From a virus, in IMG/VR virus record IMGVR_UViG_3300034066_001869, positions 1-51,578 of that record: a stretch of 51,578 bases of DNA; one strand, written 5' to 3'. The notes beneath the pieces are model-generated. The model worked only from the letters and a program-made list of their open reading frames with translations. It did not search any database and was not told the DNA's origin. Every line of letters begins with the position of its first letter. Within the stretch, counting starts at the first letter, position 1. Positions 1-51,578 of the stretch are shown here, piece after piece. Position numbers and translations under genes: made by a program.

Positions 1-349
1 CGGGATGGGTAACAAGATAGTAATGATAGCCTCTCTGTCTACCATCTTCCACCACTACTTCTTTATCTTCGAGGTGGAGTTGACCAACATCATAGGGCTG
101 GGAGCCTTTTGGTTCTTCTTGGGAGGACTCTTCTCCGCCATATGAGCAATGCTCTGAGGACCCACGCTCTGTCTTTGCAGCACCAAATTTACCTTCTGGG
201 TCTACATATTGAGAATGATAATCATCTTCACCACTTTGAGGACCGGGTGTAATCAACTCTAGGTTCTTAGATTGCTTACCGGTATCCTTACCGGGTTCGG
301 CGTATTCAGCAACGCCCCAACCCTCAGGGATTCTTAAGTTGTTCTCCAT
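1..349 (-). CDS. Unknown acidic protein, C-terminus cut by window edge
   Basis: Reading leftward from an ATG at 349 there is an uninterrupted frame of 116 codons running off the left edge, so only the N-terminal part is seen. It begins MENNLRIPEGWGVAEYAEPG and is hydrophilic, rich in Glu, Gly, Ser and Pro, with no hydrophobic segment and no fold I recognise. I chose this start because it lies 22 bases downstream of a GTTTAAAG motif and just after a terminator-like hairpin, the arrangement seen at other unit starts in this window. There is no Shine-Dalgarno sequence in front of the ATG. It is probably the first gene of the next minus-strand unit. No function can be given. Confidence 0.7.
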   Translation of the reverse strand, partial: MENNLRIPEGWGVAEYAEPGKDTGKQSKNLELITPGPQSGEDDYHSQYVDPEGKFGAAKTERGSSEHCSYGGEESSQEEPKGSQPYDVGQLHLEDKEVVVEDGRQRGYHYYLVTHP

Positions 350-371
350 AATAATTCTAATGATAATATGT

Positions 372-379
372 CTTTAAAC
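372..379 (-). promoter_or_regulatory. GTTTAAAG promoter-like motif
   Basis: On the minus strand GTTTAAAG is followed by an AT-rich stretch containing TATTAT, 22 bases before the ATG at 349. The same 8-mer stands before several other genes here. Its role as a phage promoter is inferred from recurrence and position only. Confidence 0.5.
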
Positions 380-385
380 TATAAA

Positions 386-398
386 GCCCCAGAGGGGC
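386..398 (-). terminator. Small terminator-like hairpin
   Basis: On the minus strand GCCCC-TCT-GGGGC forms a five-pair GC-rich hairpin followed by TTTATAG, just past the stop of the gene at 434-1366 and just before the motif that precedes the next gene. A second inverted repeat, CCTAGA/TCTAGG at 425-430 and 441-446, straddles that gene's stop codon. The T-tract is short, so termination strength is uncertain. Confidence 0.5.
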
Positions 399-433
399 GA
401 ACCCTCCAGGGCAATGTCTATACGCCTAGATTA

Positions 434-1366
434 TCAGAAGTCTAGGTTAAGTGCTTCCTCGGAACTTTCTTGCTGAGCAAGGAGGAGAGTGGAGCGGATA
501 CGAATCTTGCCAGAATCGAGTTCTTCTTTGCTACGCAGGGTGAGGGTAGCAGGCTTATCGCGGTTGATCTCGGGCTTGGTAGCCAAGAGAGGACGGATGG
601 AACTATGGGCCCATGCGCCAGAAACCTTACCTTCTTCAGGGAGGTTATCGATCAAGATGCGATAGGTCAAGCCATAGGAGGTCTTGCAAGGATAGTATCC
701 AACAACCTGATAAGGGGTGTTTACATCCAACTCACGGAAATCGATTTCTTCATCGGCTTCAATGCGAGGGCCAGAAGCAGCGCCCTTTGCAGTCACAGGT
801 TGGAGGAGAGCAACAACATCCTCAGGCTTCTTCTTCAGAAGAGCGTTGAGGGCCTTAGGATCGGTGGGATTTTCCCAGTCGCTGAAACGGACTGCCACAG
901 GGAGGACTGTTTGGCCATCATTGGTATCTACCGAGACGAAGAGGCAAGGATCTTCACCACGACCGGAGAAGTTGAAAGAACCAAATTCGGCTTCGATTTC
1001 ACGACCATCTTCGGTTACAAATCCACCTTTGGTAATACCAACGGGCAAGAAACGAGGACCCCATTGGATGTAGAGTTTACCAGTTTCAGTGCCTTCTACG
1101 CCATCAGCACCGACTTTGAGTACGGGACCGAAGAGACGGAAGTACACACCATCACGGGCTTTGATAAGGAAAGTGTTCTCATCGAGAGGGAGTTCTTCGC
1201 CGGTGAGGAACTGGAAGACAGTATCGAGTTCCTTGCGCATCACCTTAGGAAGGTTGGCGTTGGGGAGCTGAGTATATTCAGAAGTGTATTCGCGGCCACT
1301 GAGAGGAGCGAGTTGAGGAGCGTTTGTGCTCAGGTCAATGGTCGTGATTTGAAAAGTTGCGGACAT
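434..1366 (-). CDS. Possible single-stranded DNA-binding protein (OB-fold-like, acidic tail)
   Basis: 310 residues. Residues 212-295 read like a beta-barrel: TPYQVVGYYPCKTSYGLTYR, then an alternating segment with WAHSSIRPLL (252-261) and PATLTLRSKEE (272-282), resembling OB-fold segments of phage and viral DNA-binding proteins. The last residues, ESSEEALNLDF, form an acidic tail ending in Phe. That is the hallmark by which single-strand DNA-binding proteins such as T7 gp2.5 and bacterial SSB recruit replication partners. The N-terminal half (60-160) is also beta-rich and may be a second barrel. The gene is alone in its unit, with a leader of about 104 bases containing hairpins. Base composition looks richer in GC than the neighbouring fibre genes, which fits a well-expressed replication protein. 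The SSB role is inference; a structural protein is the alternative. Confidence 0.45.
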   Translation of the reverse strand: MSATFQITTIDLSTNAPQLAPLSGREYTSEYTQLPNANLPKVMRKELDTVFQFLTGEELPLDENTFLIKARDGVYFRLFGPVLKVGADGVEGTETGKLYIQWGPRFLPVGITKGGFVTEDGREIEAEFGSFNFSGRGEDPCLFVSVDTNDGQTVLPVAVRFSDWENPTDPKALNALLKKKPEDVVALLQPVTAKGAASGPRIEADEEIDFRELDVNTPYQVVGYYPCKTSYGLTYRILIDNLPEEGKVSGAWAHSSIRPLLATKPEINRDKPATLTLRSKEELDSGKIRIRSTLLLAQQESSEEALNLDF

Positions 1367-1425
1367 TTTAAAATTCTCTTAGTAAGGGTCTCTTGGAGGA
1401 AAGATCTCTCTTTGCTCACTTGGAT

Positions 1426-1456
1426 ATTCTATCACAGAATTGGATTTCAGGTCCAA
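1426..1456 (-). other. Tandem hairpins in the leader of the 434-1366 gene
   Basis: The 106-base gap 1367-1472 has no gene. On the minus strand it holds two adjacent inverted repeats: TTGGA/TCCAA (1440-1444 with 1452-1456) and ATTCT/AGAAT (1426-1430 with 1436-1440), which share base 1440. They lie between a GTTTAAAG motif and the start at 1366. No strong Shine-Dalgarno sequence precedes the ATG. They could be a folded 5' leader; each stem is only five pairs. Confidence 0.35.
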
Positions 1457-1470
1457 ATCTGGATACATTT

Positions 1471-1478
1471 CTTTAAAC
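1471..1478 (-). promoter_or_regulatory. GTTTAAAG promoter-like motif with long leader
   Basis: An exact minus-strand GTTTAAAG overlapping the stop of the upstream gene (1473) and standing 104 bases before the ATG at 1366. If it works like the other copies, the transcript has a leader of roughly 90 bases. Confidence 0.45.
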
Positions 1479-1787
1479 TGATTTTTTATCGGCCTCAAGT
1501 CTGGCCAGGTATGTCTGGGCTTCAAGGCGTAGAGAGTAGAGTTGAGTGGAGAGGGGATTGAGAGAACAGAGTGCTGGGATGAAGAGAATCAGTCTGTCCC
1601 CCACCCACCATTGACGTTCAAATGGGCACTTTGATGGGATACTTCTCATCCACTTCTGAGCCAATTCCGGTGTCCAGGTTTGGGGTCTGAGCCATGGCAA
1701 CTCTAGGCGGGGAATAGTATCTACTAACTTCCCCCACCATTTTGGTGGTCGGGCTTTACGCCCAGAAGATGATATCGAGGTTATCAT
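1473..1787 (-). CDS. Mo-dependent nitrogenase C-terminal-domain-like protein
   Basis: 104 residues, Trp-rich at the N-terminus (KWWGK at 16-20). Residues 35-99 match what I know of the cyanobacterial family named Mo-dependent nitrogenase C-terminal domain: an 'elA..l.r.iPs.CPFER' stretch (CPFER at 54-58), then FIPALCSLNP (69-78), then a leucine-rich helix ending QTYLARLEAD. In cyanobacterial members the equivalent signature is CPFERD ... HIPPLCKLNP ... LRFRA..YLADE. The start is supported by TAATG overlap with the preceding 705-residue gene, implying coupled translation. Despite the family name, small stand-alone members have no proven nitrogenase role, so I assign only the domain. It sits in a tail-fibre operon, an odd place for a host-type gene, and points to a cyanobacterial host. 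Confidence 0.7.
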   Translation of the reverse strand: MITSISSSGRKARPPKWWGKLVDTIPRLELPWLRPQTWTPELAQKWMRSIPSKCPFERQWWVGDRLILFIPALCSLNPLSTQLYSLRLEAQTYLARLEADKKSV

Positions 1788-3904
1788 TAGTTAATTTTAC
1801 TTAAATACCAGTTACGAACAAATACATTACCAGAAGAGTTTTCAGGTTTAATTCTTCTTACGCTCCAGTCTCTGGCAAATCCGTTATCATTCTCTAATCC
1901 AACTGGCCTATCTGCATAATACCAAGTAAACCATACCTTTAGATTCTTGTCGTCAACTCTCTCCTTTTTAGACACAAAACCAGGCACTGTTAATCCGCTA
2001 GCCGTTAGATTTCTATTAACATCTATTTCTATATTAGTACCACCAGTTTGTACTATGGTGTCATCAGAGAATGTAATTAAATAATGTTTTTTATTTGTTT
2101 GGTTCAAAGTTTCAAATCCTGCAGTACCATTACCGGGATCAGTTAAACTTTGTGGGGTAATAATAATACTACCTGGATTTACTAGTTTTGATAGTGAGGT
2201 ATTTGTTGTATTTTGATCATCATCAAATACATGAATTATATCATTAGTAAATTGAACATTTTCACTATAAGAAGTGTAGAACCACACTCTCATAGTATTT
2301 GTATTTACTTGTTCTTTTTTGAATACAGTGATATTAGTATTCAATCCACCAGCAGTTACATTCTGCCCTACAGTAACCCCTATATTTTGCGCGCCCGGAG
2401 TTACCTGAGTTCCATCAGTAAATTGGACAGTGTAATATCTCCTATCTAAGGTCCCAAGATTGGTATTAGATTGCGGATTTGTCTCATTAAACGGACTATG
2501 GTAATCATCATCAAGATTCTGAGGCGTTACGATAATTCCATTGCCAGATATCAACGATGTTGTTGTATAAAAGTCATCATTGAAAAGATGTAAGACAGAG
2601 TATTCTGAACTTATAGTCCCGAGTTGTTGGCTCGGTGGAATAGCTCCAGCAACACCTCTAAAACTTGAACTACACACCGGATCTGAAAAAGTAGTCTTAG
2701 AAACTTTTAAAGATGGGATTCTAAATCTGATTTTTTGTGAATGGTTTTTATAATTTCCTATACAGTTCCCTACTATTCCAACCTGGGTTGAGTCAGGGAT
2801 CCACACATTTGCTTTTAGAGCAGAGGTACAAACAGCCCCAACCGACGAAATGGCATTTCTTACTCCAATAACTTCTACGGTGACATATTGATCATCATAA
2901 CTTCCACCGCCACCATCTTCATATTGCCATTGCACACGGTCCCCGCCATTTTTTGATATGGCTACTCCAGTATTGCAATACGGCCAAGGACCAAAACTTT
3001 CTATACCAGATGGTACACAGACACAAGTCTCAACACAATTCCCTTCTTCATCACAAGTTGTAGTGCATTGTTTTGAGTAGAGTTGGCGGGTAGGGGCCGG
3101 ACCAGGAATAGAACTATGATTGAATACATAGTTATTATTTCCGCCATCTATATTATACACGTAGAATACATTAGTACCCGTGATATTTGAATTAGAATAT
3201 GCCCCTTTGGAGTATGGTGCCCCGCCGGTATCAGGACTAATATCCGAACAATTAGGAATATTAAAATTGAAACTTTGTGTCCAGGCCGCATCTACCTGAT
3301 GAGTTATTTTTAAACTCACAAGTTTATTTATGTAATTTTTTAGATTAAGAGTAATCTGATTTTGTCCAGTTATGGATATCTGTAATCCATCAGACGAGGA
3401 AATACCACTAGGAGGAGACCCACAAGATGGAGGAACATTGGGATCTGACCAAGGACCTGGGGGGCAATCTAACGGGGGAGCAGGAGTAAAACCACCACCT
3501 GGAGGAACTACTGGAGGAGGAGTGGCAGAGAAAGGAACATTTTCTAATATTGATAGAGTTATAGTAGCATTTGCATCACTACCATCAGCATCTAAAAATA
3601 TTATTTTTTTATCACTTTGCTTTACTACATTTAAAGATGTGCCTTGAGACTGATAATTAATGCTTACTTCTGTTGCACCGCTTTGTTGCCCGGAAATATT
3701 AAATGTACGATCTGCATTCCCAGACTCATTACTATCATCTCTGGACCATTCTACGGTCCTATTATCTGCTGAAAATGAGAGACTTTTTAAAGCAATGCCA
3801 TAAGTAGCTGCGCTATCATTCCAACTAATATCCATCCGTAATTTTACGTACTGGATACCAGCATCAACTTTGATGTTACCAGAAGTTGTAAACTTTGCAG
3901 ACAT
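1787..3904 (-). CDS. Putative virion structural / fibre protein with internal duplication
   Basis: 705 residues, beta-rich and rich in Asn, Thr, Ser and Gly. The N-terminal module (1-125) is followed by a Pro-rich linker (about 126-166), a middle domain with a Cys cluster CDEEGNCVETCVC (284-296), and two tandem copies of a module of about 115 residues (435-551 and 554-667). The copies share the order 'HLFNDD/HVFDDD', 'IIVTPQ/IIITPQ', 'YYTVQFTDGT/HYLITFSDDT', 'NVTAGGL/NLTASGL' and 'MRVWFYTSY/LKVWFTWYY'. A good Shine-Dalgarno (GGAG at 3914-3917) lies inside the end of the upstream S74 fibre gene, four bases away. The stop overlaps the next ATG. Co-transcription with the S74 fibre suggests a distal fibre or adhesin part. 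I recognise no named family. Confidence 0.75.
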   Translation of the reverse strand: MSAKFTTSGNIKVDAGIQYVKLRMDISWNDSAATYGIALKSLSFSADNRTVEWSRDDSNESGNADRTFNISGQQSGATEVSINYQSQGTSLNVVKQSDKKIIFLDADGSDANATITLSILENVPFSATPPPVVPPGGGFTPAPPLDCPPGPWSDPNVPPSCGSPPSGISSSDGLQISITGQNQITLNLKNYINKLVSLKITHQVDAAWTQSFNFNIPNCSDISPDTGGAPYSKGAYSNSNITGTNVFYVYNIDGGNNNYVFNHSSIPGPAPTRQLYSKQCTTTCDEEGNCVETCVCVPSGIESFGPWPYCNTGVAISKNGGDRVQWQYEDGGGGSYDDQYVTVEVIGVRNAISSVGAVCTSALKANVWIPDSTQVGIVGNCIGNYKNHSQKIRFRIPSLKVSKTTFSDPVCSSSFRGVAGAIPPSQQLGTISSEYSVLHLFNDDFYTTTSLISGNGIIVTPQNLDDDYHSPFNETNPQSNTNLGTLDRRYYTVQFTDGTQVTPGAQNIGVTVGQNVTAGGLNTNITVFKKEQVNTNTMRVWFYTSYSENVQFTNDIIHVFDDDQNTTNTSLSKLVNPGSIIITPQSLTDPGNGTAGFETLNQTNKKHYLITFSDDTIVQTGGTNIEIDVNRNLTASGLTVPGFVSKKERVDDKNLKVWFTWYYADRPVGLENDNGFARDWSVRRIKPENSSGNVFVRNWYLSKIN

Positions 3905-3907
3905 CTA

Positions 3908-6900
3908 TCACTTCTCCTCGAGTTTCTTAACGCGATCTGATAGTTCTTTAATTGCCTCGATTAGCACAGGGATTAATGATTGATATGATACTTTATACAT
4001 ATCAGTGGCATCGTCATGATGCACCACCTCTGGCACAACATCCTTAACCTCTTGGGCAATAAGTCCGAGATGAGGGACACCGGGATCATTCTTTAACTCA
4101 AAGGAGACACCGCGAAGACCTTCGATCTTAGCCAATGAGTTATCAATCGAGAGAACATTCTGCTTTAATCTAATATCGGAGAAAGCACAAATATCAGCAG
4201 CAGCAGTGACACTATTGAATGTAACATTAGCAGTAGTGGCAACGTCTTGGCCAATAGACACTGCATAAGTATTAAAGTCATCCGCCTCGTCTTCTGTACC
4301 AGCGTTATTAGGTGTAACTTGGACAGTTACGCCAGTACCTGCACTAATAAATCCAGAGAGTCTAGTCTCAAATTCTTGAGCAAGTTGAAGGGCCGATACA
4401 ACTACCTTATCCGAAACCCCTTTAAGTCCGATAAGGTTTCTAGCACCCTCGATATCCTCGCGTTTAGCTAACTGAACAAGACCAGCGAAATCAGTAGTAC
4501 CATAGGACTTAGAACCATCACCGGCGGTAATAGGACCTACATTAGATACGATCTCAGTATTCTTATTAAGGATAATCTGAGTACCATCTTGGAAGATGAT
4601 CTTACTATCATCTGCCATGAGGAGAGTATTCTTAACAATTACATTATTAAGTACCTGGTTAGTTACATTACCAGGTTCAGTATCAGCCTTAAGCGGAATA
4701 GCGAATTGTTCACCAGAACGAAGATCGAATACAGTAGTGCCGATATAGTAACTACCTTCTTCATTCATGCCAGTGGCATAAACTCTACCACCACTTTCTT
4801 CAACGATAATTTTACCTAAAGCAAATTCAGCCTCTAGAGGATCACCTTGGAATGTTGGGAAGGCGGTATCATAGTTAAGATAACCAGTCCATTCCCAAGT
4901 ATGATTAGAAGCTCTAATTACTGAAGGACGACGGAGGTTAATAAGGATACCTGCATCGGTGCTATTTGGACGGAGTTTGATATTAAATCTTTCCGTTGAT
5001 GGAGTTATTTCTCTTTCAAAATCTACTCCAGGTCTTTCCTTGAGTTGCTGAAGGGCGATCTTTGTAATAGAATCTGCTGGATCTTCAGTCAATTCAGGCT
5101 CATCAAGATCGACAGAAGGGAATACATCTCCACTAAATACCTGACGAGCTGTACTGCCGGTAGTAAGATAAGTAACAAACTTATCAAGATCAGCTTCGGC
5201 GGGAGAACCAGGAGTGATAAGCACTCCGGGTCTAAATACCTCATTATAGGTGCGAATTTGAGTAATGATGAGGGGATCTTCGATGAGATCTGGTGAACCA
5301 TTAAGAGGGAATCCGGCCGAGGATGCTTGCTTCTCAAGTACGTAGTATGGTTGAGGACGACGAATACCGAGACTCTTATCAAATCCAGTAAGAATTACTC
5401 TATAAACTCGATCATCATTCTTTCTAGAGTCGATGCCACGGATGATTTTAATTGCAGAACGATCGAAGATAAAGTCGATGTCCCGTATAGCTTGGTTAGG
5501 TGCTGTACCTGGAGCTAGTTTAAATCGGAATGCATAATCAAGTTTCTTGAGGAGATATCCATCTCCATCTTCATCTACAGTCTCTTCTACGATATCATTT
5601 GTTTTGAGAGAAATATACCAAGAAGAAGCAGTTGCGTCCCAAGCAAAAACCTTAGATCTAGGATCTAATTCTGGGAAGCCAGGTGTTTCAGGAGTAGAGA
5701 TCTGAATTTCACCGGAATAGACTACAGAATTACCATCTTCATCGAATCCATTGATATATATTCTTCTTCTATTTACATAGTTTGTGCCACCAGCATGGAT
5801 ATATTGTCCCTCAAGATTTGTCTTAGTGTAACGGAATTGTCCAAAGGCGGCTATATCAGAAGAAGGAGGATTTTCTAAAGTAAATGGATTAGCGTTATCA
5901 GCATTATCAAAATATACCCTTAAAGTACTAGGAGCATTAAATCCAACAGCATTTGCTAGAATATAAGCTTCAGTCTTTTCATAATTGATTACCAAACTCG
6001 TATTGATTTCAGTATCAATAAGAGTTGGTTGGCGATTAGTAAAACAATTGCCATTATCAATTACATTACCTTGAAGATCTTTCTTACAGGCATACTTCAA
6101 AGGAAGAGGAGGAATGACCTGAGAAAGTCTTGTACCAAGGTACCCGGTGCCTGGGATACCTTCATCTTGGCTAAATGGCTTGGCTTTATACCCAATGCCT
6201 CTTAGTGAGATATCACCAAAGTCAGAACAGGAGTTAGTGATTGATAAATCAGCTCCACTATCAGAGATAAAGTGGTCAGAGTTACCAATAACAAAGCAAG
6301 ACACAATTTGAATCGTTGAGTCATTACTTCCTCTAAATCCCCAATGACGATACTTAAAGCGGTCGTTAGGGCTTACGCGATATTGCTTACCTTGTCCTAT
6401 TTCCTTGTTTGTTGGAGGATCGAGATAGTATCCTTGGTCGTTAAAGCAGTTAGGGTCTGTCTGGAGCGATACCTGAGTGAAGTTGGCAGTCACCATCGAC
6501 TTGAAGCCAGAAACTAAAGCTCCATTTGCCCACATACCGTTAAGGCCGAAGATCGATCTTACCGAGCAATTGAAGACATATGGTGAAGATGATCTTGTCG
6601 AGTTGATGTCAGGAAGGCCAAATAACTGGCTACCTGAGGAATCTTTGCGGATAAGACGAGTAGGTCCAGGATAGGAGACAGAAGTTAAGTCTCTGGAGTC
6701 GGCTCCAGGGAGACCAGTTTGATTCTCCTCTAGGTCATTTTGGCGCAGGCTCTTAGAAGGTGCGATAGGAGCAACGATAGTGGTCTCTGCACGGATTGGT
6801 TCAAGACCTTCATTACCCCAACCATCAAATGAATTGAATAGAGAATTAAGTTTGGAGTAATAGGAGACTTCATCTCCAGAACCAAAAATCTCTGCTTCTG

Positions 6901-8911
6901 AGGCGAATGTTACTGAGGTAACTGTGTTGTGGGTTCTTGCGTACTGAGGGTTATCAGTAAAGGTTAGAAGTGAAATGTATGTACCACCAGTCACCTTGAA
7001 AATTGCGGTTCTCTTTGTCTGAGGTTCAATCTCCGTGGGAGTTAACTCAGGTATATACATTGGTCTTACACGGACCTTACGAAGATCCACACCATCAACC
7101 GAAATACCTCTAGGGACTACTAGACCGCCGGTTGATGGATTAACTACTGATAGATTATCGTAGTATAGTTCATCGTTGAACGCGAATGTTCCTCTTACAT
7201 ACTCTAGAGTAATTGTCCAAAGTGATGAGCTAAGGGTTTGCTTTTCTACTTTAACTACGTTACCTACGCCACCACTCTGGGAATATAAAATTCTTCCGAG
7301 ATTTAAAGACTTAGGTGGTTGGGTGAGAGTAGGATCGAGCGCATCGATATCAATTCTAATCGATCTATCAGCCTCGATAACCTGAAGAACTGTAAATCCA
7401 GTAAATACTCTCTGAATCAAACCATTATTGGCTGAGAGAGAAGGCACACTGCTCACACCTGGTGAGTTGTCTACATAATAGTCACCAGGAGCCAACTCAA
7501 TCATCACTCTATCGTAACGATCGTTATATTGCCCAGCTCTACGACTTTCTCTTACTGCCTCGATGAGTGCTCTTTCAATAGTTCTGAAAGGACGATCAGA
7601 GTCAAAACCACTATTGGTCAATGAGTCATCACCAACTGCCGGATCAACATAGATAATATTTTTAACAGATGCCGCTGAAATTGCAGCGGTAGAATCCTTA
7701 GAGCAACGAGGTGCGTTATTAATTGAAATAAGACCACCCTCTCCATTGGCATATACAGCAACTTTAGGATAGTATTCTTTATAACATTTCTGAGTGGATG
7801 CCTCGTATCTATATACTCCGTCTGGGGTATTGGGGAAGGTAACTGGGACGATCTCGCCATCAGGGCATTCTGTTGCTAGGCGTTGACCGATGAATTCCTT
7901 ACCACCACAGCTCAAGAAAGTTCCAAGAACGGGATTACAATCTCCACCGGGGGTTTCCTCAAACTTCCATTCAGAAGTAGGCCCATGATAGAAAAGTTCT
8001 AGGTGAGCATCACGGATATTAACGATCCAATCATCTACTGAGTTGTTAATTTTTGTGTCTCCACCTGGGCGGATGACAACAGGGAATCTATCGAATGTCC
8101 CAGAAATATCAACAATAGCAATGCGGTCAGAATCTGTGGGATTAGAAGGCAGAGAAACAATTAATGAACCATTCGAGGTATCAGCAATAACTCTTTCCCA
8201 TGCCTTTGCAACATAAGAATCTTCTTTGGTCTCTGTATTGCGCAGAGTGCGCGGATAGGTATTAAGATTACCAATATATAGCGAAGGACGAAGATCTACA
8301 TAACCAACTCCAGCAACTTCGCCGTCCTCATTGGTTGCTAAAGAAGTTCCATCAGCGGATAGGGTTAATTTAGCAAGAGGGATATGTGGCTCGGAGACAG
8401 ATGGTAGGCCTGGATCAATCGAGATCTCTATAGCCTCGTTATTTTCAATATTATTTCTTACGCCTTCTTCTGAGATATATAGATAGTTTACTTCTACGCC
8501 ACTTAATAACTGAACAAACTGAACTCCCCAAGAGATAGGTTGTCCATCAGAAAGAACGATACTACCTGCCTCTACCCAGACTCCATATACTCCGCTATTA
8601 GGTGCAGTTTCAATAAGAGTAGGAGGACCCCATACCTTGGCCCCAGTAGTAGGATTATAGGAATTTAATACAATACCATCATGAGCAAGTCTACCTACCG
8701 CTGTTTCATTATCTTCTCTGGGATCGGCTAGTTCCCAGTCTTTGACAGAGTCTCTTTGACCAACTGACCAACCAGCATGCTCAGAGTCTGTAGGCTCGGC
8801 GTAAAAATTGGCACGTCCTGTGGTCGCAGAAAAACTCGTGCCTTTCTGCACCTCATTGAGATATTCTTTGGTTACAATCGTTCCGTTCTGGAACTGGATC
8901 TTATCTAACAT
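3908..8911 (-). CDS. Large tail fibre with C-terminal S74 intramolecular chaperone
   Basis: 1667 residues. The C-terminus (about 1572-1667) is a Peptidase_S74 / endosialidase-type chaperone: FSDIRLKQNV (1577-1586), GLIAQEVKDVVPEVV, YKVSYQSLIPVLIEAIKEL and a short coiled coil to the end. In this family the fibre trimerises and the chaperone cuts itself off before the Ser; Ser1578 and Lys1583 have the spacing of the known catalytic pair. Residues 419-480 (YVDPAVGDDSL ... RPFRTIERALIEA ... IELAPGDYYVDN) look like the entry of a right-handed beta-helix. The N-terminus carries short beta repeats. The next gene downstream starts four bases after its stop. No Shine-Dalgarno is seen at its own ATG. 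It probably forms a receptor-binding fibre; the host receptor is unknown. Confidence 0.9.
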   Translation of the reverse strand: MLDKIQFQNGTIVTKEYLNEVQKGTSFSATTGRANFYAEPTDSEHAGWSVGQRDSVKDWELADPREDNETAVGRLAHDGIVLNSYNPTTGAKVWGPPTLIETAPNSGVYGVWVEAGSIVLSDGQPISWGVQFVQLLSGVEVNYLYISEEGVRNNIENNEAIEISIDPGLPSVSEPHIPLAKLTLSADGTSLATNEDGEVAGVGYVDLRPSLYIGNLNTYPRTLRNTETKEDSYVAKAWERVIADTSNGSLIVSLPSNPTDSDRIAIVDISGTFDRFPVVIRPGGDTKINNSVDDWIVNIRDAHLELFYHGPTSEWKFEETPGGDCNPVLGTFLSCGGKEFIGQRLATECPDGEIVPVTFPNTPDGVYRYEASTQKCYKEYYPKVAVYANGEGGLISINNAPRCSKDSTAAISAASVKNIIYVDPAVGDDSLTNSGFDSDRPFRTIERALIEAVRESRRAGQYNDRYDRVMIELAPGDYYVDNSPGVSSVPSLSANNGLIQRVFTGFTVLQVIEADRSIRIDIDALDPTLTQPPKSLNLGRILYSQSGGVGNVVKVEKQTLSSSLWTITLEYVRGTFAFNDELYYDNLSVVNPSTGGLVVPRGISVDGVDLRKVRVRPMYIPELTPTEIEPQTKRTAIFKVTGGTYISLLTFTDNPQYARTHNTVTSVTFASEAEIFGSGDEVSYYSKLNSLFNSFDGWGNEGLEPIRAETTIVAPIAPSKSLRQNDLEENQTGLPGADSRDLTSVSYPGPTRLIRKDSSGSQLFGLPDINSTRSSSPYVFNCSVRSIFGLNGMWANGALVSGFKSMVTANFTQVSLQTDPNCFNDQGYYLDPPTNKEIGQGKQYRVSPNDRFKYRHWGFRGSNDSTIQIVSCFVIGNSDHFISDSGADLSITNSCSDFGDISLRGIGYKAKPFSQDEGIPGTGYLGTRLSQVIPPLPLKYACKKDLQGNVIDNGNCFTNRQPTLIDTEINTSLVINYEKTEAYILANAVGFNAPSTLRVYFDNADNANPFTLENPPSSDIAAFGQFRYTKTNLEGQYIHAGGTNYVNRRRIYINGFDEDGNSVVYSGEIQISTPETPGFPELDPRSKVFAWDATASSWYISLKTNDIVEETVDEDGDGYLLKKLDYAFRFKLAPGTAPNQAIRDIDFIFDRSAIKIIRGIDSRKNDDRVYRVILTGFDKSLGIRRPQPYYVLEKQASSAGFPLNGSPDLIEDPLIITQIRTYNEVFRPGVLITPGSPAEADLDKFVTYLTTGSTARQVFSGDVFPSVDLDEPELTEDPADSITKIALQQLKERPGVDFEREITPSTERFNIKLRPNSTDAGILINLRRPSVIRASNHTWEWTGYLNYDTAFPTFQGDPLEAEFALGKIIVEESGGRVYATGMNEEGSYYIGTTVFDLRSGEQFAIPLKADTEPGNVTNQVLNNVIVKNTLLMADDSKIIFQDGTQIILNKNTEIVSNVGPITAGDGSKSYGTTDFAGLVQLAKREDIEGARNLIGLKGVSDKVVVSALQLAQEFETRLSGFISAGTGVTVQVTPNNAGTEDEADDFNTYAVSIGQDVATTANVTFNSVTAAADICAFSDIRLKQNVLSIDNSLAKIEGLRGVSFELKNDPGVPHLGLIAQEVKDVVPEVVHHDDATDMYKVSYQSLIPVLIEAIKELSDRVKKLEEK

Positions 8912-8926
8912 GATCGAGGGCGTAAA

Positions 8927-9478
8927 TTAAGAATTAGAGTTAACCCAGAGAACTCTTCCCATCCAATATGAACTTGGACCAAAAGAGTTTAATTCTACCA
9001 AGATGATTCTTCCTTGGGCTTTATAAAAATCAATAGGATTATCCGCCGTTGGATTTAAAATCTCATCACCACCTCCCCAGGTAAAACCTGTGGAATAAGC
9101 TTTCCAAATTATCTCACTGCCCCAGTTCACTGGGTAGTCAAAATAAGTTGCAAAGTTCTCAAGTTCGGTTTCTGGAAATCTTAAAAGAATTCTTTGTTCT
9201 CTATAGTACCCAGGGGGGATGTCCAACGGATTCGTATTCGAGATCGGTAAATTATCTGGAGATGTTACATCTACCTCTAGATAATTCGAAGTAATTAGTG
9301 GGCCCATTGGATGGTTTTTAACCGCTCCTCCGAGTTCTATGGGGGTAGAAATTGAATCCCCTGCCCAAATCCTTCCATCAGCAACATTGATACAAAGTTC
9401 TCCCTCATCGAGGTCACCAATGAATGGTTCTTCGCCAGGGAGCAAAGTTGTTAGTTGTTGGAATGTTGCCTCAGCCAT
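8927..9478 (-). CDS. Fibre N-terminal / attachment-like small structural protein
   Basis: 183 residues from the ATG at 9478; two in-frame TTG codons just upstream (9479-9484) could extend it by two residues but are less likely. The N-terminus LPGEEPFIGDLDEGELCINVADGRIWAGD resembles, in the part DEGELCINVADGRIW, the short domain that anchors phage fibres to the virion (major-tropism-determinant N-terminal type: GEL-x-IN followed by an acidic turn). The rest is beta-rich with several Trp residues and no recognised enzyme motif. It is the first gene of the minus-strand fibre unit and lies 15 bases before the 1667-residue fibre. A role as adaptor or collar between baseplate and fibre is an inference from position. 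Confidence 0.7.
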   Translation of the reverse strand: MAEATFQQLTTLLPGEEPFIGDLDEGELCINVADGRIWAGDSISTPIELGGAVKNHPMGPLITSNYLEVDVTSPDNLPISNTNPLDIPPGYYREQRILLRFPETELENFATYFDYPVNWGSEIIWKAYSTGFTWGGGDEILNPTADNPIDFYKAQGRIILVELNSFGPSSYWMGRVLWVNSNS

Positions 9479-9504
9479 CAACAATACGAGGTTTGTCTGA
9501 TAAT

Positions 9505-9512
9505 CTTTAATC
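9505..9512 (-). promoter_or_regulatory. GATTAAAG promoter-like motif (minus)
   Basis: A one-base variant of GTTTAAAG, followed by ATTATC, 26 bases before the ATG at 9478. It shares a 78-base divergent gap with a plus-strand copy. Confidence 0.4.
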
Positions 9513-9523
9513 TAATTACTAAG

Positions 9524-9537
9524 GTTTAAATTATAAT
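9524..9537 (+). promoter_or_regulatory. GTTTAAAT-TATAAT promoter-like element (plus)
   Basis: GTTTAAAT directly followed by TATAAT, 19 bases before the putative start at 9557 and so placed to drive the whole baseplate series. The TATAAT could equally be a host-type -10 box. Confidence 0.45.
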
Positions 9538-9556
9538 AGAGCAAAGGAAATTCGCC

Positions 9557-10612
9557 TTGAAAACAGGGTATATTACTGATAATTTTAGTACGCTGAGTGG
9601 GCTCGCCTCAGTAGCATATGGTAGCACCGATCTATTCAGAGAGGTCCAAAATCAGATAATAAGTAACTCACCAACAAAGATCTTTGATTCCCAAAGACCA
9701 TCTGATATCTTTGAAAGTTTTTTAGAATCGAAAGATTACTTTTTTGAGTCTATTAAAGACTATTTATTATCTAGATATCAACAAGATAACTTTTTCGCGG
9801 ATTATATTGATAGCACTTTCGGTGCAGATTGGATTACAAAAATTTTAAAAAAATTACCAAAACAATTATCTCTAGAGATAGATTCTAGCACGCAGTATGG
9901 AGAAGGTTTAAAAGATTTCATTCTTAAAACTTTTAATAAATTGTTTGTAGGATTTGAAAATACATCTTCTTTGGCCGATGGTGTAATATCTTCGATTAAT
10001 TCAGATCCGGCGTTAGGGCCAGATATTTCATTCATTGCAAAAATTGCGGGCAATAATCCTAAGAATAAGATAAGCACTCCACCCCCAAATACCACGATAT
10101 CTTTGTCTCAAAGTATTGATCTAGATAAAGATTACAGGGGTGTATCTTTTGCAACCGGATACCTTTCTCCTCAGAAATATTTCTCTGAGATCGCCTATCC
10201 AGGATTTGAGACTTCATCCTCTACTACTCCTGTTACATTCAAAAACTCAGTGATTGATGGATATGTTGGTTATCCATCGAATACGTCCCTTGAGTCAGTA
10301 TTCAACCCCGCAGGAGCTGAGTCTCTTAGAGATATTTCATTAGAAATCAATTCTGTTCTTTCTGGATCGGATATTTGGAATGCTACTTCAGTTCTAGGGG
10401 ACTTGGCGAATATCGCTGGTCTTTCTCAAAGTGATAGAGATATTTATGAAATAAGTCTCATCGGGCCCAGAATTAATAATCTCTTAACATTTGACCCAGC
10501 TACTATGTCTAATGGGGACTACTTCGATACGTCCAATCTTCCAAAAATTTTAAATTCTGATAAAGAAGACGGATTGCCAATGTCTTCTCGTAAATTCTCT
10601 AATACATTCTAA
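9557..10612 (+). CDS. Putative baseplate protein, possible degenerate LysM-like N-terminus
   Basis: 351 residues. The frame opens with TTG at 9557 preceded by AAAGGAAA at a good Shine-Dalgarno distance, so I accept this non-ATG start. The N-terminus (STLSGLASVAYGSTDLFREV) resembles a LysM-like 'LS.IA...YG' motif as in small baseplate proteins of the T4 gp53 type, but the match is weak. The remainder is helix then Ser/Thr-rich, without a family I recognise. The stop overlaps the start of the J-like gene (TAATG), so it is translated with baseplate genes. A baseplate wedge component is the best guess from context. Strongly AT-rich, like the next several genes. Confidence 0.65.
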   Translation: MKTGYITDNFSTLSGLASVAYGSTDLFREVQNQIISNSPTKIFDSQRPSDIFESFLESKDYFFESIKDYLLSRYQQDNFFADYIDSTFGADWITKILKKLPKQLSLEIDSSTQYGEGLKDFILKTFNKLFVGFENTSSLADGVISSINSDPALGPDISFIAKIAGNNPKNKISTPPPNTTISLSQSIDLDKDYRGVSFATGYLSPQKYFSEIAYPGFETSSSTTPVTFKNSVIDGYVGYPSNTSLESVFNPAGAESLRDISLEINSVLSGSDIWNATSVLGDLANIAGLSQSDRDIYEISLIGPRINNLLTFDPATMSNGDYFDTSNLPKILNSDKEDGLPMSSRKFSNTF

Positions 10613-11901
10613 TGGCTAATATCTACGGTCCGATACTACCACTCCAACTCGATAGTAGAAATACTTCGGCATTAGTACGCGCAATTCAGACCAGAATAAA
10701 TCTTGAGTCTGGAGGTGAGTTAAATGATTTTACTCCGGCTTCACCACTAGCGGCAATTAGTGAAGGTCAAGCATTCGCCCAATCAGAACTTCTTTATTAT
10801 CTTAACAACCTTCCCGAGGCATTTAGTCTCCAATGGTTAAGACAATTAGGCATTCAAAGAAGGATAGGAGCAAGGGCGTTAGTTGATGTGAGTTTTTATA
10901 AAGTACCTGGGTACAATAGAGTTGTAATTATACCATCTGGGACTAGAGTATATGCAAATAATGGTCTTAGTTTTACCCTCCTTGAGGAAGTAAGGATTCT
11001 TGAGTCGGAAGATTCTATCACTGCTATTTGTCGCTCAGAGAAATGGGGGTCGGTATATAATGTCGGAGCAGGAGAAATCAATAAAATTGAAAGAAGTTTT
11101 GTAGGGTTAGATTTTCTAAGAAATAACTCTGCTGCGACTGGAGGCAAAGACTTAGAGTCTGTTAACTCGATGAAGAAAAGAGCCTTTGAAGTTCTGAGCA
11201 GAAGAAATCTAACTACTGCTTTAGACTTTCAGAATGAGGTATCTGTACTAGCGCCAGAAGCATCCTTGATAAAAGTTCTTACATATGAAGAAAGGTATCA
11301 ACTCTCTTCTGCTCTGTCTGGGAATATAGTCATATGCGCTGGTGATGATAATGGAAAACAACTGTCAGATACAACACTCCAGTATATTATCGAGTCTGTA
11401 AGAAATAGAGTTACTTTAGGCACTAATATTTCCATATTACCACCAGAGATAATTCCTATTGATATGGTAATTGAGGTCTATTATGATCCGGCGGAAATTT
11501 CTGGAAATATAGAATCTAGATCTAATGAGATTCTTGTTTCATTACAAGAATACATCAATCCAATAAACCTCCCTCTGGGATCTAATCTATCCTACCAAGA
11601 TCTTTTAAGAAGACTTTATGGATTCTCATTTGTTAAGACAATAAATACACTTGATACAAAGTTAATGTTAAAAGATTCAGCCAATGTCGAAGGACTTTGC
11701 GCTGGGTTTATTGGCGAAGAATCAGAATCATTGGGTAAATGTATCTACTCATATATAGACGTAATAAATTCAGATAATGAGATATATGTTCCCACTTCTG
11801 GAATCATCTCATATAAGTTGTATAATCTCCAAATAACATTTACATCCATCAACGATTTTAGCCCACTCACATATACCTATACCAATCTATATACACCATG
11901 A
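10612..11901 (+). CDS. Baseplate J-like protein
   Basis: 429 residues with the pattern of the baseplate J / Mu gp47 / T4 gp6 family: N-terminal helices (FTPASPLAAISEGQAFAQSE at 41-60), QWLRQLGIQRRIGARA, then VIIPSGTRVYANNGLSFTLL, the family's 'iPaGt.v.t..g..F.t' beta segment, and a later 'GKDLESVNSMKKRAFEVLS' region typical of the 'gtDaEsde.lR.R' stretch. It forms the inner ring of the baseplate that links fibres and spike. The ATG overlaps the previous stop and its own stop overlaps the next ATG. The order J-like then gpI-like matches P2 and related contractile tails. Confidence 0.88.
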   Translation: MANIYGPILPLQLDSRNTSALVRAIQTRINLESGGELNDFTPASPLAAISEGQAFAQSELLYYLNNLPEAFSLQWLRQLGIQRRIGARALVDVSFYKVPGYNRVVIIPSGTRVYANNGLSFTLLEEVRILESEDSITAICRSEKWGSVYNVGAGEINKIERSFVGLDFLRNNSAATGGKDLESVNSMKKRAFEVLSRRNLTTALDFQNEVSVLAPEASLIKVLTYEERYQLSSALSGNIVICAGDDNGKQLSDTTLQYIIESVRNRVTLGTNISILPPEIIPIDMVIEVYYDPAEISGNIESRSNEILVSLQEYINPINLPLGSNLSYQDLLRRLYGFSFVKTINTLDTKLMLKDSANVEGLCAGFIGEESESLGKCIYSYIDVINSDNEIYVPTSGIISYKLYNLQITFTSINDFSPLTYTYTNLYTP

Positions 11902-14177
11902 ATCTATCAGTTTGGGATAGTATACAATCAAGAAAAAATAATCCCTCCCTTTCTTCAGCTCATATTATCTTAGAGTTTGATAGAACAAAAAAGCAAAAAA
12001 TATTTGCTCATAAGTTAGGGAATATTGTTTTTGAATCAAAAGATATCAACTCTCCTAGAGATAGAGTAATTTCGGTTCAAAGTGGCAATTTAACTCTTGA
12101 TGGATTTGTATATAAAAACATTGGACATACGTATTCCGATACCGAGGTAATTTCAGAAGATCCAACTCTTGGTGGATTTCCTATCTACGCCCACGGACAT
12201 CCACTTGGTGGCACAGAACATGGTGGAATGGAGAGTTGCTCCAGAATAGGATTGATATGTAAAGACGGTGAAGGGGAAGATACTCTTTGTAATCCTGGTA
12301 AATGTATTATTGGAAAACTAAGTTATGTAAGAAATAAGAAATGGAAATATCAGTCAAGTAATACATATAATTCTAATGTTCCTTTGGTATATTATTTAAA
12401 CGCAGAGAAAGAAGTATCACTTCATTCTGTACTTAGAGGTAAAGCAATAACCTTCACTGAATCCGGTCCATTAACATTAGATATTGATGCTCCGGCTTCT
12501 AAGTATTCAAAAATTTACCTCCCTCCAAAATATTATTTTTCAGAAGATTTTATCGATCAGGCAATAAGAGTGATTGATGAGAGATTAGATGCAATAAATA
12601 ATCCTCCTGAGACAAATATAATAGGTCTTGAGAACAGAAAAGATAGATTTATTTCATCGTTTATGACTCTCCTTTATCCCCAGAAGTCGGACGGGTACAT
12701 TTCTTTAGTTCTTTATGAAGATGGAGTTAGAGAAGAAGTTAAAAATGAGATGTTACAGATATTCTCCACATTACCTACTGAGTGGTATGAGCAATGCGCT
12801 TTAATTATTGAGGAAGAATATCTCTATAAAGAAGTAAGAGTCCATGATAATTTTAAGTTTATTGTCACTATTTACAATAGAGTAAAAGAACTTTTTAATA
12901 ATATAATCCAGGTAGCAAAGAGTTCTCTAAAGAGAGGAGTACTTGAATACTCTAAGGGTGATATAGCACGTCCAGTGTACTCTAGACTACCTGGTATTTC
13001 CGAGGCATATCGTTCTGATCCATTATTCTCTGAAAATGAATCCCCAGCTCAATGGTTAATAAGTGGGGTGGATGAGTTTCTTTCCTCAAAGAAAGACCAA
13101 ATTGCATCTTTCTATCAGAACTATCTCGATCTTGAGACATGTTCTCCATTAGTTCTTGATTGGCTCGCGCAACATGTGGGTCTATTTGGGGACCTATGGG
13201 ACGGTAGATGGGAAAGAAAAATTAAGGTGGCAATGATCGAAAATGCCTTTGGATGGTATGACAATGAAAAAACATTTACCATTCCAGGTATTGGTGAAGT
13301 TAAAACTCCAAAAGGCGAGGCACTCAACAAATTCCCCTTCACTACGAGTAATCTCTGGACAACTGATTTAACCCAAGATAATAGCCTCAAGATTTCACTA
13401 GATGAAACACAAATCTATGCTTTTGATCCTATTAGTCTCAGTATAAGTAATACTTATAACTTTGTTCAAAAAACTTTTATAGAAAGTTCATATACACTTC
13501 GGCAGACTCTTACAAATACATTAAAAGTCCATGATGGTAAATGGAATGGTCTTATGGAAGCAAAAGGAAGTATGCTTGCATTCGCCTTTCTTAGTTCTGT
13601 ATTTGATTTAAAATCTCATACAGCGAATGAATTAGATATTGTAAATATTACACCTAAAACAAAACAATCAGGATCTACAACCATTTCTTACTATGGAGAC
13701 CTGGTTATAAAACCGAAAAATGGTCTAAGAAACGCTGAAACAACAGCACCTCCTCTATGGCCTTATAAGAGTGATATTCTCCAAGTAGGTGGGGAGACTA
13801 TAGACCCCGATGGTAATGTAACTTCGGGTAATGATTTGAAGATTAATAACTTTACTAATCAGATTGTTGCTGGGGTATCGAGAGTTACCACACTTGAAGA
13901 TAGCAAAAATGTATTCTTTCGAGTGCCATATTATTACAATAGAGACGGGAAGTCTTGGGACAGAGTGGATTATATCTCTAAAAATTGGTTACCCGATAAT
14001 CTTAATAAGAGGATTCAGTATGCCTATTTATCTGCCGATTTATGGGCAGTAGGAGATGGATTCTTCGAACCAGAGTTCCGACTCGATGAAAGTATATTAT
14101 CAACCTATGCGATAATGCTAGAGGATGGAACCGTCCTGACTACAGAAGATGGTGATCCAATTATCTCCGAAAACTAA
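11898..14177 (+). CDS. Baseplate / tail protein I-like with Cys cluster
   Basis: 759 residues, overlapping the J-like stop by ATGA. Around residues 413-455 the stretch CSPLVLDWLAQHVGLFGDLW, then WERKIKVAMIENAFGWYDN, resembles the conserved core of phage tail protein I (P2 gpI and phage tail-like families: 'p..lLpwLA..lgv..w......r.ali..a'). The family joins baseplate to fibres. The N-terminal part has four cysteines, C114, C121, C131 and C136, near His99, His101 and His108, which could bind a metal. The C-terminal third is beta-rich. It is much longer than a standalone gpI, so it is probably a multidomain fusion. Its stop overlaps the next start (TAATG). Confidence 0.7.
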   Translation: MNLSVWDSIQSRKNNPSLSSAHIILEFDRTKKQKIFAHKLGNIVFESKDINSPRDRVISVQSGNLTLDGFVYKNIGHTYSDTEVISEDPTLGGFPIYAHGHPLGGTEHGGMESCSRIGLICKDGEGEDTLCNPGKCIIGKLSYVRNKKWKYQSSNTYNSNVPLVYYLNAEKEVSLHSVLRGKAITFTESGPLTLDIDAPASKYSKIYLPPKYYFSEDFIDQAIRVIDERLDAINNPPETNIIGLENRKDRFISSFMTLLYPQKSDGYISLVLYEDGVREEVKNEMLQIFSTLPTEWYEQCALIIEEEYLYKEVRVHDNFKFIVTIYNRVKELFNNIIQVAKSSLKRGVLEYSKGDIARPVYSRLPGISEAYRSDPLFSENESPAQWLISGVDEFLSSKKDQIASFYQNYLDLETCSPLVLDWLAQHVGLFGDLWDGRWERKIKVAMIENAFGWYDNEKTFTIPGIGEVKTPKGEALNKFPFTTSNLWTTDLTQDNSLKISLDETQIYAFDPISLSISNTYNFVQKTFIESSYTLRQTLTNTLKVHDGKWNGLMEAKGSMLAFAFLSSVFDLKSHTANELDIVNITPKTKQSGSTTISYYGDLVIKPKNGLRNAETTAPPLWPYKSDILQVGGETIDPDGNVTSGNDLKINNFTNQIVAGVSRVTTLEDSKNVFFRVPYYYNRDGKSWDRVDYISKNWLPDNLNKRIQYAYLSADLWAVGDGFFEPEFRLDESILSTYAIMLEDGTVLTTEDGDPIISEN

Positions 14178-16906
14178 TGATACCTTCACCTAAGAAAATC
14201 TCAGAATTAAGTTCAATACCAACTCTTTCAGAGTTAGATCTTCTTGTTTTTGTAGATAAGAGTGATACATCCTCGTCCCCTCAAGGTACAACAAAGAAGG
14301 GATCTTTTGGTCAAATAAAGCAAAATATATTAAACTCTATAAGTCTACCCAAAGCAACTACACAAAACGCTGGGGCTATTATAGTCGGTGAAGGACTCAG
14401 CATAGATACTAATGGCATACTCAGATCAGAGTTTTCTGGTTCATATAATGATTTAACAAATCGTCCCCAGTTGGTATCGAGTATTGGGGATTTAAATAAT
14501 GTATCTATAGTCCAACCTCAGTTAGGTCATGTTCTTGTGCATACAGGAACTATTGGTGAATCAGCTTGGATTAATAGAAGATTAAGGTATGAAGATTTAG
14601 ATCAAATTCCTACAAATTTAGTAGAGGAAAATTCCTCAACAACTCTTAACAACTTATCTATTACTGGTAATCTTGTTGTTACTGGAACTACAATCTCTAA
14701 CAATTTTGAAACTCTTAACGTAGGTACCAGTGAAATTATTCTTAATGATCAATTAGGTAAATTCATTGGAAATGCGCAGGCATTTTCAAATAGAATTACT
14801 GGGATCGATAATGCTCTTATTCTTCCAGTAAATGTTCCTATAGAAATTAGTTCAAATGGGGGACCATTAACCCTTCCTCCTGGTACTAAAATACAGAGTA
14901 TTATCTCTGCAGATGAGATCCAATTAACTAATAGTTTTCAAGGAAATGGTTCAAATACTGATATTTCCTTTGCTATATCTATCCAACCAGTTTCAAATGC
15001 GTCTGTAATTATAAATAGATCCGCTCAAAATGATGTTGAATTGAGATGGAACGAGCAGATAAATATCTGGGAATTTACAAATAATGGCACTGAATATCAT
15101 CCAATTCCAACCCCGGCAGCTTATGGTAATTATCAAAATCTAACTAATAAACCATCTATTCCTGGAACACTAAAGGATTTATCTGATGTCTCTGAAGATA
15201 GTCCATCGATAAATACACCATTTTTAAGATGGAATGGGACAAGATATTCTCCGTCCTCTATCACGGAAAATGATTTAGAAAATATCTCAATTAATGCGTT
15301 AGAGGATGTAGATACTAGTAACCCACCCACTTTAGGTCAGGTTCTGAAATGGAATGGAAATACATGGTCTCCGTCATCTGATCTTGTTGGTGGACTAACA
15401 ACAGAAGGTGCTATTGTTACTCCGAGCGAAACATCAAGTATCATACCATTCTTCCATGAAACATTTGATGCTTTCCCTAATCCGACTCAATATGGGGGAG
15501 CATTAGCATATACACAAGAAGGTGGATTGTTATATTATGCCCATGGTAATGAGTGGCTAGAATTAGCACTTGCTGATAATGTTCAACCTAATACAGATAC
15601 GACCTATTCAATCGGGATAGGAAATATTGACGTAAATCAAAGAACTATTAATCTTAATTCATCAATAGGCAATGATGGTAATAGTTCAATTACTGTATCT
15701 ACTGGAACTGGCATATCAGTCACAAATAATAACAATATATTAATATTAACAGGGACAACTTACTCCATCTCAGCAGTAGACGGTGATGGTAATTTTGATG
15801 CCAAATTAAGATTAACAGCTGCAGGCGCTTCTACAGTCGCTGATGATATTAAATTCCTAGGCGCTGATGGTCTTGTAGTGGAGAGAGACGGAGATAATAC
15901 CATCGTATTTAGAGCGCCTTTATCCTCTGTATCTCAGTATACCGATAACATGGCAAAAGATGCCATGGCATCAGCTATCGCTTCTGGCACTCATATTGGA
16001 ATTACCTTTACTTACGATAGTCAAAACAAACAATTAAATTCTGTTGTTTCTGGCGGAGGCGGAGGTGGTGGTGGTACGGTTGTATTATATGACTTAGGCG
16101 TTTCAAATACAACCACTAACCAGGCAATTATTTCCTTAACCCCTTCTACTGGGAATGCTGATACTTTTGAGATTGTTGGCGGGAACGGAACATCGGTTGC
16201 TTGGGATGGAGTAGAAAAGAAAATAACAATCTCTAGTACAGCACCAGTAAATGCAGATTGGAATGCTACGTCTGGGCTAGCCGAGATCTTAAACAAACCA
16301 ACTATCCCACCAGCTTATACTCTTCCTATTGCATCAACATCAGTTCTTGGAGGAGTTAAAGTAGATGGTTCTACGATTAATATTGTAAATGGCGTTATTA
16401 GCGCGGTTTCTGGAGGATATATTCTTCCGATTGCCTCTAATAGTACACTTGGTGGTATTAAAATTGGATCTGGACTATCCATTAGCGGAGATGGAACTGT
16501 TACAGTTGCGGCAGGGGATGGCGGAGTTCCTCTTCAAACACGAAATGTATCATCAGTAACTACTCCAAATATAAGTAATAATGGATTTGCAGAGGTCACA
16601 ATTACTGGGTATAAAACTTACTCTCTTCTTAAGATAGCTACTAATGCCGATGCCTGGGTTAGATTATATGTAGATCAGGCATCAATGATTGCTGATAGAA
16701 CAAGAAGTGAGGGTAATGATCCAATGCCAGGAAGCGGAGTTATAGCAGAAATTCGTGGAACTGGCGCAAAGATCTTAACCCCGGCTCCTATAGGATTTAA
16801 TAACGACTCTCCTCTTACAAATAATATTTACGTATCGGTTACAAATCGCAGTGGAATAGCCCAACAGATAATAGTTGATTTAACCCTCCTTCGCTTAGAG
16901 GCCTAG
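14177..16906 (+). CDS. Tail-fibre / structural repeat protein
   Basis: 909 residues. The N-terminus (KISELSSIPTLSELDLLVFV, then a TTKKGSFGQIK segment) is the usual opening of phage fibre proteins that dock to the virion. Inside are repeated fibre motifs: 'YGNYQNLTNKPSIP' and 'SGLAEILNKPTIP'; 'FLRWNGTRYSPSS' and 'VLKWNGNTWSPSS'; 'LPIASTSVLGGVKV' and 'LPIASNSTLGGIKI'. An eight-Gly run lies near residue 625. The last 119 residues (791-909) form a domain with LLKIATNADAWVRLY, SEGNDPMPGSGVIAEI, and PIGFNNDSPLTNNIYVSVTN; I know this ending from cyanophage structural proteins. Start overlaps the previous stop. It probably forms trimeric fibres at the baseplate. Confidence 0.8.
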   Translation: MIPSPKKISELSSIPTLSELDLLVFVDKSDTSSSPQGTTKKGSFGQIKQNILNSISLPKATTQNAGAIIVGEGLSIDTNGILRSEFSGSYNDLTNRPQLVSSIGDLNNVSIVQPQLGHVLVHTGTIGESAWINRRLRYEDLDQIPTNLVEENSSTTLNNLSITGNLVVTGTTISNNFETLNVGTSEIILNDQLGKFIGNAQAFSNRITGIDNALILPVNVPIEISSNGGPLTLPPGTKIQSIISADEIQLTNSFQGNGSNTDISFAISIQPVSNASVIINRSAQNDVELRWNEQINIWEFTNNGTEYHPIPTPAAYGNYQNLTNKPSIPGTLKDLSDVSEDSPSINTPFLRWNGTRYSPSSITENDLENISINALEDVDTSNPPTLGQVLKWNGNTWSPSSDLVGGLTTEGAIVTPSETSSIIPFFHETFDAFPNPTQYGGALAYTQEGGLLYYAHGNEWLELALADNVQPNTDTTYSIGIGNIDVNQRTINLNSSIGNDGNSSITVSTGTGISVTNNNNILILTGTTYSISAVDGDGNFDAKLRLTAAGASTVADDIKFLGADGLVVERDGDNTIVFRAPLSSVSQYTDNMAKDAMASAIASGTHIGITFTYDSQNKQLNSVVSGGGGGGGGTVVLYDLGVSNTTTNQAIISLTPSTGNADTFEIVGGNGTSVAWDGVEKKITISSTAPVNADWNATSGLAEILNKPTIPPAYTLPIASTSVLGGVKVDGSTINIVNGVISAVSGGYILPIASNSTLGGIKIGSGLSISGDGTVTVAAGDGGVPLQTRNVSSVTTPNISNNGFAEVTITGYKTYSLLKIATNADAWVRLYVDQASMIADRTRSEGNDPMPGSGVIAEIRGTGAKILTPAPIGFNNDSPLTNNIYVSVTNRSGIAQQIIVDLTLLRLEA

Positions 16907-16911
16907 AGTTG

Positions 16912-16919
16912 GTTGAAAG
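16912..16919 (+). promoter_or_regulatory. GTTGAAAG promoter-like motif
   Basis: A one-base variant of GTTTAAAG followed by TTATTTTAAATAG, 21 bases before the ATG at 16941, in one of the few gaps (34 bases) of the plus-strand series. Confidence 0.35.
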
Positions 16920-16940
16920 TTATTTTAAATAGATGCAAAA

Positions 16941-19049
16941 ATGGCAATTTTTAAACAAGTTGTACAAGTAAATAATGGAAATACCGGCTGGACACGTCAA
17001 AATGTTATGGAGTCTCTTGAGCAGGTATTTGCTAATCTTGGTTGGCATAGTGGCACTGCAAGGACGGGATTAATAAAATCAATAACCCCTCCTAATTACT
17101 CTGGCACAAGTCCTGGCTGGTATAATTCAGGTCAAATTCCAGCAATTAATGCCCTTGCTAAGAACGATAAAACTTGGACAGTAACAAACTCTACATCTAA
17201 TGTCTATAGTTTTTCTCAAACAGCCGGAGATGGTAGTCAAACTGGTAATAATATTGATATTGTCTGTAATCAAGGAGATATACTTACATTTAATATTGCT
17301 ACTCCAAATGATCCCTTTTATATTGTTTGGGAAAATACAAATGGATATGTAGAAGGGACCGAGATTGACGGAGACTATTCTCAATTTCCCGACCCTGGTT
17401 TATCCACGGGTACTATTATCTTAGAACAAAATAACATTTTAAATGTTCCTAGTTCCCAAGGTGTTACAAATGGGACTATTACGTGGAATACAAATAATGT
17501 ATTAAATGGTACGTATTACTATGTATCTGGATCAAATCCGAATAGAAAAGGCAAGATTACTATTAATCCTAATAGAAGTTATTGCAGTGGTATTACTTTA
17601 TACAATTTGACTGGAGGCCAATACAATAATTGGTGGGCTGGTCAAGTCCATAGAATATATTTTGACTGTACTATACCTGCATCAGGATCTAGATCAGCGG
17701 CAACATTCAGGGTATATAGGAATGAAAATGGCAGAATTAGTGACGTCAATATCATTAACGCCGAGAATACTTTTGGTTGGTCAAATGGAGAAGTATTTAC
17801 TATACCGGGTACAGCAATAGGAGGTACTTCACCTACGCATGATATCGTATTTGCTGCAACAAGAACAGATACTAATCCAACTCTTCATGTAACAAATATT
17901 GGGGCAGGAACAGAATTTTATCAGAAAAATTTAGCAGAAGGATGGGGAGTATTAAATCTTCTCAATGATTCTAATAAAAAATATGGGAGGACCTTTTATA
18001 GTTTTCAAATTATCCAAGATTATCCCACTGAATTAGTTTTTAATTCTGGAATTGAATGGATCTTTGCGAATACACGAAGTTCGTATGACTATCTAACTTA
18101 TGCCGGTCCTGGGAGGGTAAATCATACTTCATTTAGTGATAACTTCTGGAGATGGAATACTCCAGGATATTTTAATGGATATTTTGGATACGATATTAAT
18201 TATAATTATCCATCTATTACTACTGAATTAATCGGAAATAGTTACGTAACAAGAGTTGGATTTTGCAGAGGAACTAACCCAACTTCTTACCCGCTTTCTA
18301 TAAGAGTATATAGAGCACAATCTCCCCAAGATACAAATTTTGCTATTATTCAATTCACCCAAACAGTGAACGAAAATGTAGAAACCTATGGAACCTTTTT
18401 CTTACATAAAGGAACTCAACATGGCCAAGGTATATGGGACTTAAATAAATTATTCCAAGGTGGAGTGACATTTGTGTATCCAAGTAATAATTCTAGAGGT
18501 GAAGAAATTATACTTGATGCAAGAGGGCAAATGTCAACTTATTATTTCGGTAATACTGAAAATAATAGAAGTGATTCTCGTGCTAAAATTCGAGAGGCTC
18601 TATATGGATATGAAAGAGATACGTATTTTATAGGCAATGAGGGAACTACAACAAGATACCAAAATAATATATATAATGATCTAGTGGAGAGACCTGGTAA
18701 TTCTCAAAATCCAGCAAATGTAATCTATTACAGAAAAGCAGCATCTGATGGCATAGCATCTAGACCTGGTAAATATCAATATGATTCTACTACGGATTAT
18801 TATAGGGTTATTAGGGGAATACCAATGTGCTCATCTTGGGTACCACAACCTTATTACCTTCCTAATGATTTCACATTAATTCAATTTGCCTTCGGTCCTG
18901 GGGAAACCGATGTTAGAACTGGGGATACAATTACCATCTCGCCATCAGAAAAATATGAGGTAGTAAGTTCTACCTATACTAAGAATATTTCCATACCAGG
19001 GATAGGAAGTGCTACAAGAGGCATAGCATTCTGTGCTAGGATTGTCTGA
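16941..19049 (+). CDS. Putative virion structural protein
   Basis: 702 residues, aromatic- and Asn-rich, mostly beta. The N-terminus has an amphipathic segment (WTRQNVMESLEQVFANLGWH at 18-37) that I associate loosely with cyanophage structural proteins; the remainder contains many Tyr/Trp/Asn-rich strands and no recognised catalytic motif. No Shine-Dalgarno precedes the ATG. The stop overlaps the next start (TGATG), tying it to the small protein and OB-fold hub downstream. A tail-fibre or baseplate-appendage role is inferred from neighbours. Function unknown. Confidence 0.7.
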   Translation: MAIFKQVVQVNNGNTGWTRQNVMESLEQVFANLGWHSGTARTGLIKSITPPNYSGTSPGWYNSGQIPAINALAKNDKTWTVTNSTSNVYSFSQTAGDGSQTGNNIDIVCNQGDILTFNIATPNDPFYIVWENTNGYVEGTEIDGDYSQFPDPGLSTGTIILEQNNILNVPSSQGVTNGTITWNTNNVLNGTYYYVSGSNPNRKGKITINPNRSYCSGITLYNLTGGQYNNWWAGQVHRIYFDCTIPASGSRSAATFRVYRNENGRISDVNIINAENTFGWSNGEVFTIPGTAIGGTSPTHDIVFAATRTDTNPTLHVTNIGAGTEFYQKNLAEGWGVLNLLNDSNKKYGRTFYSFQIIQDYPTELVFNSGIEWIFANTRSSYDYLTYAGPGRVNHTSFSDNFWRWNTPGYFNGYFGYDINYNYPSITTELIGNSYVTRVGFCRGTNPTSYPLSIRVYRAQSPQDTNFAIIQFTQTVNENVETYGTFFLHKGTQHGQGIWDLNKLFQGGVTFVYPSNNSRGEEIILDARGQMSTYYFGNTENNRSDSRAKIREALYGYERDTYFIGNEGTTTRYQNNIYNDLVERPGNSQNPANVIYYRKAASDGIASRPGKYQYDSTTDYYRVIRGIPMCSSWVPQPYYLPNDFTLIQFAFGPGETDVRTGDTITISPSEKYEVVSSTYTKNISIPGIGSATRGIAFCARIV

Positions 19050-19285
19050 TGGATATAGATTTTTCATCCCTAGGACTAGGGAGCACAATCAATTCTGGAA
19101 TATCAAATGGTACCCCAGTATCTGTAGGGAATGTTTCTCCTACATTTGACTCCATTGAAAAAGTATTTGCTCCAGAGATTAATAGAGAGATATCAATTTC
19201 AACCAATCCAGCCATAGATGGTTGGTTAACTGGTAGAAGACCAGCATTTGGACAGATGTATCCACGCGGACTATATAATCAATAA
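19049..19285 (+). CDS. Small protein coupled to the OB-fold hub
   Basis: 78 residues, Ser-, Gly-, Ile- and Pro-rich, ending FGQMYPRGLYNQ. Both ends overlap neighbours (TGATG upstream, TAATG downstream), which is strong support for real, coupled translation despite its size. I recognise no family; it lacks the Cys/His pattern of spike-tip PAAR proteins. A small baseplate or spike accessory is possible given its place directly before the hub gene. Confidence 0.65.
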   Translation: MDIDFSSLGLGSTINSGISNGTPVSVGNVSPTFDSIEKVFAPEINREISISTNPAIDGWLTGRRPAFGQMYPRGLYNQ

Positions 19286-22233
19286 TGGGATTTTTTGACG
19301 ACCTACAGACAATGAAAGAACTTAGCCTCCGCACCTCGGAGGCTATAGGAGGGCCTTTTGGTGATCCATTTAATGAGATTGGGACTATTGTCTCTGTGTC
19401 AGATCCTAAAAGACTTGGGAGAGTTAAGGTACTTTACTCGGGGATTACGAGTGACTGGGTATATGTACAAGGTAGTCATAAGGGCCAACTAAGTTCGCAA
19501 TATATAGGTGCTCCTTGCCTCCTTTCCAAAGCCGGGGGTAATACTAACGATGCTTTTGTAAGTCAGATATTTAATAAAGATCCTAGAGGGAATGGTGTAG
19601 GTACACCTATCCAACTTACAGTACTTGGTGAGCAGATGGAAGCAGGGAGTATTGCCTCCGATCCCGGTATGAGATGTAATGAGGACAATGCCGGACGGAT
19701 GTATCTCCTTGAGAATGAGATAAATCAAGACGTTATTATTTGCCTCAGAAGAAATAATACCCAAGAAGGTGGGGATCCGATCTATGCATGGAAGTCCCTT
19801 ACCCACGGCAAACTAGTTGAGAAAGGATTTGATCCTGGGGTGGTGGAATCACAGATAAATACTAATCTTTCCAAAAAGTCTGGAATGCCTAAATGCTCTC
19901 AGGCACTTGAGGGGGAGATAAGAGAGTTTGCGGAGGATCGGAAGTTTCGCTCGACGATGCTGATGTGCCGTAGGGATGAGAATGGTGATTTCTCATGGGG
20001 AGCTGTATCTTCACCCCCAGTGGTATTTCGGACAACTCTTCCGAAATGCACAGAAAAAAACCATGGTATGGAGACCGTGGTTGACTGGGGATTGGATTCG
20101 GAACTAGTAATTTGTCTTAGATACCAAAAACAAATGAAGTGGGTAAGTTCTGGATCTAGAAAACCCATTGAATTCTATTCTGCTGACAAACCTCCAACAA
20201 GAAAGGAATTTCTAGACTCTAAGAAACCCATTGAAGCTTTAACGCAAAAAGCATCGCCATCCTCCCAAGATTTTGTTGGTAAAGCAGGTAAAGAAATCTT
20301 AAAGGCTGCCGGAAGTGCAGTGGCACCTATTGCTTCAGATCCAGCTCTCAAAGCCGCAATGATCGCAGCAAATGCTCTCCCAGGCCAATTTAACGGGGCG
20401 GATATGCTTAGCAACCTTGCGAAGATTGCGATTGCAAACAACTCCAATCAGTCCATTGCCGCATTAACTTCACAGATAACCAACGCCATAAATAAAGGTG
20501 GTGTTATTGATGATGAATTGGCAGCGATTCTTCGTACTGCTGGAGGAGCGGGGGATGTACTTGCTAGGGGTATACGAAATAATACTCTTGACTCTGCTCT
20601 GCAAATCATAGGCAAGAACTCTTTCAACCAAGCGTTCAATGGCCTACCTTCTCAGGTGGCCGGAGTATATTCAGCATATATGGCCGGTGGAGCATTGGGT
20701 GCCATTGATAGTGCTGCAATTTTTGGTCTTTCCCAACTCCCTCCAGAGGTAGCACAATTCGTATCTCCTGTATGGGATATTGGTAAAGATGTCCTAAATG
20801 GTCAACCTCTCTCCATCAATAATATTATCGGTAGTGCCGTTGGGGCATTGGATCAATCCCTGCCAGATTCTATTAATCAGATTATCTCTACAGCAGGTGG
20901 GATTGGTGGTCTTACTGACTTAGTTTCTGGGGATATTTTAGGGAAACTTTCTGGCGGGGACTTGGGTGAGATTGCTCAGATGGTTACTAATTTTGCTAAT
21001 CTACCGGGCATTCCTAACCTTGGTGGGTTACAGGGTGTACCACAATTAGCTACCTCAGCGCTCCAGTTAGTTGGGTTGGGTGGACAATTCACATCATTCT
21101 TAGGACCAGCAGGTTTAGGTCTGAGCGCATTTTCTGCTCTTACCGGTATTAATCCGGTCTCATCTATCCTTGGTGGGATTCCTGGTCTTGGGGGACTATT
21201 CGGTGGGGGTGGATTGGATTGCCCCTGTGATCCTAAATGCAGAAAAACAGAACATGGAGTAGATTCTGATGGTAATAGACTCCTTGATCCATGTGGGAGC
21301 GTTGTTGCTACTAGCAATAGTTCTTATTCTCCTAAAGGAGATCCTACAGATAACAATAACAATCCCTTATCAGAAATTCTTGATTTAATTCCAACAAAAG
21401 TAGGAGAAGATCTATGTTCTTCCGGCGGAAATCAATGGGATCTAACTCAATTAATTACTGGGGTTAAAAGACTCTCTGAGATGGCCGATAGAATAGAGGG
21501 CGCTAAACATGCCGATTGGCCGGAACTTTGGTCTGAATTAACATATACCTTTGAAGCAATAGAAAAGGCGTTTAAGCAAACGGACAATAATATTACAAAA
21601 GTAGAGTCCATCGAAAGAAAACTTATAGATGCTCAATATCGACTCATTAATAAGTTAATGGTAGGAAATACTTCTTTCTTCTCTCAGACACTTCTTAGTA
21701 TTATTGAAACATCAAAGGCTATTAAAGATACATATAACTATGTAAAAAGACTCGATCATACAAAAGATGGCGGGAGGGTAGGTGTAGTCCCTACAGATAG
21801 CTTAGTCAACGTATTTAGAAACATAACTAAAATTGCGAAATTAAATTCTGCATCTAAAAAAGAAGCGTTATTTATTACAAATAATTTCCTTAAAACAGCA
21901 CACTCAGAATGGAAAGATTTAGAACCGTCAAAGGACCTTATAGATCTAGCAGATTTTATTCTTGGATTAATACCAAAAGATCTTCCACCAACATTTGGAA
22001 AATGTAAGACAAAAAGGGATAAGAATAAAGTGCTTAAAGATTCTTTATCTGCAAAAATAAATTCGCCAGAACCACCAGAACCATCGTCTCTATTAGGCAA
22101 TTCTCTACCTACTAAGTATTTCGATCTGCCAAACTCTGACTTATCACCAGATAACCAACAACAAATCTCATCTCTCTTAGACCAGATAAATTATGAACAA
22201 GGTAGAAGCCGCGAAGGAAAGGCAGATTGTTAA
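19285..22233 (+). CDS. OB-fold baseplate spike/hub protein (gp5/VgrG N-terminal type) with Cys repeats
   Basis: 982 residues. Residues 23-100 (GPFGDPFNEIGTIVSVSDP, then GRVKVLYSGITSDWVYVQ, and GAPCLLSKAGGNTNDAFVSQ) match the OB-fold found at the start of contractile-tail spike proteins. Three diverged repeats follow, each with a Cys pair 22-24 residues apart and a Trp near the end: 129-172 (C131, C153), 202-243 (C204, C228) and 253-290 (C255, C277). A long Ala/Gly-rich middle (about 330-640) leads to a Cys-rich knot (CPCDPKC near 647-653 and a further Cys near 670). The C-terminal 280 residues are helical. It starts by TAATG overlap with the small gene. It probably sits at the tail axis; the long middle may contact the baseplate. 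Confidence 0.78.
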   Translation: MGFFDDLQTMKELSLRTSEAIGGPFGDPFNEIGTIVSVSDPKRLGRVKVLYSGITSDWVYVQGSHKGQLSSQYIGAPCLLSKAGGNTNDAFVSQIFNKDPRGNGVGTPIQLTVLGEQMEAGSIASDPGMRCNEDNAGRMYLLENEINQDVIICLRRNNTQEGGDPIYAWKSLTHGKLVEKGFDPGVVESQINTNLSKKSGMPKCSQALEGEIREFAEDRKFRSTMLMCRRDENGDFSWGAVSSPPVVFRTTLPKCTEKNHGMETVVDWGLDSELVICLRYQKQMKWVSSGSRKPIEFYSADKPPTRKEFLDSKKPIEALTQKASPSSQDFVGKAGKEILKAAGSAVAPIASDPALKAAMIAANALPGQFNGADMLSNLAKIAIANNSNQSIAALTSQITNAINKGGVIDDELAAILRTAGGAGDVLARGIRNNTLDSALQIIGKNSFNQAFNGLPSQVAGVYSAYMAGGALGAIDSAAIFGLSQLPPEVAQFVSPVWDIGKDVLNGQPLSINNIIGSAVGALDQSLPDSINQIISTAGGIGGLTDLVSGDILGKLSGGDLGEIAQMVTNFANLPGIPNLGGLQGVPQLATSALQLVGLGGQFTSFLGPAGLGLSAFSALTGINPVSSILGGIPGLGGLFGGGGLDCPCDPKCRKTEHGVDSDGNRLLDPCGSVVATSNSSYSPKGDPTDNNNNPLSEILDLIPTKVGEDLCSSGGNQWDLTQLITGVKRLSEMADRIEGAKHADWPELWSELTYTFEAIEKAFKQTDNNITKVESIERKLIDAQYRLINKLMVGNTSFFSQTLLSIIETSKAIKDTYNYVKRLDHTKDGGRVGVVPTDSLVNVFRNITKIAKLNSASKKEALFITNNFLKTAHSEWKDLEPSKDLIDLADFILGLIPKDLPPTFGKCKTKRDKNKVLKDSLSAKINSPEPPEPSSLLGNSLPTKYFDLPNSDLSPDNQQQISSLLDQINYEQGRSREGKADC

Positions 22234-23809
22234 AGAAATGGAAGGGAATATTTCTTCCCTTTCACCTTCAGACAAACAAGAACTTCTTAGGCTTAAATGC
22301 CGAACAGACTTCTTAACATATGCCCGATTTATAACATCAGAAGTTCCTATTGCTGGAAAGTTTCAACCATTCCATGTCCATGAGGTAATCGGTAACTTTC
22401 TACAAAAGATTGGAGACGGAGACAAGGATTATAAGCAAAGTGCTATCTCCCTACCTCCGAGAACAGGGAAGTCTTTGCTTATCTCCAAGGTTTTTCCATC
22501 ATGGCAAATGGGTCGGAGCCCCACTGCCCAATTCATCATGAGCTCTTATGCGCTCCAACTCACCAACGAAAACTCTAGGGCAGTGATTGAGTACATCTCC
22601 CATGAGAGTTTTGCATGGCTCTTTCCTGAATGCGAGGTAGATAGAGATAAATCTAATCTAAGCGCCATCCGAAACAACAATGGTGGTCTGATTAAGATGG
22701 CATCGGCTGGGGGTAACGTTACCGGATTTGGTTTTGGCGTAATTGATGACAGTGAACTCCCTGGAGTTGGGATTCTAGATGACCTTCTCGCTGATGGTAA
22801 CTCACCCACGGTCATGGAGAGTACATTTGCTTGGACCCAGGCTCAGTTCTTAACCCGAGGTCTTCCTAACCATGGAATCATTTCCATGGGAACCCGCTTT
22901 CATGTAGACGATGTGATTGGTAGATTGCTTAAGGCTGACCCCGAAGGCTGGAAGGAGCTTAATGTACCTGCTCTATGCACAGATGAAGAGAACGATGTTC
23001 TCGGGAGAAGATTGGGTGAGTCTCATTGGCCTCAGTTTTTCCCTGTGGAGAACCTTGAGGCGATTAAGAAATCAATCGGCGATAGAGATTTTAATTCCTT
23101 ATACCAAGGCAGACCAGCTGGTGAGCAGGGTGCAATCTTTAAAGAGCATTGGTTTGGGTATCATTCAAAGAATAAGAGTAAATATTCCTACATCTATGCC
23201 ACTATCGACACGGCCTATAAGGCCGATAGGATGAATGACTATACTGCAATTTGTATCTGGGGATATGACAAACGTGAAAGTAAACTTCATCTAATCCACT
23301 ATATCCTCGATCGAATGGAGTTCCCAGATCTTGAAAAGATCTTTCCCCAACTTGTTAAAACTTGGAAACTAAGATGTGTATATATTGAGGGTAGAGCTCA
23401 AGGAGTCCCTTTGATTCAAACTCTAAAGAGAACCATTAATATCTCGATTAAAGAATTAGTACCTAATAAAGACAAGGTACTTAGGGCAAACGCAATTGCC
23501 CCACTTGTAGAGGATGGGATCGTCTCTCTTTACGAAAACCTACCTTCATTGGCGGAAAGAACAGCGGAATTAACCTCTTTCCCATTCATCAAAAACGACG
23601 ACTTTGTAGACGCTTTTGTATACGGGGTGACCGTTTATCGAGATGAGATTATGGGTGGTAGAACTGTCCATGGAGGCGATAGAAAGCAATTACCGCGCCT
23701 AGTCCATGACCCATTCTACCGAGGTGGATCTAGAAGGCTTTCTAGTGAAGTGGGTAAAGTCAATACTACAATGGGGAGTAGCAAAGGATCCGCTACAAAA
23801 TATCTTTAA
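22193..23809 (+). CDS. terL: Terminase large subunit
   Basis: 538 residues from the ATG at 22193, which overlaps the hub gene by 41 bases; an ATG at 22238 (residue 16), five bases past the hub stop, is an alternative. ATPase domain: Walker A PPRTGKS (88-94), Walker B GVGILDD (191-197) and coupling motif SMGTRFH (231-237). Nuclease domain of RNase-H type: ATIDTAYK with Asp339, MNDYTAICIWG with Asp349, and DDFVDAFVYG with Asp473. It packs DNA into the procapsid and cuts the concatemer. The nuclease looks like the type found with psiM2-like and P22-like terminases rather than T4 gp17, by eye. No small subunit or portal gene is adjacent in the window. Confidence 0.95.
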   Translation: MNKVEAAKERQIVKEMEGNISSLSPSDKQELLRLKCRTDFLTYARFITSEVPIAGKFQPFHVHEVIGNFLQKIGDGDKDYKQSAISLPPRTGKSLLISKVFPSWQMGRSPTAQFIMSSYALQLTNENSRAVIEYISHESFAWLFPECEVDRDKSNLSAIRNNNGGLIKMASAGGNVTGFGFGVIDDSELPGVGILDDLLADGNSPTVMESTFAWTQAQFLTRGLPNHGIISMGTRFHVDDVIGRLLKADPEGWKELNVPALCTDEENDVLGRRLGESHWPQFFPVENLEAIKKSIGDRDFNSLYQGRPAGEQGAIFKEHWFGYHSKNKSKYSYIYATIDTAYKADRMNDYTAICIWGYDKRESKLHLIHYILDRMEFPDLEKIFPQLVKTWKLRCVYIEGRAQGVPLIQTLKRTINISIKELVPNKDKVLRANAIAPLVEDGIVSLYENLPSLAERTAELTSFPFIKNDDFVDAFVYGVTVYRDEIMGGRTVHGGDRKQLPRLVHDPFYRGGSRRLSSEVGKVNTTMGSSKGSATKYL

Positions 23810-23818
23810 TGGTATAAT
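23810..23818 (+). promoter_or_regulatory. Extended -10 promoter (TGGTATAAT)
   Basis: TGG-TATAAT sits directly after the terminase stop and about 35 bases before the thioredoxin-like gene. It fits a bacterial extended -10 element and could give host-polymerase transcription of the thioredoxin, sigma factor and HNH genes. No clear -35 box. Confidence 0.45.
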
Positions 23819-23852
23819 ACATAACGTATTACCTGCAGGAATACTTATCATT

Positions 23853-24167
23853 ATGACAGATCAACAATTTAAATATAGAGTTGTATTTTTTCACCAACCA
23901 GGTTGCGCGGCATGCAATGCTATGAAACCTGTATGGGCAGAAACGGCTAACATAATCGCTGAAGAGTACCCACATTATTCAGTGGGATTTGGGGAATGGG
24001 ACGTAACATCAGATAACTGGGCATTTTGTGACCAGATTGAATGTGATGGTACCCCGAACTTTGCTGTTTTTGATCGTGATGCTCAACTCTTAGGATTAAA
24101 CATAGACGGTATTTTAGCTCAGTCTCAACTCAAAGATTTTATCATAGGAGCCATCGAAAAAGCATGA
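23853..24167 (+). CDS. Thioredoxin-like protein
   Basis: 104 residues from the ATG at 23853. This start has an upstream AGGA and leaves room for the extended -10 sequence; an in-frame ATG at 23706 would overlap the terminase gene by about 100 bases and add an unrelated N-terminus. The fold is thioredoxin: VVFFHQPGCAACNAMKPVW with the active-site pair C18-A-A-C21, a 'FGEWDVTSDNW' strand region, and the cis-Pro loop DGTPNFAVFD. It could reduce disulfides of phage or host enzymes, for example ribonucleotide reductase, or assist polymerase as T7's borrowed thioredoxin does; the partner is not visible. Its stop overlaps the sigma-factor start (ATGA). Confidence 0.85.
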   Translation: MTDQQFKYRVVFFHQPGCAACNAMKPVWAETANIIAEEYPHYSVGFGEWDVTSDNWAFCDQIECDGTPNFAVFDRDAQLLGLNIDGILAQSQLKDFIIGAIEKA

Positions 24168-24949
24168 CTGTAGAACAAGATAAGCAATCACGTCGTAAAT
24201 CACGTAGGCAAAAATCAGAACGAGATGAGCAAATCATCTCCCAAATGTGGAAGGCCTCGCAGGTAGCGAAAAAAATCTCAAGTTTTACAGGGCTTCCTTA
24301 TGAAGAACTTAGAGACGCTGCCCTTGAGTATATTGTAAAAATATACGATTCTTGGGATCAGAGTAAAGGTGCAAATTTTTCTACCTGGGTGAATAGATGT
24401 TTACAGTTTCATATGCTAAATTATCTCAGAGATAATTCTAGATTGGTGAAGATCCCCAGATCATATTCTGATCTTTATTTAAAGATTAGGAAATATACAA
24501 CTACTGATCCAGATATTACCGATGAGCAGATCGCCGAAAAAATCCAGGTATCTGTTAAAAAAATCCGTGCAGTACGTCAAGCATTTGCAATGAGTTTTTC
24601 CCAGGTTACTGAATACTCGAACATCATTGAACCAGAGTATGAATCAGAGATGACAATGGGGGACTTTATGATGAGCCATCGTGACCTTCTCCATAAAATC
24701 ACTGATCTAGACCCAGTTGATGAAACTTTTCTTACTGACTATTTAGTTAAAAAACGTTCTGTATCTACCTTGGTTAGAAAGAATCCTCATCTTAAAAATG
24801 CTGATGATATCAAGAAATATTCAGAACAACTTATCGAATTTATACTATGCGACGCGTCATATCCATCCAAGGAAACGAATACACGAAGGGAGGGTTCGAA
24901 AAAAAGTGGACAGAAGTTGTCCATGGAACAGAATCTAACTACTTTGTAA
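24164..24949 (+). CDS. Phage RNA polymerase sigma factor
   Basis: 261 residues. Residues 40-100 match sigma-70 region 2: LPYEELRDAALEYIVKIYDS, then WDQSKGANFSTWVNRCLQF, HMLNYLRDNSRLVKIPRS, the last being the start of region 3. Residues 101-150 (DEQIAEKIQVSVKKIRAVRQ) look like a region-3 helix-turn-helix. A short divergent region-4-like part covers about 178-228. It would redirect host RNA polymerase to phage promoters, like the late sigma factors of cyanophages and T4 gp55. The last 34 residues (from about 24847) are polar and are also read in another frame as the start of the next gene. The recurrent GTTTAAAG motif in this window is a candidate target, by inference. Confidence 0.85.
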   Translation: MTVEQDKQSRRKSRRQKSERDEQIISQMWKASQVAKKISSFTGLPYEELRDAALEYIVKIYDSWDQSKGANFSTWVNRCLQFHMLNYLRDNSRLVKIPRSYSDLYLKIRKYTTTDPDITDEQIAEKIQVSVKKIRAVRQAFAMSFSQVTEYSNIIEPEYESEMTMGDFMMSHRDLLHKITDLDPVDETFLTDYLVKKRSVSTLVRKNPHLKNADDIKKYSEQLIEFILCDASYPSKETNTRREGSKKSGQKLSMEQNLTTL

Positions 24950-25545
24950 AAGGAACAGATAAGGATTTCCTTGATGAGGTTATTGATCTGATTCCTAAAT
25001 GGAAGGCGATTAAAGATCGTGGCGAGGTAAAGTACAAGATACGCAATAAGAAGTTTCAAGGTAAGGCCGTCAGAGGAATTGTGATGATTACCTCTAGGTC
25101 TAAGAGGGAAATTTGGCTGGGGAAAGGTAAAGTCACTGATGAACTTTTCCCTAGGGCAATAGCTATCCCCGAATATAAGCAAAATAAAAAAGAGGCACTT
25201 ATAGCGATGAGACAAATCATCGAGCCTCAAATTAAAACATTTAGACTCAGTGTAAATCGCCAACTCAAAAGAAAACCATTAAAATGCGCGATGAGTGGTG
25301 AGTTCATTAACTCAGGTGAGTTCCATATCGACCACACCTATCCATTTAAAAACTTAGTCGAAGAATGGTGTAGGGAAGAAAAGATAGATTTGGAACGGAT
25401 TGATGTACATTGTAGAGGAACTAAATGTTACTTTAAAGACACAACCCTTGCTGAGAGTTGGTTTGATTATCACGCAATGAATGCTCAACTTCAAGCCTTA
25501 AGTGCTAAGGCTAATTTAGCCAAAGGTGCTAAGTATTATGGCTAG
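24847..25545 (+). CDS. HNH-like nuclease / DUF3223-type protein
   Basis: 232 residues. The C-terminal third has CAMSGE (147-152), FHIDHTYPF (159-167; H160, D162, H163), then WFDYHAMNAQLQALSAKANL (205-224), in the order of compact HNH-fold nucleases and of phage DUF3223-like proteins. The N-terminal 140 residues are basic and mixed alpha/beta, perhaps DNA-binding. The ATG at 24847 lies 103 bases inside the sigma gene; no later ATG, GTG or TTG in frame precedes the first conserved-looking segment, so the long overlap seems real unless there is a sequence error. It is the last gene of the plus-strand series and converges with 25547-26227, one base between stop codons. Homing-type, packaging-linked and recombination nucleases are all possible. 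Confidence 0.6.
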   Translation: MRRVISIQGNEYTKGGFEKKWTEVVHGTESNYFVKGTDKDFLDEVIDLIPKWKAIKDRGEVKYKIRNKKFQGKAVRGIVMITSRSKREIWLGKGKVTDELFPRAIAIPEYKQNKKEALIAMRQIIEPQIKTFRLSVNRQLKRKPLKCAMSGEFINSGEFHIDHTYPFKNLVEEWCREEKIDLERIDVHCRGTKCYFKDTTLAESWFDYHAMNAQLQALSAKANLAKGAKYYG

Positions 25546-25546
25546 G

Positions 25547-26227
25547 TTATTTTTTCTTTTTCTTCTTAGGACTAGATTTACCTTTTGGTGGTTTATTTGA
25601 TATTTTTTGAGGTGGTTTGAATCCCTGTCCAGAAAATTTTAACAGAGCAATATCCGAAGATAGATCCAAGTCCTCAAAAGTTAATTCAAAAATCTCTTTA
25701 GCAGCATTTGCCAACATATCCTCCAGACCTTGAGTTGTCTTCTCGCTAGACAACCAAGGTTTTCTTTTATCTACTGGGGCAGCATATCCCATCTTATTTG
25801 CAACTTCATAAACCCCTTGTGACTTCTTGCCGACATAATGCCCCGCGTAAAGTCTCCCGGTGATAATATTAATTCCCTCTTCCCCATATCGTTTCTTTAA
25901 GAATTGTATCACAGCCCCGTCTGGATTTTGATTATCTAAATAACTCTCAAGTTCATTTACTGCTGACTGTGCCTTATTAATAAAGGCCTGTCCTGGCTTC
26001 CCTTCAAAACTAATCTCAACATTAGCAGATTCGAGGGCCTGGATATATTGGGTGAAGTTATGTTCTGCTTCCTTGGTGTATTGGGCAGTGACTTTAGCAA
26101 GAAGGTCTTTGCGTAATGCTTCCTTTTGAGATTTTATGATTTGAGATTTTGCGGTCTCAAGAAGTTCCTTTTTAGCCGAGTTTAATACCGCGGCCATTAT
26201 CCCACTTGCAATTACCTTTGGTATCAT
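25547..26227 (-). CDS. Unknown helical protein with poly-lysine tail
   Basis: 226 residues, mostly helical in the first 150, with a coiled-coil-like segment near 17-60. The end is a basic tail, PKGKSSPKKKKKK, encoded by a T-run that on the plus strand lies just past the converging HNH gene. The ATG overlaps the stop of the hub/lysin gene (ATGA), so it is coupled to it. No recognised family or membrane segment. The basic tail could touch DNA, peptidoglycan or an acidic hub surface. A hub-assembly factor or tail-tip partner is a guess from coupling. Confidence 0.6.
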   Translation of the reverse strand: MIPKVIASGIMAAVLNSAKKELLETAKSQIIKSQKEALRKDLLAKVTAQYTKEAEHNFTQYIQALESANVEISFEGKPGQAFINKAQSAVNELESYLDNQNPDGAVIQFLKKRYGEEGINIITGRLYAGHYVGKKSQGVYEVANKMGYAAPVDKRKPWLSSEKTTQGLEDMLANAAKEIFELTFEDLDLSSDIALLKFSGQGFKPPQKISNKPPKGKSSPKKKKKK

Positions 26228-29200
26228 CTTGAACAGTTAAAACTAGGGAAGATTTGCTCGGCTATTTTAATACGTTCTTCGATGCGGGGTACCCCGGCTC
26301 TTTCAAAGACTCTTTCAAATTGTCTAGTAGCCTCGGCAAGAGTAGAGGCTCCATTCACTGCCGGGACTGTAGCAGACTCTGGTCCCTTAAGTTCTTTTAC
26401 AAAATATCCCATTTGCACATCAAGATTATCTGGGCTTCCACCAACACTATTAGCATAAGCAATAAGCCCAGGTCTTCTAGAATTCCATTGGAAAATACCC
26501 CAGGCATCTCCGTTATCTCCGCGGGCTTTAGGATCTAGGCGAGATTCCCAGATTGCATTTGCAACCACCCCAGCAAGACCAATATTGGTCCTAATACCAC
26601 CAGCATATGCTGCGTTAATAATCTTATTTACTTTACTCTGGTCGTAAGAAGTACCAGTATATTGACATTTACCCACAGGGAATCCTGTCTGAGAACCAGC
26701 GCTAGTGCCTGAACTAGGGTCAGTGGTTGTTCCTTCACCACTACCAAATTGCTTATAGAACTCTTGGGCTTCTTTGCATAACTCTTTGCATGAGTTAGTC
26801 AATTCTCCGGTATCAGATTTCTTAATCGGAAAACATAAGTCCCCTATTGAGCGGATATATCCATAGTAATCTTTTGTTATTTCAAACTCTCCTGCGCTTT
26901 GCTGCCCTTGGAGATACTCTGGGAAGGTAGGTGCGGAAATTATACTATTACCCCAAGGACTAGATGCCTCAACATTCACCCTAAGATCCCCTTGCCTCCA
27001 GACAAATTCAACCTCATTAACAAACCAATTCCTAAATCTACTTGGTAACCATACGCCTGGATCGGTGGAAGGGTCTTCGCCCCTAGGCCCACCATTCTCC
27101 ACCCATTTATCATAATCAGTAACAAAGGATAATATGGTCCTGCCGGGAGTGATTCGCAGTGCTCTAGGAACACCCTTGAATGATGTTTCTACGGTGAGGG
27201 CTTTATTTGATGCAGCTGTAGATATGGTTGGACTAGCATTACCTGCAGAATCAGAACTTGTAAGACCTGGGAGATTAGAGGGGATAGACTGTCCTTGTAA
27301 ATGGGCTAAACGTATTGTAATTCCTTCCGGTGTTTTGATAAGCACACTATTTCCAAATCCTCCTCCACATCCCGAGTCTCCATTTGTACATCCAGTTGTC
27401 TCAACTCCAGATACTGAAGCTCCACCAATGATATAAATTGGGGTCCCTTCTGGGGCGGGATAGTCAATGCCTGGATATCCGTGACCTCCGAATCCTCTGC
27501 CTCTCGATTTACCGCTAAATTGCACGTATTTAGAGATAAGCCCGTCTAATTGTGATTCTGATACAGCAGTTCTTGGTACTGACTCAACATGAAGATGAGG
27601 ACCGGTTGATCTTCCAGTATTACCTATACGACCGATTTGGATTTGTCCATTAGCAGTCGATGGTGGATTGGATTGTTGATTAGGAGATGAGGGAGCATTT
27701 TTATCTTGAAAGTCAGCAGCAGTCTCTGCCGGAGAGGCCCAATTCCAAATAAGTTGTGGGTCAATTGTTACAAAATCTGTCCCATGGCCGAGGATATAAA
27801 ATCTTACCAACTCTTTTTTATCGGAGGTAGATGAGCCAATTTGCTGAGACACCTTTACCTCATCGCCATTCTTAACCTTTACCTCAGAAAGATTGGTGGA
27901 TTCTTGGAAGATGTAACGTCCAAAGCATTTTTCCGAGGTATCCTCTTTACAAATTTGTAACCAGAACTCTGTCTTTATGACAACCTTCCCCTCATCCCCC
28001 GAGGCACTTTGCACCTTGCCTGAGAGATAGGAGATTGACTTCGTGCCACTAGGCGCTATGCCATATAGATTTGTTTGGGTATATTTTTTATTTTCTACAG
28101 TAGGTCCTGCACCCTTCCATCCGTACCCAGTTGATAATGGACCTTGGCATCTCTTTTCACAAGGTTCGAAAAGTCCTTGGAAGGTGACTTTGTTTACGTT
28201 TTGGAGGGCCTTGATTCTTTTTTGTTTTATGACCTCTTTGAGGGAGTATTTATCAGCAGAGAAACTTGCAGAGACATATGGATCGGCCTCATTAATTGTT
28301 GCTCCTGTCTGTGAATTTCTTTGTGCAAAAGTGGTAGGAGGCTCACCATTAATCTCATAGCTTTCATAGAGCCCTTTACCGAGATAAAATACCGTGCAAC
28401 TCTGAGTAATTTCACCACGAGAGCAAACGCTCACCCTATTACCATATTCCTTGACAGGGAGAGATAGCATCGATCCACCCGTAGCTCCAATGAGCTTTTT
28501 CATTGCCTCGTCTGGAGTTACGCCTTTGTATATAATTGAGCGTGGGAGGATGTATGGCTTAGATTGGGATTCGGTAGGAGGGACACAGAAACTTGCTTTA
28601 TATCCGCTCTCTTCGGCGATCTTTTTTAACGCCTCTTCAACTGTCATCCCCTCATCAAACTTAACATTGATGAGATTTTGGTTGAAGACTAGAGCTTTTG
28701 GTTCTACACCCGCAAGAGTAACCGAGGGAAAATTTGCGCCATGAGACACTGATATCCTATTCACTCTGAAGTAATAATCTGTACCAAAAGACGTTCCTCC
28801 CACCTCATACCAGAAAGATATGACAAGATGGGCCAGAGTGTCCGTCAATGGCCTTGATGTCCCATCGGAGTTAATTAGTTCTCTGTCATCGATGGACGCG
28901 TAAGGAAAGCACTTGTCTCTTACTGGGTCTTGGCCTTCTTCGCAAGGACGAAGCAAAATATTGTTTGTTTGGGCAGTATTTGATGCCGAGTACATCGATG
29001 CTGCATCAAATAACGCAGGCCAAGCCGCCCCGGTCAGATAAGGATCTGAAAGGGTGACCTGGCAAGTTGACTGACTAATTCCAGAGGTATATGCGCTAGC
29101 CGACTCACCGCCTTGGGAGTTCATTGAGGAAAATGTGTTATTCCACTTAAGTTTAACACTTAGATCTTGGATTTGTTTTTCCTCAAAGACAATAAGCCTC

Positions 29201-29256
29201 TCTGATTTGAAAGGCTTATATGCTACTCTAGTTCGGCAACGATAGAGACTAGACAC
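26224..29256 (-). CDS. Baseplate hub / tail lysin with rearranged M23 and tail-lysozyme modules
   Basis: 1010 residues. Residues 1-350 resemble a baseplate-hub protein (beta barrels, then MTVEEALKKIAEESGYKASF at 204-223 and VTPDEAMKKLIGATGGS). Residues 405-508 look like part of an M23 fold lacking its HxH. Residues 540-654 hold M23 motifs in permuted order: GNTGRSTGPHLHVE first (545-558; H554, H556), then GHGYPGIDYPAPEGTP (591-606; H592, D598), FGNSVLI and IRLAHLQGQ (H652). The usual His four before the Asp is Tyr594. The C-terminus (875-1008) is a phage tail-lysozyme type domain: VVANAIWESRLDP with likely catalytic Glu904, GDAWGIFQWNSRRPGL, and a helical end. It probably pierces the wall with endopeptidase and muramidase activities. 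Its stop overlaps the start of the poly-lysine protein. Confidence 0.85.
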   Translation of the reverse strand: MSSLYRCRTRVAYKPFKSERLIVFEEKQIQDLSVKLKWNNTFSSMNSQGGESASAYTSGISQSTCQVTLSDPYLTGAAWPALFDAASMYSASNTAQTNNILLRPCEEGQDPVRDKCFPYASIDDRELINSDGTSRPLTDTLAHLVISFWYEVGGTSFGTDYYFRVNRISVSHGANFPSVTLAGVEPKALVFNQNLINVKFDEGMTVEEALKKIAEESGYKASFCVPPTESQSKPYILPRSIIYKGVTPDEAMKKLIGATGGSMLSLPVKEYGNRVSVCSRGEITQSCTVFYLGKGLYESYEINGEPPTTFAQRNSQTGATINEADPYVSASFSADKYSLKEVIKQKRIKALQNVNKVTFQGLFEPCEKRCQGPLSTGYGWKGAGPTVENKKYTQTNLYGIAPSGTKSISYLSGKVQSASGDEGKVVIKTEFWLQICKEDTSEKCFGRYIFQESTNLSEVKVKNGDEVKVSQQIGSSTSDKKELVRFYILGHGTDFVTIDPQLIWNWASPAETAADFQDKNAPSSPNQQSNPPSTANGQIQIGRIGNTGRSTGPHLHVESVPRTAVSESQLDGLISKYVQFSGKSRGRGFGGHGYPGIDYPAPEGTPIYIIGGASVSGVETTGCTNGDSGCGGGFGNSVLIKTPEGITIRLAHLQGQSIPSNLPGLTSSDSAGNASPTISTAASNKALTVETSFKGVPRALRITPGRTILSFVTDYDKWVENGGPRGEDPSTDPGVWLPSRFRNWFVNEVEFVWRQGDLRVNVEASSPWGNSIISAPTFPEYLQGQQSAGEFEITKDYYGYIRSIGDLCFPIKKSDTGELTNSCKELCKEAQEFYKQFGSGEGTTTDPSSGTSAGSQTGFPVGKCQYTGTSYDQSKVNKIINAAYAGGIRTNIGLAGVVANAIWESRLDPKARGDNGDAWGIFQWNSRRPGLIAYANSVGGSPDNLDVQMGYFVKELKGPESATVPAVNGASTLAEATRQFERVFERAGVPRIEERIKIAEQIFPSFNCSR

Positions 29257-29269
29257 ATCTTACCTGGGA

Positions 29270-29992
29270 TCAAGATACAGAGGTTACAATAGCCATTGCA
29301 AGCGTATCGCCATTATCCGCTCCGGCAGATGTGATTGAAACAATCTGATCTACCTTAAATCCAGCGCCGCCATTGGTAATAGCATCGATTGTGATTACTT
29401 CACCAGTAGCAATAGACACTGTTCCCGCACCGGCAGTATAACCAGCGGGGTTGGTGGATTCGGTAGAATTGAATGCTACGGTAATCTCGCCATCTGCCGT
29501 TCCATCCAGAGTATCAGTGTATCCACTTCCTCCGTCAAGGAGTTCAAGGGTTACAATTGTTCCTACAGGGGCCTGAGGAGCAGGAACTACTTCAGCGATG
29601 ATTGAGGAGATAGTTTCAGCAAGGTTGAAGGTGGCTACCATGAAATGGAAATCACCATCGCCTGTGATGCCAACATAACGAGTGATGTTAACGAGTTGGT
29701 CGTTGAGTGCGGTTTTGTCAGCAGCAGGGACGTTTGCATTTGCTGCAAGAGCACCTACAACAAGCTCTAGGGTCGCATAGGCAAACTTCTTGGCCTCAAA
29801 ACCCATGCTAGGGCCACAAGCCACGAAGGCATTTTTAGCAGCAGTACGAGCAGTAGGAGTATTTGATCCTGCGTTATACGAAGATACGAGACTCGAACCG
29901 ATAGCTTCGGTTAGAAACTCTTGAAAGGAGATTTTATATTCAAACTCCATGCCGATCTTACGGTGAAGACCAGTGTTAAATACGGTTGCCAT
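29270..29992 (-). CDS. Putative structural protein with GGSGY-type module
   Basis: 240 residues. Residues 1-135 are helical (KISFQEFLTEAIGSSLVSSY; FAYATLELVVGALAAN), while 140-240 are a beta module with LLDGGSGYTDTLDGTADG and ITNGGAGFKVDQIVSI, small-residue turns that recur in the 587-residue protein at 36114-37877. No enzyme motif is visible. It is preceded by a GTTTAAAG motif and lacks a Shine-Dalgarno sequence. It lies 13 bases before the hub/lysin gene, so it could be a tail or hub structural component; this is inferred from position. Confidence 0.65.
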   Translation of the reverse strand: MATVFNTGLHRKIGMEFEYKISFQEFLTEAIGSSLVSSYNAGSNTPTARTAAKNAFVACGPSMGFEAKKFAYATLELVVGALAANANVPAADKTALNDQLVNITRYVGITGDGDFHFMVATFNLAETISSIIAEVVPAPQAPVGTIVTLELLDGGSGYTDTLDGTADGEITVAFNSTESTNPAGYTAGAGTVSIATGEVITIDAITNGGAGFKVDQIVSITSAGADNGDTLAMAIVTSVS

Positions 29993-30024
29993 AGGGGTAA
30001 TAGTTCCTATATCTATTCAATAAT

Positions 30025-30032
30025 CTTTAAAC
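30025..30032 (-). promoter_or_regulatory. GTTTAAAG promoter-like motif
   Basis: An exact minus-strand GTTTAAAG followed by ATTATTG, 32 bases before the ATG at 29992; it overlaps the end of the kinase gene. It would start transcription of the 240-residue protein, hub/lysin and lysine-tail genes. Confidence 0.5.
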
Positions 30033-30590
30033 TACGTCGGCCAAAGAGAAAGACTTGTCAGACGGGGAGAGAATGGTGATGTCAGAAAGAAGAGAACGAT
30101 ATGCGAGATAATCTTTCATATATTCATAGTATTCCTCATGCTCTTTTTCTCGGGCTTGAAGTTGCATATTCATAAAGTAATCAGAGCAACCAGGATATAA
30201 CTCATTGATCTCGATGATATGCAATGGAAGACTCCATTCCCAGTCCCTCTCAATCAAAAATACTTTGATCAGTGAGCTATAAGAGGCGAAGAATGATTCC
30301 GCGCTATTGGCCCATTCTTCAGAGATATCGATATGACGTCGGAATTTCTCATAAAAACAAACTTCGGAAAATCCACGATCACAGAGAACAACCTGGGCCT
30401 GCTCCTCAAGTGCGGCCTGAAACGGATCAAGGTATTGTTGGATGGGGCTATGATGGTTAGGTTGAGGACCAGAGAAATGGAGAGAACGAACACAAATGTC
30501 CCTTTCTACGAGATCTTTATACGTGTTTTCTACAGTAGTAGATTTTCCAACTCGATCTGCTCCAAGTACTACGATGGTGGCTGGATACAT
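30027..30590 (-). CDS. P-loop nucleotide kinase (thymidylate-kinase-like)
   Basis: 187 residues. The N-terminus IVVLGADRVGKSTTVENTY carries a Walker A of the G-x-D-x-x-GKST form typical of thymidylate kinases. VVLCDRGFSEVCFYEKFR (about 67-84) has the Asp-Arg pair that binds the nucleoside monophosphate, and IKVFLIERDWEW gives a third strand. Length is close to phage dNMP kinases, but the lid region is poorly defined, so the substrate (dTMP, another dNMP, or polynucleotide) is open. It probably raises dNTP supply during phage replication. It is transcribed divergently from the fibre gene at 30732, with a TATAAT box upstream, unlike the structural genes' motif. Confidence 0.8.
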   Translation of the reverse strand: MYPATIVVLGADRVGKSTTVENTYKDLVERDICVRSLHFSGPQPNHHSPIQQYLDPFQAALEEQAQVVLCDRGFSEVCFYEKFRRHIDISEEWANSAESFFASYSSLIKVFLIERDWEWSLPLHIIEINELYPGCSDYFMNMQLQAREKEHEEYYEYMKDYLAYRSLLSDITILSPSDKSFSLADVV

Positions 30591-30619
30591 GCTTCTCTGT
30601 GATTTTACTAGACAAGTAT

Positions 30620-30625
30620 ATTATA
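30620..30625 (-). promoter_or_regulatory. Host-type -10 box for the kinase gene
   Basis: On the minus strand GATATAATATAC lies about 30 bases before the kinase ATG. TATAAT fits a bacterial -10; no good -35 is visible at the usual spacing. This suggests early or middle expression by host polymerase. Confidence 0.45.
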
Positions 30626-30635
30626 TCACATGGTT

Positions 30636-30692
30636 AAAAGTAAAAGTGAAAAGTAACAGTAAGTTTTCAACGTCAACGTCAACGTTAACTTC
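30636..30692. repeat. Two sets of tandem hexamers in a divergent control region
   Basis: The 141-base gap between divergent genes holds AAAAGT at 30636, 30642 and 30649 plus AACAGT at 30655, then AACGTC at 30669 and 30675, AACGTT at 30681 and AACTTC at 30687. The spacing is almost exactly six to seven bases. This looks like an array of binding sites rather than random AT-rich DNA. No protein is assigned. Confidence 0.5.
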
Positions 30693-30698
30693 GAAGTT
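30687..30698. promoter_or_regulatory. 12-base perfect palindrome, operator candidate
   Basis: AACTTCGAAGTT is a perfect palindrome. Its right end overlaps the GTTTAAAG motif at 30696-30703, so a protein bound here would cover the putative promoter. Confidence 0.45.
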
Positions 30699-30703
30699 TA
30701 AAG
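30696..30703 (+). promoter_or_regulatory. GTTTAAAG promoter-like motif
   Basis: Exact motif followed by AGTATTATATTAG, 28 bases before the ATG at 30732. This start does have an upstream AGGA. The palindrome at 30687-30698 overlaps it. Confidence 0.5.
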
Positions 30704-30731
30704 AGTATTATATTAGTTACCGAGCAGGAAT

Positions 30732-31808
30732 ATGCCCGCCACACCAGAACCTCCTTTTCATCGTTTCGGGGTCAGATTTACGTCTGACTCTACTCATGAT
30801 AAAAGTTATCTTCAAGAACTTTTAGATGAGGATGCAAACTCAATGTACAGAGGTGAGTTATTCATTAATGAATCTCTAGACCATATATACTATTCTGATA
30901 GTACTGGAGTTGTACGAAGATTAGGAGAACGTTCTATTCCAGCATATATTCTACCCGCCGCCACATCTAACATCCGTGGTGGAGTGAAGATTGGAACAGG
31001 GATAAATGTTACAGCTGATGGAACTATTAGTGTCTCAGGTGGTGGTGGAAATGCAAACACCGGAGATATTACATTTACCGACAATTATATTATTGGCACT
31101 GGTACTATAGGCGGAGGTTTTGGACTATTCTTTGCCCCCGGCCCAGATTTTATAGACCCCGATAACATAACCACCAACGGAACCCAATACGTCAGACTCC
31201 GTGCCGGGGATGATGCATCTCATATACATTTCGACACTGCCGATAGCAGTGCTTATGACTGGTACTTTGGAGACGATTCAAAATACGTAATGTTATCCAA
31301 GGAAGGTTCTGTAAGAATCCGAGCCGGTGGTAATTATGAAGATAAGTGGGTATTTAACTCTAGTGGGGTATTAAAACTCGCTGGGGGAAGTACTAATGAT
31401 GGCACCGGCCCTGGAACCTACCTAAGCTCCAAGGGTACATTAGCGAGGACTAACCAAGAAACGCAGATCACAATTTTCACTGCGAGTCAGGTATGGATGT
31501 CGACCGTAAAACTTCTCATACAGGCGGAGAGCACAGTAACTAATGGTGGGAATAATGGTTGGGATACACAGGCAACGGAATTATTAATTGTTAAGTCTGT
31601 AAAAGGACCATCTGTGCATTCCGTTGTTGTCTCTAACATAACCACAGGTGGAGTGGATAATGACGTCTTTATATCAAATTACTTTGTGTCTCTAGTAGAT
31701 GATAGAATTACTGTAAATGCGGAACCTATTGACGGGAGTTTAATCAATGGGTCTGACACAGGTGTTTACTACTCTGTCTCAGTGATAGAGATGTATAGTA
31801 ATGACTAG
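30732..31808 (+). CDS. Fibre-type structural protein
   Basis: 358 residues. The N-terminus has RGELFINESLDHIYYSDSTG, a GEL-x-IN attachment motif like that of the 183-residue protein at 8927-9478. Residues about 71-105 (ILPAATSN, GGVKIGTGINVTADGTISV) repeat the fibre motif seen twice in the 909-residue protein. The centre is Gly-rich, with YVRLRAGDDASHIHFDTAD resembling fibre knob regions. It ends in a beta domain. It is followed by a strong terminator at 31874-31911. It is probably an attached fibre or decoration protein, expressed by itself. Confidence 0.75.
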   Translation: MPATPEPPFHRFGVRFTSDSTHDKSYLQELLDEDANSMYRGELFINESLDHIYYSDSTGVVRRLGERSIPAYILPAATSNIRGGVKIGTGINVTADGTISVSGGGGNANTGDITFTDNYIIGTGTIGGGFGLFFAPGPDFIDPDNITTNGTQYVRLRAGDDASHIHFDTADSSAYDWYFGDDSKYVMLSKEGSVRIRAGGNYEDKWVFNSSGVLKLAGGSTNDGTGPGTYLSSKGTLARTNQETQITIFTASQVWMSTVKLLIQAESTVTNGGNNGWDTQATELLIVKSVKGPSVHSVVVSNITTGGVDNDVFISNYFVSLVDDRITVNAEPIDGSLINGSDTGVYYSVSVIEMYSND

Positions 31809-31815
31809 TTAGATG

Positions 31816-31823
31816 GTTTAAAG
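31816..31823 (+). promoter_or_regulatory. GTTTAAAG motif before the phoH leader
   Basis: An exact motif just after the fibre stop (31808) and 114 bases before phoH. If transcription began about 8-10 bases downstream, as for T4-type late promoters, the RNA would open with the left arm of the GATACGAA/TTCGTATC stem. Confidence 0.45.
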
Positions 31824-31933
31824 ATTGTCAGGATACGAAGACATTCTATGTCCCCTAAGACATAAAGATCACGAGACTCAATGGAGATATTTATCTCCTT
31901 GGGTCTTTTTTCGTATCAGAAGATTTACAATCT
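31822..31933 (+). other. Nested inverted-repeat structure, candidate structured RNA leader of phoH
   Basis: The gap 31809-31937 has no gene but is almost fully paired. The outer stem is AGATTGT (31822-31828) with ACAATCT (31927-31933), and the next is GATACGAA (31832-31839) with TTCGTATC (31910-31917). Inside are GACAT-TCT-ATGTC (31840-31852), or alternatively TATGTC/GACATA (31847-31852 with 31859-31864), and the long terminator hairpin at 31874-31906. This gives a closed multi-branched shape. The right outer arm ends four bases before the phoH ATG. It could be a regulatory leader, a processed small RNA, or a terminator with extended arms. Confidence 0.5.
31874..31911 (+). terminator. Strong intrinsic terminator
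   Basis: AGACTCAA and TTGGGTCT pair over eight positions (one G-T), then after one unpaired T GGAGAT and ATCTCC pair around an ATTT loop, and a run of six Ts follows. That is a stem of about 14 pairs with a U-tract, the best terminator in the window. It ends the 30732-31808 transcript and also lies inside the phoH leader. Confidence 0.8.
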
Positions 31934-31937
31934 CCTC

Positions 31938-32666
31938 ATGGCAAGAAAATCCTCTCGACGTCAAAGAATCACCGAAGGTGAAATGATCCAGGCCTCTAAT
32001 CCTAAATTTGAAGATCATAAGCCTTTATTGCCTATGAATCCTTCGCAGGTTGATGCAATGAGATACCTTAAGACAAAAACTCTCACCATCCTCACCGGAC
32101 CACCAGGCACAGCAAAGACATTACTTTCGATCCATGCTGCATGCGAAAAACTTCAAAAACGTGAGATCGAGAAGATTTATTACGTAAAACCCATTGTATC
32201 AACTCCAGGCGAGCAAGGTCTCGGCTTCCTTCCAGGTAATCTTGAAGAGAAGATCGCACCTCATATCATGCCGATTCGCGACTCCTTAGCAGTATTTATG
32301 CAAAAGGGTAAAGCCGACTATCTTATTGAGAAAAAGATTATTGAGTTTTTACCTATTGAGCATCTTCGTGGACGGTCCTTACATCGTTGCATGATCATTG
32401 CCGACGAGATGCAAAACGCCACTACCCATTCCGTAATGACAATCCTCACCCGACTTGGTGATAATTCGTCTATCGCTTTGCTTGGTGACGTAGTTCAACG
32501 TGACCTTGCTAACCGCTATGGCCATGATGGACTTTCAGACGCCCTCCGCAGACTTGGTTCTAATCAATCTGTTGGCCATGTTAACTTTGGCTATAATGAG
32601 ATTGTTCGTTCTGACTTCGTCAAGTCTGTCATCCGCGCGTACTCTGATCTATATTCCCCGACTTGA
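31938..32666 (+). CDS. phoH: PhoH-like P-loop ATPase
   Basis: 242 residues from the ATG at 31938 (MARKSSRRQR). An in-frame ATG at 31881 would start inside the terminator hairpin and add an unlikely hydrophobic stretch, so I reject it. Walker A is LTGPPGTAKTLLS (GPPGTAKT at 54-61), Walker B CMIIADEMQNAT (DEMQN at 156-160), with the family's YYVKPIVSTPGEQGLGFLPG (81-100) between them and a C-terminal GDVVQRDL sensor-like motif (183-190). PhoH proteins are widespread in marine phages, especially those of cyanobacteria; proposed roles include RNA metabolism and phosphate stress, none settled. There is no Shine-Dalgarno sequence, and the structured leader just before it may control access to the start. 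Confidence 0.93.
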   Translation: MARKSSRRQRITEGEMIQASNPKFEDHKPLLPMNPSQVDAMRYLKTKTLTILTGPPGTAKTLLSIHAACEKLQKREIEKIYYVKPIVSTPGEQGLGFLPGNLEEKIAPHIMPIRDSLAVFMQKGKADYLIEKKIIEFLPIEHLRGRSLHRCMIIADEMQNATTHSVMTILTRLGDNSSIALLGDVVQRDLANRYGHDGLSDALRRLGSNQSVGHVNFGYNEIVRSDFVKSVIRAYSDLYSPT

Positions 32667-32670
32667 GGGG
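32656..32670 (+). terminator. Weak hairpin at the end of phoH
   Basis: CCCC-(7)-GGGG spans the phoH stop codon and is followed by TTTAAAG, with only a short T-run. A second small stem, AGTATC/GATACT (32676-32681 with 32688-32693), follows. Terminator function is tentative. Confidence 0.35.
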
Positions 32671-32677
32671 TTTAAAG
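32670..32677 (+). promoter_or_regulatory. GTTTAAAG promoter-like motif
   Basis: Exact motif, 31 bases before the ATG at 32709. It shares its first G with the hairpin at the end of phoH. The downstream start has no Shine-Dalgarno. Confidence 0.5.
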
Positions 32678-32708
32678 TATCTTTATAGATACTGCATAGT
32701 GCCCCATT

Positions 32709-35700
32709 ATGGCAACCAGAATAGACAAAAAGGTCTCCCAGAATTTAGATATTGCTAATAACTACTCGGCTCTACAATCTTTCCTACTTCGTAGGGCCGG
32801 TAGGAAACTTAATGATATTAACTATGTGGGTCTTCTTAGGAACAATGCCTTAGGAGACCTGGATGATCCTGGTGAGGCCCTTACAAACGTCTTAGAATAT
32901 GTTACAAGAGTCGATGATGCGAATGAGATCTCGATTTATGGCACATATAAGCCAGAAGATTTTGAAATAACTAGAGATTTCGTAAGCAATGAAATCACAT
33001 CCTCCTTCCTAACACCTCTTTCTGGTATTAGTATCGCCGGTGGAGTTGCAGGTGCTACTGTATCAACTAATCCTAGGATTAGGGTGGAGGATAGAATCGA
33101 TCAGATTAATTCCTTTACTGGTAAAGGGACCTTAGATGGACTTCATGCAGGACCTACCGCGCTATTCTATCGTGCAACACCCGGCACTGATCAAGAATTT
33201 GGTACTTTTAAGTTCGCTTCTTTTAATGAGAATACCGGGGTTGTTACTTTAAATCAACTTAGTATCTTACCTCAACAACAAGATTCTTTTGATGAGCAAA
33301 TTAATACTCCGAATACTCTTGTATGGACATTAAAATCTTATGTAAATCCGTCGACAGGAAGAGAGATCTCTTTAGTTGGTACAGATATAACGATCAAGAG
33401 TGAGGTAACTGGATCGAGTATTGTAAATAGTGAGGTTGTATATACTAGGAGATATTTAGCTAATGATGAAAATTCTCTTAATAAATTAAAAGAACTTAAA
33501 GCAATTATTGGTTCTCAATTTGTCAATACTATATATACTTTCTCAAGAGCATATTCTGTCTTAAACCCACCACTTTGGTTCTTAGAGTCTCCTAACGATT
33601 CTGGAAATAATATCCCTTATAGCGCAGATGACATAAACCCAGTAACATCTCTATCTTTATTAGAATTTAGGCAGGGTGGTTTTAAACTTTATTCTGAAAA
33701 GGAATATTTTAACTCAGGATCCTATATAGAAACTCGGATACCAGTTGTTGATAGATACGTATATGACGGAAATAACATAGTCAAAGACTCTAACATGAGG
33801 TTCTCAAGACCTCCAAGAGTGCTAAGAGATAATCAAGATAACTGGGGAGTTAGATGGGATGGATTCCTGCGTCTTGATAATGATGGCGTAGATAAGAAAT
33901 ATATTTTTGAAGTTGAAACAAATACTTCTTTAAAAATCGATATCATTAATGGAGGCACAAATTCAGTACCAGTATGGACTGAAGTATTTAACTCTTCCGA
34001 TGAAAGTAAGAACGCAAAATTCATTCAAGAGGGAGATAGATATATCTCAGGTGTGAGTTTTAACTTAGATAATCTTCCAAGTAGATTTATATATCAAACA
34101 AATACATCTGGTTCAACAGGGTATAGATACGTTCCCATCTCCATTAGAATGTGGAATGGCGGGGCAGATAAATCTGATAGTGAATTAGAAGTTCCTACAG
34201 AACCTAATATTTTCATTAAGTATGGGGTATCAGAAACAACTCCTAATATCGCTGATAAATTCTACTCTGGAGAACTTGATGTTACAATCTCAGAAGTATC
34301 TCCTAATACTATTGTTACTCCAGACTCAGAAGCAACTATTGACATAGAGGCTATTCTTTTAGATAGCACTTCTTCAGTCAGATATCAGTTAGTTGCATTT
34401 GATCAGCAAATTACAAGGGTTATTGGAGAGGATAATAATGGTAATCCTATACAAGAAACAGTTACAATTACAGTCCCTTTAAATACTCCTCAAAATGTTA
34501 GACTAAGCTTAGTATCTAATGTAATCTATCTTATTGATGGAAGTGGTAATCCCTTGGCTCCAGTAAATGGACCAGGTAATTACGTACTTCAAATAGTTCC
34601 CAACAGAGATAATTACTCGAGATATACTCTTTGGAGTTCTACCATTGTATCTCCTAAGGATGATTATAATGGCTATGACGATCTCATTAATATAAGTTTT
34701 GAACCGAGTATCTATAAATACGAGTTTGATGCACGTCCGCAATGGTGGAAGGTTAGTGAAGGAAATAGATATCTCTATGATCAACCTATCTCTAAGACTA
34801 ATGATCCTATCGATGGATTTGTTAATAATAGCTTTAAGAGCGTTCTTAAATCCAATGCTGATGGAATAGGACTTTATGGAAATGGTTTAAATCCTGCAAC
34901 ATATACCTCCAGACCAAATCTTATCTTAGGTGAGGCAAAATATCCCACCAGCGCCTCATCGTCGAACTATATAGGTATGAGACTAGTGCCTAATTTGCTA
35001 GGTGAGGGAGGCATAGTTAAATTTACTGGTATTCCGGTTAATAATGCTCTGTTTAATTCTGTTGATGCTCTTGGAGCAAATGATCTTGGTGGTAGTCCAA
35101 ATCATCAGACAATTGCTGCTGGGAATATAACAGAACGAATTGCAAGGATATATTGGGAAGGAGCCATTACAAAACGTTTTTACCTCCATACAAATCTTGG
35201 AACTGTAAATGCAACTGTAACTGTCTCAGATAACCCAACTACATACGGATTACCTGCTTTTGCAAGTGAAAGTGACTGGAATAAACCTATTATTGTCAAT
35301 GCAATCGCTAATGCGGATGATTTGGCATTCACCACAAATGTCCAAGGATTTGTTGCTCCTTTAGTTCTAAGCGTAGAAAGAGTTAAATATAACACATCAA
35401 CAGAGACCTTCTTGGTTGATAATGGTGTACTAGGAACTAATGAGATTTGGTTATTAGCTTTTGGAACACCTTTTGAACCAGCCCGGACTTCATTAGACGC
35501 AAAGTTTGTTAAGTTCTTTTTAGAGGCAGATATAGCATTCCAGTTCGCCAAAGTAGATACTGGAGAGTCGATCAGTTTCTCTGATACATTAAAGGTAACG
35601 TACCAATCCGGCAGCTTTGTATCTTCTCAGAGTGAGATTCCTAAAGTCCCTGCTGAAAGAGTCACTCCTTTTGGATACGACCAACCTACAAACTATACCA

Positions 35701-36128
35701 ATGGAATATGCTATCCTCCTTATGTGATATCTGATGTACTATTACAAGATATAGCAGTAAGTGACTCGACTTTATACAACGCATCAACACCGGTCGGTAA
35801 TTACGATGTTTTCTGGGGAGATCATACTCTGTCCGATCTCGGTGGTAAAAGACTCAATGTTTCAGAAAAGATCGAATTTTCTTATTCCATAACAGATAAT
35901 CCAACAAGTATTATCACTGTTTCATCTAAAACTCTAGCGGAGTCTGACTACACCCATAGAATTAAAGTTGAACTTCCAATCTTCAAGCAAGATGGAACCT
36001 CATTTGATGAGGATGTATATGTCCATATTGGTAATCAAGAAAAGGTAAAGGATACTTATTATTTATTCGTTAACGCAAGGCAGAATCCTCTCAACTCTGC
36101 CTCTCCTCTACTATCAGGTATAGCCTAA
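32709..36128 (+). CDS. Large structural protein with PA14-like segment
   Basis: 1139 residues. The first 60 residues are helical and basic (KVSQNLDIANNYSALQSFLL), suitable for docking to the virion. Around 365-480 the segment DNWGVRWDGFLRLDN, then KKYIFEVETNTSLKIDIING, and later a RYVPISIRMWNGG stretch, resembles a PA14-type beta-barrel, a carbohydrate-binding fold: Trp-Gly-x-Arg-Trp-x-Gly, then a 'ytF.v.tn.s..i.i' strand. The remainder is beta-rich without recognised families. The gene converges on the 587-residue gene and their last 15 bases overlap. It is probably an adhesin or baseplate appendage; the sugar-binding idea is inference. Confidence 0.7.
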   Translation: MATRIDKKVSQNLDIANNYSALQSFLLRRAGRKLNDINYVGLLRNNALGDLDDPGEALTNVLEYVTRVDDANEISIYGTYKPEDFEITRDFVSNEITSSFLTPLSGISIAGGVAGATVSTNPRIRVEDRIDQINSFTGKGTLDGLHAGPTALFYRATPGTDQEFGTFKFASFNENTGVVTLNQLSILPQQQDSFDEQINTPNTLVWTLKSYVNPSTGREISLVGTDITIKSEVTGSSIVNSEVVYTRRYLANDENSLNKLKELKAIIGSQFVNTIYTFSRAYSVLNPPLWFLESPNDSGNNIPYSADDINPVTSLSLLEFRQGGFKLYSEKEYFNSGSYIETRIPVVDRYVYDGNNIVKDSNMRFSRPPRVLRDNQDNWGVRWDGFLRLDNDGVDKKYIFEVETNTSLKIDIINGGTNSVPVWTEVFNSSDESKNAKFIQEGDRYISGVSFNLDNLPSRFIYQTNTSGSTGYRYVPISIRMWNGGADKSDSELEVPTEPNIFIKYGVSETTPNIADKFYSGELDVTISEVSPNTIVTPDSEATIDIEAILLDSTSSVRYQLVAFDQQITRVIGEDNNGNPIQETVTITVPLNTPQNVRLSLVSNVIYLIDGSGNPLAPVNGPGNYVLQIVPNRDNYSRYTLWSSTIVSPKDDYNGYDDLINISFEPSIYKYEFDARPQWWKVSEGNRYLYDQPISKTNDPIDGFVNNSFKSVLKSNADGIGLYGNGLNPATYTSRPNLILGEAKYPTSASSSNYIGMRLVPNLLGEGGIVKFTGIPVNNALFNSVDALGANDLGGSPNHQTIAAGNITERIARIYWEGAITKRFYLHTNLGTVNATVTVSDNPTTYGLPAFASESDWNKPIIVNAIANADDLAFTTNVQGFVAPLVLSVERVKYNTSTETFLVDNGVLGTNEIWLLAFGTPFEPARTSLDAKFVKFFLEADIAFQFAKVDTGESISFSDTLKVTYQSGSFVSSQSEIPKVPAERVTPFGYDQPTNYTNGICYPPYVISDVLLQDIAVSDSTLYNASTPVGNYDVFWGDHTLSDLGGKRLNVSEKIEFSYSITDNPTSIITVSSKTLAESDYTHRIKVELPIFKQDGTSFDEDVYVHIGNQEKVKDTYYLFVNARQNPLNSASPLLSGIA

Positions 36129-37877
36129 GATAACCGGGGAGTATATTACTCCTTGGTTTTCATAGTCAAATAATGGCCATCCCTGTATCCCACTACTAGA
36201 ATTAATTGGGGGTGTGGGTAAAGCTCTATGGAACACAAATCCTCCATTTTTGTTTGAGGAGGATAAGTTTTGCACCAATGTTCCTATAGTTGTATCAAAT
36301 CCAACAAGCACCTCTCCACCAGAACGTAAATAGGCAGTAGAAATAGAGTACTTATTATCACCAGATGGATTTCTAGGTACAAAACTTCCAGTCGCGTAAT
36401 TAGTAGACCCATTGATTTTATCAATCAAAGGGCTAATATATACTTTCCCTCTAGAACTTAGGAAGGGTTTATCGTCCGTACTAAAGGCTCTTTTATACAC
36501 TCCACCCACATTAAGATAAAGTCCAGGGATATGGTACGTAACACCCCCTGCAGTTAACTCCACCTCATCTGGACCTTCGAGAGAATTTAATTCAAAAAAC
36601 TCTACGTCGCTCCTATCCACTACACCATCAGGATCACGCATAATCATCCTAAAAGTGCTATCAAAGTTTTTACCTTCGAAGATATTAAATTGAGTTCCTA
36701 GGGTATTTTTTTCGTCTGTTACTAGTCGTTGCCGTTTGTTATTTTGTAAAAGATACTTAAATGAGTCTCTAATACTTTCTACGTTTTGAGAAGAGGCCCT
36801 AATCTGAGATCCTAAATTATCAGCTACACCAAACCCTTCTCTATAGGAGAAGAAGAATGAGCTAGAGTCTAGAGAATCTAAATTTAGTAAATTTAATGAA
36901 GAGATAGTATCGTATCTCCTCATAGTAAGAAGAGGGGATGTCCTTAATTCTATAGCGTATTGCTGATCATAAAAATCACCAAGATAAACCCATTTCAAAG
37001 ATCTTTCGTCAAATAGGAAAAATCCCTCTTCACTGGCATCTTTTGTAAGATAGAAGTATTTTGTTTGACGTAATGTAGCAAGATATCCTAACGAGGAGGT
37101 GCTATAATCAATTTGTTGACCCGCTGAAGGTATGGTGTATTTAAATTGTCTATGAAATAATCTATTGCCAGAGGAAGGATAGTTTTTACATTTATGTAAA
37201 CTAGGGGTTTCTTCTTGACCGAATCTATTAGTTCTACATTGAGTTATTAACTCAAGGTCCTCCTCTTCAAAATAACCAGAGCCACCAGAGATAACAGATG
37301 GTGGGGAGATTTTAGAAATAGATCCATTAGTATCAACAGTTACTTCAACAACTGCGTTTTCTGCACCTGATTCTTTACCACGTACATTAACTTGAATAGT
37401 TACAGGACCTGGTACTATTTGTCCAGAAGATGAGATAACCTCATATTGCGATCCAGATCCAATAACTTCTAAGTTTACAATCGAACCATTTCTTGATACT
37501 GTTATAGGAGCACCCTCGGTAAAAGAGGTTCTTCTATCAAAAGTGAACCCTGCATTGGAAATAGTTTCAAAAAATACTCTGTTATTGCTAGAGAAAGTTA
37601 ATCTGTTTGTAATAAACTTTGTTCTATTAATAACATTACCATTATCATCTGTAAATGGTTCATTGATTAAACCAAAGATCTCATTAGGTACGTCAATTTC
37701 TTCCCCAGTGCTCGCATCTATCTTTGTAATACCAGACCGGATTTCAGAATATAGTGAATTAGAAAATGCAAATAATCTAATATCCTCTTGGATACCTGGA
37801 GCGTAAAGTTTTTGTAAAGCGTCCTTGAGGTTTAATTGTACCTCACCAAGATTTTTCTTACTATAAAGTCCGGCCAT
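36114..37877 (-). CDS. Putative virion structural protein
   Basis: 587 residues. The N-terminus (LGEVQLNLKDALQKLYAPGI at 10-29) resembles the opening helices of neighbouring tail proteins. Between about 120 and 215 are two copies of a small beta module with turns like 'VIGSGSQYEV' and 'SGGSGYFEEEDLELI', akin to the module in the 240-residue protein. The rest mixes Phe/Tyr-rich strands and no enzyme motif. It is last in the right-hand minus-strand unit, has a GATTAAAG motif 23 bases upstream and no Shine-Dalgarno. Its 3' end overlaps that of the converging PA14-like gene by 15 bases. Function unknown beyond likely virion part. Confidence 0.7.
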   Translation of the reverse strand: MAGLYSKKNLGEVQLNLKDALQKLYAPGIQEDIRLFAFSNSLYSEIRSGITKIDASTGEEIDVPNEIFGLINEPFTDDNGNVINRTKFITNRLTFSSNNRVFFETISNAGFTFDRRTSFTEGAPITVSRNGSIVNLEVIGSGSQYEVISSSGQIVPGPVTIQVNVRGKESGAENAVVEVTVDTNGSISKISPPSVISGGSGYFEEEDLELITQCRTNRFGQEETPSLHKCKNYPSSGNRLFHRQFKYTIPSAGQQIDYSTSSLGYLATLRQTKYFYLTKDASEEGFFLFDERSLKWVYLGDFYDQQYAIELRTSPLLTMRRYDTISSLNLLNLDSLDSSSFFFSYREGFGVADNLGSQIRASSQNVESIRDSFKYLLQNNKRQRLVTDEKNTLGTQFNIFEGKNFDSTFRMIMRDPDGVVDRSDVEFFELNSLEGPDEVELTAGGVTYHIPGLYLNVGGVYKRAFSTDDKPFLSSRGKVYISPLIDKINGSTNYATGSFVPRNPSGDNKYSISTAYLRSGGEVLVGFDTTIGTLVQNLSSSNKNGGFVFHRALPTPPINSSSGIQGWPLFDYENQGVIYSPVILGYT

Positions 37878-37900
37878 GGTATACTTGTATTTCTAAATAA

Positions 37901-37908
37901 CTTTAATC
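37901..37908 (-). promoter_or_regulatory. GATTAAAG promoter-like motif
   Basis: A one-base variant of GTTTAAAG followed by TTATTTAG, 23 bases before the ATG at 37877 and overlapping the stop of the leucine-rich-repeat-like gene. Confidence 0.4.
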
Positions 37909-40900
37909 AGGCGAGATCGGCTAGGGTGTAACCTAATTCGGCCAGAGATGCCTCACGGGTTGTTGGATTGGAATATGTAGTCCCTGTTACTGTAGGCGAT
38001 GTATCTGGGGATTGATAGGTAAATCCTAGTAGGATTCTCCAGTTTCTATTTCCTTTTAATCTAACTCCTAAACTGTTTTCTACGATCTGTTGACGGCCAT
38101 TTGTCTGTGTCTTATAATAACCATTTAGTGAGGAGATAAATGCCCCTGGTACTGTTATATCTTTAGATCCGGTTACAACTTTGGTAGTGGTTGTTGTACC
38201 ACTAGCATCCGTTGTAGTAACTTCAGAATAGATCTTAACTCTTTCTGTTCTTGTTAGAGAGATTGTTTGATTAGATGCGCTTTGAATCGTTGTAGGAAAT
38301 AGTTCTTCTTGGGAATAGTTGATGTAGGTGTCTGATGTTGATAACTTAGTGTTATTAAGTCTGATTTCTACATTTGTAAAGACTCTCTGGGCCTCTATAT
38401 TTAGAAGTTCATTGAGCATATTTCTAACTACACCAGTGGCAAAATTATTATATGAAAGATCGATGGTTATCTTTCTATTACCACCTGAGAAGATTCTATT
38501 GAATCCTGCAGTATAACCTGTGAGGCAATTATTAGATAGATCTAAGGCTAAATAATTATCATCTACGATTTTACCAAATCCAGATCTGATATTAATAGAA
38601 CCACTTAATCGGCATCCATTAAGTCTTAGGCGGAGAAGATTTGTGAATCCATTCTGGAACCATGTATTGATTGATTGGGTATTACGTTTAAAGAAATAAG
38701 TTCCAGAAGAACTACCAGGAATATCTCTATCCAGATAAATAGTATTAGATTCAACACTAACCACTCTAGCAAGTTCTGCTCCTGTGGTAGAAGAGTGGAT
38801 AGAATCATTAACAAGTACCTTACGATCAAAATCAGTGGCACCAGTCATAAAATAAATAACGTCATCAGAATTAATTTGACGACCAGGAGTTATTCCAGAA
38901 ATGGAAGAGTAGATATCTGTATCGAATATATAAGAGCCGGGGGATTTATTTGTACCAGTCCAGTTGGATGGATAGGTAGAGGTAAGGGAGTTACCGAGAT
39001 GAATATATTCAACACGTGTAGCATCAACACCACCTATGCCCTCTAGGGATGGCAACTTGCATCCGCCTCTTGCGATATTTTGATTCCAAGCATCTAAAGA
39101 GATTAGGTCTCTGGCGATATATCTATTCGATGGTGTAATATCTAATGTACTAAGATCTGAGAATCGGCATCCTTCGGCAATATCAATAGAGATATTTTTT
39201 GTTTGTGTTTCTGGAGTCTTTCTTGTAGGGAAGATAGGGAATTTACCCCATAACCCAGGGGATCTTCTCAGGTCAAGTCTATTCAATTCATAAAGGTATT
39301 TAAAGTCATTGGCCCTAAATCTTCCCACCCTTGACGTGTCATTTATAGCAAATGTAGTTAATCTATGAGGAGAGGATGGGCGATCAGGAGCAAAGTTACT
39401 AGGTAGGATATATGGATATCCATTCTCACTCACTGTACTTATGGTATTAGTACCACCAAACTGAACAGAGGTAATAGCAGCTGTATGCTGAGTTGGATCT
39501 GTTCCTAATGAAGGAATTGGTCCTGTGGAAGATGTTCCATACACAGAAAGACGGGTGATATTTGGCGCCTTGATAGGATCAGCAACTGTACCTACTGCTG
39601 GAGTAAATACGATACCACCCGAGTATTCTGTACCAAGTCCTTGGAGATTCTGCCATACATATCCAGTAGGCTGGAGACCTATTGATACATAACTCCATTC
39701 AATATTAATTGACTTTGTTTGAGTAAACCATGTTGCCCACTCGCTAAAATTAGAAGTGGCGATACTACCGAAGATATTTTGTCTACCATAGTCATATTCC
39801 CCAGCCACATCTATAGCATCTATTTTATATTTTGAAATATGAGTTGGTCCATTGATGGTACTATCACCAATAGTGATTGATGTGCCAATATCTGTTATAT
39901 TTCCATTCACCCCACTAGTATGGATATTATAACTACTGAATACATTACCATTATTATTGATCTTAGGTGGTGTACCTGAGATAGGCCAAATTCCCCTACT
40001 TACGTATCCTCTCCATAGGAGTTCAGTTAGGCCGGGGAATACATCGTCTAAACGTGGATTAACTCCCAAAAACCTATCTCCTAGGTTTAGGACTCTCATT
40101 GCGCCAAATTCTCTAAAATCTGTATTAGCCGTTCTTGCTACTACACTAGGATTGTTTCTACTTGTTAATGTTGGTACTTGAGACTTTATATATTTCTCAA
40201 ATAAGGTATCATTCCAACCAGTTCCTTCTTCGTTTATAATCGCTCCTTTTTTAGGAATACTTAAATAACTTGTGACAGTATAGAGTGGCGTGGAGGACGT
40301 GGGGGATTCTGTAGCGTTTCTATAATCAAAATATTTTAAAATACCAGTTCTATACGTATCGCCATCTGAGGCAAGGTCTAATACCTGAAGTTTTGTATTT
40401 AAAGTTTTTAGCCAAATGGGTAGGATTTTAATAGAGGTGCCAGAAAGTCTCAATGAAGTGAGATTATTGAATCCTACTAATCCAATATCCTTACCATCCA
40501 CGAACTCTGAAACGTTTATCCCACTAATATCTATGGAACGAATTTTTTCAGGGTTTACATACAGATATAGATACAGATCATAGGAATTCTGGTATCCAGT
40601 AGTGGTGATATCTATATCCAGGGTGAAGGAGTTTGAAGCGATAAGTTGTGACTTTGGAGGTAATGGGAGGAATTGTGGCTTTTCACCAAGGGTCCTTGAT
40701 TGGAGTGGTTGAACCTGATATCCAAAGAAAAACACTCCAGTCTCAGTGAAAGTAAACGTAATTTTTCCCGATGCCATACGGCATGGGATCCTCAATGGCG
40801 AGTTCTTTGTGGCAAGAAGCTTTAATGGTTGCGATGTTCCAGTATCTCCATTATCCACATGACATAAAATCTCATGGGAGGGGTTCTCTTTTACTGGGGC

Positions 40901-41527
40901 ACGTGGGATAAATGTAGATTTATTAACTACTATTCTATTAAGATGAGATCTACGACGTACTCTTATCAGAGAAGGATAGGATGCGGATTTAAAGTAACCA
41001 GTATTTGCTTCATTCTCACCAAATTTCTCAGAGTTAAATAGACTGGCTCTTGATGTAGAAACAGAGGTTAGTCTATTTTCTCCACCTGAGTAAAGACTTG
41101 TTTCTCCTAAGACTTTAGTGCGATATTGGACACCTTGGCATTGAATAGAACCATTGTAAACAATTACATTTGGTACTTTGACTAGATCTCCTCGTAAGGA
41201 GGGATTAGCATCAATACCAATTTGCTTTGATGAACTTACGTATCTCTCTTGAACATACAAGATATCATTAATTCTTTCGAATGTTTCATCTTGTAAGTCA
41301 AGTGTAGATAGCAATAGTGAAGAAAGTCCACTTACTGCCCTAAGATCTTCTCTAGAGATAGTCTTGGAAAGATTGTAGATAATATCTAAAACTTCCGGCG
41401 CAAGACGAATATTCCTTAGAGCGGTTGGCTGGTCCGATGTATAAATTTCAGCGAGGTTCTGAACCCCGTCCGCAATTAAACCAATATCTGGACGGGTTAA
41501 TTGTCCGAATCCTAAAAATTCTGCCAT
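37907..41527 (-). CDS. Leucine-rich-repeat-like tail/adhesin protein
   Basis: 1206 residues. Several stretches follow a leucine-rich-repeat rhythm: SIDISGINVSEF, NLTSLRLSGTSIKILP and LQVLDLASDG near 322-400; LNRLDLRRSPGLWGKFP and YIHLGNSLT in the middle; LLRLRLNGCRLSGSINI, YLALDLSNNCLTGY and KITIDLSYNNFATG near 960-1050, with VEIRLNNTKLS after. The consensus L-x-x-L-x-L-x-x-N/C is met repeatedly but with long spacers. The C-terminus ends in a polar beta domain. Such repeats form curved binding surfaces, so a host-recognition or baseplate role is likely. The gene starts 11 bases after the upstream 1359-residue gene stops. Confidence 0.65.
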   Translation of the reverse strand: MAEFLGFGQLTRPDIGLIADGVQNLAEIYTSDQPTALRNIRLAPEVLDIIYNLSKTISREDLRAVSGLSSLLLSTLDLQDETFERINDILYVQERYVSSSKQIGIDANPSLRGDLVKVPNVIVYNGSIQCQGVQYRTKVLGETSLYSGGENRLTSVSTSRASLFNSEKFGENEANTGYFKSASYPSLIRVRRRSHLNRIVVNKSTFIPRAPVKENPSHEILCHVDNGDTGTSQPLKLLATKNSPLRIPCRMASGKITFTFTETGVFFFGYQVQPLQSRTLGEKPQFLPLPPKSQLIASNSFTLDIDITTTGYQNSYDLYLYLYVNPEKIRSIDISGINVSEFVDGKDIGLVGFNNLTSLRLSGTSIKILPIWLKTLNTKLQVLDLASDGDTYRTGILKYFDYRNATESPTSSTPLYTVTSYLSIPKKGAIINEEGTGWNDTLFEKYIKSQVPTLTSRNNPSVVARTANTDFREFGAMRVLNLGDRFLGVNPRLDDVFPGLTELLWRGYVSRGIWPISGTPPKINNNGNVFSSYNIHTSGVNGNITDIGTSITIGDSTINGPTHISKYKIDAIDVAGEYDYGRQNIFGSIATSNFSEWATWFTQTKSINIEWSYVSIGLQPTGYVWQNLQGLGTEYSGGIVFTPAVGTVADPIKAPNITRLSVYGTSSTGPIPSLGTDPTQHTAAITSVQFGGTNTISTVSENGYPYILPSNFAPDRPSSPHRLTTFAINDTSRVGRFRANDFKYLYELNRLDLRRSPGLWGKFPIFPTRKTPETQTKNISIDIAEGCRFSDLSTLDITPSNRYIARDLISLDAWNQNIARGGCKLPSLEGIGGVDATRVEYIHLGNSLTSTYPSNWTGTNKSPGSYIFDTDIYSSISGITPGRQINSDDVIYFMTGATDFDRKVLVNDSIHSSTTGAELARVVSVESNTIYLDRDIPGSSSGTYFFKRNTQSINTWFQNGFTNLLRLRLNGCRLSGSINIRSGFGKIVDDNYLALDLSNNCLTGYTAGFNRIFSGGNRKITIDLSYNNFATGVVRNMLNELLNIEAQRVFTNVEIRLNNTKLSTSDTYINYSQEELFPTTIQSASNQTISLTRTERVKIYSEVTTTDASGTTTTTKVVTGSKDITVPGAFISSLNGYYKTQTNGRQQIVENSLGVRLKGNRNWRILLGFTYQSPDTSPTVTGTTYSNPTTREASLAELGYTLADLA

Positions 41528-41537
41528 GAGTGGTTCT

Positions 41538-44500
41538 CTATTGCTCGTCGTAGTTAAGTGTCATGTAGATTTCTTTTGCAGATCCTTCTGGATTGTGGTT
41601 ATTCAAACTACGTGCTATAAATATAGTTGCCAAATTGGCATCGTCTGAATTAACAACAGATTCAGCATCTACATTAAAAATATCCTCTAATGAAATTTCA
41701 ACTGATTGGTTTTTTGAAACATAAAAAGTTCCAAGAGGTAATCCTGAGGACTTAGATGTTAACCATCTAATCGGATAATCAGTCGGAGTCAGAATACCAG
41801 CAGCGTTCGTACCACCAGCGGATAAGAAACTTCCACATTTGCGAGGGTTAGTATGGATCGATTTATATGTATCTAAAGACGTAGTTGTAATATCAATAGT
41901 AGGTGCCGTTGATTTACCAAACTCATCAAACTGAGTATAGGTATTAATTAATTTAATAGCCCCATCAGTCTTAGTATTTGGAGCGGGGAAACTTTCCCCA
42001 TGAGATTCCGATCCACCATCCTTGATGTTAACAGTAGAGCGATGTGGAGTAAATGGATCAAGAACAATACCATTTGGAGTTTTTTGTCCTATCCACATTC
42101 CTCCCATAGTCGCTCCTTGTCTAGCTTGCATAAATACTCTGATATATGGGATATTACCAGGTGCAATTTTTGATGCGAGAATAGAACGTACCTTGGATTG
42201 CTTGTCTATGGTAGCTATGTAAATAATATTATAGGAGGCTTCGGCGTCTCCTTCTACTAGAGGAGATGGTAAAGAAGTTCCCAAAGGTAATAAATAAACT
42301 ATAGCTTCTCCGACAACTTTTGTAATTGGGTTATTTACTTGTCTTGTAATACTATTATTTCCTTGGTCAATAGTTATTGAATATGCTTGGCCTAAGGAGG
42401 GCCATGGAGAGGTACTTTGTAGGTAGAAGATATCAGCAAAGTTTCCATCTCCTAGTTCTTCGTTATATTTTACAATCTCAGCGTCTCTTATTTCCCGACC
42501 CGCTTTACAACCTAGTCCATTGCATTCTCCACCTTCTACTCCAGGAACTGCCAATCTATCATCTCCTAAGTCCCAAAATTCGCTGAGTGTATCCCACTCC
42601 TCAATTTCAAGATTATATGTGTTAATATGTAGGTCAGTATTAGTCTCTACATATAGAGTATTACTTGGATAGTCCTTTATAAGATCAACAGGGAGACCTT
42701 CATAGAATTTTTCATTGTCGTATTTAACATGGTCATCTCCTAGGCCATCTAGATCATCACTTGGAAGCTCTACACCCCAAGAATTAACATCTCTGTTTAC
42801 ATGGATAAGACTTGATGAGTTTGATACATCGGGCCAAGAAAATCCAAATCTAACCGTTGAGGCATGAGTGGAGTCTATTCCTTCACGACTACCTCCGGTC
42901 CAGAAAATAAAAAACTCATCAGAGATAATATTTACTGATGATAAAAGAATTTGATCCCTGCGATAATAGTCAAATTCTACTTCATATCCAGAAGTATATT
43001 CGCCTACTTGGGCATAGGTAAATGGTAAATAGACATTGTCCGATTCAAGATCACTATCTCTAGAAGATAAATATCCACCATTTTCTACTCTTTTTAATTT
43101 AAATACGCTATTAACCCCAGCCAGGTTTTTCTGCGTCATTACAAGTTGGAATAAATCATCACCCACTACTCTAATTGACTCTGATCCTATGACGGAATAA
43201 TTTTGCAAATTAGTAGGTGATCTCCAATCTCCTTCCACTGATCCAGCGTAGGCTAATGTCGCTGTATGAGAAGTCGCATCTTGTAATGTAATACCTAAGG
43301 ATGACTCATTAATGTTAAAATTGTTAACACTAAATTTTGCCTTCATTCTACGGTTTTCTGGCAGTAAGGCCCACGTGTATCCTTCTTGATGAGTATAAGC
43401 AAATTCTGGACAAGCTTCTTGACGAATGATTTTTATCTCACAATCTTCTTGAGAGAAAATGGAAAAACTCTTAGGGAAAATCTCTTTTTTATTGTATATT
43501 TCGCTACCATATCTATTATATAGATACTGCTTTGGTTTTACTCCCATAAGCATGGTCCAATCAATCGCGTTGAGATATGTCTTAGAGACAGAAAACTTGG
43601 GATCGACTAAGTCACGTTTTTTAGACTTTGCGTATGATGAATATAGAGTGCCTTTATCATAACCATCAATATAATATGACGCACCAAACTTATAAAGGTA
43701 CTGGTCCAATCTAATTGTTGATGAGTCAGATACTATTAGTCTATATCTAAAATAAAAGAAAGGATCGCCTAAACATGGCTGACCAAGTTGGTTTTCAATG
43801 ACTAGAGTGTGTAATGATACCCAACGACATTCTCCGTTTTTTTCTGGGATATATGCATAAAATTTAGCACCGATCGCACCGTACCAACCGAACTCAATCT
43901 TATACATGGTGACAGTATCTGGATTGAGAATATATCCACTTTCCCCTTCGCCATTAAGAGGATCACCATTCATATTTTTTTGTTCTATAATGGTCTCATA
44001 TTGTCTACGGCCATTATAGAAAATCTCGCGGGTATTTTCAGCGTATCCAGAATCGGCTAGGAAATCAGTTTCTTCAAGAGGGATGATTGATCGGCGAACG
44101 ATTGTGAAATCAGCACCATCACGGAGTCTAAAGAAGTAACCATCGGTATCATTTTCTATTCCCCACTCGATAGTGGTACCAGGACCAGCACCGATTTCAG
44201 ATGCTTTGGAACCATATGTAAATCCACTAATACGTCCAGGTTGATATCTAAAGGCCCTAATAGATTTGATTGTAATCTCTGAATTTACACCCGCTGAGCC
44301 ACCTATCTTATTTTCTGTAGTAGGTAGGTTGATTGCCTCTCCGAACTGTTGATTCGGCCATGTAGAACTGAAGATATTGTCTGGATTTGCTTCGATAGGA
44401 GAATCAAGAATAAAATGCGGAAGTTTAAGATCTTCCTCTACCTGAGTTACAGTGGAGGACGAGTTATGAATTGTAAAGCTCCAGTCCTTAAGATCTTGAC

Positions 44501-45617
44501 GTAAATATTCCCAATTTAGACCAAAATACTTACTCCAAAGTTCTGGGGTAGGATTGGTTTTGATCCGATAATGGCCTTTATCTTCTGAACTACCTTCTGG
44601 GTAGTATACTCTTGTCGTACTAAATAAGAAACTATCCCATGAGCAACTTAAAGTGTTCGGAACAGCTGCATCTGCCTGAGGGATGATAACTCGATCATCT
44701 CCATCTTCACCCCATAAATCAGCGCTTTTAAACGGTGTGAGAAGTAATGATTCTGTAGAAGTTGGAACAAAATTTATTGCACGGCCGGATGGAATCAGTG
44801 GATAGTCTGATACAGCACCAAATCTTGTTTGTTGAATATCTAACCAAATTTTATCCCAATAGAGTTGATTGAACTCATAAGAACCATCGGGTAGGATATT
44901 AGGAGGGTATTTATTGAGAAGGTATAAAAGATTAAACTCAGCAAGTTGATCTTCTGTAAAATTCTTTACCATATACTCAATAAGATATTGAGCAATGATA
45001 GAGTTGAGATATTGTCCCCATCCTCTATATCTCTCCGCACCACCTGGGTTTATTAGTTGGTCTTGGAGAGATGGTTTGCCTGGTGGGGTAAAAGGTGACG
45101 GATATACAGAGATAGCTAATGCAGAATTTTTTGTGTCCTCTTCAAATTTTGTTTCAAAATAAGGTCCAGAGGAAGAGGGTCTAGAGTACCAGAAATATGG
45201 GTCTCTTCTTTCTGTTCCATCGACCCTCCAGTCTTTCTCATCAAGACCATAGGTACTTACGTTCCCAAAAAGTCCCTGTTGAGTAGTCTCACGATTAATT
45301 CCTAATAGAGAACGACTAACTTCTGAAGTATCTGCAAACTGCTCGATCATGGGAAGAGCAGCTGGGTTCCTCTTGCTAAATTGGTTTGCTGAACTAATCC
45401 CGTCTTTTAAATAAGAATCGCTATTAAGTACAACCGAGGGAGCATTATCTGCTCCATACTCGGCTTTAGGGTACGATTCTTTACTAGTAGTTAAAGGGTT
45501 TCCTTCCTCGGTGGATAGGGGAAATCCCCTAAAATCCACCATTTGTTTTTTTGAGACAGACTTTCTTGGCGGAGTTCTTTCCGCCCTTATTGAAGAACCG
45601 GAAGTATACTCTGGCAT
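41538..45617 (-). CDS. Giant structural protein, paralogue of the next gene
   Basis: 1359 residues. Near 98-128 it has SLLGINRETTQQGLFGNVST, near 454 an AFRYQPGRISGFTYG motif, and at about 576-656 WYGAIGAKFYAYIP, then YGASYYIDGYDKGTL-like (FGASYYIDGYDKGT). The same three blocks occur in the same order in the 1024-residue protein upstream, so both come from one ancestor. I know the 'FRYQPGR' and 'WYGA.GA' blocks only as features of virion structural proteins of cyanophages. A strong Shine-Dalgarno, GGGAGGAG (45625-45632), lies inside the end of that upstream gene. The C-terminal 700 residues are unique and beta-rich. It is probably a baseplate or fibre-base protein. Confidence 0.75.
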   Translation of the reverse strand: MPEYTSGSSIRAERTPPRKSVSKKQMVDFRGFPLSTEEGNPLTTSKESYPKAEYGADNAPSVVLNSDSYLKDGISSANQFSKRNPAALPMIEQFADTSEVSRSLLGINRETTQQGLFGNVSTYGLDEKDWRVDGTERRDPYFWYSRPSSSGPYFETKFEEDTKNSALAISVYPSPFTPPGKPSLQDQLINPGGAERYRGWGQYLNSIIAQYLIEYMVKNFTEDQLAEFNLLYLLNKYPPNILPDGSYEFNQLYWDKIWLDIQQTRFGAVSDYPLIPSGRAINFVPTSTESLLLTPFKSADLWGEDGDDRVIIPQADAAVPNTLSCSWDSFLFSTTRVYYPEGSSEDKGHYRIKTNPTPELWSKYFGLNWEYLRQDLKDWSFTIHNSSSTVTQVEEDLKLPHFILDSPIEANPDNIFSSTWPNQQFGEAINLPTTENKIGGSAGVNSEITIKSIRAFRYQPGRISGFTYGSKASEIGAGPGTTIEWGIENDTDGYFFRLRDGADFTIVRRSIIPLEETDFLADSGYAENTREIFYNGRRQYETIIEQKNMNGDPLNGEGESGYILNPDTVTMYKIEFGWYGAIGAKFYAYIPEKNGECRWVSLHTLVIENQLGQPCLGDPFFYFRYRLIVSDSSTIRLDQYLYKFGASYYIDGYDKGTLYSSYAKSKKRDLVDPKFSVSKTYLNAIDWTMLMGVKPKQYLYNRYGSEIYNKKEIFPKSFSIFSQEDCEIKIIRQEACPEFAYTHQEGYTWALLPENRRMKAKFSVNNFNINESSLGITLQDATSHTATLAYAGSVEGDWRSPTNLQNYSVIGSESIRVVGDDLFQLVMTQKNLAGVNSVFKLKRVENGGYLSSRDSDLESDNVYLPFTYAQVGEYTSGYEVEFDYYRRDQILLSSVNIISDEFFIFWTGGSREGIDSTHASTVRFGFSWPDVSNSSSLIHVNRDVNSWGVELPSDDLDGLGDDHVKYDNEKFYEGLPVDLIKDYPSNTLYVETNTDLHINTYNLEIEEWDTLSEFWDLGDDRLAVPGVEGGECNGLGCKAGREIRDAEIVKYNEELGDGNFADIFYLQSTSPWPSLGQAYSITIDQGNNSITRQVNNPITKVVGEAIVYLLPLGTSLPSPLVEGDAEASYNIIYIATIDKQSKVRSILASKIAPGNIPYIRVFMQARQGATMGGMWIGQKTPNGIVLDPFTPHRSTVNIKDGGSESHGESFPAPNTKTDGAIKLINTYTQFDEFGKSTAPTIDITTTSLDTYKSIHTNPRKCGSFLSAGGTNAAGILTPTDYPIRWLTSKSSGLPLGTFYVSKNQSVEISLEDIFNVDAESVVNSDDANLATIFIARSLNNHNPEGSAKEIYMTLNYDEQ

Positions 45618-45618
45618 A

Positions 45619-48600
45619 TCACTGCTCCTCCCAAGTTAGTGAATTGACGATATCAACGGAAGCCGTTGGTGGAGTGGCGGAGGAAGTTGATTCCCAGAAA
45701 GCATAGACTCCTAAAATATCTACTTCGTTTGTAAGTGGGAAAGAGATATATTCCTTATTATATGAGAAGTAATCTGTCAGATCGTACTGAGCCCCACCCT
45801 TATTAGCGTAGATTGAGAAGATATTGTTACCTGTATTCGCAACTGGGGCAAGACGGAAGTCTTGGGAAATCTTTGCACCGGAGAGGGAAGCAATAGACTC
45901 CCATGTTCCTATTTCAGAAGCGTCCCATTTCTTCTGATTCTCGTACTTATTATGATTTCCGTTAGATGCCGAGGAGCCAATTGTTCCTGTTAATGCCGTA
46001 ATATTACCCTCAGTATCAAAGGTATACATCTTCACAAACATGAGGTTACCAAATACACTGATGTCAGTGGCCTGGGCCTCATAGTTTTGAATGTAAATAA
46101 TTCCGCCTTTATTAAAGAACCTTACAAGCATCTCTCCTTCATCCGTGCCCGGCGTGGTTGGGAATCCGCTTCCAACGTCATTGGTGGGCTTAGAACGCAT
46201 ATAGGCATAGAAGTACTTCCCATCGGCGTTAAGGGTTCCTATTAGTGTGGAATAGTTTCCAGAAGAAATATTTGTACCTGATAAAATCTTCTTGGGTACG
46301 GTTCCTGAACCAAGTTCGAATCCTTTACTTGCCTCGGAAGAATTAGTATAAATGGGGGTGTCGACCGTAGCAGCTAATCCAGTATTATTTAGGTTATTTG
46401 TAATTAACAGTGGATTTTTAATAAAGTTAATAGATACAATATTATCTTCTCCAGAGAAATCAGTTAATCCAAGGCTATATTTTATTGGATAGAGTTGGAT
46501 ACGGTTTCTTACTCCGACGCCAGACGTGTTAATGACATTATCCTTAGCCCTTAAAGCCATCATAGCTCTCTGTCTACGTGGAACAATTAACTCTATGGTA
46601 TTATTTAACGCCAAGAATCCAGAGACATTTCTATTAAAGTAGAGAACTACGCGACCCGCGGTAACGCTGTTCTCAACCCAAATAACCTTTGTGGTAGTAT
46701 CTGTTTTTAGATATGAACCAATCAGTTGATCGCGAAGAGCTTGGTTAAATGTAATCTCAAAAGAGTTGGATACCGGTACCGTAGCAACAGTTGCATTTAA
46801 TGCACCATATTTTGAACTCTTAGGATAATCAGAGGCCTTGGATAGAAGTCTTACAGTACCTTTATCTCCACCATCGATGTAGTATGAGGCACCGTATTTA
46901 ACTAATCTGTTACCCTCTTGTAAATTATTTGCCTTACCTCCATGCGTCATGTAGGTGATTGGCAGAGTAGCATTACCAAGTGATGCAACATCAAGTTGGT
47001 TAGATGCTCTCATGTGATGGACTCTTACCCATCTTGCATCGCCATTGCCCACAGGGACATAACAGAGGAATAAAGCACCAACAGCACCATACCATGAGAA
47101 TTCAATCTTCCACATGGTTACCTTAGTGAAGTCAATATCATACACAGACTGGTCAGTAAGCACTGCCCCATCAAGGATGACTGGATCCCCAGGGCGCTTA
47201 ACAGAGATATCTGTAGGATCTACGTTGGCTGTCGATACATCGCTCCAACGGACGGCATTATTTTGTCCGTTAAGATGGTCGCCAGAGAACATAGCTCTAA
47301 CTGGTCTCCATTCATATACCAGACGATATTGCTTAGGTACACAAAGATGGAACCATTCCTTGAGAGTGATATTTTTCTTACCAGCATCAGAAATTCCAGA
47401 TGCAGGATCGTATTCTTTAGCCGAAGAACGATGAGAATCTACACCAAATCTATTTCTAAATTGAGTTTGAGTAACTTGAGTGGCACCTTGGGTGCTAACA
47501 AGTAAATTCCAAATCTTTACCCCACTATTAGTCTCAGAAGGATCAGTATCAAACCCAAATCTTGCATCGGTAGTATTAGCAAGGATCGAATCGCCGGAGA
47601 TGCCGATTTCTGGGCTAAATGTGGCCCCACCACCACGACTTAAATTAGTGACAATATCCTGCCATTTGCAGTGGGCGTCAAGACGGATGTACTCAGAAGC
47701 TGGCTTAAGGAAAAGATCATTCTGTTTCCAGTTAAGATAGTCAGCGCTAGCTTTATCAATGTCCTTCTGGTCAAATGGGAATTGGAATTGGCGACCCGCA
47801 AGATGTTCAACGAAGTTATTCGCAGCATTTCTATAAGCAAGTCTTACAGCATATCCCTCTTCAAATTCATAATCATTAAGATCGGCGCCGTTCTCAACAG
47901 CAAGAACATCATCCGGGCTATAGCAGAGGCTGGGGTCATAGACAGCGGCAGCAACATACGCCAGGCCATTTCTAAAGATTACTGGATCTTCTCCAACAAC
48001 TCCCCAATTACCACCTTTAATATTACTTGTTCCAGTAGCCGCAGTGGCAATTTTATTCCATCCATCGCCGGTAGTTTCCACACCGGCTGGTTGAGTATAT
48101 ACAAGGGCTTGTGTACGTCTTACACAACGGAAGTCATTTTTATCCCCACCATTAACAATCTCGAAGTAGTATCCATCGAACTTGTCAAAGATCCCCCATT
48201 TTTTAATAGAGGGTGCTCCTTTCATAATATCCCGATTGGGGGTCGATGAATCGTATGTCGAGGCAGTCTTATTCATCTTCACACCCATGGTGGAAGAAGA
48301 CACACGACCAGGCTGGTAACGGAAGAAACGCTTAGAGGTTAAGATGGTGGTGCGTCCGGTCTCAGCGACTAACTCAGCACCGGCTTCTTTTGCTAGGTGA
48401 TTTAAACCTGTTACTGTATTTCCATCTCCATCAATCTCATTTTCAATAGGGAATTGAGACCACTCTGATGGGTTGATATCATAAGTGTTTACGTCAGCAA
48501 AAATACCAAGAGCAACTTCAGCTCTAGGAATACCAAGAAGGCTTAGGGCAACTTCTGATTGAATTTTATTCTGCTCTTCTACAGGGATCGGTGGCTGGTC

Positions 48601-48693
48601 CTCAGCAAAAACAACAGGGAGAGAGTTAACAGCTTTTTGTTGGCCAAGAGGCACCGGAGCTGTTTTTCCGATAATAGTCTTTTTGTTTGCCAT
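45619..48693 (-). CDS. Giant structural protein, paralogue of the previous gene
   Basis: 1024 residues. Shared blocks with its neighbour: SLLGIPRAEVALGIFADVNT (about 51-70), RFFRYQPGRVSSSTMGVKMN near 121, and FSWYGAVGALFLCYVP to YGASYYIDGGDKGTV (about 529-614). The N-terminus is basic then Pro-rich (TAPVPLGQQKAV). It has no clear Shine-Dalgarno before its ATG, and only 20 bases separate it from the tailspike-like gene upstream. Unlike the 1359-residue copy it carries a shorter, separate C-terminal part. Likely co-assembles with its paralogue in the same tail organelle; this is inference from duplication and adjacency. Confidence 0.75.
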   Translation of the reverse strand: MANKKTIIGKTAPVPLGQQKAVNSLPVVFAEDQPPIPVEEQNKIQSEVALSLLGIPRAEVALGIFADVNTYDINPSEWSQFPIENEIDGDGNTVTGLNHLAKEAGAELVAETGRTTILTSKRFFRYQPGRVSSSTMGVKMNKTASTYDSSTPNRDIMKGAPSIKKWGIFDKFDGYYFEIVNGGDKNDFRCVRRTQALVYTQPAGVETTGDGWNKIATAATGTSNIKGGNWGVVGEDPVIFRNGLAYVAAAVYDPSLCYSPDDVLAVENGADLNDYEFEEGYAVRLAYRNAANNFVEHLAGRQFQFPFDQKDIDKASADYLNWKQNDLFLKPASEYIRLDAHCKWQDIVTNLSRGGGATFSPEIGISGDSILANTTDARFGFDTDPSETNSGVKIWNLLVSTQGATQVTQTQFRNRFGVDSHRSSAKEYDPASGISDAGKKNITLKEWFHLCVPKQYRLVYEWRPVRAMFSGDHLNGQNNAVRWSDVSTANVDPTDISVKRPGDPVILDGAVLTDQSVYDIDFTKVTMWKIEFSWYGAVGALFLCYVPVGNGDARWVRVHHMRASNQLDVASLGNATLPITYMTHGGKANNLQEGNRLVKYGASYYIDGGDKGTVRLLSKASDYPKSSKYGALNATVATVPVSNSFEITFNQALRDQLIGSYLKTDTTTKVIWVENSVTAGRVVLYFNRNVSGFLALNNTIELIVPRRQRAMMALRAKDNVINTSGVGVRNRIQLYPIKYSLGLTDFSGEDNIVSINFIKNPLLITNNLNNTGLAATVDTPIYTNSSEASKGFELGSGTVPKKILSGTNISSGNYSTLIGTLNADGKYFYAYMRSKPTNDVGSGFPTTPGTDEGEMLVRFFNKGGIIYIQNYEAQATDISVFGNLMFVKMYTFDTEGNITALTGTIGSSASNGNHNKYENQKKWDASEIGTWESIASLSGAKISQDFRLAPVANTGNNIFSIYANKGGAQYDLTDYFSYNKEYISFPLTNEVDILGVYAFWESTSSATPPTASVDIVNSLTWEEQ

Positions 48694-48713
48694 GGTAAAG
48701 AGGAATTAGTGAA

Positions 48714-51047
48714 TCAGTTTACGATAATGTTGCCGTCGGCAATTTGGTAATTAGAACGTTGGATATAGAGTTGACCTCCAAGGAAATCTACTCCGGTGGT
48801 CCCTGGCGATAAGCTGGGGATTGGATCGATGAGGAGAGAATTGCTATTGATGTCTACACCAACAACTCTATAAGCAGAATTTTGATCCCATCCATCAAGA
48901 TCGGTATTTGAGAATCCTTCAATGATAATGTAGTCATTCTCTGCGCTATCCGCATCAAAAATTAAGAATGAGAGTAGTTCAGAAGAATTTCTGAGTTGAA
49001 TTGCAAGGTAGTTTGTACCACCGATATTTGCATTTCGGATATTTACTGGGACATACCCTCTGCCAGAAGATCCTAGACGTACAGTACCTGAGATCTCATA
49101 CATATACCCAAATTGATTACTACCCGGGTCTAGAAGAGAGAAACTTGATGTAGAAGGAACTGTATTGCCATCGATTGTGGCAGATTGTAATCCAGGTAGA
49201 GTAACTGAAAAGATTCCAGCTTCGAGTTGGTCGGCAGTCTGAATAACTTTAAATGATCCAATTTTATTTGAAGCATTCTTTCTACCTAGAGCGTCTAACC
49301 CGTAGATATCGGCAATAATAGTGTCTTTCTTAATTCCAATAGTTTCACCACCATTTGTTACGGTGAAGTAAATTGGTTCAAGAGCAGTGCCTCTACGGAT
49401 CTCAATCGGAGCCTTAGAGTATTCATTATTATATTGATCTACAGAACGGATTAAGGAGTCTGTGTCTGAATAAGCTAGGTTATTGGCTGCGTTCCATTGA
49501 TACGAAGTTTCAAGAACTACTCCTTGGTCTCCGCAAGAACGGATGATGTTGTTATTAATTGTGGAAAAGTCTACGCTAAAGAAATATGGGCCAGAAGTAC
49601 AGAACTCAAAAATATTTCCTTGGACAATAGAATTTGATGTCTCATATACCTCGATAGGACGAACCTCTGGCTCATATGATCTACCAAGACGACTAAATAT
49701 GCTATTAGTGAGCAGGATAGCAGAACAAAACTCCGTATGAACTCCAGCTCCTCCGGCATCAATAAATCTACATTCTGTTACTGAGATATTATTTGCGTAT
49801 TTTAAAAATATGAGGGTCTCAGCAATATATCTCGAAGGGTCGATAGATCCTGCTATAGGTCCGATTAGTGACGCAGTTGATGAACGGTTTCCATCAAAAA
49901 CCAAAGATCTAAACCTAATTCCTTCTACACTTGCCGAACTACCTTGTCCAGAAAAATTAATAAGGCCAGGGTTAATTGATCCAGAAATACTAGATCTCAA
50001 TCTTTTTATTATAGATCCTTCTCCAATTCCTCTAAATGAAATATTGCTATAATCTGTGGAAGCAGTATTGATGAAAGAGGAATTTCTAAAGTGATAAGTT
50101 CCAGCAGGGAAAAAGATCTCTTTGATATTACCTTGAGCAGCTAAGTTAATAGCATTGCGGATAGGCTGAGTGTCATCAATAACAAATTTTACCTCATCGC
50201 CAAATTGATAATCCTCGGGATTAATCAAAGAACCATCAGGAACAGCCTTGCATTGAATATAGTTTGGTTGAGAACCTTCGATACGTGGCATGATCTTAAG
50301 ATGCTCTCTACCAACAATTTTCTTGAGTTGTGTTGGAACACCTCCAAGAATGGAGATTACACTATCAAGAAAATCAGGTGTCCAATAGTCAGGATCATTA
50401 TTCCAACTTGGGATTTCTTTGAGGCCATAATCTCTAAAGGTGAGAACTGATGCCCCAGGGAAGCCGATCTTGGCATTGCCTATCATCCCTAGGAATTCAA
50501 CTCTAGTTCCCCAAACTCTGTAGATAATAGGAACTACGTATTGACCTGTTTTTGTAAAATTAATATCTACATATTGATCTTGATTCCAATTATTAGGATC
50601 AAGGACCTTAGAATATTGACCTTCTGCGCCTACAATTTGCACAGCATTTGGCATTTTACCCGTGGAGGTATCGTAGCCAAAGATATAGTACTTAAGGGGT
50701 TGAATAAGATTCGATGTAACATTCGAACTAGAAAAATTTACCCCTTGTAGGTTTACATTTGACACAGAGATGATGGGAAGATCACCTCCTCCAGATCCTA
50801 CACCTCTGTAAATATGCGCTTGGAGTTCAATTCCGACGGAAAGGACGTCTAGATATTGCTGAAGGGTCTTTCCTTCACCATCGGAAATAGATCCAATCGA
50901 TAGTTGGTCTTCAAGTCCAGAAAAAATACTCCCAGTAAATACCGTGGAGAGTCCCCTAGCATCATAATTTTTTACATTAATGTAAGAATTTTTATCCTCG
51001 GGGACCTGAAGGACAAATTGCTTTCCTGTATCAGGTATGTATCTCAT
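48714..51047 (-). CDS. Right-handed beta-helix tailspike-like protein
   Basis: 777 residues. After an N-terminal docking part, residues about 290-320 read AINLAAQGNIKEIFFPAGTY, the classic entry of pectate-lyase-type beta-helices, then repeated short rungs rich in Asn and Ile: ISFRGIGEGSIIKRL, ISVTECRFIDAGGAG, ILLTNSIFSRLG, NSIVQGNIFEFCTSG, INNNIIRSCGDQG (about 330-530). This fold is used by tailspikes that bind or cut capsule and envelope polysaccharides. No catalytic residues can be fixed from sequence alone. The C-terminal 250 residues are a beta domain. A GTTTAAAG motif lies 22 bases upstream. It probably acts as a host-surface polysaccharide-binding spike or depolymerase. Confidence 0.75.
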   Translation of the reverse strand: MRYIPDTGKQFVLQVPEDKNSYINVKNYDARGLSTVFTGSIFSGLEDQLSIGSISDGEGKTLQQYLDVLSVGIELQAHIYRGVGSGGGDLPIISVSNVNLQGVNFSSSNVTSNLIQPLKYYIFGYDTSTGKMPNAVQIVGAEGQYSKVLDPNNWNQDQYVDINFTKTGQYVVPIIYRVWGTRVEFLGMIGNAKIGFPGASVLTFRDYGLKEIPSWNNDPDYWTPDFLDSVISILGGVPTQLKKIVGREHLKIMPRIEGSQPNYIQCKAVPDGSLINPEDYQFGDEVKFVIDDTQPIRNAINLAAQGNIKEIFFPAGTYHFRNSSFINTASTDYSNISFRGIGEGSIIKRLRSSISGSINPGLINFSGQGSSASVEGIRFRSLVFDGNRSSTASLIGPIAGSIDPSRYIAETLIFLKYANNISVTECRFIDAGGAGVHTEFCSAILLTNSIFSRLGRSYEPEVRPIEVYETSNSIVQGNIFEFCTSGPYFFSVDFSTINNNIIRSCGDQGVVLETSYQWNAANNLAYSDTDSLIRSVDQYNNEYSKAPIEIRRGTALEPIYFTVTNGGETIGIKKDTIIADIYGLDALGRKNASNKIGSFKVIQTADQLEAGIFSVTLPGLQSATIDGNTVPSTSSFSLLDPGSNQFGYMYEISGTVRLGSSGRGYVPVNIRNANIGGTNYLAIQLRNSSELLSFLIFDADSAENDYIIIEGFSNTDLDGWDQNSAYRVVGVDINSNSLLIDPIPSLSPGTTGVDFLGGQLYIQRSNYQIADGNIIVN

Positions 51048-51069
51048 GTCTAAGAGCTAGTCTTAGTTA

Positions 51070-51077
51070 CTTTAAAC
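51070..51077 (-). promoter_or_regulatory. GTTTAAAG promoter-like motif
   Basis: Exact minus-strand motif followed by TAACTAAG, 22 bases before the ATG at 51047 and placed to drive the giant structural genes down to 36114. Confidence 0.5.
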
Positions 51078-51082
51078 TTTTT

Positions 51083-51286
51083 CTAGGAAGACAAATCTCT
51101 TTCATGCTCAAATTTTTTAATTTCTTTTAGGACATTTGGATTGGCATCAAGATGTCCAGATTTGATTGCATCAATAAGTTCTTGCTTGCGTTCTTGCGGA
51201 GTAGACTTAATTGCTTTTACTACGTCATAGGGATCAGCATAGATCCCCTCGATTTTATACACCGAACTAAGAGGATCGTTATGCAT
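51083..51286 (-). CDS. Small helical protein of unknown function
   Basis: 67 residues, charged and mostly helical (DPYDVVKAIKSTPQERKQEL, then a Lys/Glu-rich end). The ATG overlaps the stop of the preceding gene (TGATG), supporting a real coupled gene. No family recognised. It sits between a small structural-type protein and the beta-helix spike, so it may be a tail-assembly accessory. Confidence 0.6.
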   Translation of the reverse strand: MHNDPLSSVYKIEGIYADPYDVVKAIKSTPQERKQELIDAIKSGHLDANPNVLKEIKKFEHERDLSS

Positions 51287-51578
51287 CAGACTGTATATGG
51301 ATTATTGGGGACGTGGATCGTATAAGAAGCCATTACATCAATAACATTACTCGAGGTGGAGTTGTGCCAGACATAGAGACTATCTCCTTCTTTAAGGATA
51401 AACTTATTGCCTTGGATTACTTCAAAGGCAGTTCCGGCTGGAATACTAACAGCATAAAGGATATAAGCTGAAGTTGTTGAATTAACAACTCTTGCATTTA
51501 CTTCAACAGCGCCGAGAGTCTTATTAGCAATTGTTAATGAAGTCACAAGTGCAAAATTACGTTCAGCCTCGGTGAGTG
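51286..51578 (-). CDS. Small structural-type protein, N-terminus cut by window edge
   Basis: The frame is open to the right edge; 86 residues follow a possible GTG start at 51546, but about ten more codons (including LTEAERNFALV) read through to the edge. Proteins of this type, with a 'sltIaN.t....v.arvv' start, SIPAGTAFEVIQGNKFILKE-like core and 'GDsl.v' turn, usually begin about 20 residues earlier, so the true start probably lies outside the window. The pattern (IPAG ... LKEGDSLYVW ... VMASY) is that of small beta-barrel proteins often annotated as phage neck or decoration proteins. Its stop overlaps the next ATG. The role is tentative. Confidence 0.6.
   Translation of the reverse strand, partial: LTEAERNFALVTSLTIANKTLGAVEVNARVVNSTTSAYILYAVSIPAGTAFEVIQGNKFILKEGDSLYVWHNSTSSNVIDVMASYTIHVPNNPYTV

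Follow-up and report, generated by a model that had tools for sequence, protein, structure and literature searches.

The divergent gap and its contents

We studied a 51.6-kb IMG/VR virus fragment (hereafter the window, meaning the whole stretch of DNA analysed), which the protein matches around the site assign to a TIM5-like (Aurunvirus-related) cyanophage. A near-identity search of the phage records with the window gave no match. The gene order from the sigma factor to the terminase, kinase, virion gene, and PhoH is the same as in S-TIM5 (NC_019516.2), in the opposite orientation. Within this order, a kinase-like gene and a virion structural gene diverge from a gap of 141 bases (Table 1). The kinase protein is 54-56% identical to TIM5-group proteins, and its matches among the phage records were limited to S-TIM5, S-TIM54, S-TIM61, and S-TIM66. 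The length of the virion gene behind the putative late promoter varies, from 358 aa in the window to 190 aa in S-TIM5 and 115 aa at two related loci (L007 and L023).

Table 1. Positions of the gap features and of the related genes in the window
Feature	Position	Strand	Remarks
Sigma factor of the phage with regions 2 and 3, which may read GTTTAAAG	24164..24949	+	phrog_351, 1.4e-17; Sigma70_r2, 4e-5
Another GTTTAAAG copy, preceding the following virion gene at 29270-29992	30025..30032	-	
Small P-loop kinase-like gene, 187 aa, orthologue of S-TIM5 gp113	30027..30590	-	weak matches to phrog_761 and AAA_28
Putative host-type kinase promoter, extended -10 TGATATAAT	30620..30628	-	TGNTA[T/G]AAT in 14/14 relatives
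Repeat-rich spacer, 67 bp (hexamer arrays, 12-base palindrome)	30629..30695	none	fast evolving, missing in the S-TIM5 branch
Putative late promoter for the virion ('fibre') gene, octamer GTTTAAAG, 28 nt ahead of the ATG	30696..30703	+	
Virion-gene leader and start region, AT-rich	30704..30731	+	predicted start point about 30709-30711
Virion structural ('fibre') gene, 358 aa, at the position of gp114 in S-TIM5	30732..31808	+	synteny with NC_019516.2

A sequence-only reading of the gap had described four AAAAGT-type and four AACGTC-type hexamers. All of these are present, but the count of four requires mismatched copies in each family: AAAAGT occurs at 30636, 30642, and 30649, with AACAGT (30655) as the fourth of its type, and AACGTC occurs at 30669 and 30675, followed by AACGTT (30681) and by AACTTC (30687) as the fourth. 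TRF detected two neighbouring short arrays, at 30635-30662 and 30667-30689. The repeated-hexamer score of the gap was 19 against a mean of 4.98; none of 2000 dinucleotide shuffles reached it, and along the window, just 4 of 2572 sliding 141-base stretches did so. The same reading had reported a 12-base perfect palindrome overlapping a motif and a TATAAT on the other strand, and we found both: the palindrome, AACTTCGAAGTT, lies at 30687-30698 and shares its last 3 bases with GTTTAAAG, and the TATAAT (minus strand, 30625-30620) lies inside TGATATAAT. The palindrome is unexceptional, as such palindromes were found in 110 of the 2000 shuffles and occur 24 times in the window. Elsewhere in the window, a perfect hairpin, TAGCCTCCGCACCTCGGAGGCTA, is located at 19323 within a coding frame (19285-22233), and a near-identical copy exists at 113237 of a relative, G011.

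Conservation of the two words among relatives

Relatives were gathered in two ways, with the kinase gene plus its upstream DNA and with PhoH plus its upstream DNA, and conservation was scored on 14 TIM5-like loci. The gap of every scored locus contains CTTTAAAC, which is GTTTAAAG read on the virion-gene strand, and the extended -10 on the kinase strand is kept in all 14 as well. The distance between the two words is 12-13 bp in the S-TIM5 branch and 66-120 bp in the branch of the window (67 bp in the window, 73 in L004, 72 in L007, 66 in L010, and 120 in L014). In the gp113/gp114 gap of S-TIM5 (NC_019516.2, 104556-104637), the same genes diverge and the same two words are present, but the words are 12 bp apart, without the 67-bp repeat-rich spacer that separates them in the window.

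One relative, L004, has a kinase and a sigma factor that are 97% and 100% identical, respectively, to those of the window. The kinase genes of the two share 93% identity, whereas their spacers share 72% over the aligned bases, with many gaps. The L004 spacer has no excess of repeated hexamers, and the repeat units vary from relative to relative. Because the L004 spacer is largely different despite the near-identical kinase and sigma factor, the hexamers and the palindrome are not the conserved part of the gap. The sequence-only reading had itself named their lack of conservation in close relatives as grounds for refutation, and in near relatives they turned out to be largely replaced; they are absent from S-TIM5. 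That reading thus chose the right location and placed its emphasis on the wrong features, the repeats and the palindrome.

The spacers in the branch of the window have common features, namely a tendency to form inverted repeats and the word AAAGTAACAGTA, which is found in the window, L004, and L014. These features suggest that the spacers are probably one old insert that is quick to change. As a genome-wide element, AAAGTAACAGTA has one copy each in the window and G011. In L014 (2830-2950), the spacer contains a GC-rich hairpin, CTCCGCCCGCGCGCTCGCGCGCTCGCGGAG, immediately upstream of a near-consensus kinase promoter (TTGACA-17-TAGAAT).

Genome-wide placement of the words and the phage sigma factor

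S-TIM5 contains 36 copies of GTTTAAAG, 25 of which lie no more than 60 nt ahead of an annotated gene (1.17 expected). In G011, an independent near-complete relative of 159 kb with an identical sigma factor, 24 of 34 sites are upstream of genes taken as simple open-frame calls (1.02 expected). In both genomes, no other octamer is as strongly enriched before genes as GTTTAAAG; about one-third of the sites are not directly upstream of an annotated start. The distance to the start codon is about 26 nt, ranging from 18 to 49 nt in S-TIM5, where the octamer precedes 17 of the 47 virion genes and 8 of the 165 others (Fisher p 1.6e-7). Downstream of the octamer, the sequence is AT-rich (54 sites), and TA is favoured at 5-6 nt in the two lineages. 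Upstream, the logo is flat with no conserved -35, leaving a single 8-bp element as in a T4-type late promoter. Pairs of GTTTAAAG in opposite directions and 5 nt apart, putatively divergent late promoter pairs, were observed in G011 (C1, 54866-54930) and in S-TIM5 (57048-57061). A search of the accessible literature for GTTTAAAG, for GTTGAAAG (see below), and for S-TIM5 promoters or transcriptomes gave no description of this word, although one may exist among subscription papers.

The second independent class of enriched words in S-TIM5 is that of TGATATAAT, and the next independent octamer after GTTTAAAG is TGATATAA(T). TGATATAA and GATATAAT precede 10 genes each in S-TIM5, with 0.55 and 0.78 expected, and TATGATAG/ATGATAGA are enriched upstream of genes in G011. 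The bias of the extended -10 to non-virion genes is weak in S-TIM5 (27/165 versus 3/47, p 0.10). Taken with the conservation in relatives, the enrichment of both words upstream of genes throughout the genome supports the earlier proposal that the gap holds two opposed promoter types, a host-like and a phage-like one. On the kinase strand of the S-TIM5 branch, TTTAAA precedes TATAAT by 16 bp; the octamer could there double as a weak -35, with the two promoters competing, and the spacer of the window's branch could have separated them.

The candidate reader of GTTTAAAG is a phage sigma factor, which is present in 12 of 13 records, both lineages included; that it reads the octamer is suggested by this co-occurrence. 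Residues 11-150 match cyanobacterial SigA (4e-7); the match to the late-sigma family phrog_234 is weak (E 0.16), and the best match is phrog_351. In a model of low confidence (mean pLDDT 56.5, low beyond residue 142), of which residues 1-148 were compared, residues 14-92 align with SigE domain 2 (Z 11.6, 1.6 A). No match to region 4 was seen, which does not prove its absence. The lack of a detectable region 4 would suit an element read without a -35. The sigma gene overlaps the next open frame (24847-24949 in the window), and in several relatives (L119-L128), similarity continues beyond the sigma stop codon, as expected for a coding overlap.

At another set of loci (L030-L041), the equivalent gap lacks GTTTAAAG and instead contains GTTGAAAG, which differs by one letter, 21-28 nt before the virion gene. 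At several of these loci (about 2900-3300), the kinase gene is followed directly by PhoH. Three contigs of this sister lineage contain 40, 39, and 19 copies of GTTGAAAG versus 9, 3, and 3 of GTTTAAAG, and reversed-word controls for GTTGAAAG in the same contigs gave 4, 4, and 3; two contigs of the window's lineage contain 6 and 8 copies of GTTGAAAG versus 34 and 29 of GTTTAAAG. Among the GTTGAAAG sites examined in the sister lineage, 28 of 34 are within 60 nt before an open frame. The sister-lineage sigma factor is 37-42% identical to that of the window, and in the region 2.4 helix, adjoining the residues that read the -10, it has T/Q in place of Q81/H83. We consider the chances about even that TIM5-like cyanophages have their own class of late promoter, in which the octamer (GTTTAAAG versus GTTGAAAG) co-diverged with the phage sigma factor. 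Co-divergence is suggested rather than demonstrated, because the two lineages make up one contrast; the one-letter swap between them offers a natural test of joint change in a sigma factor and its promoter.

A probable early/late promoter pair and its known counterparts

Two words, their conservation, their genome-wide placement, and a lineage-specific change of the octamer are seen directly in the sequence. Both words are kept in 14/14 loci while the spacer changes or is absent, and we regard the gap as likely a divergent pair of an early promoter for the host sigma factor and a late promoter for the phage sigma factor; its activity, start points, sigma assignment, and timing are predictions. 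The pair would function much as the early and late promoters of T4 do, with a late octamer of its own. On the minus strand, the kinase gene would be transcribed, probably early, from TGATATAAT by the host RNA polymerase with the primary sigma factor. The plus-strand GTTTAAAG would serve as an 8-bp -10-type element without a -35, recognised by the host polymerase when it carries the phage sigma factor, and transcription of the virion gene would begin late, about 6 nt after the octamer, leaving about 20 nt of leader. The spacer with its repeats would be lineage-specific and fast-changing, setting the promoter distance and being dispensable for both promoters. The sequence-only reading had suggested a switch between early and late genes. 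Of that suggestion, an early/late arrangement is the reading we prefer; regulated switching at this particular site is at most a possibility, and both words are also present before many other genes.

We think it unlikely that GTTTAAAG is instead a -35 element, with a degenerate -10 further downstream and nearly leaderless messages. The GTTTAA of SigB-type promoters offers a parallel, the S-TIM54 annotation names the sigma gene SigF, and a TATTATA-like word occurs 12-17 nt downstream at some sites. However, the logo has no second element at a fixed distance, many sites are 18-26 nt from the start codon and leave little room, and sigma region 4, which is required for reading a -35, had no match. 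As for the repeats, the hexamer arrays and the palindrome could be operators through which a phage regulator toggles between the two promoters, but we judge this quite unlikely: their repeat content is far beyond chance, several relatives likewise have spacers rich in repeats or able to fold, and AAAGTAACAGTA is common to the spacers of the window, L004, and L014, and yet the repeat units differ among relatives, a relative as close as L004 lacks the hexamer excess, and S-TIM5 and its close relatives keep both promoters without the entire spacer.

That same absence in the S-TIM5 branch bears on the view that the spacer is an imperfect inverted repeat acting as a terminator to block antisense transcription into the kinase gene. 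Compared with shuffles, folding is better for the spacers of L004, L007, L010, and L014 (z -2.0, -3.1, -2.3, and -3.7), but not for the window spacer RNA (z -1.1), and a terminator scan gave no candidate site; we therefore hold this to be very unlikely. AT-rich repeats are frequent at replication origins, and an origin or a packaging site had been proposed for the gap. We found no support for either: cumulative GC skew is flat around 30.6 kb, the repeats are not conserved as iterons would be, and copies of both conserved words stand at gene starts throughout the genome, making this extremely improbable. The divergent promoter pair remains our preferred reading. The eye-catching repeats carry little meaning alone; what is of interest is the late word and how it changes between lineages.

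On the kinase side, the gap resembles the host sigma-70 extended -10 promoters of phage early genes in having TGNTATAAT, conserved in 14/14 relatives. At several S-TIM5 sites of the class, a full TTGACA is present 17 bp upstream, whereas a scan of the window found no good TTGACA-like -35 at 16-18 bp for the kinase -10. Extended -10 promoters can work without a -35.

TIM5-like cyanophages are a myovirus lineage apart from the T4-like cyanophages, and a late promoter word readable from the sequence would allow early and late genes to be sorted without transcripts. T4-type late promoters depend on gp33 and the sliding clamp gp45. In T4, they consist of an 8-bp box, TATAAATA, about one turn before the start, with AT-rich sequence downstream and no -35, and are read by gp55 (PMC2988020); in T4-like cyanophages, the late promoters are NATAAATA (PMC2984593). 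No TATAAATA was found 15-50 nt before open frames in S-TIM5 or G011. The putative late promoters of the TIM5-like phages are like those of T4 and the T4-like cyanophages in having an 8-bp element with no conserved -35, AT-rich sequence just downstream, tens of copies per genome, positions before virion genes, and a phage sigma factor gene nearby. Unlike in those phages, the octamer is GTTTAAAG or GTTGAAAG, and the sigma factor resembles regions 2-3 of cyanobacterial SigA and phrog_351.

Follow-up and report, generated by a model that had tools for sequence, protein, structure and literature searches.

A candidate attenuator-like leader RNA ahead of phoH in S-TIM5-like phages

Introduction

Why would a phage keep a transcription terminator between phoH and the only recognisable promoter motif ahead of it? 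The question is raised by a viral DNA of 51,578 nucleotides (IMG/VR record IMGVR_UViG_3300034066_001869), the whole of which is here called the window. The gene phoH, described as a core gene of T4-like cyanophages with an unclear role (PMC3037559), occupies positions 31938–32666 of the plus strand and encodes a protein of 242 aa (PF02562). We take the ATG at 31938 as its start and the listed open reading frame from 31881 as an in-frame extension. The upstream gene has the same direction and ends at 31808, 97 nt ahead of the T-run of the terminator. The window looks like DNA of an S-TIM5-like (Aurunvirus-like) cyanophage. The matches of the phoH locus among named phages in DNA comparison were cyanophages S-TIM5, S-TIM54, S-TIM61 and S-TIM66, with 70–71% identity covering part of phoH only, and Aurunvirus is the assignment of the three S-TIM phage records examined.

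Results

The leader in the window folds around a terminator

Transcription presumably starts at about 31829–31831, a position that we take by analogy with the spacing of T4 late promoters. The putative leader thus placed (31829–31937, plus strand) is about 109 nt long and has a stability z-score of −4.4. A first-pass annotation of the sequence had described it as structured and as containing a strong terminator with a T-run, and both descriptions agree with the folds. The segment 31815–31950 folds with −38.5 kcal/mol (z −3.55), and only one of 200 shuffled sequences reached an equally low energy. The minimum-energy fold from 31829 contains a 10-bp closing stem (31832–31841 with 31908–31917), an inner hairpin (31847–31852 with 31859–31864) and the terminator hairpin (31873–31907), which stacks directly on the closing stem. 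The intrinsic terminator as a whole spans 31873–31911 of the plus strand, with arms 31873–31888 and 31893–31907, a hairpin energy of −18.4 kcal/mol and the T-run at 31906–31911. The repeat GGAGATA/TATCTCC is present within a longer hairpin. An automated terminator scan did not list the phoH terminator of the window, though the folds show it, probably because of a bulge at T31882.

Stability was computed for 33 of the 41 leaders described below. Without the terminator, the 5′ domain had a z-score of −2 or lower in only 6 of the 33, and much of the fold signal therefore belongs to the terminator. The z-score of the whole leader L022 was 0.1.

Motif, terminator and phoH keep their order in relatives

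Leaders were collected by PhoH searches of IMG/VR and from three S-TIM phages. The set of 61 records, window included, was reduced by 5 distant records and 15 identical leaders to 41; the S-TIM5 leader is represented by the identical leader of S-TIM66. The distant records (L031, L086, L087, L096 and L097; PhoH identity 35–45%) served as outgroup controls. The leaders fall into a window-like subgroup G1 (11 leaders and L016), an S-TIM-like subgroup G2 (8), a third subgroup G3 (20) and the odd leader L076, which gives 41 leaders, 40 of them distinct. PhoH identity across the subgroups is about 62–68%, and the leaders of the three subgroups no longer align with each other. Within each subgroup the sequence of the 5′ core is conserved.

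A promoter-like motif stands 101–143 nt ahead of the phoH ATG in all 41 leaders (40 distinct). It contains TTTAAAG in G1, G2 and L076, TTTAAGG in L058, and TTGAAAG/GGTGAAAG in G3. An intrinsic terminator lies between the motif and the gene in 40 of the 41 leaders by our count and in 36 by a strict rule. In the 40 leaders, which do not include L076, the hairpin energy is −12 to −24 kcal/mol and the hairpin ends 0–2 nt ahead of the T-run. The strict rule fails in L002, L013, L025 and L054, which have a 2-nt gap, and in L027, the T-run of which is broken; the hairpin is visible in all five. L076 passes the strict rule only by means of a poor hairpin elsewhere and was hence excluded from the 40. 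Directly 3′ of the T-run there is a short element that differs by subgroup, being CGTATC-like, GCTATATGGAG-like or GTANCTA-like; for the G3 element, no support was obtained for pairing to the 5′ end.

Outside the clade, the same scan of 150 nt found the motif or the terminator ahead of none of 12 phoH genes, which came from the five distant IMG/VR relatives (with an ATA codon as the anchor in L031), five Kyanoviridae and two others. In the five Kyanoviridae phoH begins 1–52 nt after the upstream gene. Because the loci had been fetched by means of phoH, IMG/VR was also scanned with the leader sequence only, as a control for this bias. The scan found 22 places, 16 with the G1 core and 6 with the G3 core, and in 21 of them phoH follows on the same strand, 93–124 nt downstream. 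The remaining place (L283) is cut at the edge of the piece and belongs to the same contig as L027, which carries phoH. Three of the contigs were new and the other 19 had already been found via phoH.

The combination was unique to phoH in four records searched for hairpins of −12 kcal/mol or lower that stand ahead of a gene start and have the motif within the preceding 160 nt. The phoH hairpins have −18.4 kcal/mol in the window, −21.6 in S-TIM5, −18.4 in G001 and −22.0 in G007. One further hairpin, at S-TIM5 138639, lies inside the gene downstream of its motif. A laxer rule adds two weaker hairpins in G001, at 126918 (−11.1 kcal/mol) and at 202 of the minus strand (−11.6 kcal/mol); the other G001 sites that it flags are either within genes or not followed by a gene start. 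The hairpin at 202 lies 91 nt past its motif at the contig end, where no gene was seen, and may be a second leader of this kind that was cut off.

The motif is a candidate late promoter

The motif in the window, GTTTAAAG at 31816–31823 of the plus strand, had been proposed to stand where transcription would begin, and its genome-wide distribution is consistent with that proposal. It occurs 8 times in the window, with 2.73 occurrences expected. Its counts were compared with those of a reversed control in nine G1/G2-type records: 34, 29, 24, 9, 8, 14 and 16 in G001–G005, G011 and G012 (control 7, 2, 3, 1, 1, 0 and 1), and 36 and 38 in S-TIM5 and S-TIM54 (W01 and W02; control 8 and 6). In five G3-type records (G006–G010) the variant GKTGAAAGC occurs 14, 39, 25, 26 and 35 times (control 3, 1, 0, 1 and 2). 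The start of an open reading frame of at least 50 codons follows 19–62 nt past the motif at 4 of 8 sites in the window, 25 of 36 in S-TIM5, 24 of 34 in G001 (covered for 156.5 of 159.3 kb) and 27 of 39 in G007. Among random positions the corresponding shares are 6%, 8%, 8% and 11%.

Based on these counts, we read the motif as the putative late promoter of this phage lineage, with two candidate dialects, GTTTAAAG and G(T/G)TGAAAGC, divided by phage subgroup. Both are unlike the T4-type TATAAAT. The work on the phoH leader thus yields a candidate late-promoter signal for the lineage. Sites named in the window are 30025, 30696, 31816, 32670 and 51070. A further one, at 1471–1478 of the minus strand and 112 nt ahead of the gene 434–1366 (phrog_25892, function unknown), shares bases with the stop of the preceding frame, and the scan found no terminator between this motif and the gene. 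Pairs of motifs on opposite strands stand close back-to-back in G001 (54888–54908), S-TIM5 (57041–57061) and G008 (22804–22821), as would fit divergent late genes.

A consensus search found no sigma-70-like promoter in 31700–32000 of the window, and a second promoter after the terminator was rejected. The sequence TACAAT at 31926–31931, after the terminator, resembles a −10 box; by eye, it is missing from most relatives.

A closing stem covaries in the window-like phages

The first-pass annotation had noticed that pairing continues past the T-run, and compensatory changes in close relatives bear this out. The stem is a perfect 8-nt inverted repeat (31832–31839 with 31910–31917) that extends to 10 bp, with the 5′ arm at 31832–31841 and the 3′ arm at 31908–31917 of the plus strand; the 3′ arm shares four T with the end of the T-run. 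The covariance alignment comprised 11 of the 12 window-like leaders, window included and L016 left out, and its figures refer to the 10-bp closing stem together with 6 bp of the terminator foot. In this alignment 98.9% of cells pair, compared with 38–61% in slid registers. Double-sided changes occur at three pairs, a number reached by 6 of 500 shuffles, and the covariation score was reached by none of 500. The measure of further pair types was not unusual in the same leaders (188 of 500 shuffles reach it), and two of the 11 have an A–C mismatch. The pair types at three positions of the closing stem are AU/GC/GU, UA/CG and CG/UG/UA.

Pairing was also evaluated by swapping arms between phages, for 40 of the 41 leaders (L076 left out) and with identical pairs collapsed. 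The p values, which include those of two batches of 15 and 4 tests, are uncorrected, and the sequences are related, so they are to be taken as guides. With L016, in which a stem of unrelated letters occupies the same place, native closing arms pair with −11.8 kcal/mol and swapped ones with −8.4 (p=0.0002, 11 distinct pairs); without L016 the values are −11.9 and −9.4 kcal/mol (p=0.00035, 10 distinct pairs). The test was negative in G2 (p=0.48) and G3 (p=0.22). The closing stem was therefore ruled out as a feature of all subgroups and is not a shared core. Only RNA that reads through the terminator can form it, and this links the stem to the phoH mRNA.

Other pairings and RNA family searches

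Folding and covariation across relatives, proposed as a check of the nested repeats, separated them into conserved and chance parts. Apart from the terminator and the closing stem, the inner hairpin B formed by UAUGUC (31847–31852) and GACAUA (31859–31864) was upheld (plus strand, swap p=0.0035, 11 leaders). Only the 8-bp member of the two outer stems that had been described as perfect was supported over the 11 leaders. The 7-bp stem (31822–31828 with 31927–31933, plus strand) has a swap p of 0.45, pairs perfectly in just two leaders (window and L004) and was judged a chance pairing. Its 5′ arm overlaps the promoter motif, and the test gave no sign of a conserved strand lying 5′ of the late start and pairing with the start region. 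The first-pass annotation had also noted alternative, mutually exclusive pairings of GACAT/ATGTC/GACAT; of these, hairpin A (GACAT 31840–31844 with ATGTC 31848–31852) has a swap p of 0.96 and was rejected as a conserved part. Local pairing of the 5′ arm GGAURYG with AUGUCC is consistent among the leaders but unsupported (p=0.18). No antiterminator was detected: the upstream leader and the terminator hairpin were uncoupled in the three groups (p=0.73, 0.27 and 0.88). The term attenuator-like thus suits the order of motif, terminator and gene, but comparison gave no backing to the usual antiterminator that would compete for an arm of the terminator.

In G2 the terminator stem continues past the T-run (AGCA/UGCU), and one of the pairs is GC in six leaders, AU in one and GU in one. 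Coupling was weak for a long-range stem ahead of the terminator in G3, with p about 0.02 before any correction for the 15 tests. RNAalifold predicted no consensus pairs in the 20-sequence G3 alignment, which MAFFT aligned poorly.

Rfam gave no match at gathering in the window and, at E≤1, none in eight related loci; in 31780–31960 there were just two weak matches, far below gathering. A model of the window group, R1, found one strong match in each of five window-like records and weak ones (E 0.1–0.9) in G004, G007 and S-TIM5. On 15 loci of other subgroups, L016 and L076 it gave just two weak matches (E 1 and 1.8), the latter being the L016 leader with 12.5 bits, and no ligand-binding core conserved across lineages was found in this search. 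A loose DNA pattern yielded at least 120 stretches; among 80 of the loci listed, R1 had six weak matches and a single strong one, on a contig already known.

Short frames, as candidates for a leader peptide, were also inspected by eye, and the idea was set aside. In the window group ATGTCC opens frames of very unequal lengths. Some leaders of the third subgroup contain a frame of five codons. In L014, L019, L021, L024, L027 and L030 such a frame, beginning with ATG or TTG (for instance ATG AGG ACA AGC CTT TGA in L019), can be made out in the conserved core just past the predicted start; it may reflect structure rather than a peptide. The S-TIM-like L064 and L066 have no ATG at the matching place.

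Discussion

The order of the parts, its conservation, the covariation within the window subgroup and the uniqueness to phoH in four records are properties of the sequences themselves; promoter activity, termination and regulation are what we infer for them. We lean slightly towards the interpretation that phoH, as a late phage gene, is preceded by a leader RNA that acts in cis and resembles an attenuator. Transcription would begin a few bases past the late-promoter-like motif, near 31829, and RNA polymerase would reach the intrinsic terminator about 80 nt downstream, where part of the transcripts would stop as a short RNA of about 80 nt. The order of the parts suggests that the remaining transcripts read through into phoH. 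In window-like phages the read-through mRNA would form a three-way junction of the closing stem, the inner hairpin and the terminator hairpin, in which the closing stem joins the 5′ end of the mRNA to part of the T-run and the sequence just past it, and so also ties up this end. Because a conserved terminator separates the gene from the sole recognisable promoter motif, phoH would be made by read-through, barring an unseen later start. The lack of a supported antiterminator leads us to propose a fixed or protein-tuned attenuator. The leader may fix phoH at a low dose, or a protein may raise read-through, candidates being an accessory protein of the late RNA polymerase, an antitermination protein or PhoH itself.

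The main alternative, possible but rather unlikely, is that the motif and the terminator frame a self-contained gene for a small RNA under a late promoter of its own; the product, about 80 nt long, would act in trans while phoH is expressed by leakage. The conserved 5′ core of each subgroup and the single strong R1 match per window-like record would suit such a gene. The lack of good R1 matches in other subgroups speaks against it, as does the position of the leader sequence next to phoH in every place but the one cut off. The closing arm lies beyond the terminator, so that a terminated small RNA would lack it, yet it covaries in window-like phages. It is transcribed only on read-through; selection on it would therefore act on the phoH mRNA, which favours a role in cis over a free small RNA. 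We consider it improbable that the leader is simply a stabilising 5′ structure, with a T-run that is incidental. Many folds in each of the three subgroups have bases near the predicted start engaged in the closing stem, a 5′ hairpin or a long-range stem, depending on the subgroup; such pairing could guard the first mRNA nucleotides against decay that depends on the 5′ end. The weak coupling of the G3 stem fits this idea, which leaves the terminator kept in 40 of the 41 leaders unexplained.

A terminator ahead of a gene could also serve the gene upstream, which here has the same direction and ends 97 nt ahead of the T-run. That it serves this gene alone, with phoH transcribed from another start such as one at the −10-like TACAAT, is nevertheless improbable: the only motif stands ahead of the terminator in all 41 leaders, and the window leader has no full sigma-70-like site. 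A riboswitch or a classical two-state attenuator with an antiterminator would account for a terminator within a leader that has alternative local pairings; it is very improbable, as antiterminator coupling, a core shared over the subgroups and an Rfam match at gathering are all lacking. Finally, there is a small chance that the fold depends on whether termination took place: in the short, terminated RNA the 5′ arm would pair with the nearby AUGUCC, and in the long read-through mRNA it would pair with the sequence after the T-run. The leader would then record termination, and PhoH, a putative RNA-related ATPase, would bind or remodel it and set its own dose.

The leader is kept across phages whose PhoH differs at about one third of positions, which suggests that phoH dosage late in infection is controlled. 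The cultured system of S-TIM5 on Synechococcus allows this control to be tested.

A literature search, with most subscription papers outside its scope, did not find a structured phoH leader. Among known systems, manA, wcaG, PhotoRC-II and glutamine riboswitch RNAs are described as candidate cis-regulatory structured RNAs of cyanophages, several in potential 5′ UTRs (PMC2864571, PMC9964418). As far as these accounts describe them, they belong to other genes, whereas the phoH leader has no Rfam match and is built round a terminator. In T4 gene e, a late promoter is described as located around the 5′ strand of the leader structure (PMC3014915); the 7-bp outer stem of the window would act alike, but it is not conserved. 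The same source describes mRNA operators of T4 genes 32 and 43, structured leaders of phage nucleic-acid proteins. Autoregulation by PhoH is conceivable by comparison, although those operators are, in that description, translational. Bacterial transcription attenuators have the same order of promoter, leader, intrinsic terminator and gene. The phoH leader differs from them in that it has no supported antiterminator and stands behind a phage late-type motif, and in window-like phages it adds a stem that closes around the terminator past the T-run.
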